Part shown: positions 1-64,000 of the stretch, piece after piece
How the letters are laid out: every line of letters starts with the position of its first letter
How positions within the stretch are numbered: the first letter of the stretch is position 1
Assembly (NCBI GenBank): GCA_020912385.1
Contig: CP087213.1
Coordinates: 868,001 to 932,000, forward strand
Source: Neofusicoccum parvum
Taxonomy: Eukaryota > Ascomycota > Dothideomycetes > Botryosphaeriales > Botryosphaeriaceae
Length of the DNA stretch: 64,000 nucleotides
Direction: 5' to 3'
The notes under the pieces: generated by a model
Database searches by the model: none
What the model saw: only the letters and a program-made list of their open reading frames with translations
Told to the model about the DNA's origin: nothing
Position numbers and translations under genes: made by a program

Positions 1-1191
1 CCGTCTTTGTTGACCCTGCTGCTGACGTGTCGTCCTATCCCACAGGGCGAGCATGCTTCTCGTTGCTATGGCGGCTCACTTGGAAGACGTGAATGCTCCT
101 CGTCGGCCACAGCATTGAGTCCATCGTATGGCTGCATCTGCACATCACCGCCCTCCCAAGTCATGCTTGAGTCTCAAGGGCTCAACCCACCTTATGGGTA
201 TCACAGCAAGTTCTGGATTCATCGACCGCTCCTAGACTAGCGAAGGAGCGAGTGTCTGAGCTTCAATGCGTGTAAAGATGCCGTGTAGTGGCTTGCGACA
301 CCCATGCAGACAGTAGAGGGGAGTATTCGCCCCGACAGGCGATGCGTAGCAAAACAGCACTAGATCATCCATTCCCCACGAAGCGCAAGTGTTTGTCGCA
401 ACACCACACGAAAGGATGCTGTGCGTGTGTCCGATCACCGAGTTAGCCAGAGACTACGTCTTCAATTTCGCCGCAGTCCGGCGTCCAAGGAATCGCTGGA
501 TGCGTGGGTGGCGTCAATTGTCGGAGATGAATGGCTGTCACGCGTCTGGGCAGAGTGTGGTCGGCTAGAGAGCGTGTCTCTCGGGAGGCGCGATGGCAGG
601 ACAGCTGATCCACACTGTCTCAGATAGAGCAGTTGCGAGGAATGCCGCAGGACGGGCTCGGAGATGAGCAGGTCGACAGCAACAGCACAGGCGAGCGGCC
701 GGGACGAGGAGGCGATGCGGCGAGCGCAGGAGACCGATGGCGCGGCGAGAGTGGTGAGAGGCGTGAAGAGGCGCTCGGCGAGAAGCGGGCGCGGGGCCGC
801 CAAGACGCGGCGGCGGCGGGCCGAGCACAGGTCGGGGGGGCACGGGGGGCCGGGTCGGGGGCCTGCAGGGCTGAGAGCGGGCGCGGGACGCCGGGCGACG
901 TTTCCTGTGACGTTGATGTTTCCAGCTGGCAGACCCTCCTGGCCCATGCGCGCTGACCGCAGTCGCTGTTCTCGTATCTCCAGCTCCTTGGCTGCGACTC
1001 GTCCCTCTGCGCGCCTTCTCTGAGCCCTCCGAGTCCCCCAACTCGACACGTTGGCCCGCAGAGGTTTCCCCGCGTATCTGCTCCACCATCTCAAGCTCCG
1101 CGCTCCCGCCCTCCCCGTCGACGCCCTTGTCAAGCAGTCGCAGACTTGGTTGACGCAGCTCCAGGCCCGCGGGGGCCCGCCCGGCGCGAGA
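1..1191. other. Gene-poor 5' flank of the DDHD phospholipase gene
   Basis: No gene is recognised here. GC-rich overlapping open frames on both strands show no family motif, no consistent splice pattern and no shared frame preference. The last few hundred bases, which are C/T-rich, probably hold the promoter and 5' untranslated leader of the gene starting at 1192. Confidence 0.5.
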
Positions 1192-4100
1192 ATGTCCACG
1201 CCGGACGCGAAGCCTTCCTACCTCTCTGCAGGCATCAACGCCATCTCGCCGTGGGGCTCCAGAAACCAGACCCCCCAGACGCACCCCGCCCCCGACCAGG
1301 GCGAGCCGCAGCCTCCCGAGCTCAACCTCACGCAGCAGAGCCGGGGCGCCGACCACACTGTGACGCACCACAGGCACCGTCTGAGTTTGAAAAAGTACCC
1401 CCGCGACTGCCCGCCGCTGGTCGTGCAGTGGTTTCATGCCGTCGACGTACGTGCCTGGCCCGCCTGCTGCTACACGCGCCTGCGCACCCTGCTGAACACT
1501 TGCAGATCCCCAAGCGGAAGGCCTTGGTCTTCGCCGACAGCGCCCCCAAACCGGACAAGCCCCCGCAGCCGAAGAAATGGAGCCCGTTCTCTCCCGGCGA
1601 CTCTCGCGCCATCGAGGCCACCTTCCAGAAGATCTGTGACGAAGCGGAAGAGACTGAGCGCAAGAAACTGCAGCGTGAGGGGCCAGATCCGGGCGAGCCG
1701 TCGAACGACGAGCCGCGCCAGTGGCAGATCAAGGAACGCCATGTTCGCTGGGAGAGATCAGAGCCAAACGGGGTGCTCAAGGCCAAGGTCCCGGTGAACG
1801 AGGACTTCCTCTTTGACGTGGATGTAGAGGAGCGAGAGCTGGCTCCGGCCTACTGGATTGGCGCAGTCTACGAAGTGCGGCGGGGCACATGGTTCTTCCA
1901 GGGTAAAGTCTTCAGGAGCAGTTGGCATGCGGAAATACTGAACGTCGGCGGCAGATAGTGCATCCATCCTTCGACCGTGCGACGAGAACCTAGCAACCCA
2001 ACTGGAGGAAGGATATCTCAAGACAAAGCCTTGGCGCTTCACGAAGCAAGAGCGGCAGCGCGCAGGATCTCAGCCAAAGTCTCGCCCCACGTCTATGCCG
2101 CCCGGCGAAGATCCGAGCAAGACGTTCAAAGCCATTTCAAGATCCGCGACTGTTGCGCCAAGTTCGGTGGATGCTGCGAGCGAGTCGGCGCCAGAAAGCT
2201 CGGGGCCCGAGTCTCAGGAATCCCCGCCGGTTCAGGAGCAGCCCAAGACACATCGCTTGTTCGGCGCCCACATGAACTCGGTCGTCACCTACCAGGATTC
2301 CACTGCCGCCTGGCTTCTCACCGATGATTTTCTCTCGCGCATGAGCAGCACCATGTACCAGCGATTTGCCGGCGGGGGTCATTTTGCTGGCGTCAAGCTA
2401 ATCCGCGGATTTGTGGATCTGAAGGCCGAAAAGGAGAAGGAGAAGGAGAAGGCCAAAAAGAAGCCGGAAAAGGATGACAAAGAGACCGAAGCAGAGACCA
2501 AGGCCGAAACCCCCACGAAACCAGAGGCCAAAGCGCCCGAGACTTCATCTGGCGAGCAGAGTGACGCTGAAGAGACGCCATCCGAAGCCCGCCGCCGAAA
2601 TCTGGAGCGCCAGATGTCAAACTTGATGGCCTCCACCGACCCCGAAGACCTGGAAAAGCAAGAGGAGGAGGTGCGCAAGCGTGCTGAAAGAGAGATACGG
2701 GAGGATTACAAGGAGCAGGAAGGAGAGGAGCAGGGCCGCGAGATCGAACATCTCTTGCTGGTTACGCACGGCATTGGCCAACGCTTGGGGATGAGAATGG
2801 AGTCGGTCAACTTCGTGCACGACGTGAACACTCTCCGCAAGACGATGAAATCCGTCTATGCAAACTCCGCCGATCTGCAAGCTCTGAACAACGAAGTTGA
2901 TAAACTACCCAAGAACTGTCGCGTGCAGGTCCTGCCCATCGTCTGGCGCCATCTTCTCGATTTTCCCAAGCAGAGTCTGAAGCACAACAGGCGCGAGTTT
3001 GATTTGGGAGACGCCCACTCTATTGAGGATGACGAGTATCCCAGTCTCGAGAACATCACTGTCGATGGCGTCCCGGCCGTACGGAATCTCATCACTGACC
3101 TTGCGCTGGACGTTCTTCTCTACCAAAGCCCTGCCTACAAGAGCCACATTTCCCGGATCGTGCTCCAGGAGTGCAACAGGATTCACAAGCTGTTCAAAGA
3201 GCGCAACCCGGACTTCAACGGCAAAGTCAGTCTTGTCGGGCATTCTCTTGGTTCGGCTATCATGTTCGACCTGCTCTGCCAGCAGAGGGAAGAGCGGTCG
3301 AATGAGCGGTATAAGCATCACCGCCGCGCTGAAGAGCTGAAGCTGGAATTTGATGTAGAGGACTTCTATGCTCTTGGCTCACCTATCGGTCTTTTCCAAA
3401 TGCTTCATGGCAAGACTATTGCTGCCCGAATCTCGCAGAGCAAGCTGCATCCCGAGAGCCAGCTTGCGACCGAGGATCCTTTCTTGGGCGATCCCGCTGG
3501 CCCGTCATCGTCAAAAGCGAACGCCTTTGAGATCACTACTTCCTCGCCGAGGTGCCAACGTATTTTCAACATCTTCCATCCCACCGATCCCATCAGCTAC
3601 CGCCTTGAGCCTCTCATTTCTCCAGCTATGTCTGCGCTGAAGCCACAGCCGCTCCCGTACACCAAGAAGGGCATTTTCGGTGCTCCCGTGGCTCAAGGCC
3701 TCACCGGGATCGGTGCACGTGTCGGTCAGAGCGTGTCTGGACTTTGGTCCAGCCTCAGCTCCGGCATCGCAAGCAGCCTCCTCAACCGTAGTCTTGGACT
3801 CACTGCAGAGGACGCATCGAAACTGGGGAATCCCGTACCAAGCCCTCAATCTCGCAGCCATCTGTCTGCTGGCGCAGGCACCAACGTGTCCAGCTCGGTC
3901 GTCTCGCCAACTGCGCCGAGAGCTCCGTCGCCAGACAACAGCGCTGCCCAAGAAGCCGCGGGCATGAGCGACGACAGGAAGCGGAAACTGGCGCAGCATC
4001 AGCAGGGCAGTGCTACCGATCCAACCACGACACCGACCAAGGTCGAGGTCGGCGAGAGCGGCGAGCACCCGCCGACGCTGATTGATTCGGAAATGGAGAC

Positions 4101-4494
4101 GTTGTACTCGGGCTTTGCGAGGCGGCGTGAGAGCCAACGGAGCGACGGCGACACACGCGATCTTGGCGAGCAGCGCGAGTGGCAGGAGATCGAAGAGCGC
4201 AGCCGCAAGTTGCGACGCGAGGAGGCGAAGGTCAGGGCGCTGAACAGCAACGGGCGGGTCGATTACAGCATCCAAGAGTGAGTCAGCCAACAAGTCCCCT
4301 CTCCCCTTACCCTTCATGCAGCAATAATACTAATCAAGACCAGGGGCGCCTTCGACATCTCTCTCCTCGCTAGCATCGCCTCCCATCTAGCGTACTACGC
4401 CGACGAGGACGTCAGCCATTTCATGATCTCACAGCTTCTCGCCAGACACCGCGTGCTCAAGAAGTCAAGGAGTGCCCCAGACTTCAAGCGGTGA
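1192..4494 (+). CDS. DDHD-domain phospholipase (phosphatidic acid-preferring PLA1 family)
   Basis: This is an intracellular lipase of the DDHD family, whose members deacylate phosphatidic acid and related phospholipids at ER/Golgi or mitochondrial membranes. Exons are 1192-1446, 1506-1902, 1955-4277 and 4344-4494 (1041 aa). The 4278-4343 intron removes an apparent stop and restores the C-terminus. Visible motifs are a WWE-like N-terminal module with RRGTWFFQ followed by PCDENLATQLEEGYLK near residue 225, a charged Lys/Glu linker near residues 330-430, the lipase motif GHSLGS with nucleophile Ser648, and the C-terminal DDHD region (VDYSIQE, then HLAYYADEDVSHF). The family assignment rests on these motifs. 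Substrate and localisation are inferred from the family. The ATG at 1192 opens the frame feeding the first intron. No upstream partner gene is seen. Confidence 0.93.
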
Positions 4495-5572
4495 GCCATG
4501 TTCACTGGAGACTCTAGCAAACATTAAGACGCCTTTGGAAAACAGCATCCGGGCTAACGCTTGATTTGCTATTGATTTTTCTTGTAAATACATATATCCG
4601 CGCATCTATATTCTCAATGTCGTTTAAAGGCTCTGCGGTCCTTAGAAGTTTATTCTTTCTACTCAATCTCCTCTCGTTCTAGCAAGAGGAACACAATATG
4701 GGCGTTCTGCGGATCGGATTTCTGTTTAGAATCTTGCTGTTTCTCGTGTTCAGTAATCTTCCGCAGTGGGCTTCCTGTTTTGTTTGGGCGTGTCAAGGCG
4801 CACATGGAGTTTTGCTATCGTTGCCGAGAGAACACTGTAGGAGCTTTTTGCTGAGCACTCGTCTCCTCGCTCCTCGCTGTTGACTTACGCATTTTGGATC
4901 TGTTTTGGGCTGTGTTTTCAGTTGGAGTTCCTCAATTTGCTGGCGAGCAAAAGAAGAGTAAATATAGAATAGACGTTCCGCTCCGTCCTATCCTGCGGTC
5001 ACACGTCTTGCTGAGATTGGGCGGTGATGTTATTAGAGGAATAGAGCATTGGTGGATGAAACTTCTGCGTTCGAAGCCGTGTAATTGCTTGTTGGCTTCT
5101 GTGTGGGGGGCTCTGTTGAACTCACATGGCCGGATACCTTGTGTACATGAATGAGAACACTCCCAAATCACTTGTAAGGCGATAAACAACATTCCGTGAC
5201 AAAATGAGAGCGAACAATGCATCCTACAGCAAGCCGACCGGAAGCAGCATGCATTGGTGGGAGAGTATCGACCATGCTGGCTGTCAAGACACGACTTCGG
5301 AACGCCGAACGAAGCGACCATGTACTCTTGAACGGAGCCAACGAAAGGGCGATGGTGGCAGATGTTGAATGAGATGAGCCTGCTGCGACATGCTGCCCCG
5401 GTGCGAGCTGCCGACGCCAACACGTGCCCACATCTGCGCCGCAGAACCATAACGATGCCCAAAGAGTGATATCCGGCAGTCACACCCGACTTCCTTCGTG
5501 CTCAGGCAAGTACACCTAACCGAATCCATCTCTCCCAAGCAAATGCCGCAGCTGACGCCCTCAACTGTTGTG
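4495..5572. other. Intergenic region, AT-richer, no gene seen
   Basis: It contains the 3' untranslated region of the phospholipase gene and then a stretch richer in T. The small open frames on both strands carry no recognisable motif. The end of the stretch leads into the promoter of U2-like copy 1. Confidence 0.5.
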
Positions 5573-5604
5573 GGTCCGTGTCCCCTCCGCTCCGCACATA
5601 TAAA
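5573..5604 (+). promoter_or_regulatory. TATA box and upstream element of U2-like copy 1
   Basis: TATAAA lies at 5599-5604, 47 nt upstream of the inferred RNA 5' end. A GGTCCGTG plus C/T-rich element starts at 5573, 26 nt before the TATA box. Copy 3 has GGTCTGTG at almost the same spacing (25 nt). The C/T-rich segment between TATA and RNA start is also shared among the copies. The role is inferred from this conservation. Confidence 0.7.
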
Positions 5605-5645
5605 CCCGCCTCCTCCTCGCCCCAACACCTCCCTTTCTTCTTCAG

Positions 5646-5831
5646 CTCCCTCTCTTTGCCTTTTGGCTTAGATCAAGTGCAGTAGCCGTTCTTCTTAGTT
5701 TAATCTCTAGGACGTGCCCACGGGTACATCGAGATTAACCCAGTTTTTGGAACATCGGGTTGGAGGTCTATGAGCACAGCTTACATCTCCGACCACAGTG
5801 TCGCCAGTATTGCACTGTCTCTGGCTGACGC
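5646..5831 (+). ncRNA. U2: U2 spliceosomal snRNA-like gene, copy 1 (branch-site variant GCAGUA)
   Basis: The sequence follows U2 from end to end. It has the 5' segment TCTCTTTGCCTTTTGGC, the U2/U6 pairing segment GCTTAGATCA, and the branch-site segment, here GTGCAGTA where canonical U2 has GTGTAGTA. Stem IIa has loop TTTAATCT; stem IIb follows. A TTAATCTC/GAGATTAA helix can form the alternative stem IIc. The Sm site is AGTTTTTGG, stem III pairs GGTTGGAG with CTCCGACC, and stem-loop IV is CCAG-TATTGCACTGTCT-CTGG. The 5' end is placed by analogy with yeast U2 and the 3' end just past stem IV; both are good to a few bases. Known role: branch-site recognition in the spliceosome. Whether this variant is active is not known; the intact structure favours a real RNA gene over a pseudogene. 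Confidence 0.9.
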
Positions 5832-5859
5832 GAACTCCGCATCCTCTTTTCGTCGTATC

Positions 5860-5876
5860 CTCAGCCACGCGCTGAG
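5860..5876 (+). other. Conserved 3' hairpin downstream of U2-like copy 1
   Basis: A perfect 6-bp stem CTCAGC/GCTGAG with a 5-nt loop lies 31 nt past stem-loop IV. It is preceded by CTTTTCGT. Equivalent hairpins with different but fully paired stems follow copies 2 and 3. By analogy with yeast U2, such a hairpin may direct RNase III-type 3' end processing; that is inference. Confidence 0.65.
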
Positions 5877-6975
5877 ATGTGAGGAAGAGTTGAGTGACTT
5901 CGGCCTGCCTCCTCGCTGGCCTACCTGCCTGGTCGCCACTGACATGTGTTGTCGTCGCTGACAGTCTGCCTGCTCCGCCATTGTGCGCTTCATCTCCGCA
6001 TTGCTATGCCTCGACTTGCCCTTCCACGACCTGCGCGCTCCCATGGCCTACCTACGTACCCGACCGACCCCGTCTACGAGCCGGCCGTCACCAAGGAAGA
6101 ACATTCTTCTCCCCATTTCTTGCAAACGCGCGAGCCTCGCACCAGGCCCGGGCCCGCCCAGTTGTGGTTCCGAATGCACCACACATGGGCTTTGCTGTGG
6201 TGAAGCATCGCGAACCTGGCGGCGTGGTGTTGTGCTTCGACGCCGGGTGACCCAACACTGACCGAGGGCGCGCCGGCGTCTACCGCCTCAGGCCCAGCCG
6301 CCCGCGCGCTTTATCCTTCGAGCAACTCTCTGCAATCTGTGCCGTCGTCATTGAGGAGCTGCGGCGGTGTTGTGTTGCGTTTCGTTGCGCTACGTCGTCG
6401 CGCCCGCTGTTTGGACGGCGCAGCGCTACGACCAGGCGTCGCAAGGCCGCTCGCTGTCGCAGGGGCGGGGTAGGTCCCGCTCGCAATTCTCTAATACTAC
6501 CTGCGAGCCATTGTTTCCCTTGTGAGCGGTGATGGGTGTTGGCGGTGGCTCGACAACTACCAGCACCACATCCGCCAGCAGACTGGTTGCCGCTACTTCC
6601 ACAATTCGCACATTCAGGAATACCTGCACTTCTAGAAACCGGCCGAGCATACTAGCCATGCATTTTCTCTCACTAAACTGCACGCGTTCGCACGTGTCTG
6701 TCACATTTGTGGCTGCCAAAATAATGTGTCTACGTGATAGAAAGCGTGATCCACAAAACGCCTTACAATGCCCGCTTCCCATGCCCTTGTATGTACGCCA
6801 AAATGCCACGACTTTTTGCAGCAAGGAGGTAAAAAGCAATGCACCAGAACTCCGCCGACCTCTACTCTCCGATCCGAGATACTCAGACCCAGATCATTTC
6901 TCCCGTCTCAGGCTAGAACGTCACCCACCATCTAACCTCCACAACCGCCCCATCCACCGTCTCGATCTAAGTCCA
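5877..6975. other. Intergenic region between U2-like copy 1 and sld2 3' end
   Basis: No gene is recognised. An open frame on the + strand that starts near 6529 runs on as antisense through the whole sld2 gene; it has no family motif and mirrors GC-rich coding sequence. The final part holds the 3' untranslated region of sld2. Confidence 0.45.
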
Positions 6976-8707
6976 TCACCTCCTGTTCCGGCCCCAGCCG
7001 CGCCCGCTCGCTTTCGAGTTCTTGTTCTTGATCTTCAGCCGGCGGAAGTTGGCGTGCGCCTGGGCGCTGATCTTGCGCGCCGCCTTCTTGACGACGTTCT
7101 CCTTCTCGTCCGGCTGCTTCTCCACCGCCGCCGTCTCCTTCGCCGATTTTCCCCTGCCGCCGACCTTGCGCTTCTTGGGCGAGTGCTCGGACGCGTTGCC
7201 GTCGTAGTCCTCGTCCTCGCCGACGGCCGTGTCGGAGCTGCCGTTGAAGTCTTCCGACGCGGGCTCGGCCTGGTCGGCGACGAGCTGCGTCTCGGCGACG
7301 GTGGCGTCGCTCTCGTCGCCGGAGTCGAGCTGGGCCTGCTGCCGGGGCTGCGGCTTGGCCCGGACGGGGCGCATCGTGACCCTCCGCGTCTGCCTCTTCG
7401 CACCCCTCTTCTTCCACAGCCGGCGGGGCTGAGCGTCTGCGCCGTCGCCCGCGCCGTCGTCCGAGTCCGACACGTTCTCGCCGTCCGCGCCGAGCTTCAT
7501 GTCGAGCTGGCTGTCTTGCACGAGCACCGTCGGCTGATTTTCCGCGGGAGCAGCATGCGCGCTGGCCGCCTCGTTCTCCATCTCGCGCATCGCCTCCTCC
7601 TCGTCGTCGTCGACGAACTCATCCTCGTCGAACCGCTCCGCCTCGGCCTCCAGCTCCGCCAGCCTCTTCGCCTCGGCCTCCCTTCTGGCATCCTCCTCCT
7701 GCTCCCTCCTGCGCTCCTGAAACATCGTGCTCAAGCTGCGCACGAACGACCGCGGCTTCCGGCTGGGCACGCGCGGGCTGGTCGGCTGTTCCGCATCCGC
7801 CGCGGCGGGCATGGGCTTGACGAAGCTCCGGCGCAGGAAGACGGGCGTGGTGGCGGTCTCGCGCGCCGCCCCGCCGCGGGCTGCCGACGCCGCCGCGGCG
7901 GCCGCCGACGACGAAGGCGTGCCCTCTTCGCGCCGGTCGTCGTCGCGCCGCCGCTTCTGCGGCGTGGCGAACTGGTCCAGGAAGTGCCGCTTGCCCTCCG
8001 ACACGGGCGTGCGGCCCATGCGCGCCATCTTGCCGCTCCACGCGAGCGGGTTGTCGTCGTCTTCGTCGTCGACGTCGGCTTTGCGTTTCTTCTGCGGCGT
8101 CTGCAGGTGGTTGGGCTGGATGTCGCCGAGCACGGTGCGGCGTTGCTGCTGCTGCTGCTGCTTGCTGGGCGACGAGTGCTCGGCGGGCAGCAGGTCGAAG
8201 AGGCCGAGCACGATGCCGTCCTTTTGCGGGGTGGGCCCGATCATGGTCTGCGCGTGGGCGGACGGGCTGAAAAGGCGCGAGACGGAGTAGAGGACGTCGT
8301 CGGCATCATCCTGCCCGCGACGCGTCTTCGGGGTGGCGGCCTGGAACGCGATTGCGGCGGCTGTCTTGGTCTTCTTCGTGGGCGTTTGTGCGAGCGCGGC
8401 GGCGGGAGGGTCGGCGGCTTTGCGCTTGGGGGACGCGGGTGGTGCTGCGGGTTGCGGGGCGGATTTGCCGTCGAGGATGTCGCGCAGCTTGTTGTACTCC
8501 TTGTATCTGGCGGCTGTGGCAAGGAGATTAGCTCGTCTCTTGGGCCGGGCGGCGAGGGAGCCACGCACCGATGTGGGCGTTGGCCTTGATGTCTCTGCGT
8601 CCTGCCTTGCGGCCGCCGTTCTGGAGGGCGAAGTCCTTCTCCCAGGCCTTGAGCTCGGTGCGGACTGCCGTGCACTGGGCGGAGAGGTCTGGGTTCGCGG
8701 TCGCCAT
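6976..8707 (-). CDS. sld2: DNA replication regulator Sld2 (RecQL4 N-terminal-like)
   Basis: Sld2 is a CDK substrate that, once phosphorylated, bridges Dpb11 to load the CMG helicase at replication origins. Exons on the minus strand are 8707-8569 and 8513-6976 with a 55-bp intron, giving 558 aa. The N-terminus (ATANPDLSAQCTAVRTELKAWE, then AARYKEYNKLRDIL) is the conserved Sld2 helical block. The middle is low-complexity and charged, with many S/T-P sites that fit CDK regulation. The C-terminus (KKAARKISAQAHANFRRLKI, KNKNSK, GRGWGRNRR) is the basic family tail. A CAG-type run gives a short Gln stretch near residues 180-190. It is divergent from the amidase gene with about 850 bp between starts. 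Confidence 0.9.
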
Positions 8708-9559
8708 GGTGGGATAGTAGGAATGGGTGTCGGGGTAGAATGGCGGGTGGAGTTGGGGAGAGAAGGGCGGGCCGGGGGTCGAGTAAGTAAGTAGAGGCGC
8801 GAAAACGCGACGCGACGCGCCGAGACACGCGCCGCAGCCCCACCCGCGCTATGGCATCAACATCGCTGCCACAACATCCATGGAGCTGGTCGGGAGTCCA
8901 AGCATCCTCGGTGCTCTGCAAGAAAGCAGTCGGCCAGGCTGTCTGGACTCACTAATCCAATTCAACAGTCCCCGAAGTCTTCCTGCTCGAGCTTCAGCTT
9001 CGAGCGCGCGCACGGAGCTTCCCTGCATGAACTCTACCACGTCTCTGGTGCTTCTTCAACAGCTCGTCTATTGCATTCACGAGCCTGCCTTCGAAATGCC
9101 TTCCTGCGATTCGAGACCCGACTCAATTTCAGTGCTGCCGATAACGCTACTCCACACTGTTGGCACAGCTAACAACCACCCCATCTCTAAAGCCTCAGTG
9201 CTGCAGTGAGATGGCTTGTGAAGCTCAGTTGTAGTAGTTCCAGCGACCCGATGCACTATCGGACTTTAGATGCCTTTCCCCGGCCCCCTGCCCAATGGTT
9301 CTCCAACGCGAGGCCGTGCCGTTGGTGATTCTCATTCGCAAAGCGGGGCCGAACGCAAAGTCAGCCGGATTACCCCTTCGGCTGAGGCTGCATTAATCCC
9401 CGCTGCCCATTAGATAAACAGACCACCCGCAAAGAAAGATGGGCTGCCACCATACGCTCGTCCAGACTCTCCTTCAGAAGTCTGCCGTTACTCTGCGTTC
9501 AAGCTTGTCAAAGTGATTACCCTAGAATTCACAACCCTTCACGTTGCCGGACATTGAGA
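8708..9559. promoter_or_regulatory. Divergent promoter region of sld2 and the amidase gene
   Basis: No gene is recognised in these 850 bp. An AGATAA motif near 9412-9417, about 145 bp before the amidase start, fits the HGATAR consensus bound by nitrogen regulators of the AreA type. Amidase genes in filamentous fungi are often under such control, so the site is a reasonable candidate, but a single six-base match is weak evidence. Confidence 0.4.
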
Positions 9560-11303
9560 ATGGCTTCCGACATGAAAGTAGTTTCCGGAGAACACCCCGC
9601 CAGCTCCAATTCCGTACATGGGGAGATAAAGAAAGACTGGCAGACCCGTGCAGCGGAGAAACGAGCGGCCAATCTGGCCAAGATACCTGCGGAATGGCGC
9701 CTGCCCGAAGCCACGCTCAAGGGCATCCACGAGGAGTCCAACGTCAGTGTCCTCGACCTCCCGAGATCGAGCGGGCTGCTCACAGAGGAGGAGCTCCACA
9801 TAACGGAAGACTTCGACGCGACCGGCTTGTTCGAGCAGCTGTCGACGGGGGCGCTGACGGCGCAGGCCGTGGCATCGGCCTTCTGCAAGCGCGCCGCCAT
9901 CGCGCACCAGGCAGTCAACTGCCTGACCGAGACGTTCTTCGACCAGGCGCTCGCGCGGGCCAAGCTGCTGGACGAGTTCTGGGCGCGCGAGGGGAAGCCG
10001 CTGGGCCCGCTGCACGGCATCCCCATCAGCCTGAAGGACTCGTTCGTGGTCAAGGACGTCCACCACACCTGCGGCTACATCTCCTTCCTCGACCGCCCGC
10101 CCGCGACCGAGAACTCGCCGCTGGTGCAGACGCTGCTGGACCTGGGCGCCGTGCTCTACGTCAAGACCAACATCCCCCAGACGTGAGGCTCTCTCCCTTC
10201 TTCCTCCCCCTCCCACCAACACTAACAACCCAAGCTTCATGACCGCCGACTCCCAAAACAACGTCTTCGGCCGCACGCTCAACCCGCACAACCCGCGCCT
10301 CACCGCCGGCGGCAGCAGCGGCGGCGAGGGCGCGCTGCTCGCCCTGCGCGGCTCGCCGCTGGGCGTCGGCACCGACGTCGCGGGCTCGATCCGCATCCCG
10401 GCGCTGTGCAACGGGCTGTGGGGGCTGAAGCCGACGGCGAACCGCGTGCCGTTCGGCGGCAACGCCGCGCCGGGGCGGCTGGGCTCGCCCAGCCCGATCG
10501 CGCCGCTGGCGGGGCCGCTGGCGGCCAGCGCCCGCGACTGCGCGCTGCTGGTCAGGGCCGTCGTCGACGCCGATCCCTGGCGCGTCGACGACGCCGCCCT
10601 GGCCGTGCCGTGGCGAGCCCTGCCGGGACGGGAGGAGAGGCTGCGGCTCGGCGTCGTCACGGAGGATCCGGCGAACCCGTTGCATCCGCCTGCGCTGCGC
10701 GCGCTGCGGTCCGCTGTGGCGAGGCTTGAGGCTGCGGGCCATGAGGTGGTGGCGCTGGGGGCCGGGGCGGTGCCGTCGCTGGGCGAGGTGTCGGCGCTGG
10801 CGTGGCGGTTTTTCGGGCTCGATCCTGCGAAGACGGTGTTGAGGTTTATCAAGGAGGGCGGGGAGCCGTTGATCAAGAGCCTGGCGACGGTGAGGGTCAA
10901 GGAGAACGAGGGCTGGACGCCGAGCTTGGACGGGCTGTTTGACATGGTGGTGGAGCGGAAGAAGGTGGTCAAGGCGTTCCATGATGCGGTGGTGAGGGAG
11001 CGGCTGGATGCGGTGGTCTTGACAACGTATGTGGCCACGGCCGTGCCGCATGATACGTATGGCTTCACCGGGCACACGGTGCTGGCCAATTTGCTGGATT
11101 GGCCGGCGGTTGTGCTGCCGTATGGGGTGGCGGCGAAGAGGGAGGACGAGGCGTTTGTGAGGGACGTGGATTATGTGCCGCCGTACACACCGGACGAGGT
11201 GGAGGGCATGCCGTGCTCGATCCAGGTGATGGGACGGCCGCTGAGGGATGAGGAGCTTATGCGGGACGTGGAGATCATCGAGAAGGTCCTGCGAGCACCG
11301 TAA
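9560..11303 (+). CDS. Amidase (amidase-signature family, acetamidase-like)
   Basis: It hydrolyses a carboxamide to acid plus ammonia; the natural substrate cannot be told from sequence. Exons are 9560-10182 and 10235-11303 with branch site CACTAAC, giving 563 aa. The Ser-cisSer-Lys triad is complete: Lys159 in ISLKDSF, Ser235 in GGSSGG and Ser259 in GTDVAGSIR. The spacing (76 and 24 residues) is close to that of well-known amidase-signature enzymes. NIPQTFMTADSQNN across the splice junction is typical of fungal acetamidases. The ATG at 9560 (MASDMKVV) is the first in frame. No signal peptide is seen, so a cytosolic enzyme is expected. A GATA-type site upstream suggests nitrogen control. It stands alone, with no linked transporter. 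Confidence 0.92.
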
Positions 11304-11945
11304 GCATCTCAGAGTCTGGAAGTAAGGGTTTGGACTGCTTGCGATGACAACGAGGAGGGCATGAAGGCACTGCAGTCAATGGAGAACGCCTTTTATTATG
11401 AAGAGGTATGAGAGTATGAGAACCCCGGCTGAACATGGAATGAGGAGTGGTGGCAAGACCTTCGCTGCCGGGAATCGTAGGGGTGCAAAGGAGCATGGCC
11501 GCAAGAAGCAGCCGCATAGGAAATTGCAACGTGAAATGGAAATGCCGAGGCCGCTTTCGTTCGTTCGTTCGTTCGTTCGTTCATAAAAGAAAAATGTTAC
11601 AAAAGTGAAAAAAGTCCCCTTCGTTCAAATCCCTCGTAGAGGATTAAAAACCGCCGTTACTCGAGCTCATGCAAGTGCGTATCTTCCATCCAGACCCGAG
11701 CGGAAACCTTTTCAAAGCTTTTTGTTGTGTAGAAGCAACATCCCACCAGAATCCCTTTTTATATCCCGCAAGAAACAGTGATCCACGGGGAGAAGAAAAA
11801 GAATCCCGACCGATGCAGAGCAAAGTTTTCGTCCATTTCTGCCCCCCTCCGCTCCCTGGACCATTAAGCCGTCGCCGCAATTTTGTCACCTCCCGCACGC
11901 CCGCCCTATCATACCGCAACGTCAAGAAGAATTGTGGCAGGCGGC
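11304..11945. other. Convergent 3' regions of the amidase and bfr1 genes
   Basis: This gene-free stretch joins the 3' ends of two genes that run toward each other. It contains a TTCG microsatellite. A GTTCAAATCC match near 11619 resembles a tRNA B box but no tRNA can be folded around it. Confidence 0.5.
11556..11583. repeat. (TTCG)n microsatellite
   Basis: Six to seven perfect tandem copies of TTCG lie in the convergent intergenic region. Confidence 0.9.
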
Positions 11946-13603
11946 CTAAGCAGTAGCGGTCTGATCCTGGTCCTCGATGCTGGCCTTCTCCAGGTCCTTG
12001 GCAGCATCAGCAACCGCGTCCTTCTCCTGGGCCAGCTCGGCCTCGGCGTCGGCGCTGCCGTTGACCTGCTGGTTCTTCACGGCCGGCTTCTTAGCAGTGT
12101 CCTTGGCACCAGCGTCGGCACCGTCGGTCTCGGTAGCGTCGAGCTTCTCGAGCTCCTTCTTGGCCTTCTCGATGTTCTGTGAATAGATGGTAAGCATGCG
12201 ACTATTCGTCCAAGGCCGAGAGCTCCGGGAAACTTACCTCCTTGGTCTTGCGGTCCTGGTCCTTCTTCCAGAAGTCGAGCTTCTCCTTCAGCTTCTCGAC
12301 GACAGAGGGGACATCGGCCTGGCTGGCAGGTGCCTCGACGTTGAGCTTTGCGAGCTGCTCAATGAGACCGATCGACAAGTTGAAGCCAGAAGCGGCGGGA
12401 GCGGCATCCTTGCTCTTCTTGTTCTTCTTGCCCTTCTTGCCACCAGTGCCGGCGAAGTAATCCTCCTCGTCCTTCTTCACGACCTTGAAGCCCTTGAGAG
12501 CAGAGTCGTCGACGGTCCTGGAGGCCGTGGCAGCGAACTTGCTGGTGTCGACGGTCTCCTTAGCGGGCAGCGCCGAGGGGTCGAAGTAGCGGATGAGACC
12601 CTCGGCGGTGAGGATCTCGTCGGTGTACGCCGGGGCACTGGCCTCCTCCAGCTTCGCATCAGCGACCTCACGGCGCTTCTTCTGCTCGTAGGCCTTGCGC
12701 TCCGCGTCCTGCCTTTCGCGCCTAGCCTTGTATGCCTCCTGCTCGTAGTTGCGGAAAGCGCGCTTCTGGTCGTAGAAGCTGTCTTTGTACTCCTTGAGAG
12801 CAGTCCACTTGGCCTGCTGCTCGGCGTGGGCCTTGGTCCTCTCGTCTCTCAGGGAGTTGAGGCTCTTGTAGGCCTCGTCCTGCTCGGCCTTGATGGCGTC
12901 AAGCTCGGTCTGGATCGTGGAGTACCGCTCGCTGAGCGCCTTGGACTCGGGGTCGTCAAGGGACTTGCGCAGCTCGGCGATCTTGGCCTTGAGGTCGGCA
13001 ATGCCCTTCTCGGCCTGGTCGAAGCCGGCGAAGTTCTTCTTCTGCTTGGTCAAGTTGCTGATGTCGGCCAGGGCCTTCTTCTCCTCGACGATCTTCATGC
13101 TGCCGGAGTCGACTTGCTTCTGGAGGCGGGCGATTTCGCGGTCGACCTCGTCAACATTCTTGAAGTTCACGCGGCTTCTGGCAGTCTTGTTTTCCTGGAT
13201 GCGTGCCTTCAGCTGCTCGTCCAGCTTCTTGATCTGTTCGAATACGGTGTTGCGGGAGCCCTTGCTCGCCTGCTGCTTCTTGCGGATTTCACCAAGCTCG
13301 GCGCGCAGCTCCTGCTGCTTCTTTCCGGTGGGCGAGTCCTTGTTGTTGGGCGTCGCGAGGTCGATCTTGGCCTTCAGCGCTTTCTACACGGCGGTGGTTG
13401 TCAGCAATGTCGCAAAGCACACACAGACTCGGCCCGCCGAGTCCAGATTCATGCAGGCAAGCGCGGAGACATACCAGCTTCTCCTGAGCAGCCGAGTGTT
13501 CCTTTTCCTTCTCTGCGAGGCCCTTCTTGTAGGAATCCTCGTCGGGCTTCTCGGGCTTCACGAACTGCTTCTTCGCAGCGACGGGTGCGGCGGTGTCTGC
13601 CAT
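11946..13603 (-). CDS. bfr1: Nuclear segregation protein Bfr1 (coiled-coil, polysome/ER-associated)
   Basis: Bfr1 family proteins associate with polysomes and mRNPs at the ER and affect secretion and chromosome segregation. Minus-strand exons are 13603-13475, 13383-12238 and 12176-11946, giving 501 aa. The start context MADTAAPVAAKKQFVKPEKPDED is typical of fungal Bfr1. Long Lys/Glu/Arg-rich helices fill residues about 20-290, predicting coiled coil. They are followed by AYTDEILTAEGLIRYFDPSA, the lysine-rich KKGKKNKKSK and a second helix ending KLDFWKKDQDRKTKE. The C-terminal exon is acidic. Introns of 91 and 61 bp have GTATGT and GTAAGT donors. The second intron has no CTRAC branch site; its nearest candidate is CTTAC. 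Confidence 0.9.
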
Positions 13604-15708
13604 TGCGACGATTTAACGAGGCGTAGGTGCGAGTAGTGTGGACCGAGAGAGGCAGACGGGCGGGCGCGACCAGGGGCGTGGCGGCAATGGGTTTCGAGCG
13701 GCCTCCGCGAAGTAGGTTTGGTGTGCGAGGAGGAAGGGTGGAGTGGGATAGTTGAGGAGCGCAGTCTGGCCAGAAGTCAAGTCACGGCAACTTTTCGCCT
13801 GTGGCTCAACCAACCCCGGCACGCCAGGGTCCGCTTCGAGGGCCCAGGACGCCCTCTGGCCCTGGCGGCTGCACTGCCTTGACCTCCATTCTGATTTCGC
13901 CCACGCGCTCTCGTTCTTGCTCGTGCTGGATGTGATAGGCCCGGTGATGGGAAATGCACGCACAAGCTTCAGGGCCTTGCGACGCGCTGCCCGGCGGGGC
14001 CTAGGACCACGGGAAACGCGTGTAGAACCCGGCCTTCTCGCGCACACATGCCTTCAAAACCATTGTCTTTGTTTACCGAAACACCTCGCGAAACATTTCC
14101 ATGAGTTTGATACTGGAACACTTCTATTTACGCATTAGTTGGCTAGTCGCGCTGCGCTGCGGGCCGACACTGGCAGCCCTCTCTGTCCGCGGATAGCGCA
14201 ACCAGGCCCCGAATGCCTGCCACTGCGAAGACCGCGTCCTGCATCTCCGTTACCCCTTCACGTCTCGTTCTGTGTCTGTGACCTTGCTCTAGTTTGTCCA
14301 TTCTCCTCGCGAGCCATCAATTGCCCTTGGTATGCCGTCGCGAGAACAGTTCTATGCTGCCTGTATCTTCACCGACGGCTCGCAGCACAGTACCACGTCC
14401 GCCCTCCACCCTTTAGTGCACGTTCAGCTCCTGTGGCCGTTTGATCTTATTGTAACAACACGCCGTGCTCTGCGAAACTCTATGCCCATGAAGACAGGTA
14501 CGTGTAGCACTGTTGTTCGAATCGACCTCGTGGGCTAGCTTATACAAAGCATAGCCAGGCCAGGACGGCAGCGAGCAAGTCCTTCAGAAGGGAGAGCAAT
14601 GTTCAGGACTGACGTACATAGAACATTTACGAGAGGGTGTGCCTACAGCTCGGGCAAACACTACGCGCTTCTGTGGAGACTACATTGAGCGCGACAGCCA
14701 GACCGGCATGCAGGCCATGAATACCATTGGGACTAGTAGAGTGGATGTCTGATCAGTGCATCGGAAGAGCCAATGCCAACGCGGTATACTCTCAATTCTG
14801 GCGCCAAGAGGGCTTCCAAACATGGCGGCCTCGAGCACCAAGAGCACTGCTCCAGCCTGCTGGCAGACTTGCGCTGGTCGTGCTAAGCTGAGCTCACAAT
14901 TGAGGTAGGCAGTCTTTGGCGAGGAAAACCGGCGGCCGCTGCCAGTGAGCATCCTAATCGTTTTTCCTCAGACCCTCCAAGGCTCTGACCACGGAACTGG
15001 AGCATCAGCAAGGCGCAGAGCTGCGACGAACTATCAGTGAGTCCGCAGTACCGCACCACCCTGTGACCCAGAGATGCCGCTAAGGCGTAGAGCTACGGGG
15101 GCTTTTGCCCGGGACAGCGTAGCACGTGTAAATGCGGCTACTGCCTTTGGGAGGTAGGCCAGCATGTGGCTACGCGGGGCGGGTGACGGTGCTCCTTCCC
15201 TGTGAGGAGTTTCAAGGTGGGCGGTACAAAAAGACGTCAAACCCAACTCTTCCTTCCCCTCCTCTTCTTCATCACCACCACGCTGACTCAAGCGATGCAC
15301 CTCGCTCGTGTCCTTGCCTTGGGTCTTTCTCTTCTTGTCCTCCTCACCACACTTTAAGCTAGCGCTGGGCAACCTTCGCCGTGTCAACTCAGTGGCAGTA
15401 TCTCGCTTGGCTCCTCACCTTGCTCAACCTACAACCGGGCTTCTGCTCCTCGAAAACGAGCTTGCCTTCACCTCACTCAACCGTTGCCTCATCCAGTTCA
15501 CGTTCCTGCCGAGCTTTGCAACTCTCATGTAAGTTATGCAACACCAATGTCACCGTGTCTCATGTAGCTTGCCTCCCCCAGCATGCCCGCCGGTGACTCG
15601 AGCTTACTCCTTTCACACCTTTGTTGCCTCTTCTTCTTGAATCCTGTTTGCACACGACTCACTGCGTTTCACAGATCTTCTCATCCATGAGCTCTTGCTT
15701 GCGGAATC
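13604..15708. other. 2.1-kb divergent intergenic region, no gene recognised
   Basis: It separates bfr1 (-) from the 313-aa gene (+). Small open frames on both strands have no homology that I recognise. The last 450 bp are C/T-rich and probably form the promoter and leader of the gene at 15709. A GTTCGAATC match near 14517 lacks the rest of a tRNA. Confidence 0.45.
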
Positions 15709-16704
15709 ATGTCTTCAGAATCTCACCACCAGCCAACCTTCATGGCTCAGCCACTTAACAACAACAACCTCATCACCACCCCGGCTCGGAGTTCAAGCAA
15801 TGGTCGTTTACGTGTCCACTTCAGCACCAATGACACCAACCTCTCAAGCCCATCTTCGAACAGCACCGTCGATCCCAGCAACCCTGATTCTGGCATGCAC
15901 CAGTCGCCCTTCGCTGCGTTCAACCAGGGAACACTCCCGAACCGCAGCCGTCGCCACACACGCCAGGATGAGACAAACCCGCGTACTCCCCCTCCTAGCC
16001 AGCGTCGTATGGGCGTTGATTTCCCCAGTGTCGACTTAGCCGCCGTTAATATCGGTCTAATTGGATCCCCGACAATCGCTCCCGTAAACACGCCCAATCC
16101 AAGCAATACTCCTTCAGTCTATACTCCATCAGACCAGACCCTACCAGTACCGGCTATTAGTGAAACACTTGAACATCTTCCTGTCTTCTCCTCGTTGCCA
16201 CCCGATGGACTGTAAGTTTTTAGGCACTTATCCCTGTATAATTATAAACTAATAAGCCTAAACAGGTCCGAGACTACCACGCTTGCTAATATTACCGAAC
16301 CTCTTGAGGACGATGATCGCATGGAGTTGAGCAGCAGCCCGCCCGCTGTTGATAGGACGAGCACTCCCCTACCACACAGCGGTGTCCGTGAACACTCCGA
16401 CTGGCAGGAAGATATCGAAGGAGATCTTGACCGCGCACTGGCCCGCTTGGCCAACCTGGCTCGTGACGAGCATGAGCAGGACCCTAACATGTCGGCTGAG
16501 CAGCACTACGGAAGTCGGCTAGATGCCGCCATCCGGCGACAGAGTATGCACTACACGGTCCTTCGCCAGGCTTGGTCTGACCGTTCGACTGCGTTGATCC
16601 AGCGCAACGAGCTACGAAATGTGCTCAAGGAAGTCATCCAGAAGAAGCCAGACGCGGAACAAAAGGCAGCGGAGGTACTCAACAAGCTTGAAAACGAGGA
16701 GTGA
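15709..16704 (+). CDS. Unrecognised 313-aa protein, Ser/Pro/Asn-rich with C-terminal helix
   Basis: I do not recognise the family. Exons are 15709-16211 and 16266-16704; the intron has a GTAAGT donor and a CTAAT branch site. Residues 1-170 are low-complexity (Asn runs, many S/T-P sites, an RSRRHTRQDE basic patch), so probably disordered. Residues 215-313 look helical and charged: DWQEDIEGDLDRALARLANL, then DAAIRRQSMHYTVLRQAWSD and a Glu/Lys-rich end. There is no signal peptide or membrane segment. A relic of residues about 95-140 occurs far downstream at 56190-56336, so this gene was duplicated at least once. Its splicing and open frame support a genuine gene. Confidence 0.75.
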
Positions 16705-16950
16705 TTTCTGGACGTGGGGAATTTCTTGCTGAAAACAAGAAAAGTAGCTCATATGGTGCAGAACGAAGCCATAATGCCTGAACTGGGGAAAATGTGTACT
16801 TCTACTGCGATCGTGAAAAGAAGACATGGTTCCAACCAAGCCTTATGCTCTGACTTGACTGTTTTTCTCACCGAATAATAATAATAACCCTGGAAATTGC
16901 CGCATATGATCTGGATAAAGTCGTCAAGCTCTCGCGAGACGCACGCCAGC

Positions 16951-17037
16951 GGGTAGGGGTTGAAGCATTCATCCGACCGAGAAGGTCCAGTGAACGAGGC
17001 GCCATAGCCATCCGGACGGATGCTCCAACTCCCTACC
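16951..17037. repeat. Inverted-repeat pair 1 (hairpin-forming) upstream of mad1
   Basis: Arm a (16951-16979, containing GTTGAAGCATTCATCCGACC) and arm b (17008-17037) are near-perfect reverse complements with one indel and about four mismatches. They could form a hairpin with a loop near 30 nt. The same arm sequence recurs in pair 2. Confidence 0.7.
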
Positions 17038-17108
17038 GTCTTGCAGCGATGATGAAGATGGCGCAAATATGGTGGGTGCAGCATTTTGTCGGCACTACCA
17101 ATTTGGCC

Positions 17109-17191
17109 GTGAGGAGTTGGAGCATTCATTCGGATGGCTGTGATATAATCCCTCATACACTTTTGCATCCGGACGAATGCTTCAACTCTCC
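17109..17191. repeat. Inverted-repeat pair 2 (hairpin-forming) upstream of mad1
   Basis: Arm c (17109-17137, containing GTTGGAGCATTCATTCGGAT) and arm d (17166-17191) are reverse complements. They share the arm sequence of pair 1, so four copies stand in alternating orientation in 240 bp. A small decayed inverted-repeat element or a regulatory palindrome are both possible. Confidence 0.7.
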
Positions 17192-17476
17192 ATGCAGTGG
17201 TGTCGTAGGCGGCACGTGAAGCCGCGTGGAGCTCGGACCAGCAGCGAGCGGCCGGGGGCGTCTCTTCACGCCGCATCGCCCGCCAGCCCGTCGCCGCATT
17301 GTTTGCGACGCCGACCTGGACGAGAGGCCTCTCCCGCCTCTGCAGCTCCGCGCCCGCCGTCCGACGACAGCGCCGCTCTCGCTCGGCCCAATTGCCCCCC
17401 GCAGCTGCTCCTCCGCCCACCACACGCACGCCGAAGCCGACACCGCGCCTTGTTTACAAACTTTCCCGCCGTCGCC

Positions 17477-19698
17477 ATGGCACGCAATACCAACCAACCC
17501 TCCTTCAACTTCTTCACCGGCGAGACCGGCGATCCGGGCCCAGCGCCCGCGCAATCCTTCCGCGAGACGCTGCGCCAGTCGGTCGTCAAGCCAGGTGGGT
17601 GGCCGTTCCCGCGCCCGGCGGTGCGAGCCTTCGCTGACAGCCCGGCAGACCATGGCAACGAGGACCTGCGCGCGCAGATCAACACCCTGCAGTATGAGCT
17701 GGAGTCGCTCAAGCAGGAGCGCGAGATGAGCACGCTCAACCACCAGGCCGAGCTGCGCGACGCACAGAACAAGGCCGAGGCCGAGTACAAACGCGCGCAG
17801 GTGCGTGAGCCCGCGTTCCTGGGGGGGATTCCTGGGTTCCGCTGACAAGCACGCAGGCAGCCGAGTCGGCCAGCAAAGCCGCCGCCACGAAGCACGACGC
17901 GCTGCAGCGCGAGGTGAACGAGGCGCAATCGCGCGCCGCCAACGAGAAGCTAGACCTGGAGCGCAAGGTGCGCACGCTGCAGGAGCGGAACACGTCGCTG
18001 CAGGAGGACGCCGACGAGGCGCAGGCCGAGCTGGCGTCGCTGGAGCGCCAGAGCGGGCACCGGTACAACGAGCTGGAGACGCGGTACAACACGCTGCAGC
18101 AGTCGTTCGACGAGCTGCGCGCCGAGCTGGACACCCAGGTCAACGCCCTGCAGGCGGCGCAGCAGAAGCTGTCGAGGCGCGAGGCCGAGGTCGGCGAGAT
18201 GGAGAGCGAGATCATCCGCCTCAAGGCGTCGTCGGGCGACCAGGACACGCTGGCCGTGATCAAGCGAGAGCTCTCGGAGCAGGTCGCCCACATCCGGAAG
18301 CTCGAGGGCATCAACAGGGAGCAGGCCGCAGGGCTGGAGCACTTCCGCAAGGTGCAGAAGAGCGTGGAGATGGTCGAGGAGGAGAAGCTGGCGCTCGAGA
18401 ACAGGCTGCGCATGATGGAGGATCTGCGCCGTGAGCTGAGCGAGGAGCAGCTCAAGAGGCAGCTCTTGGAGGACGAGAAGAGGGCCTGGACCACCTACCT
18501 GGAAAATCAAGAGCAAGAGGGAAGCGAGCTGCAGTTCGAGACGCCCGAGGACCTGGCAAGAGCATTCGTTAGAGAAAGACTGGAGGCTCTGTCGCTGGTC
18601 GACCGTCTCGGCGCCATACAGCCGGAGGTGCTGGCGAAGGAGGCAGCCATCAAGACATTGGAGGACGAGAAAGCTAAGATTCTCGAGGAGTTGGAGAAGC
18701 TGAAGAGCACTGCCGGCGCTTCGGACAACAAGTCGCGCCTGCGGCTAGAACGGCAACGGACTCTAGCTGTGAAGGAGGTGGAATATCTTCGAGCACAGCT
18801 CAAGGCTTTCGATGCTGAGGAAAGCGAGTTCCAACCGGAGACTTTCGACGCGCAGAAATCTCAGCGCGTCCAGGAGCTGGAGGAATTGGTCGACGGCTAC
18901 CGCAACGAGATCCAATCCCTGCACACAGAAATGTCCGCTCTCGAGGAGGCGAACACGAAGCAAATCACCATCGTTGGCAGCAAGAGGCCTCGCGACGAAG
19001 ACGACGACGAGCGCATAGGAGAGCTGCGACGCAAGAACCGCCAACTGCAAGACGAGATCAGCAAGCTCCAGACAGAAAAGAAGGTCCTGGAGAGCGAGCA
19101 CCACGCACAAAAGAAGCAGCTCAGATCACTCAAGGAGAGCTCGCGCACCCGCATCCTCGAGCTGCGCTCCAACCCCACCGCCGACGCCGAAGCCCTCAAG
19201 CTCAGCACGGTGCGCACGCTGCGCGAAGAAAACAAAGCCCTCCTCGCGCAGCTGGAAGGCAAGCTCTCCAGCTCGACCGCCGTCGTCCCGCACGCCAGCC
19301 TCGAGTCGGCGCGCGCCGAGATCGACGAGCTGCACCGGGCCATCGCGGACAAGGAGAAGCGCACGATGCGGCTCAAGCAGATCTGGTCGGCCAAGGCGCT
19401 CGAGTTCCGCGAGGCGGTGGCCAGCCTGCTGGGGTGGAAGCTGGACATCATGCCCAACGGCCGGGTGAAGGTCACGTCGCTGTTCTACCCCGGCAGCGAG
19501 GAGGACGGCGAGAACAGCATCGTCTTCGACGGCGAGCGCGGCACCATGAAGGTCAGCGGCGGCGAGAAGAGCGTCTTCGCCAGCGAGATCAAGGGCCAGA
19601 TCGAGTTCTGGGTCGAGCAGCGCAAGGAGATCCCGTGCTTCTTGGCGCAGCTGACGCTGGATTTTTGGGAGAGCACGACCAGGGCTGTTGGGGCGTGA
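17477..19698 (+). CDS. mad1: Spindle assembly checkpoint protein Mad1
   Basis: Mad1 is a long coiled-coil protein that recruits and converts Mad2 at unattached kinetochores and docks at nuclear pores. Exons are 17477-17594, 17649-17800 and 17857-19698, giving 703 aa. Residues about 50-560 are almost continuous coiled coil with heptads. The C-terminal RWD-like domain is diagnostic: REAVASLLGWKLDIMPNGRV, then SIVFDGERGTMKVSGGEKS, FWVEQRKEIPCFLAQLTLDF. The first intron (54 nt, GTGGGT donor, GCTGAC branch site) is a multiple of three with no stop, so retention would insert 18 residues. I treat it as spliced because removal gives the expected VVKPDHGNEDLRAQINTLQ. A KRPRDEDDDE patch near residue 415 could be a nuclear signal. 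Confidence 0.93.
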
Positions 19699-20073
19699 GA
19701 GAACCGCGGGCGTGTAAGAAAGGGAGATGAGCTTGTTTGCGGTCGGTCATGGCGGGGTGTTTTGGGCGTTCTTAGGGGATCTCTGGGCTTAACGCATTGG
19801 GTGGGGGATTTGGGTTGGTGAGGGAAAAGCAAGATATCACGGCTTTTGGCCGGAGAGTAATGAGATTCAGAGGTTAACGTTGGGCGGATTCTAGCTGAGC
19901 ATGTAACAGAGATTAACACGCTCTCATACCCACGATCGGGCTGGTGAATGTTGGTGATAACTCGAGAATCAGATTGCCTCTGACAATTTGCAAACGGAAC
20001 GAACTATAAAACATGTATAATGCAATCGTGCCAAATATTCTGCTTGTCTTCGTATTTCATAACTTCATGATCG
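19699..20073. other. Convergent 3' regions of mad1 and the glycine-rich gene
   Basis: These 375 bp hold the 3' untranslated regions of two convergent genes. Nothing else is seen. Confidence 0.5.
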
Positions 20074-20304
20074 CTAACACCTCCGTCTTCCCATACCAAA
20101 CCCGCCTCCACCGCCCCTGTGCGTTGGCCTCCTCCCATATCCCATGCCTCCTCCGCCGCCATAACCTCGCGGTCCGCATCTTCCTCCTCCACCTCCATAT
20201 CCTCCGTATCCCATCGGCGCTCGTCGGCCGCAGCCCGGCTGTGACATGTAGACTGGTTGCGTGTGGTAGACGCCGCGACGGTGCCGGCTTGGTCCGCAGC
20301 CCAT
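20074..20304 (-). CDS. Small glycine-rich protein with MGCGPS N-terminus (76 aa)
   Basis: The function is unknown. The protein starts MGCGPSRHRR, which fits an N-myristoylation motif (Gly2, Ser6) with a neighbouring Cys3 that could be palmitoylated. The rest is Gly/Arg/Tyr repeats (GYGGYGGGGGRCGPRGYGGG) ending GMGRRRC. This suggests a membrane-tethered, flexible, basic peptide. I chose the ATG at 20304 rather than the one 51 codons upstream, because only the downstream start gives the lipidation motif and the upstream part looks like leader sequence. A TATATA lies about 266 bp upstream. The protein is short and low-complexity, so the call depends on the promoter and the motif. Confidence 0.6.
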   Translation of the reverse strand: MGCGPSRHRRGVYHTQPVYMSQPGCGRRAPMGYGGYGGGGGRCGPRGYGGGGGMGYGRRPTHRGGGGGFGMGRRRC

Positions 20305-20569
20305 TGTCGGTGTGGTGGTGGTGTGTTGGGAGGGGTTTTCTTGGTGTTGAGGTGAGATGACGATGTTTGTGAAATGTGGATGGATGTCGCTGTGTCGTTT
20401 TGACAATTGGTTTATTGACGTCGCTGTTCCGCTGAAGTGGTGGCAGTGTTCTCTCAACCGCGTATGATATCGCGGTCGTCGTCGGCGGCGGCGGATTGAA
20501 TTCTTCTTGATGCAGAGGCGATTTCTTCTGCGCTGCTGGTATCTAGTAGTAGTCCTGCTTACTCTCTCT

Positions 20570-20575
20570 TATATA
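20570..20575 (-). promoter_or_regulatory. TATA-like box upstream of the glycine-rich gene
   Basis: TATATA sits about 266 bp upstream of the ATG at 20304, next to a CT-rich tract. Its distance implies a long 5' leader. It is a candidate core promoter only. Confidence 0.4.
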
Positions 20576-21923
20576 CACACGCCCTTTCCCCGCCACAGCG
20601 TCAGCAACCACCATCTCCCCCTGCCAGCAGCCCGCCGCGTACCACAGTTCCCTCGTTCTAGAAAGCCGCGCAATCCCTCCACCTCCGCCTTGGCTTCCCT
20701 CAGCCCAGCGACACTGTACCAAACTTCTTCGCTCCCCCCGCTACGACGGCGCCTCTGGGGTCGTCGCGCCACCGTCGGGTATCGGCAGCTCGGCGCACGT
20801 GGGTGACGTACAACGCGCGCGCACGCATATGGCAATTTCTCTGCCGGACCTAACCTTAACACACGCCAAGGCTGCGAGGGCCGCCAGCCGCCACAGTCGA
20901 CAGGCGCCAAGCGTTGAGGCTTTCAGTAAGGCATTGCGAGGGGCAAAGCTTGGGCACTGGCCGCCGACGTTTCCGCAACGGGGGCGGCGGGACTGCCGCG
21001 CGGGAGCTTGTGGTTGGAAGAGCTTGGCTGGCCTGAGGGCTGACGTCACCGCGGGAGCCGAGTAGCCGGTGGGAACGGCGTGACGGGCAGCGAAGCTGCA
21101 AGGGCGGACGGTCCGCTGGAGACAGGAGGGAAAGGAGACACCCGGACGGAGACGCCGGTGGGATGGGAGGCGTTCGGGTGGCTGAGCGTTTGACGCGTGC
21201 ACATTTCGATGCCGTGACCCGAGACAGCGTGCACATGAGACTGTGGACGAACGGATCTCTTTCACGAGATCACCGTCTATCCACCGCATGCGAAGAATGG
21301 AGAGCTCTTGCATGTTGCCGCCTGGAACAAGACATCACCGACTCGCACAGACCGTGTCCAAGAGCAAACCTAGCACGGAGACCGACTTCGATAACATAGC
21401 ACATTTAGATCACAAGCGAAGCAACGAGGCGTACACAAAAAGAAATCTTCCTTCTCTCGTAAGTAAAGGAAAATTAATAGCAGCAGAGTACAGGAGGGGT
21501 CGAGGAGCAGTAACCGCCGGTTAAGCCAGCACGCAGAAAAACACAACCCAGAGCCCCATCAGCCTTCCAGCGACGGATGAACGAATTTTGTGAGACTTGG
21601 GAAAATGGAAAATGAGGACTAAACTAAAAAGAAGTACGCATTTGCCCACCCTCTCGCGACAGGGGAAAAAGGGAAAAAACAATAGCCATGGTGGTCAGCT
21701 GAACTCCAGTTCCCTATGCAGCAGTGGTTTGATTCGTCTAGTCCTTCCCTTGAGTCGTTCGTTCGTTCTTTCATCCCGCCCGTTCACCGTCATCCTACTC
21801 ACACACGTACGCAAGCCATGAATCATCTTTGAGGATAGAAGGAAAAGGAGAAAGGAGAGGTGCCGGGAATAAGGGCCGAGGTCGAGACAGCAATGATCAT
21901 TTCTTTCTTGTTCGTTTCTGCGT
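20576..21923. other. Intergenic region, no gene seen
   Basis: This is the upstream region of the glycine-rich gene followed by the 3' flank of the ankyrin/DIL gene. It includes a short TTCG-rich stretch near 21754-21770. No coding or RNA feature is recognised. Confidence 0.5.
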
Positions 21924-24566
21924 TCAGATGTTTTCACCGTCGTCGCTCCATCTGGCGTCGGCGTAAATGTCCTTCTTGTTGTTGCCGCTGAACTCGAGCT
22001 TGGCTAGGAACTCGGGCGGCACCGTGGGGAGGTACTTGCGCTCGCGCTCGCGGTTAGTGCCTCCGAAACCGGCGCCGTACGTCACAAGCATATCGGTCGA
22101 CGTGGGTAGCGAGAAGGGGAGCATGAGCGCTGGGTCCAGCAGCAGGTCGTCGGGCGCGTCTTCCTCCTCATCGTTGGGTATGTACGCGACTGTGGCCAGC
22201 GACGGGGCCAGCGACGGCGTAGGCGACATGGGCCGCTCCAGTGTAGGCGAAGTGGGAGCACCGTCCGATGGCATATGTGGAGGAAGTGACTTGCGGCTGT
22301 ACTTTGATTGACGTCGCTCAGCGACCTCCTTTTGCAGGTGGTACAGGAACTTCAGCGCAGGCTTGGGAAGCGTTTTCTCGCCAACCTCGGTGCGATAGTA
22401 CTTGACCGAGTGGTTGATCTGCTGCGGCGTGAGGCGCGGGAGTTGCTCGAGCGTCGCTTTGAGCGAATCGAGATCTTCACCCAGCGACGAGAAGCATTGC
22501 AACCACTGCAGCAGTTGGATGACTGGAGCAAGATGCCTTCTTGCAGCATCCATGGTGTTCTCGCCCGTGGCAGTCAGAGCGCCGTTCTCGTAGTGTTCGG
22601 GTTGGCGGTTGTTCTGCCGGGCCCAGTCTTCGATCGTCGACACGTTCATCCGAATCTGCATGGCCTTCGTGCGTGCGAGGTATTTTCTGTTCGACATGAC
22701 CCGGTTGAACAGCTCGGCGCCCAGCCAGTACAGCAGCTGCGAGAGGACCTGTGCGGAGATGACCGAGTGGATGTCATACAGATCGAGCACGAACAGCGTC
22801 GAGGACAAGAGCGAGGTGATGTTCCTGGGAGACACCTGCGCCCTGCGCTTCGGCGAGGGCGGCCTGAAGCGCTTCTCAATCGGCTCCGGCGGCTTGGGCT
22901 TCGACTTGGTCTTAAAAATCCTCCATTCTCCCGTGAAGCTGACATCCTCAAAGCCAGGGATGGTCTCGTGGTCCAGCATGGCCGTGTCCAGGACTTTGTC
23001 CATCCGACGCTCTGCGTCTCGGATGATCAGAACAAATATCTCATTGATGAGCTCCGCAAGCTGGCACTGGAACTCGACCGAGGCCTGCACAAGCCCGGCG
23101 TCCTTCTTCAGGTAGTAGAGCAAAAGCGTGCAGTTGGAGACCCAAAAGGCGAGCATGGTCATGTCCCATTGGTGCTTCTCGACCGTGTCGTTGATCTTGT
23201 CCATCGACGACACAAGCAGATTCTCCAGCAATTCTTCGCTGGAGTGGTAGTGGGCATAGCGAGCGCTCAGGAAGAGAATGTTGGCGGGGACTGGCTTCTG
23301 CGCGGGGGACCGGGTAGGCGTCATGTTGGTGATGACAATGTCCAGAATGCGGTCCAGCTCGTTTTCCTGAAACACGAACATCTGGTCGTTGAGGCACCTG
23401 TCCCAGACGAACTCCTGGCCCTCTTCAAACTCATCGGGCTCCTGTCCGAGTCAGCAATTGCACGTGCGAAGCAGCTGGCGCCGGCGACATCAGCACTAAC
23501 CTCGGGCTGCTCGTCGATGCCCAGATTTCCCAGGTCCACCTCCAGATTGATCGCACTCTCCATCATCATGCGTCGCCGCAGCTCGTTCTCTGCCATCTCC
23601 TCCTCGAAGCGGTCCTGGTCGAATCCAGCCGTGTAGAAGTCGTCGCCGCCGCTGACGCCGGCGTTGCCGATCGTGTAGCCGCTTTCGTGGAGGTAGTCCT
23701 GCAGCTCGCTGCCGGGAGCAACGAAGTCGAAGGCGGTCCTGCCAGAGGACGACTCGGTTTCCGGCTTCGCACCCTTGTCCAGCAGCAGCTTGGCGATTGC
23801 CTTGTGGCGGTTGGTGATGGCCCACATGAGCGGAGTCCAGCGGTTGCGGTCCTGGGTATCGACATCGGCGCCGGCATCCAGCAGCGCAGCGACGACCTCC
23901 TCGTGGCCGAAGCAGGCGGCGTATATCAGCGGCGGGGTGCCGTCGCCGTCGGGGGCGTTGACGTCGATGAAGTCCTTGGCATTGCCGGAGACGAAGCGCT
24001 CGATGGTGGCCGTGTCGCCGTTGGAGGCGGCCAGGTTCAGCGAGTTCTGCAGCACCTCCTTCTTTTCGGCGTCGGACAGCTTCTCGTCCTTGAGGATGGC
24101 ATCCTCCTGGCCCTCGCTCATGCTGTCGTGCTTCAGGCGCGACTGGCGCTCGAGCATCTCGTTCAGGCGGGAGTCGCTCTCCTCGAGCGAGGGGTTGGCG
24201 TCGGTCGGGCCGTCGAGGGCGAGGTTGAAGGTGAGGGGCTTGGGCGGGAGCGGGCTCGATATGAATTGGGACTGGCCTGCGGTGAGGGCACACGGTCAGC
24301 ACGCACTCTCGGACACATCGACGCACACTCGGACACCGCAGCGCCGGCCAGACACCACGCAGCACGCCACGGTGCAACGCAGCGGCCGGCAGGCCCGCGG
24401 GGCAGGCGGACGACGCACCCTGCCAAGCATCGTATATCTCGGTCTCAGCGGCGGGCGGCGGCACGCTCTTGCGGTCGTCGAGCGAGCGCGGCAGGTCGGC
24501 AGGGAGCTGGCGGGGCTGGGGCGTGGCGGCGGCATCGTGGACGCCGTTCTCATCGGTCGTCTCCAT
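21924..24566 (-). CDS. Ankyrin-repeat and DIL (dilute) domain protein
   Basis: The architecture is ankyrin repeats plus the DIL domain that myosin V uses for cargo binding, but with no motor. Such fungal proteins are presumed adaptors at membranes or the cytoskeleton; the partner is unknown. Minus-strand exons are 24566-24419, 24276-23501 and 23441-21924, giving 813 aa. Ankyrin repeats occupy about residues 130-260 (DGTPPLIYAACFGHEEVVAA, then RWTPLMWAITNRHKAIAKLL). The DIL region spans about residues 400-640 (AFWVSNCTLLLYYLKKD, LYDIHSVISAQVLSQLLYWL). The tail is Pro/Ser-rich and acidic. It is divergent from the histidine kinase gene with 432 bp between start codons. Introns are 142 and 59 bp with CTGAC branch sites. 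Confidence 0.9.
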
Positions 24567-24998
24567 GGTGGTGCATGGGCGTCGAGAAGCCAGTGTGGCT
24601 TCTGGCGATCTCAGCACATGCGCGTTGGCCTCTGAGTAATGCGGCCGACGTGCGCGTGTGCGTAGGGTGGAGTTCAGGACGCAGGCCGGGCTGATCGCCA
24701 AAATCGGGCGCGGGAAAGGATAGCGATGCGGCTCGGGTGACGTTGAAGACGGCGCGCCAAGCGGCACACGCAGGGCGATTGACACCGCCCGCTGAAGGCT
24801 CGCCTCAACACCAGACACCACCGCCGCGCCCGCCACCTGCTGCCCCGCCGGCCTGCCGCGCCGCCGCCCGCCTCGCCCCGTCCCCGCGTCCCGTGCTGCG
24901 CTGCTGGCTGCGCGCCCGTCCCGTCCGCTGTCCGCTGTTCGCTGCCGCCCCGGCGTCCAGCCATGCATTGAGCCGCCCCTCGATCGCCACGGTCTGCC
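24567..24998. promoter_or_regulatory. 432-bp divergent promoter of the DIL and histidine kinase genes
   Basis: Two start codons face away from each other across this GC-rich interval, so both genes must share or overlap promoter sequence. No TATA box or strong known motif is visible. Confidence 0.55.
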
Positions 24999-27900
24999 AT
25001 GGACGACGACGACGCTCCGTCCGAGGCCCGCGCCGCCCGCCAGGTGCTGCTGCGCCTGGCCGAGCTGCCGGGCTACTCGTGGGACACCGACGCCGAGCCC
25101 TTCCACAGCGTGCGTGCTCCCCCAGTCTGCTCCGCGCCGCCCGCCGCTGATGACCTCGCAGTCCTACGACAACTGGCACTTCTTCGGCGTCCAGCACCCG
25201 GCGAAGTCTGCTGCCCAGCTCCCTAACCGCGCCCTCACGTCGCACAGCTTCTCGCAGGGCTCCGATCCCAAGCCCGCGCTGCGCACCCACCGCTCGTCCA
25301 ACAGCGAGGCGAGCGCCGCCTCGCTCGCCCAGTCCCAAGCCCAGAGCCCCGTTCCCCAGGCCGGCCGCTGCGTGGTCGCCCGCGTCTCCAACCACGTGCT
25401 GCGCCTCGAGCGCGAGTTCTCGCTCGCCAAGTCCATAGTCAACGAGTGTGACCCGGAATGCAAGCATTTTGTGCGGCCCCTCGAGCTGGTCCGGCTCCCG
25501 CCTCGCCCGGGCACCGATGCCGTCGTCGTGTCAATCTTCGAGTCGCCGGGCGACAACTACATCCGCGACCTCGTCGACCTGGGCCCGGCCTTCTACAGGA
25601 TTGCGAAGTGGCAGGCGCCCGCCGGCACCAAGAAGAGCCTCCAGATCCCTCTTCAGCTCTTCATGCAATTCGCCACGGGCGCGTCCGAGTGCTTGGAGAT
25701 CTTGCACAATGAGAAGAAGCTGGTCCACGGCGAGATCCGCGGCGATGCGTTCCACTTCAATCAGGACACGGGCGTTGTCCGCATGCTGAACTTTGGGTCG
25801 GGGTCAAGAAGCTTCGAGAACGGCTTGACTTCTGCAGGCTGGAGCTCCCTGAGCCGCGAGGTCGGCGTTGAGCACAAGCTTCAGTTCATCGCCCCCGAGC
25901 AGACAGGCCGTCTTCCGGCCGAGCCAGACACGAGGACCGACATATACAGTCTTGGTATCTTATTCTGGGTAAGAATCACAGCCCCCACCCTCGACGAGAC
26001 TTGCGCTCTGCTCCCACCCGCGCCATGCTACTCGGGCCCGACTGACATTTCTGCAGACGATGCTCACGGGCGAGCCCGCGTTTGAGGGCGAGAGGCCGCT
26101 GGAGATCATGCAGAGCGTGCTGTCGCGGCGCATCCCCCCAGTCTCGTCAAAGCGGATGGACATCCCGGACGCGCTGTCCCAGATCGTTGCTAAGATGACG
26201 GCCAAGAACATTGAAGAGCGATACAATTCCGTGTCTGGGCTCAAGTTCGATCTGTTTGCGCTGAACAAGATCCTGTGCGACGGGGATGTCGAGCTCTTGA
26301 AAGCGTTCAAGATTGCTACCAAAGACGTCTCAAGCTTTTTCAGCCTCCCCTCCCGGCTCATCGGGCGCGACAAGGAACGCCAGGCCATCCTGGATGTTGT
26401 CGATAGAGTTTCCAGAAGCCAGCATCCGTCGGTCAAGAAGAGCCTGTATAGTTTCGGCTCGACCTCCGGATCTTCATTAAGCTCGCGGCTAGACAATCTG
26501 CCCATGGACGACATAGTCGACATGCGGTCCGAGAGCACCAGCTCCAGAGAGTCGGACCACCACCGCCATGAGTCACGCACACCTCGAAACAATTCAGAGG
26601 CGTCGGTCTCGCTCGTCGAGCCGTCCGAACATCGGCACTCGAACGAGAGCTGGTCGTCTAATCGGAGCGTAGACAGCCCGCTCCGCCGGGCTTCGTCAGC
26701 CCACGCTCCCAACGCCAACGACGATCCCGCACAGCACCTCAGGAACCACCATCGCTACCGGAAGAAAACCCACTGCGAGCTGATTGCTGTATCGGGACAA
26801 GGGGGCTACGGGAAGTCTAGCCTGATCCAGTCGGTGCAGCCTGTCGTGCGCAGCCGCGGCTTCTACTTCGCGACAACAAAGGTAAGCAGCCGCAACCCTG
26901 GCCCCTGCACGATCGGCTCGCTCCGAGCTGCGCCATTTAGCACCCGAGCTCTTCTTCGTTCTTACGCCATCCTGACTTACCGCTGCTCTAGTTCGACCAG
27001 GCGAAGAGAGCTCCCTTCGACCCGGTGCTGAGGCTTATGTCCTCGCTCTTCCGCCAGATTTTCTCTGAATCGAACATCTCGACCGACTTCCACAATACCG
27101 TCAGGGCGCATGTCCAGCCCGTGTGGCACATCCTGCACAGTTATCTCGACTTGCCTGAGTGGCTGCTCGGCAACTTGACGAACTCTACTCACGACGTGGT
27201 GCGTCAGCATGCGTACACACCCACCATCACCCGCAACGCGTCCCGAGTGATGAGCACGTTCATTGATGTCCTGCGCATGTTGGCAACACAACAGTCGATC
27301 TGCTTTTGCATTGACGACCTTCAGTTTGCAGACGAAGAAAGCCTGGAGCTGATCCAATCGGTTGTGGCCAACAGGTTGCCGCTGGTGATGATACTGACGT
27401 ATCGGGAAGAGGAGAAGTTGCCGCCGGGTATCAAAACCCTGCTAGAGGGTGCATCTAAGTGAGTTGATTGTCAGTGATTACGCACGTCAGCGCTGATCCT
27501 AATAGGATGACCAGGATCGTTCTCCAACCTTTCACTGAGGTTGACACAGCAAACTTTGTGGCAGAGACACTGCACAGAGGCCCAGAGTACTGCCTGCCTT
27601 TGGTCGCCACCATCCAAGAAAAGACCGGAGGAAGCCCCTTTTTCGTCCGTGAGATGCTCGATGCCTGCTACCGCAAGAAGTGCATCTACTACTCTTGGCA
27701 AGATTCGGCCTGGCACTTTGACCTGGACAAGGTCTTCGCCGAGTTCAAGTCGACTGCGTACGGCACGCGTATCAACAACGACTTCATTGTGAAGCGCTTG
27801 CAGGAACTCCCCAAAGTCACCCGCTACCTGCTGGCATGGGCATCGTTGATCGGCAGCACGTTTTCGTTCACAATCGTCAAGAGGCTGATGCTCGGTGAGC

Positions 27901-30900
27901 ACGCAGGCCACGCGAAGGGGCTGCCAGTCACACAGCAAGACCCGGTCGAAGGGATAGACGGGGCGATCGCTGCCTACATCATCATGGCCGGCGACAGTGA
28001 GGATCGGTTCCGGTTCTCACACGACAGATACATGCAGGCAGCGACGTCGCTCATCGACAGCGAGAACTTCAACCAAGCTGAGATGCACTTCGCAATCTCG
28101 AAGACAATGATCGAGCACGGGTTCCTAGACAACACGACGACGAGCTCGAAGTCCCTCTTCACGCGAGCACGGCACGTTGCATGCGCCGCGGAGCTGATCA
28201 AAGGCAGGGTTCAGCAGAGGGCCCTCTACCGCAACACGCTGCAGTCGGCTGCGGAGAGCGCCTGCGACGCCGGCGCACGCTCGACGGGGCTTTTCTACTA
28301 CACCCGGTGTTTCAACCTCCTCCAAGACAGCCCGTGGGACGAGTCGAACAGCGATGTGGATTACCGAGAGACGTTGAACATCTACACCCGCTCCGCCGAG
28401 TGCTATTGGTACCAAGGCTTTTTCGAACCCGCGCTCGGCCTCTGCAAGACCATTTTCCAGAACGCAAAGACAGCGGTAGACAAAGCTCCGAGCTGGGTGT
28501 TGCAGTCCCGCATCTTCGCAATGCATGGGGATTCTTTCGCCGCTTTCGAGGCCCTCAAGCAATGCCTCACTGAGCTGGGTTTCCAGCTGAAGGAGAAGTC
28601 GTGGGAAGAGTGCGATGCACAGTTTCAGGCCATGTGCACTTCTTTGCAGCAGTGCGACAAGGACCAACTCATGGCTCGGCCCCTGACCACCGACCACAAG
28701 CTTCTAGCAATGGGTGCGGTTCTTGTTGAGATGGCGAGCGCCGCCTTCTGGACAGACTCAAGGCTCTTCTACCAGATGAGCATGATCATGGTGGACATGC
28801 ACCTAACGCGCGGCTCGTTCCCTCAGGCTGCGCTAGGCTACGTGCATCTCGCCAGCATTGCGGCTGGGCGATTCGGCATGACCAAGTTTGGCATCGAGAT
28901 CGGCGAAATGGCGAAGGCGCTCTTTAGAATCTTCCCCGACGACGCGTACACGATTGGCCGGGGCGAGACTCTGCACGCAGTCTTCATGGGCCATCTGGAG
29001 ACTCATGTGCGAGACCAGCTTCCTGTCCTTGACCACGCCATGAACGCAACCATCATCTCGGCGGACAGAATCCTTTCTCTCCTCAACCTCGGCATAGTTG
29101 CCTGCTTCAAGCTATGGTCGGCGCATCCAGTCTCAGAAGTCGAGACCTGGATCAACGATGCTCCTTCGGAGTTCAAGCAGTGGGACGAAGACCTTCGGGG
29201 CGGTGTCTTCCTCATCACAGCGCGCCAGTATGCCCGCGCCCTCCAAGGTAAGACGCACATCAAAGACCCTGAGCAGATACACAGCGACGGAGAGCACAAA
29301 ACATCCGAGTATATCTCCTTTGTGGAAAAGCGCGCCTCCAACCCCAAAAGGCCGAAGACAATCTACTACAGCTACGTCCTGATCAGCCTTTACCGCTTCG
29401 GCCATATCGAGGCGGCAATATCTCTTGGTGAGACGCTGCTGCCTATGATGGAGGGCGTCTGGTGCATGCGGATCTACTACTCTAATCTTTTTTATCTTTC
29501 GCTGTCCTACATTGCCGCCTGTCGAGAGAATACGGAGCGCGAAGACAGAGACTCTCTGCTGCAACGCATTTTGTCATTTACGGAGAAAATCCGGGTGGCT
29601 GCTAGCTACAACGACATCAACTACCGGATTTGGCTCGCGCTCTTGGACGCCGAGTACCACGATCTCGTCTGCGACTATCAGCAAGCGGCAAAGTTGTACG
29701 AAAACACCTTGGATTTTGGAGACCTTGACAACTTCATGCTAGACCAAGGGCTGGCGTACGAGCTGTACGCTGCGTTCCTAGTGAGGCGAGATGCTCGTAG
29801 GCCAGCCCGGCGCCTACTAACGGACGCCTTGCGCTGCTACACCAACATCGGTGCTATCGGTATTACAGCACACGTGGCTGAGAAGTTTGGGTGGCTGCTG
29901 AACAGTGACCATGGCATTGAAACCATTGACGTTGCGTGCCAGACAGACATCGTCGACACCGGAAACACGGCGTACAAGCTCGAGAAACACACAGACCAGA
30001 CTGCTCCGGAGACGCCGGCAGACAGGACCGAGGCCTGGCTCACGCCGGGTCCCAACCAGACACCAACCAAACGCAGCGACACTCAGGGAGATCTTCCAGG
30101 CGGGTTTTCCGCTGTCGGGCTCGACGTCATTGACTTGACCGGCATTCTAGAGTCAAGCCAGGTCCTCGCTTCCGAGCTGCAGGTCGATAACCTGTTAGCG
30201 AAGATGACTGAAATCATCCTCGAGTCTACGGGCGCTGAGCTTGCTGCCATTGTCACAGAGGAGGAAAAGATTGGTTGGAGCATCGCAGCCACAGGCGGGC
30301 CCGACGGCGTGACCAAGTATCCCGGTGGCCAAACTCTTGAGTCGGTCGAGGATCAGGTTGCACGACAGGTGACTCTATACGTTCTTCGTTTCAGGGAGAC
30401 GGTCTTCGTGCAGAATCTCCTCGAGGACGAAAGATTCTCGAACGTGACTGACGCATACCGTCGACGCAATCCAGACGGGCGTGCAGTGATCGCAATACCC
30501 ATTCTCCACGGGGACGACCACCTGCTCGGTTCCATCTACTGCGAGGGAGCACCCAACCAGTTCAGTGAGCGCAACCTGACTGTGCTGCGCCTGCTTGTCA
30601 ACTCGGTATCAGTATCCCTCGCCAATGCTCTCCTGTTCAAGAAGGTCCGCGAGGTCAGCGCCAGCAATGTGGCGATGCTTGAGATGCAGAGGCAGTCGCT
30701 TGCCCAGGCGCGGGCTGCGGAAATCAAGGCAAAGGAGGCTGAAGCGGTAGCCATTCACAACATGAAGATGAAGGAAGAAGCCGCCAAGGCCAAATCGCTC
30801 TTCCTCGCGAACGTCTCCCACGAGCTTCGTACCCCGCTCAACGGCGTCATTGGCATGAGCGAGCTTCTGAAGGGCAGCAAGCTGAATTCGGAGCAAGAAG

Positions 30901-32339
30901 GCTACGCAAACAGCATTCGGGTCTGCGCTGATACACTTCTCTCGGTCATCAACGACCTGCTGGACTTCAGTAAACTTGACGCGGGGAAGATGAAGCTCAT
31001 TACCGTGCCGGTTTCTCTGACAGAGACAATCAGCGAGGTCGTGAGGGCTCTGTCGTTCACCAACCTGGAGCGAGGACTAGAGACCATCGTACGTCTTGAC
31101 ATAAATCCTGAGCTCTTCGTTTTGGGAGACCCCGTACGACTCCACCAGATCTTCATGAACCTGCTGTCCAACAGCTACAAGTTCACGGCCAAAGGCACGG
31201 TCACTGTGGAAGCCAGGACGATTGCGGACGACACGGATACCATGGACGTCCGATTCAGCGTGTCTGACACTGGCATCGGAATTTCTGAAGAACAGCAGAA
31301 GAAACTCTTCCTGCCATTCTCCCAAGTCGAGGACGCCAGCAACAGGAGCTATCAGGGCACAGGCCTCGGTCTCAGCATCGTCAAGGCAATCATCGAGACC
31401 ACCATGGGCGGCAAGATCTGGCTAAACAGCACGCCGGGGAATGGGACGACAGTTTCGTTCCAGCTCCGGTTCCAGAAGGTATCGAAGAATCAAGCCGTCG
31501 AGGCCGGGGCTAATGGCTCGCAATCGCACGCACACGTAAGGAAAGACGGCGAGGCCGACCAGGACGGAGGATCCTCAGAAAGCGGCAGCGCGCAGTCATC
31601 GTACAAAAGCCTGCCCAAGATTCCTCGTGAACAGATTAGAGTCGCCATTGCCGAGGACAACGCCATCAACCAACGCATCGCAATCTCGTTCGTCAAAAAG
31701 CTAGGCTTCCGCTGCGAGGCCTTTGGAGACGGTGAGAAGACCATCCGAGCACTCGAGCAGGCGGCGAAAGACAACGACCCGTACCACCTAGTCCTGATGG
31801 ACGTTCAGATGCCTGTTCTGGACGGGTATGACGCCACCAAGGAGATTCGCCGGCACCCGAACCCGACAGTGCGCGACATTCTCATCATCGCGATGACGGC
31901 CAGCGCCATCAGCGGTGATAAGGAGAAGTGCTTGGAGGTTGGCATGAACAACTACCTAGCGAAGCCCGTCCGCGCAGCCACGCTCAAGTCCCTGCTGGAG
32001 TCATATCTGTCGCAGTCGCCGAAGCAGATGCCCAACCTCCAGCAGGAGGCGGCTGAGCTAGCCCAGAGCGTCTTGAAGGAAGCCAGCAGCCAGTCGGAGA
32101 GAGAAGAGGGCTCGAGCCCAGCTCTGACGGGGGACGCCCGTGACCCCGCCATCCAGAACGTTCCCGGGCAGCTTCAGCGGGACGAGGACACGGAAGCACC
32201 GCCGCCTTTGTCCACGCCGTCCACACCGTCCACGGCGTTCAAGTCGCCCGACACTGGCCTTCCACAGCGGCCCAGCATCTCTCGCGATGTGTCAACCGAG
32301 ATCCGCCTCTCTGAATTTGCTCAGAACCAAAACAAGTAA
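24999..32339 (+). CDS. Hybrid histidine kinase, fungal group X type (kinase-like + AAA + GAF + HK + REC)
   Basis: This giant (2347 aa) hybrid sensor resembles fission yeast Mak2/Mak3-type kinases, which feed a phosphorelay in oxidative stress signalling. Exons are 24999-25109, 25162-25968, 26057-26881, 26992-27458 and 27506-32339. Domain order: Ser/Thr kinase-like region (about 60-400), NTPase with Walker A SGQGGYGKSS near 553 and Walker B-like CFCIDDLQFAD near 687, a long TPR-like helical region (about 740-1550), GAF (about 1615-1780), HisKA with SHELRTPLN and His1842, HATPase with DTGIGI and GTGLGLSI, and receiver with LMDVQMP and Asp2169. The kinase-like region has HGEIRGDAF and NFGSG where active kinases have HRD and DFG, so it is probably a pseudokinase. 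No membrane segment is seen, so a cytoplasmic sensor is expected. Confidence 0.94.
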
Positions 32340-33064
32340 AGCGTACCAGCGTAGACGAGTGTATTCCCTGTTTCTTTCCTTCTTTCTTTTGTTCTCTTTT
32401 CGTCCGGCGAGGATCTTCTCTTTTTGCTTATCGGCACGTTGCAACTGCATCAATGACGACTCAACGGCACACTACCCGCTCCTGCCCGCCCACACCCTTC
32501 GCATGGCGCACCGCGTCTAATTACTCGGCGCCTAAAACTTTTAAGCTTCTTTGATGGCCGGACTACGAGAAAGATACCCCCATGAAGCAACAATCAGGCA
32601 TGTCCAAAAGAAACGCGCACGGATGGCCGCCTTTTTGTGGATTTTCTCTTCTTTTCTTCAGTCTCTCGTGTTCACGCGGGGAATTGCTGCTCTTTAATCG
32701 TTTTGTGTATGCATAGAACCTGGGATGATTTTTTTTTAGCATGGTGCATCTGGCGGTTCGGCAGGTTGGAAGGAACTGATTTTCAAAACACGAGGTTGCT
32801 ATGTCGCATTCGGAACGGGATAACTAGGGACGGCTGGGTTGGGGCATTGGACGGGGCAACAGCCAAGCATCCCATGACGCGGAACGCAACGTCGATAGAT
32901 GGGGGATCATGTAGAGGAGGACCAAGAAGCGCGCCTCTTCCCCCAAAAGCGCCTATTTGATTGTTTTTACACTTCTCCTCTTCCCTTCGGCTACTCCTCT
33001 CCACCACCATCAACACTGAGACTTTTCAATCCGCAGCCCTATGCTTGCGCCTCCACCCATCCGT
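32340..33064. other. Convergent 3' regions of the histidine kinase and hydrolase genes
   Basis: T-rich sequence with no coding or structural RNA feature that I can support. Confidence 0.5.
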
Positions 33065-33871
33065 TCACTGGATCTGCCGGTAGAAGTCGATGATCTTGGC
33101 GGCGACCTGGTCGGGGGCCTCGATGCAGTGCCAGTGGCCGACGCCGGGCAGCACCTCGAGCGACTTCTCGGTGGTGCCCAGCTCGTCGTAGATGCGCTTG
33201 ACCATGTCGAGCGGGGCCGACTTGTCCTCGTCGCCGGCCAGCAGCAGCACCGGCACCTCGACCTTCTCGTAGGGCGGACGCACCGCGTTCGCAATCACGC
33301 GGCAGTTGGAGATGTAGCCCCACTTGTCCTGGGCGAGCAGCAGCTCGCGGATGAAGGCGCGGGCGACGGGGCTGGCGGCCTTGGCGGTGGCGGCGGCGGG
33401 GATGGCGTCGGCCATGGGCTCCATGCCGGCGCGCTCGACGGCGGCGATGCGCTGCTCGAAGACGCGCGCGACGGCGGGGCTCGGGTACACGGGGCCGACC
33501 AGCACGGCGGCGACGACGCGGTCCGGCCGGTCGGCCGCCAGCTGCGCCGCCACCATGCCGCCCATCGAGTGGCCGGCCACCACCGCCTTGGCCACGCCCA
33601 GCCCGTCCAGCACCCCGACGGCGTCGCCCGCCAGCGTCGCGACCGTCTGCTCCACCTGCGTGTACGCCGACCGCCCCGCCCCCGTCGCGTCGAACGTCAC
33701 CACCCGGAAGCCGGCGCCCGTCAGCGCGGGCACGATGGGCGCGTAGAAGTTCTGCGACGACCCCAGCCCGTGGTGCAGCAGGAGCGTCTCGCGCGGGCTG
33801 GATGGGTCGCCGGTCGTGGGCGGGTGGTCGGCGTAGTGCAGGCGCTTGTAGCCGACGGTGAGGAAGGGCAT
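33065..33871 (-). CDS. Alpha/beta hydrolase (3-oxoadipate enol-lactonase-like)
   Basis: A single-exon, 268-aa cytosolic alpha/beta hydrolase. The visible core is the oxyanion strand LLLHHGLGSS, the strand-turn DATGAGRSAY, the nucleophile elbow AGHSMGG with Ser102, the acid-bearing LLLAGDEDKSAPLD and the histidine-bearing PGVGHWHCIEAP. The overall size and these motifs resemble 3-oxoadipate enol-lactonases and related esterases. The substrate cannot be set from sequence, and no other aromatic-degradation gene is nearby. The start MPFLTVGYKRLHYADH is the natural beginning of the fold. There is no signal peptide and no linked regulator. Confidence 0.88.
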   Translation of the reverse strand: MPFLTVGYKRLHYADHPPTTGDPSSPRETLLLHHGLGSSQNFYAPIVPALTGAGFRVVTFDATGAGRSAYTQVEQTVATLAGDAVGVLDGLGVAKAVVAGHSMGGMVAAQLAADRPDRVVAAVLVGPVYPSPAVARVFEQRIAAVERAGMEPMADAIPAAATAKAASPVARAFIRELLLAQDKWGYISNCRVIANAVRPPYEKVEVPVLLLAGDEDKSAPLDMVKRIYDELGTTEKSLEVLPGVGHWHCIEAPDQVAAKIIDFYRQIQ

Positions 33872-34048
33872 GGTGGGCGGCGGTGGCGGGGCAGCGGGGT
33901 GCGGGCAGCGGGTTGCGGTGCGGTGCGGTGCGCAGTGGTGCGGTCTCAGACGGCTGGGGACTTCTTTGTTCGGCGCGCGGGCGGTTGCGTCGCTGCGGCG
34001 GTCGGGGTCCTTTCAAGGGTCCTGGGAGCGGTGGTGGGAGCGATGAGA

Positions 34049-34075
34049 GTGGTGGTGGTGGTGGTGGTGGTGGTG
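34049..34075. repeat. (GTG)n microsatellite
   Basis: About nine tandem GTG units upstream of the hydrolase gene. Confidence 0.9.
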
Positions 34076-34873
34076 AGACGTTTGGGAGCTCGACGGCGGG
34101 ACGTCATGGCGGACAAGGGTCGTCTTCATGCAGGCGGGAGCGGATGAGTGCCGCGGCGGGAGAGCCTTCGTGTCGGATGGCGTCCCGCGCCTGCTCGCTG
34201 TCGGGTAGCGGACCTCCGCCACGCTGCCTGCTCCTGCTCCTGCTCTTGCTCGTCCTGCTCTTTCTCTCCATCTGCGCTGGTGTTTCGGCTGTCGGTCGTG
34301 TCAAGCTTTCGGCCGCTGCTGGACGGGACCCTGCACGCAGCCCTGGACGCGGCCGCGGACCCTGGGCGGGCTGCACCCCCTCAGCTGCAGCGGCTCGGCG
34401 GCGCGTGGTCGAGATCTCTGTGGCGGCCGGGATGGCGCAGGTACGCAGGCGCTCTCGTGGACCCGTGGACGGCGACGGGGGCGCATGTGAAGGGCCCCAG
34501 ACGCAGACCCCATGGGCGTTGGACAGGTCGCGCGACGTCCCCGCGTACGGGCTGGAGCGCGCAGCGTCATCCGGCGGCCTGCATGGCTGGGCGGCCAGGC
34601 ACGGCGCCGGTACCGCAGGTGTCACCCACGAGGCGAGCCGTCGACGATGGTCACGCACCCTTCACCTCCCGCCACGTTCGCCCTCCACGCCGGCCGCCCA
34701 TTCGACAGCCCGCCGATCGCCAGTGCGCGCGTGAGGCTGCTTGGCGCCAGCAACGGCCGGTCGCCCGTCACGCTGCGGTCTCGGCTGGCTGCCCTCGAGC
34801 CCGCTCACCAGACGGCCCAATGGCGGTGTGCTGGGCGAGCCCCTCGAGCCGTGGTGCGCAGCGCAGCGCAGGC

Positions 34874-34899
34874 GCAGACGCAGACGCAGACGCAGACGC
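34874..34899. repeat. (CGCAGA)n minisatellite
   Basis: Four tandem six-base units CGCAGA in intergenic sequence. Confidence 0.85.
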
Positions 34900-35389
34900 C
34901 GCTGCGCTGTCTCAGGCGCGCATTCCGGCGCCATCTGGTGCAACTGGTGCAACTGGCGCACCTGGCGCAGCGCGGTTGATACTTGCATGTGAAAGTCTCT
35001 GCCGCTGCTGCGCTGCTGTCCTGCTGCTATTCCTGGCGCGCTGCCTGCTCCCGCGCAGCACTCAAAAGACCAGCCCGTCCGCCTGCGTTGAGTCATGCCG
35101 CAAGCCGCCCGTCCATCGCCAGCGTTTCGCCGTCGTCGCCGCCTCCGTCCCCACATTAGATGGCGGTGAAGTGGCACGTACAGTAGTGCGGTTCTGGCCT
35201 CCTGCCCGCGCTCCACGCCCACTCGGCCTGCTCCCTTTTCGCAGCTTCCCTGTTCCGATCATTTGATTTCTCTTCGCTTGCCCTGCAGCCCGCGCGTGCG
35301 CCCGCTGCTGCTCCACCCTTGCGTGGCCGCGGCGCCAGTGCCAGCCCGAGCATTCAAGCTTATATCTCGCCGCCGCGCCCCCCTGGCCC

Positions 35390-35397
35390 TATAAAAA
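35390..35397 (+). promoter_or_regulatory. TATA box of the proline/serine-rich gene
   Basis: TATAAAAA lies 170 bp before the upstream ATG at 35560 and is followed by a C/T-rich leader, a typical fungal core promoter layout. Confidence 0.65.
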
Positions 35398-35559
35398 GAG
35401 CCTCCCCACCTACCCTCTTCGGCACCGCTGTTTCCTAGACGCTTCTCCGGCTACAGTGCGCCGGCTCGCGCTGTGCTGGTCGCCCGTCCGTCGCTTGTTG
35501 TAAGAAGGCCCGCTCAACACCACCACCGCCGCCTCCCGCCAGCCTCTGACGTGACCGCC

Positions 35560-35655
35560 ATGGCAGATAATGCTGCGTTATTGACGAGCTCCGACCCCCG
35601 ATGCCCGCCTCACCACCGCTCCACCATGAACCATCGCCGGCTGCCCAGCCCATGA
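35560..35655 (+). CDS. Upstream ORF overlapping the start of the proline/serine-rich gene (31 aa)
   Basis: The first ATG after the TATA box is in a strong context (GACCGCCATGG) and encodes 31 residues beginning MADNAALLTSSD. It ends at 35655, beyond the main ATG at 35601 and just overlapping the next in-frame ATG at 35652. Ribosomes starting here would bypass the main start. It may be a translational brake or a sign that my main-start choice is wrong. Confidence 0.45.
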   Translation: MADNAALLTSSDPRCPPHHRSTMNHRRLPSP

Positions 35656-36683
35656 GTCGTACCGACAGCGGCTTCGAGGAGTACCCGCGCCAGCCGAAGC
35701 CGAAGCCCACGCCCCGCGAGGAAGTTGGACGCGGAAGAGGATCCTCGTTTTCTGAAACCGCCGAGGAGCCCGTTGGCGATGATTTCTCAACAACAGACCT
35801 GACCGCAACTGTGCCCCAAGCCGACACGGGCTCCAGCAGCGCGCCTGACCGTCAGGCCGCCCCGTTAAATGGCCATGGGCCCCGCTCCGCCATCGCGAAC
35901 ACCACCGCTCCCTCCTCGACGCCCCCGACGCCCGAACGGCCGGCCCTGAAGAAGCGGCGATCCAGGCCGAGCTCCAAGCACTCGGCCAGGTCCAGCGGCC
36001 GATCGTCAGGAGCCTACCCGCGGCCGTCTCTCTCCACCAGAGTGCGCAGCTTCCCGGCAGAGCTCCCGCTGCACCGCGGCGACATCGACTCGGTGCTCGC
36101 GCTGCACTCGCGCAGCTGCAACCTCTTCCAGTCCTTCTCCGTGCCCTCCAGCGCGCCGCAGTCGCCCGGGCTCTCCTCCGCCGGCCGCCCCAGCGCCGAC
36201 TTCCCCCGCCAGCCGCTCAGCCTCGACACCGGCAGCCTCGCCTCCCTCCCGCGCGACCCGGCCCCGTTCTACTCGATGCCCTCGCCGGCCGCGTCGACCT
36301 ACTCGTCGCCCCGCGCCGACGCGGACCCGGACGCGGACCCGCACGTGTCGACGCCCGTCGTGCCGCCGCCCACCGTCATCCACTGGAACTCGCCCAGCAC
36401 GCGCCGCCGCGAGTACGCCGAGATCGACCGCTCGACGCGGGGCATCCGCGGCTTCCTGCGCCGCATCACGCCGCGCTGGCTGGCGCGCCGCCCCCGCCGC
36501 CAGGCCTTCTACGACGGCGGGAAGGACGACGACGACGCCTGCAGCGTGCGCCGCTACCGCATCCCGCTCGAGGAGGAGGACGACGCCGCCGCTGCCCGCT
36601 CGACGACGTGCCCCGAGAAGGGCGAGAAGGAGCGCCCCATGTCCGCGCCGACGCGCATCGCGAAGATGATGCGGTGCTACTGA
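35601..36683 (+). CDS. Unrecognised proline/serine-rich protein with basic C-terminal block (360 aa)
   Basis: I do not recognise the function. The single-exon frame gives 360 aa from 35601; the in-frame ATG at 35652 (MSRTDSGFEEYPRQ) may be the true start. Residues 1-290 are Pro/Ser-rich with many S/T-P sites and basic clusters (KKRRSRPSSK), probably disordered. The block TRGIRGFLRRITPRWLARRP near residue 295 is basic and amphipathic and is the part most likely to be conserved. It is followed by an acidic DDDDA/EEEDD region and the ending RIAKMMRCY. A basic amphipathic helix could bind membrane or nucleic acid, but this is inference. A TATA box and C/T-rich leader support expression. Confidence 0.65.
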   Translation: MPASPPLHHEPSPAAQPMSRTDSGFEEYPRQPKPKPTPREEVGRGRGSSFSETAEEPVGDDFSTTDLTATVPQADTGSSSAPDRQAAPLNGHGPRSAIANTTAPSSTPPTPERPALKKRRSRPSSKHSARSSGRSSGAYPRPSLSTRVRSFPAELPLHRGDIDSVLALHSRSCNLFQSFSVPSSAPQSPGLSSAGRPSADFPRQPLSLDTGSLASLPRDPAPFYSMPSPAASTYSSPRADADPDADPHVSTPVVPPPTVIHWNSPSTRRREYAEIDRSTRGIRGFLRRITPRWLARRPRRQAFYDGGKDDDDACSVRRYRIPLEEEDDAAAARSTTCPEKGEKERPMSAPTRIAKMMRCY

Positions 36684-37024
36684 TTCTCACCCACCCCCCG
36701 AACGACGACGACGACGAGCACAGGATGCATAGAATGTCTATCTGGTCTGTCTGTCTGTCTTGCATTGCAGTTGTTTTTTGCGTTACGCGGCATCGTAAGC
36801 GAGTTTGCTGGTCAATCGTCTTTTCTCCTTTCCTTTGCCCAATCTCGGAATCTCGCCATCCATCGGATCAGCATGGGCATCGCCATCGCCATCGTCGTCA
36901 CATCTACATCAAACCAAAAGATACCCAAATGACGCTACATAAAGTCATCATATAGCATTTAGCGCTAGTATTGTTTATTGTCTTATCCCCTCCTCCTCCT
37001 CCTCATCAGCACCGCTAGATACCT

Positions 37025-37056
37025 ACTCTCTCACTCTCTCACTCTCTCACTCTCTG
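37025..37056. repeat. (ACTCTCTC)n minisatellite
   Basis: Four tandem copies of the eight-base unit ACTCTCTC. Confidence 0.85.
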
Positions 37057-37802
37057 TCTCTCTCATCGTTTGGCTTTGGAAGTCCGGCACATCACGGAGA
37101 AAGCAAACACACAAACAAACAGATATAAATTGTCAAAATATCAAAAATGTTAAACAAAAACTTCCGGAAAAATTTCCTTCGAAATGCAAGTGCGGTTGTG
37201 GTCTATTAAGTTGGCGTGTGCGCCCGTTATTGGCAGGGTCACACCCGGTTGCCTGGATTGCGGTAACCACTCTACACCCGGCGGGCGACGTGGCCGGCAG
37301 TTGCATCTTTGCTCCCAGCCACCCCTGATCCCTCCTCCTTAGCACCACGATGCCCATTCATCGAGATATCGAGATCCCACTTGCTTCCCACCGAGATCTC
37401 TCCCCGATGATGACGATGCGCGCCGGAGATGAGGGACCACGACGCTCTCCCCGCCAAAGCGCCTCCTTTCTTTCTCTGCTCTCCCTCCCCTTCCCGGCCA
37501 CTTGGATGGACCGGCGGGAGCGCGCCATGTCGCCCGTTCTTCCCGTGCCGCGCTGCTCGCTCGAATCGAGATTGCGCCAATAAGTGTGCTGTGCCGATCG
37601 GGGATCCTGAATCTTCTCGAAGCCTTCGAGAAGGGGGAGGGAAAGCCGTTGGACGGGCGGACGCACGGGTGATATCGATTTCTTTTTCTTCTGCAAGTGT
37701 TCCTTCGCTTGGCGCACAGGTCGCCGCAAGCAACTGACGGTGACGAGGCGAGATGACGGTTTAAGTTCTAGTTCGCCTGTTCCATGTTTGTTTGAGACAA
37801 AT

Positions 37803-37822
37803 AGAGAGAGAGAGAGAGAGAG
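37803..37822. repeat. (AG)n microsatellite
   Basis: Ten tandem AG units. Confidence 0.9.
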
Positions 37823-39743
37823 CGCGCGGTCAAAACGTCACGGCCGTGCATTTGCCATGCATGCAGGACAGATGGGTCCTCCTTCCTTTCGGCGAAAGTG
37901 GGGACGTGTGGCAGACATGCCCCTGGCACCGTGCTTTCCTCGTCCCCTCTCGACTCGTGGCGTCGCCGGGACACCGCGCCGGAAGCGGTGGATCAGTGCG
38001 TGGGATAGAGTGGGGACCGCTCCGCCGCGAGGGAAAAGAAAGGGGTCCGTGTGGAGGCGCGAGGGAGCGCAGACCGCTCCCCGTCCGTCCGTCTGTCCGT
38101 CTGCCGCGCACGGCCGTTCCGCGAGCGAATGGGTGGGAGGAGAGGTGGGTTATGTCATGGCGATGTAACCGTGTCTGCAGATCACAACGTCGTTTGCTGG
38201 CGACCGGTCAGTTGGGCGGGAAAGAGTTTTTCTTCCTTCCTGAGATCCTCGACAGGGGCCGTGATGAGGAGTTTTTCTGGAAGGGTGGGGGAGATTGCAC
38301 GGCGGCGTTGCAGGAGGCGCGGATGAGGGGAATTAATGTGCTGACGTGCTCTGCTCGCCGTGCCAGATACACAGTGCTGGAGTGCGCGTGCGAGGCGAGG
38401 TGGTCCGGACGGCGTTCGACAGGGGTCTGTGTTTTGTGCTCGATGCGGAAGGGCGGTGCAGAAGGCGGAAGTGAGAGCCGCGGATACACCCGGGAACGAG
38501 TGGGACGGCCCGCGTGTAGCGCGCTTGCTGGTGTACGCGTTGGGTAAGTAGAGATAAGTGACTTAGCGGCGTTTATGCGTCAATGCACTATCCTCTAGCT
38601 GCATCTTGCTGGTCCGGCAGGGTTCCTGTCTTCGCAGAACCCCATTCACTCCGCCTCTGCTCACATATGTGTCTACTCCGTTCGTCGCGTCGGAGGCTGG
38701 AGGCTCAGGCGTTATGAGGGTAGTTCCGCTCAAATGACCTCTCCAGGAAAATGCCCGGAGACACCATCTGTTGCTCACGACTCGCGACACGCCGGAGTAG
38801 CTCCAGGATGGTACTGCTCTTACTGTGTGCGGGGATCATGCTGCGAAGTAGAGCGCGCGCCGGAAGCTCCTGGCGAGTAGGGATTTGAGCTATTCGCATT
38901 GAGAAGACCGCCGACGCTGCACAACATCTCCCAAGTCCGGATGAATGTCCCAAATCTTCATTTGACGAACCCCCGATTCTTGCAGTGCTTCGAAAAGAAT
39001 GTCGTAGATGATTTGAGCTGGATTTGCCGCGCCGCCCGGCTGCATCCTGCACGCTCAAGGGCAAATCACGAGGGATGGGCGGCTGTGTGCGCGTTTAGGG
39101 TAGCGCTAGTGGAAGATACTGTTGTCAGGAACGCCGCGGAGCTGGTCGCGGTGGTGGAGGTGGCGCGCAGGGCGGCCGGCGTCGCGGAGTCATGACCGTC
39201 GCAAGCGCAGCAGGTCTGGGGCCAACTAGTGCCGCACATCGCGGGCTGCTGCGTCGGAAGATTGGATTGAGACGAAGAAATTGAGACCGGTAGCCCAAGG
39301 TGTGGAGCAGTCTGCGGCGAAGAATGGCGCAGTGAGCGGGCGGCGGTGCAGGTCTGGCTCAGGGCTGGCTCCGCCGCCACCGCTGCGCGTGTTGCAACAC
39401 CAAACGAGGCATCGCGAGATGGAGTTGCACATATGTGGCGGCACAGAGTCTAGCTCATAGTATCGTGAAGCTTAGCACCCGCAAGAAGAGCACCAGTGCT
39501 TCTGCGCGCTGCTCTTGAAGATCCGGAAGAAAGGACAGGAACTGGGGCGCGACACTGTGGTGGCGTCCAAATAGCAGCGCCGCTGATGTGAGTGGGCGGC
39601 TACTGCAACACCATGGCGCCGCTTTGAAGGCATGATCAAGACATGTAAGCACAAGTGATAACAGATGTCAATCAGGATCAGCCAGCGCGCCCCAACAGTA
39701 CCAGCCAAAGACCAGGCAGGCTAAGCTAATCTCCTTCCTCTTG

Positions 39744-39762
39744 TTCCCAGTCATGCTGGGAA
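39744..39762 (-). other. Conserved 3' hairpin downstream of U2-like copy 2
   Basis: On the minus strand a perfect 7-bp stem TTCCCAG/CTGGGAA with a 5-nt loop lies 36 nt past stem-loop IV, preceded by CTTTTTCGTTTTGC. It matches the hairpins of copies 1 and 3 in place and shape but not in stem sequence. Confidence 0.65.
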
Positions 39763-39795
39763 GCAAAACGAAAAAGACTCAGTGAGAAGATGTTC

Positions 39796-39977
39796 GCGTC
39801 AGCCAGAAACAGTGCAATACTGGCGACACCGTGATCAGCGACATGAACGGAGTTCAGCGGCCGCCGACCGGGTTCCAAAAACTGGTTTAATCACTTTGTA
39901 CCCGTGGGCACGTCCTAGCGATTAAACTAAGAAGAACAGCTACTTCACTTGATCTTAGCCAAAAAAGGCAGAGAGAG
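39796..39977 (-). ncRNA. U2: U2 spliceosomal snRNA-like gene, copy 2 (branch-site variant GAAGUA)
   Basis: On the minus strand this follows U2 throughout. The 5' hairpin is GCC-TTTTTT-GGC, two T longer in the loop than in the other copies. The U2/U6 segment is GCTAAGATCA. The branch-site segment is GTGAAGTA instead of GTGTAGTA. Stem IIa has loop TTTAATCG and stem IIb is GTGCC/GGTAC. The alternative stem IIc pairs TTTAATCGC with GTGATTAAA, keeping a base pair where copy 1 differs. The Sm site is AGTTTTTGG. Stem III pairs GGTCGGCG with CGCTGATC, different from copy 1 but still paired. Stem-loop IV is CCAG-TATTGCACTGTTT-CTGG. The ends are inferred by analogy. The function of the variant is unknown. 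Confidence 0.88.
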
Positions 39978-40017
39978 CTGAAGAAGAAAAGAGGAGCTGG
40001 GGGCGAAGGGAGGGCGG

Positions 40018-40023
40018 TTTATA
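40018..40023 (-). promoter_or_regulatory. TATA box of U2-like copy 2
   Basis: TATAAA on the minus strand, 46 nt upstream of the inferred RNA start. The segment between them is almost identical to that of copy 3. Confidence 0.75.
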
Positions 40024-41019
40024 TAGGTGGCCGAGGGGGGTTTCGGATACGGTTGTGCCGGGCCCGGGTTGTTTTCTGGGGCAAACACGCAGGTAGCTGG
40101 CGTGTGTGACACCATGTGCACATATGGTTTGCTGATGTGACAGCCTGGGCTCGTGATACAGCTGGTAGAACACCGGCTTGGTGCTTAGAGGGTGCCTTTT
40201 CCGGTCCGCAACCACGTCACCTCCAGTATTTACACATTTACGGGTTGCTAAACAACCCAAACTTCCCAGGTAGCTGTGCATGGAAAGGCAGGCCGTCGAA
40301 CAGGACAATCCGGCATTGGAAATGTTGGGCTCTCTGCGGCTCTGAGCGTGATTGCGTACCGCTGTCTGTTTGTTTACCGATTCTGGTCCCAACACCAATA
40401 TGAGAAGATCGGATATCTTCTCCGTGTTAATGATCATCCGATCGTCCAGGGGAGTCTGTGTTTCATGGGGTTCTACAAGTCCGTAGCTCCAAAACACCTC
40501 CAGAGGTGGCTGGAACCAACGTAGCCGCTGACACTGGTAAGTTTTGGGGCGGATTGGACCCTGACCTCCAGATGTGCTAGGCTATCAAGTATGATGGAGT
40601 TGGGTAAACGAAATAGATGCAGTCTTCCATGGGCATAAGAACTCTTGAGGACAGCCGCTCACGACTTTTCCCATCCCAACTTCGCAGCAGTGAGACTTCT
40701 TGAGCCAAGTCCTGTCCCAGCATGCATCAGCAGCTTGATCAGCTTTTTGTATCGCGTCTTTAGAGAACAATTCAAGTGGTTATGAGTACGTTGGTCTTCT
40801 TCGTTTCGGCTATTGGACCATTGCAAAGTTGACTGACCTTGAATCCCCTTAGCCCGCCTGGGCCGTTCACTAAATCCTAGTCGTCTAAAATCTATACAAA
40901 ATGTATCGGTGTCTCTACGTTGAGTGCAGTTTCGCACGCGAGTTTGCAAGCGCGGCCTCCCCTGCGCAATTGTCAGCGCGATACTGACCTTCACGGTAGC
41001 CAGAAGAGACTCAAACTCT
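40024..41019. other. Gene-poor intergenic region, second part
   Basis: No gene, repeat or RNA can be supported in this 1-kb stretch upstream of U2-like copy 2. Confidence 0.45.
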
Positions 41020-41729
41020 CAGCTTCACCGACGACCTTCCCTATGAGATCCGCTTGAATATGTACGTGATATCTTCTCGTTTCAAGCGGCTTCTTTGAGC
41101 TTTGGGGCTCCGAAGTATGGTAGGCGAGCCACCACTGTAGCAGTACGATTCGCGATACTCCAATCGTACGCCAGGTATAAGCACAAGGTGCGGCTGACGC
41201 GGCTGCGCAAGAAGCCAAGATTGCGAAGCTATTCTACAGCGGGCACCATTTCCGCTTCTCTTGCGCCAACAGCTTCCAGATGATGGCGGCGTGGTTGCAT
41301 AACGTCCAGCCGACATACCTCCAGTACCTACGCCACATCACCGTGCACATCTCCATCCGGTAATGTAGCCCAAGTCAAACTATCCGGTGTATTTAGTCGA
41401 TGACGAAGTTGGATAGTTTTGAGGATATTTAACGGAGGCGGGGGATGCGACTGCCCAAGTACAAATACCGCAGCAAGGATTACCACGCGGGTGTTCTAAA
41501 AAGCAGCCTTTTCTACGACAAGGCTGCGACGCAGTCTTTCAGGTATCTTGGATTGACTCCTGGCCTACGGAAATTGGAGCTTATTGTGGTACGGAACTAT
41601 GCCGTCTTTGCCCCGGGTTATGGGGACATTTGGGGGGAAAGATATGGCCACAAGGAGGGGGAGAGAGAGAGAGAGAGAGGCTGCAGAATCAAGCATTGCG
41701 GAGAGGAAAGAGGTGGATATATGGCTTAG
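41020..41729 (+). pseudogene. Broken or multi-exon 2EXR/F-box-like gene
   Basis: Pieces of one protein pattern occur in order but in different frames. At about 41027 there is FTDDLPYEIRLNMY, an F-box/2EXR-like start. At 41193-41360 there is KIAKLFYSGHHFRFSCANSF, then PTYLQYLRHITVHI. At 41445-41729 there is LTPGLRKLELIVV. This order is typical of a large fungal family of small 2EXR-like proteins of unknown role. Stops separate the pieces; some could be removed by short introns (for example a GTATAA donor at 41175 or GTAATG at 41360), but I could not build one clean model. A decayed gene is my first reading, a multi-exon gene the second. Confidence 0.5.
41660..41680. repeat. (GA)n microsatellite
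   Basis: About ten GA units at the end of the broken 2EXR-like gene. Confidence 0.85.
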
Positions 41730-42333
41730 ACTCGAGACAAACCAGCGGTATCCACACTCTCTTCAATGGAACCGATCCTCGCAGGTAGTTTCAACCAGAA
41801 TGCAGCTGCGACGGTAGAAGCAGGGTCCGTCGGCATCCTCGGGGCGGTTCCGAAGGGCGGCGTCACGGATGCACAGAAAAGAGCTGCGCGTCTGATGAAT
41901 ACGGGCTGGCGATGGCGAGAGATGGTGAAGTTGACGGATTGCGCGGCGGAGCGGGTCTGGCGCGGACACGTGAGAGCAGACCTTCCCTTCTCGGCTCCGC
42001 CAGAGACGCGCCGTTTGGACCCCGCAATCCCGCCATCGCGCAGCCGTATCATCGGCCTCGACCGTGCCGCCTCGCCCAGCCGATCGTGCACAAACGTGGG
42101 ATGGCCCGTCGCCGAGGCTCGATGCCGCGCAAATGCCATTACTCAGGACCCTCGTCGTTATCCGCCTCCAAGACACCCAAGACGGGCCACTCCTCTTATC
42201 GCCGAGAAGCCCAATGCTTGTCTGCGCCGCCGCCTTATCGCACCTTGGCCGCCAGGTGCGCGTCCTTTAAACCTGCCGCCCAGGCCTCGCAGAACCGCCA
42301 CAGCCCGACGCCCAGGCCGCGCGCGACACCACC
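41730..42333. promoter_or_regulatory. Upstream region of the first MFS transporter gene
   Basis: A GC-rich 600-bp stretch with no gene recognised. It should contain the promoter of the transporter gene that starts at 42334. Confidence 0.4.
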
Positions 42334-44245
42334 ATGGCCGACTCGCCGAAGCAGCACGCCGACGTCGAGAAGGAGCCCATCCCAGGCATCTCCGAGGATG
42401 CCATCGGCAGCGGCAGCATGACCGCCGGGGGCGTCACCGAGAAGATCCTCGAGCACAGTCACGATGCCGACGCCGCCATGAAGGCGTTCGCCAGCTACCA
42501 GGGCCAGGTTCTGGAAATCGACGAGGCCACAAACGCCCGTCTCTTGCGCAAGATTGACTGGCATCTGATGCCGGTGCGTCGAGCCCCGCGCCGCCCGTGG
42601 AGCATTTGAGTGCTGACCTGCATGTCGCGAAGCTTCTCTGCGTCGTCTACGGCCTCAACTTCCTGGACAAGACGACCATCAGCTATGCGTCCGTCATGGG
42701 GCTGAAGAAGCCCCAGTCGGAGGGCGGCATTGGCATCAGCTCGGACCAATACAGCTGGTTGGGTTCCATGTAAGGCTAGCTTCGACCCGTTGCAGAGCTT
42801 ATGCTTATGTCGTGATTAGGTTCTACTTTGGCTACCTCGCTTGGGAATGGCCGACGAATCGTCTGCTCCAGTACTTCCCGCTCGGAAAGTACTCCGCTTT
42901 CAACATCATCATGTGGGGCACTGTTCTGGCATTGTTCGCAACCGTCGAGAACTTCAGCGGCGCTGTGGCGGTGCGCTTCTTCCTTGGCCTTTTCGAGGCT
43001 GCTGTGACGCCCGGTATGGCAACGTTCCCTGATGTCTGGGATGAGCATGGGGCTGACTTAGCATCCAAGGTTTTGCTCTATTTACCAGCCAATGGTACAC
43101 CAAGAAGGAGCAGGGCTTGAGGACCGGTATCTGGTTCAGTTTCAACGGCGTTGCTCAGGTACCAAGTTCAGAACACCTTCCCTGGCCTATGCGCTGACTG
43201 TCGGTACAGATTGTGGGCGGTCTGGTTGCGTACGGAATTGCTCGCGGGACTGCAATTCACGGGTCTTCCATTGCGCCGTGGAAAATCATCTTCCTCGTTA
43301 CCGGTGTCCTCACCGCGCTGGTTGGCGTCGTCTTCCTGTTCATCATGCCGGACAACCAGTTGAACTGCCGCTGGTTGACTCAGGAGGAACGCCTCCTGGC
43401 TCTTGAGCGCATCCGTGTCAATCAACAGGGCATTGGAAACAAGCACTGGAAGCTCTACCAGGTCAAGGAGACTCTGACGGATCCCATGGTCTGGGCGTTT
43501 TTCTGGTATGCTCTGATTGCAGACATCCCTAATGGTAAGCGGCACCGACACCCGTGTCAAAACTCAATCTGACCCTCTCTAGGTGGCGTCACCAACTTCT
43601 TCTCTCTCCTGATCCAGTCCTTCGGCTACACCTCTGAGCAGTCGCTCCTCTATGGCACTCCCGGTGGTGCTGTCGAGATCGTTACATTGGTAGCCTGTGG
43701 CTATATCGGAGACAAGTACGGCTGCCGCATTCTGGTCTCCACCTCCGGTCTTCTCCTCGGCATTCTCGGCGTGGCTCTCATCATCGGCCTGCCCGAGAGC
43801 ATGAACGTTGGCCGTCTCATTGGATACTACCTGACTCAGTCCACGGCCACGCCGTTTGTCGCCCTGCTGTCTCTTATCTCGACGAACGTGGCCGGCTACA
43901 CCAAGAAGACCACGGTGGCTGCCATGTATCTCATCGGCTACTGCGTCGGGAACATTATTGGGCCGCAGACCTTCCGCAACAACAACTACCTGCCGGCCGA
44001 AATCACGATTCTTGTCTGCTACGGCCTGGCGCTGGTCGATCTCCTGTTTATCTATTGGTACTGCAGGCGGCAGAACAAGAAGAAGGCGGCGGTGAGAGCG
44101 GCCCCGGGATACGTGAAGCTCGAGAACCAAGAGTAAGTCGAATCAGTCTTCGATTCCAAGGACTGTTGAGAATGTGCTGCTGACTTCGTACAGATGGCTT
44201 GACCTTACGGACAAGGAGAATCCGGAGTTCACCTACGCACTGTAG
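42334..44245 (+). CDS. MFS transporter, Dal5/allantoate permease-like (ACS family)
   Basis: A plasma-membrane carrier of the anion:cation symporter group, which imports organic anions such as allantoate or vitamins. Seven exons: 42334-42573, 42633-42769, 42820-43013, 43070-43159, 43211-43534, 43583-44132 and 44194-44245, giving 528 aa. The pattern is the family's 12 membrane helices: DWHLMPLLCVVYGLNFLDKT at helix 1, FLGLFEAAVTPG near helix 4, GLRTGIWFSFNGVAQIVGG at helix 5, WKIIFLVTGVLTALVGVVFL at helix 6 with a charged central loop after it, and GYTKKTTVAAMYLIGYCVGN late. The last exon encodes WLDLTDKENPEFTYAL, the usual Dal5-type tail. Introns are all 48-66 bp. The substrate is not predictable, and no linked pathway gene is seen. 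Confidence 0.93.
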
Positions 44246-46294
44246 TGGTTTCGTTCAGTAAACATGATAAATGTTATTTAGCCTCGGGAGTTGAAGCAAC
44301 CCCTTCAACAAGCAACCGAGAGCCCACTGGTTACACGTACTATGACTTGAGCGTGCCCGTGCGTTTATGCACGGGAAAGCTTATGTGAGAACCGTTGAGG
44401 CCCGGCCTCACAGCACCAATGAACGTCTGCCTGGGTACGTCCGTTGTGTCACGACGAAGCGGTCTTTTTTTAACTGTGACATGAGAAGCGCCACGCTGAT
44501 CTCAGCGGAACCACTCGGCATTTGAACGGCTCTCGGATGCAAAATATCCGTGGCGGGGTTCGGACGTAACCTAAACGGGCCAAGAAAAGCTGCGAAGCAT
44601 CGAGTAATTGACGCCCTTTTAAACTTTGCCACTAACGGGCGGAGGCGGAAGGAAGCGCGGAGCACGCGCTCGCCCAGTTGGTAAACTCTCGACCAGATCT
44701 GTGCGACGCGGAGCGCGGGCGGCCCCGCCATGGGGTCGCGCTCCGGACGCTTCTGGACAGGAACACGGCGACGGTGCGCCACAGCCCTGGAGGACATCAC
44801 AAGCTTTTCTGCAGTCGGGCGCGGCGAGTCAGTCGAGTCAGCCCTATTGCAACGACAGGTCCTTGGTGCTATGGGTCGAGGGCCATAATCGCTTAAACAG
44901 AGTTCGCAGTTCTCCTTGGTGCACATCCTTAATCTCCATTTATCCTTCTTGGCTCACACATCGGCTCGATCACTGCTGCCTTGTTGGGAGACCTGGCGCG
45001 TGGCCATGTAAGTATCGCAACTTTGCGCCTTTGCGGAAGACGAGTGAGTTCATCGTGCATGACGAGGCGACCGGGGTGCTCGGTTCTTCGGCGAGGCCGT
45101 GGCATACGAAGAGCGAGGAGACAGGGCGATTCCGTCAGCGCTAACGCGTCGCCCAAGAGTCCTGCTTATGGCTGCACCGTCGATCATTGCGGAGGTTTGC
45201 GGTCCGCGAGACACGCCAGTTGATCCTCCAGCGCGGACGGTGTACACATGAGACGTGTGCAGCATCGCAGGCGCCAGGTGACAGCCACCGCCTTTTGCGT
45301 CGCTGACATCGAGGCGCCCCAAAAATAAAGCGGTTAGAGATGACCGTTCCGGAAGGGTGGCTAATCCCTGATGCCTGCCTCCTCTGCCCCAGCGTGATGA
45401 GCACCTTCCCGATCGCCCCTCAGGCCAGCGGCGGCGCTACGGCGGCGCGTCGCCTTGGTTTTGGCACCACCTCTGCGCTGGGCCAGATCTCGCCCGCGGG
45501 CAACCCTGGATTGCGCACACCCTGCAGCTCTGCGGCCGCGTTCGACCCTTGCCAGTACCGTTCGTGGGGCTCGATGCGCGCCAGTGGGTTGCTCCTGGCA
45601 AGAAGGGCGAAACGTCCGGGGCGTTCGCTCGTGCCGCCCTCTCCGTGGAGCTTTCGGGGAGCTCGATTCCTCCGCCCCGATGCTTTGGGCGGCGAGCTGC
45701 ATATATAAGTCTCCGCTCCACTGATGCGCCCCGCAGCTGCAACACGAAACCGGCCATACGGCGGCGACTTGTGTTCGTGCGAAGTGAGGTCCGTTTATAT
45801 CCGACCGTCCGCACTCTCTCCTCGGCCGCGGACGCGGCTGCTCCTTGTCCGACTCCGCACGCTCTGCCTACATCTCGGTCCGTGAGGCCAACGGCCGATA
45901 GGGAGCTCCGCAAAGCCGCTTCTGCTGCGCGAATCGCTTGCTGGTTTGGGTAAGTAGGGCGATTCGCGCGCACTCGCCCTTCGAGTCTCAAGTCCGACGC
46001 TAAGGCTGCTAGAGCTTACCACTTGCGACGCCCCGACCACATCTGCGGGCATGCTTCTTTCTGGTGGCCAGTGAAGTTGCCCGGATATATAGCCTCCCGT
46101 CAGCGTCAGCTTACCCACGCTTCTGATCGACTCCATTTCCTGGACAAGAGCTTGGGTTTTGGGTCTGGATTTTGCCTGTTTAAAGATCGCGAGTCAAGCC
46201 CTCTCTGTCGTTCTTAGTTTGCTCGACCGCCAGCCTGCCTCTTCTCCCTGGGAATCCGCATCTCTTCCGCAATATTGGGGGCATCTCTTCCAGG
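44246..46294. other. 2-kb intergenic region, no gene recognised
   Basis: It lies between the MFS gene and the first P450 gene. Open frames overlap on both strands without motifs. A CGCCCAGTTGGTAA stretch near 44671 resembles a tRNA A box but there is no matching B box. Confidence 0.45.
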
Positions 46295-47983
46295 ATGGAT
46301 TTTGCTCAGGGCTCACAACTGCTCACCCCCTATAATATTCCCACTCTGCTGGGAGGGGCCGTAGTGACAGTAAGTGCTGGCTCCGCACCTGGTGGGGAGG
46401 GGGGATCCTGACTTACAGCCGTAGGCTATAGTGTATCAGCTTGGGCTGGCCATCTACAACATCTACTTCCACCCTCTTCGCAGCTACCCAGGACCCAGGC
46501 TGCATGCCGCCAGCCGGCTTCCGTATGTCCTCGACCTGTGGCGGGGGAACATCAACAACAGGATCGTGAAGGCGCACCAGCAGTACGGCGAGGTCATCCG
46601 CATCGCCCCCGACGAGCTGTCCTTCATCTCCGGCGACACGGCCTGGCAGGACATCTACGGCTTCCGCGGCGCCAAGAAAGCCGAGTTCGGCAAGGACCTG
46701 CACTGGTACGCGGCGCCTCCCAATGGCGTGCGGTCGCTCATCTCGTCGACGCGCGAGGATCACGCGCGCGTGCGCCGCGTCTTCTCGCACGCCTTCTCCG
46801 ACAAGGCGCTGAGGGAGCAGGAGCCGCTGATCCAGAGGTACATCGACTTGCTGATCCAGCGGCTGCACGAGAAGGTCAAGGCGGACGCCGACGTCGACAT
46901 GGTCCGGTACTACAACTTCACTACCTTCGACATCATCGGCGACCTGACGTTCGGCCAGTCCTTCGGCTGCCTGGAGAGCGACGACTACCACGCGCTTGTG
47001 AGGGGCGTCTTCGCGTCCGTGAGGGCCTTGACCACCAAGCTGGCGCTCCGCTACTACGCGCTCGTCGAGAAGGCGTACTACACCTGGAACGCCATCGTCC
47101 ACAAGGGCCGGCTGGCGGGCAACGTCATCTTCTTCAACTTCACGGCCGAGAAGGTCGACAAGCGGCTGGCGACGGAGACGCAGCGGGCCGACGTGGTCAC
47201 GGCGGTGCAGAACCAGCCGGAGAGCAAGGCGCTCTCGGAGCAGGAGCTCAAGTCGAACTCGGTCCTCTTCCTCATCGCCGGCAGCGAGACGACGGCCACC
47301 ATGCTGTCGGGCACGACGTACGCGCTGCTGAAGAACCCGGCCGTCATGAAGAAGCTGTGCGACGAGATCCGCGGCGCGTTCGAGAGCCAGGAGGATATCA
47401 CGTTCGAGCGGGTCAACCACCTTCCGTACCTGATTGCGGTGCTCAACGAGGGCCTGCGCATGTACCCCCCGGTGCCGACGGGCTTCCCTCGCAGAGTCCC
47501 CGACGGCGGCGACACCGTCAGCGGGCACTACGTCCCCGGAAACGTAAGACTGACAGCCGAAGAGCGCTGACGGAAACAACACATGCTGACGCTTTCTCCG
47601 ACCAGACGGCGGTGTACGTGTCGCAGTACGCGGCCAACCACAGCGCGCAGAACTTCACCGAGCCCGAGCTGTTCGCTCCGGAGAGGTGGCTCGACGACGC
47701 GCGGTTCGCGAACGACAAGAAGGCGGTCCTCATGCCCTTCTCGAACGGGCCGAGGAACTGCCTCGGGAAGAAGTAAGTGTGCACAGGTGCTCGTGGCCCT
47801 CGGGCGGTTGCTGACACCTCCTCCAGCCTTGCCTATGCCGAGATGCGTGCCATCCTGGCGAAGGTGCTCTTCCAATTCGACCTCGAGCTGGTTGACAAGA
47901 AGACGGACTGGTTCGACCAGAGGGTCTTCACGCTGTGGGAGAAGAGCCCGCTCATGGCCAGGCTCACCGAGGTTCGCAGGTGA
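46295..47983 (+). CDS. Cytochrome P450 monooxygenase (first of two)
   Basis: A microsomal heme monooxygenase of fungal secondary or xenobiotic metabolism. Exons are 46295-46369, 46425-47543, 47606-47772 and 47827-47983, giving 505 aa. The N-terminus (LLGGAVVTAIVYQLGLAIYN) is a membrane anchor followed by YPGPRLHAASRLP. The I-helix has AGSETTATM, the K-helix EGLRMYPP, then FPRRVPDGG and the PERW motif. The heme loop FSNGPRNCLGKN places the axial Cys at residue 450. The short first exon ends right after the anchor starts, as in many fungal P450 genes. All three branch sites are CTGAC. The substrate is unknown; no biosynthetic backbone gene lies next to it. Confidence 0.94.
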
Positions 47984-48578
47984 AGGGATTGATTGGATGC
48001 CCGGGAATGGGACGGTGTGTGTGGCGGAGTTGGGTGGCAATCACTTCTCATACAATTCTCTTATCGGCTGGTGCTGCGTGCATGTTGACATGATCTGTGA
48101 GTGAAGTGAAGTCGTCTGTTTCCGGTGTCAGAGCCGCGCTCCCCACGCATCGCGAGGGCAGCCACGGCCAAGCAGGCAGAGAGAGAGAGCGGGAGCTGCG
48201 CGCGGACCCGGCGCGGCGGGCCAGCCAGGCGGATCGGCGCTGGAACCTGGCCGGCGGTTTGGGGCGGACAGCGGACGGGGGAGCGCGGGAGAGGAGACGG
48301 CGGCGACTGGCGAGGGCGAGGCCAATTCGGCGAGGTTCAGCCGGCGTCGACATGTTGAGGCCATCTGGCACACTGCCGATTCGCACCCACAGCTCTCCCG
48401 CAGGCTCACTAATCCGCTGCCCGGCGCGCTGCCTCTTCCCCAGTGCTGCACCGCGCCATTGCACCGCCTCCCGGACTCATGTAGTGGCTGCTCCCCCCGG
48501 CGCCGCAACATCATCTTCTTTCGTTTCCTGGCTCTAGCCTGCTACGCGACCCCGAGTGCTCGACCACGCCCCGACACC
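47984..48578. promoter_or_regulatory. Intergenic region and promoter of the ER J-protein gene
   Basis: A 595-bp GC-rich interval with no gene recognised. I looked for an unfolded-protein-response-type palindrome and did not find a convincing one. Confidence 0.4.
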
Positions 48579-49965
48579 ATGCTGTTCTTCAGCACCCTCC
48601 TGCTGCTCTGCGCACTGCCGCTGCTCGTGCTGTGCGTCGAGGACTACTACAAGGTGCGTCCGAGCTGCCGTCCCTGCCATTGCCCGAGCCTCTAGCCCGA
48701 CAGCTCCTCTGGAACATGGCCGCTGACAGCCGCCGTGCAGCTCCTGGGCCTGGAGAAGAGCGCCTCCGACCGCGAGATCAAGAAGGCATACCGCTCGCTC
48801 AGCAAGAAGTACCACCCGGACAAGAACCCGTACGTTTGGATCCCCTCCCCCCAACCGCCATGCACCCACAACGCGTAGCTGACCAGGCCGCCGCAGCGAC
48901 GACAAGGGCGCGCAGGAGAAGTTTGTGGCCGTGGCCGAGGCGTACGAGGCGCTGATCGACCCGGAGCTGCGCAAGATCTACGACCAGTACGGGCACGAGG
49001 GGGTGCAGAAGCACAAGCAGGGCGGCGGGCAGGGGCACCACCACGACCCGTTCGACCTGTTCTCGCGCTTCTTCGGCGGCAGCGGGCACTTCCGGCAGCA
49101 GGGCGAGCGGCGCGGGCCCAACACCGAGGTGCAGCTCAACCTGCCGCTGCGCGACTTCTACACGGGCGCCGAGAAGACGTTCAGCATCGAGAAGCAGGCC
49201 GTGTGCGACGCGTGCGAGGGCACCGGCTCCGAGGACGGCGAGGTCGACGTGTGCCCCGTGTGCCAGGGCCGCGGCATGACCATCAAGAAGCACATGCTGG
49301 CCCCGGGCATCTTCCAGCAGGTGCAGGGCCCGTGCGACGCCTGCGGCGGCAAGGGCAAGACGGTGCGCCACAAGTGCAAGGTGTGCGGCGGCGCGCGCGT
49401 GGTCAAGGAGACGGAGACGCACACGCTGCACGTCGAGCGCGGCATGCCGCGCGGCGTGCGCGTCTCGTTCGAGAACGAGGCCGACGAGTCGCCCGACTGG
49501 GTCGCCGGCGACCTGATCGTGCAGCTGCAGGAGCGCGAGCCGCAGCTGGCCGCCGACGGCTACGACGACGGCCTGTCGCGCGCCGACGGCCAGTTCTTCC
49601 GCCGCAAGGGCAAGGACCTGTTCTGGCGCGAGGTGCTGTCCCTGCGCGAGGCCTGGATGGGCGGCTGGTCGCGCAACCTCACCCACCTGGACGGCCACAC
49701 GGTGCGCCTCGCCCGCCCGCGCGGCCACGTCGTCCAGCCGCAGCACGTCGAGGTCGTCGCCGGCGAGGGCATGCCCATCTGGAACCCGGACGCCGACGAG
49801 CTGGCCTTCGGCGACCTGCTCGTCGAGTACGTCGTCGTGCTGCCCGACCAGATGGACAAGGCCATGGAGAAGGACTTCTTCGAGCTGTGGGACAAGTGGC
49901 GCGCCAAGCACGGCGTCGACCTGCTCAAGGACAGCGGGAGGCCCGCCCCGCACGACGAGTTATAG
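48579..49965 (+). CDS. scj1: ER-lumenal DnaJ (Hsp40) co-chaperone, Scj1-type, ending HDEL
   Basis: A type I J-protein of the ER lumen that stimulates BiP/Kar2 and helps fold or degrade glycoproteins. Exons are 48579-48653, 48741-48829 and 48897-49965, giving 410 aa. Residues 1-20 are a signal peptide ([20 protein letters not shown]). The J-domain follows ([23 protein letters not shown] in KKYHPDKNP). Next are a [12 protein letters not shown] linker and four zinc-binding repeats ([32 protein letters not shown]). The substrate-binding C-terminal domain ends in the retention signal HDEL. Introns sit after the signal peptide and inside the J-domain. It is convergent with the UGGT gene, which works in the same compartment and also ends HDEL. 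Confidence 0.95.
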
Positions 49966-50385
49966 ATTTCCCTGCTTGTTTTCGATATAGAATAAAGAGT
50001 GTGCTTCGGCCGGCGTAGTAATATACCCTTTGACTTGGTTAGCTCTGTTTCCTCGTCGAGTGAGTGAAAGTGAATCCATGTTCACCGGGAGTGAGTGGAG
50101 GTGGAAGGAGTGACCGAGCAGAGATGTGTCCAGCTGGTCACTTCGGTGCGGCGTGGGGAGCTGAAGCATCCTCCCGCACACCCCCTGTCCAGCGGCATGG
50201 CCTAAGCATGTGTCCTTATGTAGAGACTGCACCGAGAAGACTGAGAATGCACCAATGGCTCACATGGTAAGAATATCTATCGCTCTCAAACCGATCTAGC
50301 ACTAATTTTTACACCCCTCGTCTCTCGTCAAACAAACAGCAACAGCACATCTTTTCCATCCACCTGACCCAAAGCATCCACCTAC
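49966..50385. other. Convergent 3' regions of scj1 and the UGGT gene
   Basis: A 420-bp stretch with no gene. It contains the 3' untranslated regions of the two convergent ER genes. Confidence 0.5.
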
Positions 50386-53300
50386 TTACAGCTCATCATG
50401 ACCCTTCTTCTTCTCCCCCTCCACCTCCTCCGCCTGCTTCTTGACCTCCTCCAGCAACGCCTCGTCCTCCTTGTCCTCGACCACCGCCGCGACGCCCTCG
50501 CCGCCGGCCGCGCCCTCCTTGCCCTCCTCCCTCGCCTTCCGCGCCAACGCCGCGATCTCCTCGTCGTACACGGTCCACTCCGGCACCTGCCTGCGCGCGC
50601 GCTCCAGCTTCGGCTCCTTGGTCTGCGGGTTGTTGCAGAGGTCGATGGTGCGGGCGTTCTTGAGGCTCTCGTCGCTGCACCACGTCTCGCACCACAGCCA
50701 CTCCTGCGGCAGGCTGTGGATGGGCAGCACCGTCTGCATGTTGTTCGGCAGGTCCTGGTCGAGGTTGGACAGGCTGTTCGGGTCGGCCGACAGCTGCTGG
50801 TACTGCTGCCGCAGCCGGTCGCCCGCCGCCAGCCGCCTGAACGCCTGCAGGTCCACCACGTACAGCGCCGAGATGTGGTACGGCTTGCCCTTGAGGAACT
50901 TCTCCCAGTAGCCCTGCTTCCAGAACCGGAACCCCTCCATCTCCGTGCGCGAGTCGCACATGGGCGTGAAGCCGTAGGGCGCGCCTCCGAGGTCGTGCGT
51001 CACGAGATCGTGCATGTCGGTGCGGACTATCTGGTCGGCGTCGACGAAGATGACCTTGTCGAGGTCGAGCGGGAACAGCACGTCCAGGAACAGGATCTTG
51101 TAGCCCCAGATCTCGCGCTGCTTTTCCTTCTGGCCGCGCAGCCAGTGGGGCCACTTGTACGTCACCATCTCGTAGTCGAAGCCGTACGCCGCCGCGAGCG
51201 TGGGGAGGAAGGACTTGAACGATGGCGAGAGGAACTGCTCGATGAACCAGAACTTGACCGTGTGCTTCGTGTGCTTCATGACCGAGACCATCATGATGTT
51301 CAGCATGCGCTCGTACAGGTGTCCGCTGGCGACCGAGAAGATGTTGATGTCCGCGTGTCGTGAGGATCCTGCCGTTGCATTAGTAGACAGGCCAAAATAC
51401 GAGAGAACGGATGAGCTCTTTTGAAGGCTCCTTCGGAGAGTATTACCAGTCTTGACGCCCTTGAGGCCGACCTTGGACAGGATGCCATCAGCAAAAGCGG
51501 CTCCCTTGGCCGCAAGATCTTCGACCATCGAGGTCGGCGCTTCAAGCACGTCCTCGTCCTCCTTGCCAGACCTTCGGGACAGGCGTGGATACAGGGTCAC
51601 GCCCTTGAAGTCCATGAGGGCGATTTCCTTGGTGCGGTCGCCGCTTGACGGATTCCACCCACCCGTTCCTGCGCTGTCAATGCTGAAAATCTCCTGGCTG
51701 CGACCGGGCTGCAACTCGATGTTGAAGAATCCGGGGTTGGCCTTGAACTGGAAGTAGCCAAGGTTGGCCATGATGATGGTGTCGGCATAGCGAGGGTTCG
51801 TGGTGGTGCGGAGATCGAGCTGGGCACCTCGAGGGTACATGCCTGTGGTCATGTCGCGCGAGTGGCCTTCGATCAGGATGTACTCGAGTTCATAGGTCGC
51901 ATCGATCGACGACCGTCCCTTGAGCTGGCTCAGTTTGATGTTGTCCAGATCATGGATCGACTCCTTCGCCGCAACGACCCACTGGGGTGGGACGTCCAGC
52001 CCGAGGATCAAGAGGGCCTCGGACGGGATGCCGTTGAATTGGGCCTGCAGTGACCTGGAAGAGCCGCTCTCGTCGAACGAGGGCTTGGAGGCAAGGACGT
52101 AGCGATAGAAGCGCTTTACGGGAAGCTCGTCCAGTCTCTCCCTGGGGTTGAGGAACAGCTTCATGTGAACGCCGTTCAACTCCGACAGAACCTTGAGGAT
52201 CGAGATCCATCTCTGAGCAACCTCAGACGAAGGATCAACGGACGCGATGATCTGGATTGTAGCCGTCTCTCTGTCGCCTGTCTTGATGCAGGTGTGCGTG
52301 TCGTTCCAGAACTTGAAGACGTCGCGACGCATAGTGGGAGGAGCGTCGAAAATGCCTTCAGGGATGTCCGAGACCGTAGAGAGAGCCACGAGAGAGGTTA
52401 GCTGAGCGACTGCACCAGGAGACTTGACCTTGTCCTCAAGATGCAGATCCATGATGGCTCTGGCAGCCGGCTCGATGCGCTTCTTCCTCTCATAGGCCAG
52501 GAGAGTCTCGAAATCAGCCTCGGTGAAAGGTCTGCGTTTGCGAAGGGGGCCGATGGTTCTGCCGTTCAAGACAAGCGACTCGCGACCCAGGTCGCCTTTG
52601 AGCGCGAGAAGAAGCGGCTTCATGGACTCCCAGTATTCGGCGCAGGCATTGATCTCCTCTGCACTCGGTTCGAAGTCCTCTGGAATATCCTCCGTGCCAA
52701 CAACCTTGCCAGCATTCCTGAACAGGAGGTATGCCATCCTGTAAGAATCGGGCGTCACATCGCCCGTGTGGATGAATATGGTCTCGAGGTCGCCGTGCTC
52801 TCCGCTGAACTGGTAGGCATCCGCGAGGATGTCCGTGCCGGCTCTGGAGTCGAAATCGCCGAGAACAAAGAGTTGCGCCCACTGGAACCACTCCGAGTCC
52901 TCTGCGACCGCAAAACGTGGCAAGCTCTCGATGAGGTCGCCATGGTCGGCATAGATTTGAGCAAGGTTGACGTGCTTGATGTCCTTCTCGTCTTCGGGGA
53001 TGACGATCGGGTTGCGTCGTAGGGTCGAGTTGGCCAAGAAGACGTCGGGAAGCCAGTCGTCACCGTCTTGGTCGAACTTCTCCTCGAACACGCCTTTCTG
53101 GATGGTGTTGAGGTCTGCAGAAACCCTCATGCTCATGCTCGAAAGCCACTCGTCATTGCGAGGCATTGCAACACCGTTCACGAAGAAAGGAGGCTTGTTG
53201 CCGTCGGCGGCCAACCTGGAAAGCCATTTGCCCGTTCCGTCGACGCGCTTAGCGATACTGCTATCTTCGAAAACCTCTTCAAAGGTCTTCGCGACGCGAG

Positions 53301-55179
53301 TTCCACGAATCTTCCCGCTATCGGTCACCGTTTGGAAGGCAGTCTTGGAAGGCTCAGAGATCTCCTTCAACTTGAGGGACTACGGTTTGTGTCAGTAGAC
53401 ATTCAACAACAGCACGACAGGGCCGTTCCTTACCATTTCGAGGTATTGCATAACAGCACCCAAGCCGTAGTACTCGAGAAGATAGTAGACGACCTTGGCT
53501 TGTTGTTCCGCAACCATGTTCTTCGTGGACGGAACAACACCCCATCGGAGGGCCAGCTTCCGCTTGACCATGGTTTGCAGAGTCTCAATAAGCAGTGTGG
53601 CATCGAGAGCATTGGTAAGGTCCAATGGTATGACGACATTCTGGATGTCCCTCCTGACACTGGGCAGAGTGCCCGGATACGTCGGTTGGAGAAGCTTCGC
53701 AGGGTTAGCAAAACTACAACTTTTCTAGCACACAAAGACACTTACCGCACGGAGGCTCGTGGGCCACTCCGCATACCGCTTGTCCTTTTCAATGTCGTTG
53801 AGGAACATGATGACATTGCCTCCCTCGGTGGTGTCCCTCCAATCGTACCGCTGCGGCTCGTCGTTGTCTTTCGACTTCGCAATTGCATTGTTCGAAAGGA
53901 CGCTGATCGCCTCAGGCGGAGTGAAACCGAGCTTGCGCACGCCGTTGATGATCTGCCTCTCGCGGCGCAAGTGCTCAAGCAGAGCGAAAGCATCTACGTC
54001 GCGGGGCATAATCTGAACGCCGTTGATCCACAAGATGTTGTATCCCGGGGGAAGGATGGCCTCTCTGTTGCTCTTGTGCTCCTTCAAGAACTCCTCGGAG
54101 ACTTCGTGAGCAGCTATCGCAGATGAGTGCTTCGGGAAGTCCTGGGAGAGCTTAAGCAGCGTGTCCAGCGGATCCTCGGAGCCCATGACGAAGCTTCCGG
54201 CCTTCAGACCCAGGCCCTTGAGCTCAGACTCAGAGAGCGGCTTCAGATCTGTGACCTCCTCATCCTGCAGAACAGTCTGCGCACCGTCCGTTGCATGCTC
54301 CTTGGCAGCCTCTTCGGCCTGGCGGTCATCGATGACGATGTAGTCGGTCCTCTTGAGCGCCAATTCCACACCATATCCGTGGACAGCGAGAGGCTCGTGG
54401 CGAGAAGTCTTGGAAGGCTTGTGGCGCAGCTTGTAGGTAGACCTCCCCTCCACCGCGGTCTTGCTTATGGTCTTGTGAAACTTGCGGAAGCTGGGCGATG
54501 TGATGTCGGCGTATAGAACAGACGGCACCAGGCGTCGTTCTTGGGTCATTGGGCGATCGAAGGGCAGGTCGTCGCCCCTAGAAGCGATTGTCAGCTAGCT
54601 GCGGCAGCCTGCAGAGGCGCGATGCAACCTACCTCGCGTCCTTGACTGCGCCATGTTCCTTGGCCAGCTCTGGCGAGCAGTATTGCTTCTTGTTGAGCAG
54701 AACCCATGAATCGCACTCCTCGCTTTGTTCGGCCTCGAGTGAGGGCTCGACGGAGGTGTTGTAGAATTGGTAGTGTGCCTCGATGCGCGGTGCGGCGGCA
54801 TGGATTGAGAGGGCGAGCTGGAACGAGGACAGCGCATCGGGATCGGTGATGTGTCCGTCGTCCTGGAGGAGCTGCAGGAAGGATTCATACAGGTCCTGCT
54901 CGCTAGCCTTGCCGTCGAAGTAGCCGTCGGCTATCCGGTCGAGGAGAGGGAGGTAGGCGGTGGAGTTTTCATCGGCTGCCGTCTCGCTGGCTGGGGTTAG
55001 CTGTGCACACCAATGGGACGCCCGGGCAGATCTCACAGCAGCTCGACGAGGTATGGAGGCGAGCTGAAACGAGCTTTCAGAGCTACGTTGATGGGCGGGC
55101 TTGCGCAGACGGCCTGCGGGCCAAAAGCACCCAGGAGCAGGGCCGTCTGGCTGGTGAGCAGCCAATTGCGAACCCTCAT
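50386..55179 (-). CDS. gpt1: UDP-glucose:glycoprotein glucosyltransferase (UGGT), ending HDEL
   Basis: UGGT is the ER folding sensor that re-glucosylates N-glycans on misfolded glycoproteins so that calnexin rebinds them. Minus-strand exons are 55179-55037, 54986-54633, 54577-53746, 53694-53434, 53379-51447 and 51368-50386, giving 1501 aa. Residues 1-26 are a signal peptide. SSPPYLVELLETAADENSTA crosses the first splice junction. The large middle holds the thioredoxin-like and beta-sandwich folding-sensor domains. The GT24 catalytic domain starts near residue 1178 (HADINIFSVASGHLYERMLN), with the DAD metal motif near 1285 (VIFVDADQIV) and NLDQDLPNN after it. The end is KKGHDEL. The last intron (51369-51446, 78 nt) keeps the frame open if retained; its GTAATA donor and CTACTAAT branch site support splicing. 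Confidence 0.95.
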
Positions 55180-56189
55180 GGCGGCGGTCGAGCGGGCGCG
55201 TGCGGACGCGTCCTCGCCAGGTGTCTAGTGTGGTGGTGTGGTTGTAGAGTGCGGACCAGGCTGTGGGGCTGACGGCGCTCAAGCTCGGCGGCAGTGTGCG
55301 GCGACGCCGTGCATTTCGCGGAAAAGGCGGCGGGTTCTTCGAGGGTCTGGGTCTACAGCAGGGCGCCCTTCTTATAGCAGGCAATCAGGAGGCGTAGGTG
55401 GTAGCTGGTTCTTTGAGGGCCGGCCGGAGCTGTCTCGACCATGGCACCGCTGAAACCGACTCGGGTGTTGACAGCTATCATGATTCCCCAAGCTGGGTCC
55501 ATCCCGCCAAGCCCCGCATAGCTCCGACCCACCCCCCACCAGCCAATTGCGGCCGCCGTTTGCACTGTATTGCAGACTCTGTCATTTCATCTGGCTCCTG
55601 GTCGCTACCATCCCGCAAACCGCTGCCATTGAAGGCGTTTCTGCGGCTCTCATGGGCGCCGCTGAAACAGCTCGGGCCCGTGCCGTGGCAGTCTCAGACT
55701 CCGACCCCGCCGTACCAGGGGCAACCTCTAAAGATTCCCATCGGCGCACCGACTGCGCTCGCCCGTGACGTGAGCTCATCGTTCTTCTCCTGGGCGGGGG
55801 CACCAGTGGGGCAGACTCGCCGCATCTCTTCCATAGCAATTTAGTCTCACATCAATCAGGGCTATGCGCATTCGATTCGCAAAACATCGCAAGAGAAGAG
55901 CAAGCGCACATCGTCTGTTGAAGCATTGGCGCAGACGCGAAAGCGCAGCAACTACCCAAGAAACCCTATCTAGATGAACGCTTCAACTCCTTCTGCATAG
56001 GGAACGCTGCTATTCCAAGCTTTGCAGAAAAACGCCGCGCAATCCCCAGTAAAATAAACGCATGGCGAGGCCAGCGAAGACCAGTCTCCGTCTGTATGAA
56101 GAGTTTAGTAAGCTCTTTGATGCACATGGCTAGCCTTCGTGACGGCAGCTACCGCCATAGTCACAGAAGTTCATGAACTCTGATCCTTG
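55180..56189. other. Upstream region of the UGGT gene, no other gene seen
   Basis: Intergenic sequence containing the UGGT promoter. Open frames at 55353-55844 on both strands carry no motif. Confidence 0.45.
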
Positions 56190-56336
56190 CCATCCCAGCG
56201 ACCGGCGTATAGAAGCTTGTTTCTCCAGTATCGCACTGGCGGAGGTCAATATCGGCCTAAAGAGATCCCGGACAATCACTCTAGTCATCACACTTAATCC
56301 AAGTAACACTCCATCTGTCCAATGTCCTCCAGGCGC
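56190..56336 (+). pseudogene. Relic of the 313-aa gene at 15709
   Basis: The stretch aligns without gaps to 15990-16136 inside the unrecognised gene. Over its best 100 bp (56221-56320) about 72 percent of bases match by hand count. Shared runs include AATATCGG-CTAA, GATCCC-GACAATC and AATCCAAG-AA-ACTCC. The equivalent frame is still open (VNIGL, then LNPSNTPSV), but no start, splice sites or C-terminal part of the gene can be found around it. It is a duplicated fragment. Confidence 0.7.
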
Positions 56337-57301
56337 GCTTTAGAGGCATCATAGGCATGCCTGGTCGAGATTCCGCAAAGAAGCGTCATCGCAACTGGTG
56401 GAGGAGGCACCAAGGCGTCTGGAAACGCGAAGGTGGACTTTCCCGCGCACGAATGAAGCGGGCGTACTTCCAGTGCGGTCTAGGGATCACGGACGCGCAT
56501 CATCGACAAATTGTTGGCAAGTGCCGTCACCGCTACCGGGGTTCGACAATGGAGTAGGCAAGACTGATCAGCAGGGGCAGAGGAGGCAACTTCATGGCTG
56601 AATCAGACGTATTTGCTTCGAATGCACATCAGACGCTTCGCCGCCTTGCGCCATCGACAAGTTGCGGAGAAGCGTCGTTGCTGGTGGAGAAGGACACGTC
56701 GGGCACTACAGAATCATCTCAGACGCCAGCGCATTCTCGTGCTTCAACATACATTCATTCTTCAAATGACCTCGTGAAGCATTGCTCTGTGAAGATCTGG
56801 CGTGTGTGAGTAGCGTTGGCAGCGCTGACCAGTGATCTCGCCGCCCTGGCCCTGACATGACGGGCCGGATTGGAGCGCCCATCTACGCGTGGCAGCATGG
56901 CTCCAACGCAATTCTCCATGAGATACACTAGGCGTGAGCGGCTGTGCCAGCTCTGCGAGCTATGCGTGTCGGGTTCTTACCAAGAGCTCTCGCCCTCCTT
57001 GCACCGCGCTTCGAGCTCCGCCGACCATTCTCGCCACACCTCCCAAGATGAGCCATCGCCGCCAGCGGCTCTTCGTCACATGGCCGTGCCCTCCGCCAGA
57101 AGCGCGTCATGAGAGCGGAGTGATCGCTTCTGGTCGCCGTGACTGCCAAGAACGGGTGCCGCTGTCACCATGAGCCTCCACGCGTGGCGATCGGCGCAGT
57201 CCGCCGTCCATGTGCTCCCGTTTTCCATCACATCGCCCCTCTTCCGGCATAGCTCGCCGCCGATCTCCTCGACAACCGCTGCTGACTCCTCGTCTGTAGT
57301 A
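56337..57301. other. Intergenic region before U2-like copy 3
   Basis: No gene is recognised. Two loosely similar segments near 56370-56410 and 56645-56695 (sharing GAAGCGTC and TGGTGGAG) suggest an old local duplication. Confidence 0.4.
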
Positions 57302-57332
57302 GGTCTGTGCCCTCCTCCACAGGGTTTATAAA
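57302..57332 (+). promoter_or_regulatory. TATA box and upstream element of U2-like copy 3
   Basis: TATAAA at 57327-57332 is 47 nt before the inferred RNA start, the same spacing as copy 1. GGTCTGTG starts at 57302, 25 nt before TATA. Confidence 0.7.
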
Positions 57333-57373
57333 CCGCCCTCCCCTTCGCCCCCAGCTCCTCTTTTCTTCTTCAG

Positions 57374-57557
57374 CTCTCTCTCTTTGCCTTTTGGCTCAGA
57401 TCAAGTGCAGTAACTGTTCTTCTTAGTTTAATCTCTAGGACGTGCCTACGGGTACATCGGGATTAAACCAGTTTTTGGAATCAGATTGGGGGTCTATGAG
57501 CACCGCTTACACCTCCGATCACGGTGTCGCCAGTATTGCACTGTCTCTGGCTGACGC
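57374..57557 (+). ncRNA. U2: U2 spliceosomal snRNA-like gene, copy 3 (branch-site variant GCAGUA)
   Basis: It follows U2 through its length: 5' segment CTCTCTTTGCCTTTTGGC, U2/U6 segment GCTCAGATCA, and branch-site segment GTGCAGTA (canonical GTGTAGTA). Stem IIa has loop TTTAATCT. Stem IIb is closed by a C(TACG)G tetraloop, a very stable type. The alternative stem IIc is TTTAATCTC/GGGATTAAA. The Sm site is AGTTTTTGG. Stem III is GATTGGGGGT/ACCTCCGATC, longer than in copy 1 and fully paired through compensating changes. Stem-loop IV is the same as in copy 1. The ends are inferred. Copies 1 and 3 share the C at the second position of the recognition sequence; copy 2 has A there. Confidence 0.9.
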
Positions 57558-57574
57558 GACCTTTTTCGTTGATT

Positions 57575-57593
57575 GCTTCAGCATGCCTGAAGC
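57575..57593 (+). other. Conserved 3' hairpin downstream of U2-like copy 3
   Basis: A perfect 7-bp stem GCTTCAG/CTGAAGC with loop CATGC lies 20 nt past stem-loop IV, preceded by CTTTTTCGTTG. The loop CATGC resembles CATGA in copy 2. Confidence 0.65.
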
Positions 57594-58640
57594 TTCGAGG
57601 AAGAAGTCTTCTCTCTTGAACAGTGGTGCTTGCTTCGCCGCCAGGTAGCTTGACCTCTCCACCCGCTTACTCGCCAGGTACTTGGCGTTGTCGTCGTGCG
57701 TCACAATAGCTGAGCAGTGGTGTTGAACTGTTGTGATGCTCTCGCGCTGCACCAAAGCCGCGGCGGTGGTACCGTCGATGGCAGAGCAACGCACCCTGCA
57801 CGCAGCTGCCACTGGATTTGCCAGGCTGGAGCATATGCCGGCGGCCAGCCGACTCGCGCTGGCGCCGCCAACGAGCAGACATTGCAAGCTGCGATGAACT
57901 CGGACATGGTGCTTTGACACTACGCCCAACTCGCATCACTGACGGCACCCACGCAGTAAAGACGCCAGCGAGCGTTACTCCCACTTTGCCGCGATCCGTA
58001 CTTGGATGATGGATCAGGTAGGCCCATGGATAGCGCTGCAAAAGCCGGCCCATCATTGTCTTGGAGAGATTCGTCCTCACATATGGCCATCTCTACCATG
58101 GTTCGCCTGATAAGTCGTCAGATAGACGGCTGGTGTTGAGCTTCTCGCAGGAGTGATGGTGTGTGCCTGTTATTCCATGTGAGCCACGGTGCAGCGCGTG
58201 GTCTTTGGGCGACGGTGCGCGGTCCAGGACCCAGATTTGCGACCAATGTCAAGATAGCTCTCCCATCGATCGACGAAGTGAAGCTCGTGCTTGGACAGAG
58301 CCATCTTGGCGACCTTGACGAAGGGGGCTGATCCTCAATCTGCTGTTGCAGGTCACGAAGTGACACCCGGCGGCGGCGTTGTTTGGCGGCACACAGTGGT
58401 TTGCGCCCGTCGCCTCTCACATCCTACCCGGGTCTCAGTGTCGTCATCGCCGCCGTCATGCCAACGCGAAGCTTCGTCGTCAATTTTGGGCCATTCCAAT
58501 GACAGTCCAAGCCTGGCTGAGACTGCGACGGTCCCGATTCCGGGTCTACCACCAGCTGTGGAGCCACCACCGCCTCTGCATTCCTGACCCGATCACGTTC
58601 TCCTACCCACCACTGTTGCCCTTACGTACACATCATCGGC
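57594..58640. other. Intergenic region, no gene recognised
   Basis: 1-kb stretch between U2-like copy 3 and the 3' end of the SDR gene. Nothing supportable is seen in it. Confidence 0.45.
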
Positions 58641-59513
58641 TTACTCTTCGGGATAGACCATCTTCCTTGTCACGCCGCCATCCAACACCACCTCCTCACC
58701 CGTCACGAACCCGCTCTCAGCCAGAAACACCACCGCCCGCGCCACATCCTCGACTCTGCCAACCCTCCCGGCCGGATGCCACCTGTGGTCCGCCTCGCCC
58801 AGCGCCTCCCCCCACTTCGCGCCCTTCTGGTCGGCCGCCGCGTTCTCATCGTCGACATCGACCCAGCCCGGGGAGACCGCGTTGACCCTGATCCCATGGG
58901 CCTGGCCCAGCGAGACGGCCATGCTCGTCGTCAGGCCCAGCAGGCCCGCCTTCGCGGCGCTGTACGCCTCGTGGTTCGGCTCCGCCTGATGGGCGCGGGT
59001 GGAGGACACGTTGACGACGCAGCCAGCCCGGCTCCCACCCTGCGCGTCCCCGGCCGCCTTGAGCAGGGGCACGCACAGCCGGCTCAGCAGGAACGGCGCC
59101 GTCAGCCCGACCGCGATCTTGACGTCCCACTCCCGCTCGATCGCGTCGTCCGCGTCGTCCATGGCCCGGCCGCCGCTCCAGACGTGCGGGGTTGCGAAGG
59201 CGTTGTTGACGAGGACGTCGAGCTTGCCGTTGAAGAATGTCGACGCTGCTGCGACGGCCTGCTTGAGCTGCGCGCGGTCGGCGAGGTCGACGACTTGGCC
59301 CTGGAAGGGCGCGGGCGACGGTGAGGAGGCGGTGGGCTTGGGTGCCCAGGATGGGGCCAGGGAGAGGGTGTTCTCGAGCTCAGCGGCGTTGGCGTCAAGC
59401 AGGAAGACGCGGTGGCCCCGGCGGAGGAGGTTGCGGGTCAGGCCACGGCCGATGCCGCGAGCGGCGCCGGTTACGAGGTAGTTCATGGGCGTTTCGGAGG
59501 CGCCGGGTGCCAT
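58641..59513 (-). CDS. Short-chain dehydrogenase/reductase (SDR)
   Basis: A single-exon, 290-aa NAD(P)-dependent oxidoreductase of the classical SDR type. The cofactor motif is TGAARGIG (residues 15-22), with LDVLVNNAF as the NNAG-like strand near residue 98. The catalytic Ser is in NVSSTRA (about 170), and Tyr184 and Lys188 are in YSAAK. RVNAVSPGWV and the C-terminal VVLDGGVTRKMVYPEE complete the fold. Asp40 after the second strand (VFLLDAN) favours NAD(H) over NADP(H). The substrate is unknown. It lies about 0.9 kb from the second P450 gene on the opposite strand, and next comes an MFS transporter, so the three may work on one compound. Confidence 0.92.
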   Translation of the reverse strand: MAPGASETPMNYLVTGAARGIGRGLTRNLLRRGHRVFLLDANAAELENTLSLAPSWAPKPTASSPSPAPFQGQVVDLADRAQLKQAVAAASTFFNGKLDVLVNNAFATPHVWSGGRAMDDADDAIEREWDVKIAVGLTAPFLLSRLCVPLLKAAGDAQGGSRAGCVVNVSSTRAHQAEPNHEAYSAAKAGLLGLTTSMAVSLGQAHGIRVNAVSPGWVDVDDENAAADQKGAKWGEALGEADHRWHPAGRVGRVEDVARAVVFLAESGFVTGEEVVLDGGVTRKMVYPEE

Positions 59514-60406
59514 TGGTGAGTGGGAGAACTGAGCGAGGCAGGAGTCTTCTCCAGATGTGCCGAGAAGATTTTGCTGTGCTGGTGAGAGAGAAAAGAGTGA
59601 CGTCGAGAGAGGCTAAGTCCGTCTAAAGCCGCAATGTGCAGGGGCCGCTGAGCGTCTTTCTGTGCCGCCCCACATCCACTCAACATCATCTGTGAAGGCA
59701 GGTCCACCATTCATCATCCGCCTTGACCTACGAATCACTGTAGCTGCAATAGGCTCGCAGGTCAACAGGCCAGTTCTGCTGACAAGCAGACCCCTTAGAC
59801 ACCCTGCCAGCCGATGGACCGGCTCTGCGCCTCAGGAGTCACGGACTCCAAGAGTTCTTGGCCTCTCTCGTGCGTTCACACATAAGTATTGTCTCATTAG
59901 GAACTATTGTCAACTCATATTCCGGTATTCATTTGAGGGACTTGTCTTTCCACTCGCTTTGCTTTCGTTGAGCTCCGACGCGGGCGTCCGTTGGGCTGGA
60001 AGTTTTGGAGTCTATATTGCATCCGCATTGGCCAAGAAACTCCTCGCAGGCCCGCATCCACTTCCCGTATGTGGGGGAAATGGTTTTTCTGCCTGGTGAA
60101 TGCTCGGGCTGCGGCAGCATTCCGCGTGTCTGCGGGCCGAGGGTCAGAGCTGGGCTGGGACAGTTTTCTTGAAAGATCAAGGCAGTGAGCAGGACCACCG
60201 GCACGAAGCGGAGGCTGGTCTCCTCGGGCATGCGTTTCACTAGCGCGAGGTCATTTGTAAAGTGCGGAATTGCTGTGGAGGTCAGCTTGACCGTCACCCC
60301 GCATGGTATTTTACAGCGGGGGCAACACCTGCATGGCCAGCATCTAATATAGCAGAGCAGAGGCACTTCCTTCGTCTATGCTAACACTACAGCCAACTGG
60401 CGAAGG
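59514..60406. promoter_or_regulatory. Divergent promoter region of the SDR and second P450 genes
   Basis: 890 bp between two start codons that face away from each other. No gene or clear known operator is seen. A shared regulator could act here if the two genes belong to one pathway. Confidence 0.4.
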
Positions 60407-62017
60407 ATGTTCGACATGTCTTTGTTTGGGATTTCTGATCTCGCTGGCACCTCAGCACTGTCAAACTTGAGGCTCGCAGCTCTGCTAGCTGTCTTGGCCG
60501 GGGGGATCTATGTTGCCTACCAGGTCTGGCACCCCCTATACGCCCTCAACCAAAGCTGACAGCAACAGTTCTTCTTCGCGTTCTTCCTGTGTCCCGTCAA
60601 GCACATTCCTGGCCCATGGTGGGCGCGGGTGTCTCGAATTCCTCTGATGTACGCCATCTATCGGCGACGTCGCACCGAGTATGCCAGCAAGCTCCTCCGG
60701 GACTTCGGCCCTGTGGTGGTCATAGCCCCAGGCCAGGTGCACACGACGGACGAGGAGGCCATGAAGCTGATCTACTCACGGTCCTCGGTGAAGTCCGCGT
60801 TCTACTCGGGCATGGGTTCGTGGAAGGGCGTCACGTCGACCCTGGGCTTCCTGGAATACGAGAAGGCGGCGCCTGCTCGACGGAACCTGCTGCAGTGCTT
60901 CCAGAACAAGAACCTGGACACGCTCGCGGAGAACATCAGCTCGCACGTCGACGACTTCGTCCGGCTCCTGGCCAAGAAGGCGTCTGAGGACGCAAGCGTC
61001 GACGGCGTCGTCGTGTTCCGCCTCCTGGCCCTGGACGTTGTCACCGACGTCCTGTGGGGCGAGCAGAACCGGCTCCTCTCGCAGGCCGGCGAGGCCAGCG
61101 CGGTCTTCGTGCGCCGCTTCCACGCGTTCAGCACCTACAACGCGCTGCGGGCCTTCATCCCGGGGCTCGACGCGCTGGTCTCCTGCTTCGGTACGCGTCG
61201 CTGGCGGCAGCTCCGCCGCGACTGCAACGACATCGACATCACCGCCCGCGCCGCGCTCTCGCGCTGGCAGGCCAACCCGCACAAGCACCAGAAGGACGTC
61301 CTCAGCATGCTGCAGCACATGCGCCTCTCGCCCGACTCGCCCGACGGCGGCGGCATCCCGACCGCCCACCTCCCGGCCTACATGGTCGAGAGCCTCGCCG
61401 CCGGCTCGTCCACCACCTCGCACACCGCCGCCTTCGCCTGCCGCATGCTCACGCAGCACCCGGCGGCCCAGCGCGCCCTCCGCGCCGAGCTGCGCGCCGC
61501 CTTCCCGGACCGCGACGCCGCCGTCGCCGGGAAGCGGCTGCTCCGCCTGCCGTACCTCGACGCCGCGCTGCGCGAGACCATGCGCCTGCACCCCGTGATC
61601 CCAGGGCCGCAGGAGCGCCGCCTCGCCGCCGACGTCCGCGCCGCCGGCCTGCGCGTCCCGGCCGGCGCCGTCGCGTCCGTCGCCGCGTTCGACCAGGGCC
61701 GCCTGGCCGACGTGTACGCCGCGGCCGAGGCGTGGCGACCCGAGCGCTGGCTGGCGGCCGCCGACGACGACGACGGCGATGGCGCGCGCATGCGGCTCAA
61801 CTGGATCCCCTTCGGCCACGGCAGCCGCGCCTGCCCCGGCGCGAACCTGGCCGTCGTCGAGCTGAAGTACATCCTCGGCGCCGTGTTCAGGAAGTTCACC
61901 GCCGTGCCGGTGCCCGGGAGGGAGGCCGACGGCAACGTGATCGAGCTGGACGATGTGTTCGCGGCGAGCACGCGGAGCGGGCAGTGTTGGTTGAAGTTTG
62001 AGGTTGCCGAGGACTGA
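60407..62017 (+). CDS. Cytochrome P450 monooxygenase (second of two)
   Basis: A membrane-anchored P450. Exons are 60407-60523 and 60569-62017, giving 521 aa. The N-terminal helix is LRLAALLAVLAGGIYVAYQ, followed by HIPGPWWARVSRIPLMYAI. The I-helix has AAGSSTTSHT, the K-helix ALRETMRLHPVIPG, then PERW and the heme loop FGHGSRACPGANLA with axial Cys461. The 45-bp intron uses a poor GTCTGG donor, but a stop follows in the unspliced frame and its CTGAC branch site and CAG acceptor are good. Neighbours are an SDR and an MFS transporter, typical of a small biosynthetic or detoxification group. The substrate is unknown. Confidence 0.93.
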
Positions 62018-62336
62018 GAGGTCAGAGCGGTGGATGTGGTGGCGTGAAGTGATGTTGGGTATTCCATGATGCAGAGCCATCGGACGGTGTTTCATTCCTG
62101 CTGCTCGGTCTTTTTTGTTTTTGGACATTTCTACATTGTATCACTGGTGTCGTGGTATACTGCTCTTATAGAGGAGGTGGAAAGTATAAGAGAGTCTCGG
62201 CCGAAAAGATCGGCCCTTGGCTCTTCTCATCTTTCACCACCTAATCACATTCCATCTTCGTGCAAACATATCATCCAAGTCGTCAATTCACCTCAATTTT
62301 CCCGGGCCAGTTTCCAACTCCTCACCATGCAGAGAC
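62018..62336. other. Convergent 3' regions of the second P450 and second MFS genes
   Basis: A 320-bp T-rich interval with no feature besides the two 3' ends. Confidence 0.5.
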
Positions 62337-64000
62337 TCACAGCACATACCTGAACGTCGGCCCATAATTCTCCGCGCCCACGTCCTCCCCCTGCACGCCC
62401 TCCTTCCCTTCAGTCCTCCTTGCCCGCTGCTCCTCCAGCGTCCCGTACTTCTTGTCCAGCTGCTTGTTCTCCCACATCAACAGCAGCCTCAGCCCCACCA
62501 CCAGCAGGGTGGCGAAGAACATGAACGCCGCACACACGGCCTGCCCCTTGATGTACCTCGGCGCCTCGCCCTCCGGGTACAGCCGCGTCCCCAGCAGCGG
62601 CCCGCACTGGCCCACGACGTTCAGGATGACGAAGCCGATGCCGCGGCGCGTGTCGCTGCCCTGGTTGTTGCTGACCCAGGGCAGCACGTTCGCGATGGCG
62701 GGGAAGATGCCGGCCGCGGCGAGGAAGACGCCCGCGTAGCGCGCCGCCGTCGAGGTGCAGGCCGCGAGGAGGACGTAGCCAGTGCCGCCCATGACGGTGA
62801 GGAACATGATCATGTAGGCGCGCTGCTGCGTGCGGTCGGCGATGACGGTGGTGGCGATGGTGAGGAGGAAGGAGAGGAAGTAGGGGGGTGCGGTGAGGCC
62901 TTGGGCATTGATGGACGAGTAGCCCATCTGTTTGAGAATGGTGGGAAGGAAGACGGGCAGAGAGGCGAAGGAGACGTTGCAGCTGAAGTAGATGAGCTGC
63001 GAGGCGTCAGTAAAGTCTCTGCAGGGAGCGGCCGGGGGTCCCAGAACAGGGCAATTTCCCCGCGAAGTTGGTGCGCCCTCTAGGAGTAGGAAATCCTCCA
63101 CTTACAGCAGTGAACCAGCATTTGAGATCCAGAATCGCCGCGACGACGTCCTTCCAAACAATCCCGCCGACACGCGTCTCCGCGTCTTGCCCCGTCTGGC
63201 GCACAGCTCTTGCCTTTGCAATCCTCTTCTCATCTTCGTTCAAGAAGCGAGCCTTCTCCGGCGCGTCCGGCAGGAAAAACCACGCGATGGCCGCCATGAC
63301 CAACGTCGGCGCACCCTCCACGATGAAAAGCAGGCGCCATCTCGCGATCGCGGACTTCTTTGCTGCCGTGATGCCGTACGCGAGCGCGCCGGCGAAGGTG
63401 TTTGCGAGCGGGGCTGCGGACAAGAAGATGCCCTGCCTGGAGCCGACCTCGTGGCGCAGATAGAAGAAGGAGAGCAGGTAGGGGATCCCCGGCCCGTACC
63501 CGGCCTCGAACATGCCCATGAGGAAGCGCAGGGCCATCATCCCCTGCCAGTTGTGGGTTGCGGCCTGGACTGTCGCAACAAGACCCCTGGCGCGGGAGTG
63601 AGCACAATCATTGAACGGGCGACGCGGCAAGACTTACCATCCGAACACACACCACGCGGCCCAGCGATGCGGGGGCACGATCTTCCACATGATGGCCTGG
63701 AACTCGAAGACAATGTAGGAGATGTAGAAGATGGTCAGCAGCCAGTCGTAGCGGTCGCCTTCGAGCTCCAAGTCCTCTTCCATTCCCGCGATCTTGGCGT
63801 TGCTGTCGCGCACAGTCAGCTTATTTCCTTCCGCTCCGCCGGCGGTGGGGGGACGCGTACCCGATGTTCGAGCGGTCCAGGAAGGCGAGGAGATCTGGAC
63901 AGCGGTCAGCCTGCTGTTCCGGTGCCGGCGAGACGTTGGAGCGCACAGAGAGCCATCACCAAGGGCACAACATGGAAGTCCAGCTTCCGGACCACTCTCT
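62337..64000 (-). CDS. MFS transporter, Dal5/Tna1-like, 5' end outside the window
   Basis: A 12-helix major facilitator of the same broad family as the transporter at 42334 but clearly different in sequence. Visible minus-strand exons are 64000-63947 (partial), 63894-63861, 63802-63638, 63586-63106 and 62996-62337. Spliced, the start reads KLDFHVVPLVMALYLLAFLD, then RSNIGNAKIAGMEEDL, the helix 1-2 signature of this family. It continues with TIFYISYIVFEFQAIMWKIV and FLMGMFEAGYGPGIPYLLSF. The C-terminus is ENYGPTFRYVL. The true start codon lies beyond position 64000. It probably imports or exports a small anion linked to the adjacent P450/SDR, but that is inference. Confidence 0.9.

Follow-up and report, generated by a model that had tools for sequence, protein, structure and literature searches.

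The window, a stretch of 64,000 nucleotides of Neofusicoccum parvum (C8:868001-932000, in a genome of 44 Mb on 18 contigs), harbors three U2 snRNA genes, each spanning the full Rfam model (RF00004, 1-192; gathering score 46). Within the window, no Rfam family besides U2 exceeds its own gathering score. Each gene is accompanied by a TATA-like element and a 3' box (Table 1); the box of copy 2 is a looser form, matched by the loose pattern and missed by the stricter one.

Table 1. Features of the three U2 snRNA genes, in window positions
Feature	Position	Strand	Basis
Variant U2 snRNA gene, copy 1	5646..5839	+	RF00004, 118.5 bits, full length; sequence
Copy 1 branch-recognition hexamer GCAGTA	5679..5684	+	altered base 5680; sequence
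Copy 1 TATA-like element CATATAAACCC	5597..5607	+	sequence; upstream-region comparison
Copy 1 3' box TTTCGTCG - hairpin - GAGGAAG	5848..5887	+	genome-wide 3' box search, C8:873848-873887
Variant U2 snRNA gene, copy 2	39788..39981	-	RF00004, 119.0 bits, full length; sequence
Copy 2 branch-recognition hexamer GAAGTA	39941..39946	-	altered base 39945; sequence
Copy 2 TATA-like element CTATATAAACC	40016..40026	-	sequence; upstream-region comparison
Copy 2 3' box TTTTTCGTTTTG - hairpin - GAGGAAG	39734..39775	-	sequence; loose pattern
Variant U2 snRNA gene, copy 3	57374..57565	+	RF00004, 123.6 bits, full length; sequence
Copy 3 branch-recognition hexamer GCAGTA	57407..57412	+	altered base 57408; sequence
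Copy 3 TATA-like element TTTATAAACC	57325..57334	+	sequence; upstream-region comparison
Copy 3 3' box TTTCGTTG - hairpin - GAGGAAG	57564..57603	+	genome-wide 3' box search, C8:925564-925603

The recognition region reads AGATCAAGTG-CAGTA-G in copy 1, AGATCAAGTG-AAGTA-G in copy 2 and AGATCAAGTG-CAGTA-A in copy 3, which corresponds to GCAGUA followed by G, GAAGUA followed by G and GCAGUA followed by A in the respective RNAs. Following the numbering of the canonical gene L001, the second base of the hexamer is position 35, occupied by C, A and C in the three copies, and the base 3' of the hexamer is position 40, altered to G, G and A. We take positions 35 (vertebrate 34) and 40 to be those of the yeast numbering. 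In addition, copy 1 is altered at position 42, from U to C. None of the three copies keeps GUAGUA, and as they lack GUAGUA followed by U, they are U2 paralogues rather than canonical U2. The 5' half of U2, including the U6-pairing AGATCA, is retained intact in all three, so that the copies look, from their sequence, built for splicing.

The sequence-only reading had already located the altered base at the second position of GUAGUA in all three genes and found the U2/U6 pairing bases intact, both of which are borne out by the sequence. The base identities that it gave are correct, but its positions for copies 1 and 3, 5670-5678 and 57399-57406, lie 8-9 bases early and span the adjacent AGATCAAGT and GATCAAGT instead of the hexamers.

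A U2 family across the genome

Rfam search of the genome revealed at least 37 U2 loci on 10 of the 18 contigs, every one above the cut-off of 46 bits, a lower bound given that the best 46 of 464 candidates were scored. A signature of stem IV, with 45 matches against none in the reversed control, recovered 36 of these loci and added nine, bringing the U2-like loci to at least 46; L026, which has an insertion at the signature site, is the one that escapes it. Three of the 37 matches, L001, L002 and L003, are canonical U2 genes scoring 149-155 bits, and the remaining 34 copies score 58-124 bits. The copies are clustered, with 14 of the 37 inside C3:2.63-2.94 Mb and three inside 52 kb of the window.

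It had been claimed that all U2-like copies are changed in the recognition sequence, which applies inside the window (three of three) but not to the genome, where 17 of the 37 matches retain GUAGUA. The hexamer is followed by U in five matches, namely L001, L002, L003 and the divergent L026 and L034, the last of which was scored by eye owing to a two-base deletion that shifts the register of the alignment. The canonical copies that the earlier reading proposed to look for are thus present elsewhere in the genome, and the pseudouridine site has not been abandoned by it. Among the non-canonical recognition types, the commonest (9 of 37) keeps GUAGUA and is altered within positions 26-45 at position 40 alone. 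At position 35, U is found in 18 matches, C in nine, A in nine and G in one. L034 (C5:3040056-3040248), which carries GUAGUA-U, is two bases shorter in the interval that separates the U6-pairing region from the hexamer, and nine other copies have one extra base there.

The RNA body is conserved among the copies. All 37 matches carry the Sm core TTTTTGG unchanged. In the alignment of all 37 (A1), 93.4% of the stem cells are paired, compared to 84.5% in shuffles that ignore the relatedness of the copies and to 35-43% in slid controls that allow for it, on a structure that was drawn on L001 following that of Rfam and thus favours structure there. Stem pairs altered on both sides amount to 18 of 37, against a shuffled mean of 12.6, a number reached by one of 500 shuffles, and the covariation score of 0.325, against 0.171 in the shuffles, is equalled by none of 500.

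The gene unit is conserved as well. By loose patterns applied without a shuffled control, a TATA-like element is found in 34 of the 37 matches and a 3' box in 36; the former pattern is absent from L031, L035 and the canonical L002, the element of which reads differently, and the latter from L034. The hairpin of the box has at least seven pairs in 25 of the 36 boxes, compared to 6% of shuffled boxes; a threshold of five pairs would be weak, since 41% of shuffled boxes reach it. Genome-wide, the pattern TTTCGTYG - hairpin - GAGGAAG has 36 exact matches versus two in the reversed control, adjoining 17 U2-like loci, five U1 matches, one U4 match and 13 other sites, which means that U1 and U4 genes are flanked by the same 3' box as the U2 genes. 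For the majority of pairs, the copies resemble each other up to about the promoter and 3' box and no further, which applies even to the near-identical L032 and L033, located in unrelated flanks; a few pairs, such as L005/L007, align beyond these borders. The exceptions to this conservation include L031 and L035, from which promoter and 5' end are missing, and L036 and L037, in which much of the recognition consensus is gone. Altogether, most U2 copies look, judging from these elements, like intact small-RNA transcription units, and the majority of the genes seem to be genuine and under constraint.

The nine loci added by the stem-IV signature are more heterogeneous. Searched against RF00004, one lies above the cut-off, four lie below it and four are unmatched at E up to 0.01. 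L059, L060, L064 and L066 retain the TATA-like element, the Sm site, the 3' stems of U2 and the 3' box, but large parts of their 5' half are missing or substituted. In L062, the locus above the cut-off, the TATA-like element is weaker and the recognition region is altered; several elements of L061 are degraded, and L063, L065 and L067 are without a clear promoter. Of the 13 unassigned 3' box matches, 12 were inspected, in ten stretches, for which Rfam returned nothing but one weak microRNA match below the cut-off. One of them, L072 (C3:2916830-2918060), contains three tandem mini RNAs, each carrying a 3' box and a hairpin whose TTGCAC loop resembles that of U2; their 5' parts differ, and the Sm site is clear in two of the three. 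L071 (C3:2619366-2619903) is a U1-like RNA with a TATA-like element, an Sm-like site, a 3' box and a different 5' arm. L074, L075 and L076 are longer, related-looking stretches that end in the same 3' box and are unmatched in Rfam at E up to 0.1.

The other spliceosomal snRNAs are represented by at least three U6, eight U1 (none above cut-off), one U5 and one U4 matches, lower bounds from the best 41-47 candidates scored for each. An expansion of U2 alone is therefore rejected, as U1 is also multiple, though U2 is far more so. One of the U6 genes, L040 (C2:2956570-2956668), has an insert of about 56 bases that resembles a spliceosomal intron (GTTCGT ... TACTGAC ... TAG), and L039 (C5:766338-766444) is a divergent U6 copy with an altered 5' stem and an intact ACAGAGA. 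Among the U1 matches, ACTTACC at the 5' end is kept in L041-L044 and L046, and altered in L045, L047 and L048.

Variable positions in U2 and the branch sites of the host introns

The branch-recognition hexamer of U2 is generally regarded as nearly fixed in eukaryotes, so that variation in this normally almost invariant stretch is unexpected. We counted changes as parsimonious minima on a tree of 35 copies, built without L031 and L035 and with the recognition columns excluded; the counts also omit L034, L036 and L037, which are difficult to align in the recognition region. Position 35 has changed 10 times and position 40 seven times, compared to 16 changes for the remaining 21 sites of block 26-48 combined. 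Positions 26-34 and 36-38 have 0 or 1 change each, and position 39 has three. A Poisson estimate for any of the 23 sites hitting 10 changes at the block average is 6e-5. Beyond the block, positions 24, 25, 51 and 61 have 8, 6, 6 and 6 changes, respectively, and position 35 is the maximum among the counted positions 20-61. These results agree with the previous view that change is focused on one base in a manner unlike random decay. That the second base is the sole one hit, however, does not hold, in light of the almost equal variation at position 40 and the changes at positions 24 and 25. Resolution of the tree is poor, good support being limited to 10 of its 32 inner branches. Moreover, some recognition types occur in separate clades and some nearly identical genes (L032 and L033) have unrelated surroundings, both of which suggest gene conversion; by transferring recognition types from copy to copy, this process would raise the change counts, which are therefore indicative.

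Pairing inside the branch-interacting stem-loop was considered as the cause of C35. The combinations of positions 35 and 43 are U-G in 17 matches, A-G in nine, C-G in eight and others in three of the 37. As position 43 stays G throughout U35, C35 and A35, this cause is rejected, and pairing with position 43 is not what drives position 35.

In yeast, there is a genetic link between the two positions 35 and 40. According to parts of PMC1276797, which cites Yang 2005, yeast Pus7 makes the pseudouridine at position 35 of U2, and the loss of Pus7 and a change of U40 each have no phenotype alone, whereas the two combined cause a growth defect. Sections of PMC7960923 add that deletion of Pus7 by itself lowers splicing and growth in certain conditions. 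The two positions linked in yeast are the same two that vary here. Moreover, PMC7960923 gives UNUAR as the Pus7 motif, from which it follows that the UGUAG context is lost from the window copies, as previously proposed.

As described in PMC7960923, the partner of the U2 pseudouridine (vertebrate 34, yeast 35) is the intron base adjacent to the branch adenosine. We predicted introns without the use of branch signals in 270,964 bases, which yielded 61 gene models and 88 introns, 50 of which were retained on the basis of their splice sites. In these introns, CTGAC was counted 20 times over the last part (1750 bases) versus once over the part before it (1639 bases); the corresponding numbers are 0 versus 2 for CTAAC, 3 versus 0 for CTCAC and 3 versus 1 for CTTAC. 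A genome-wide pattern with fixed GTAAGT and CAG gave observed/control counts, the control being the reversed pattern, of 997/174 for CTGAC, 626/166 for CTAAC, 240/150 for CTCAC and 209/203 for CTTAC, in addition to 144/141 for CATTC, the letters of CTTAC reversed; these counts may score one donor repeatedly where several CAG fit, with the further caveat that GTAAG and CTTAC are mutual reverse complements. The branch-site counts indicate that the base beside the branch adenosine is mostly G, then A, and rarely C or T.

Hence C35 would form a Watson-Crick pair with the commonest branch site, CTGAC, and U35 a wobble. By contrast, the A35 copies (9 of 37) have few fitting branch sites, as CTTAC barely exceeds the controls, and the idea that every variant is matched to its own class of branch site is not borne out for A35. 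Of 57 CTTAC sites, 28, 14, 7 and 8 lie at distances of 6-10, 11-15, 16-20 and 21-26 from the 3' splice site, a skew towards this site to which we give no weight, as truncated rows and longer alternatives are excluded from the tally and short distances are thereby favoured. The scarcity of CTTAC is not peculiar to this genome, since it is also among the rare types in Fusarium, the introns of which have CTRAY in 91% of cases according to parts of PMC5677156. Upstream of CTGAC in the intron-like matches, there is no T enrichment facing position 39 and a mild C excess facing position 40; changes at position 40 are thus not obviously tuned to the introns.

Possible functions of the variant U2 genes

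Most likely, branch pairing is free to vary among the U2 paralogues, or its variation is selected. To the proposal that the family yields alternative U2 snRNPs beside canonical U2, we assign about an even chance. The window genes are members of a large paralogue family alongside three canonical U2 genes that probably handle most introns, and most of the variants, judging from the Sm site and the gene unit, probably produce Sm-bound U2-like snRNPs. Their recognition sequence is nearly constant save at two edges, position 35, predicted to face the intron base adjoining the branch adenosine, and position 40, outside the hexamer. We infer that the variants are expressed and assembled into snRNPs with an effect on splicing, probably a shift in the preference for branch sites or in the strictness of their recognition.

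Another explanation, possible though in our view doubtful, is tolerated variation, in which the copies are expressed and their structure is under purifying selection, with positions 35 and 40 permissive and the genes redundant and devoid of new specificity. The small number of partner branch sites for A35 makes mere tolerance a strong rival, and the lack of a phenotype of the yeast U40 change alone (in the relevant part of PMC1276797), the occurrence of all four bases at position 35 and the commonest non-canonical type, in which position 40 alone is altered, point in the same direction. However, the promoter, Sm site and 3' box are kept in most of the 34 extra copies, which would be odd for purely redundant genes. 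It is unlikely that the copies are U2-derived Sm RNAs with other jobs, in which differing 5' heads would be mounted on the 3' half and gene unit of U2 as a common chassis; such a role would suit L059, L060, L064, L066 and similarly L062, as well as the tandem mini RNAs of L072, but the three window copies retain the 5' half with its U6-pairing region. Decay of duplicated copies into pseudogenes is highly improbable as a general account. L031 and L035 (2 of 37) and some of the nine extra loci, with L063, L065 and L067 short of a clear promoter and L061 degraded, may be such cases. For most copies, the pseudogene reading is contradicted by conservation, namely the covarying stems, the invariant Sm core and the promoter and 3' box elements, which most copies possess, among them the three of the window; in addition, changes within 26-48 focus on positions 35 and 40 rather than spread as in decay.

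Compared to canonical U2 (RF00004), the window copies are alike in the full-length match, the stems, the Sm site, the U6-pairing region and loop IV, but differ in GUAGUA, which is usually fixed in canonical U2, and in the next base; moreover, at least 46 U2-like loci reside in this one fungal genome. The Podospora anserina genome has 14 snRNA genes in total, as stated in part of PMC2441463. The six U2 genes of Drosophila, among the animal snRNA isoforms, likewise represent several differing U2 genes per genome; however, the Drosophila paralogues have four variable positions according to passages of PMC4291461, whereas here dozens of copies differ widely, the recognition sequence included. The excerpted literature on U2 variants, snRNA paralogues, ascomycete snRNA genes and branch sites describes no fungal U2 family of such kind.

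The U12 snRNA of the minor spliceosome, another RNA that reads the branch site, differs from the window copies in that Rfam assigns the latter to U2. No U12 match above the gathering score was found within the window, and a minor-spliceosome origin of the copies is rejected. The branch pairing of U12 is treated in part of PMC7960923.

A natural repertoire of U2 snRNPs, in which the U35, C35, A35 and G35 variants read differing branch sites and the related RNAs with new 5' heads hit other targets, would be comparable to tRNA isoacceptors; we advance it more tentatively still than tolerated variation. An orthogonal U2-branch site system was reportedly engineered in yeast by Smith, Konarska and Query in 2009. 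In both systems, normal U2 coexists with a U2 whose recognition sequence is altered; the yeast system is engineered, whereas the fungal family is natural and comprises many variants. This genome combines three normal U2 genes with no fewer than 34 additional Rfam-level copies, and the variation of their recognition region falls mainly on two sites with a genetic interaction in yeast. It provides a natural setting in which to test how freely branch-site pairing and its pseudouridine can vary, and whether one spliceosome can employ several U2 RNAs of differing specificity simultaneously.
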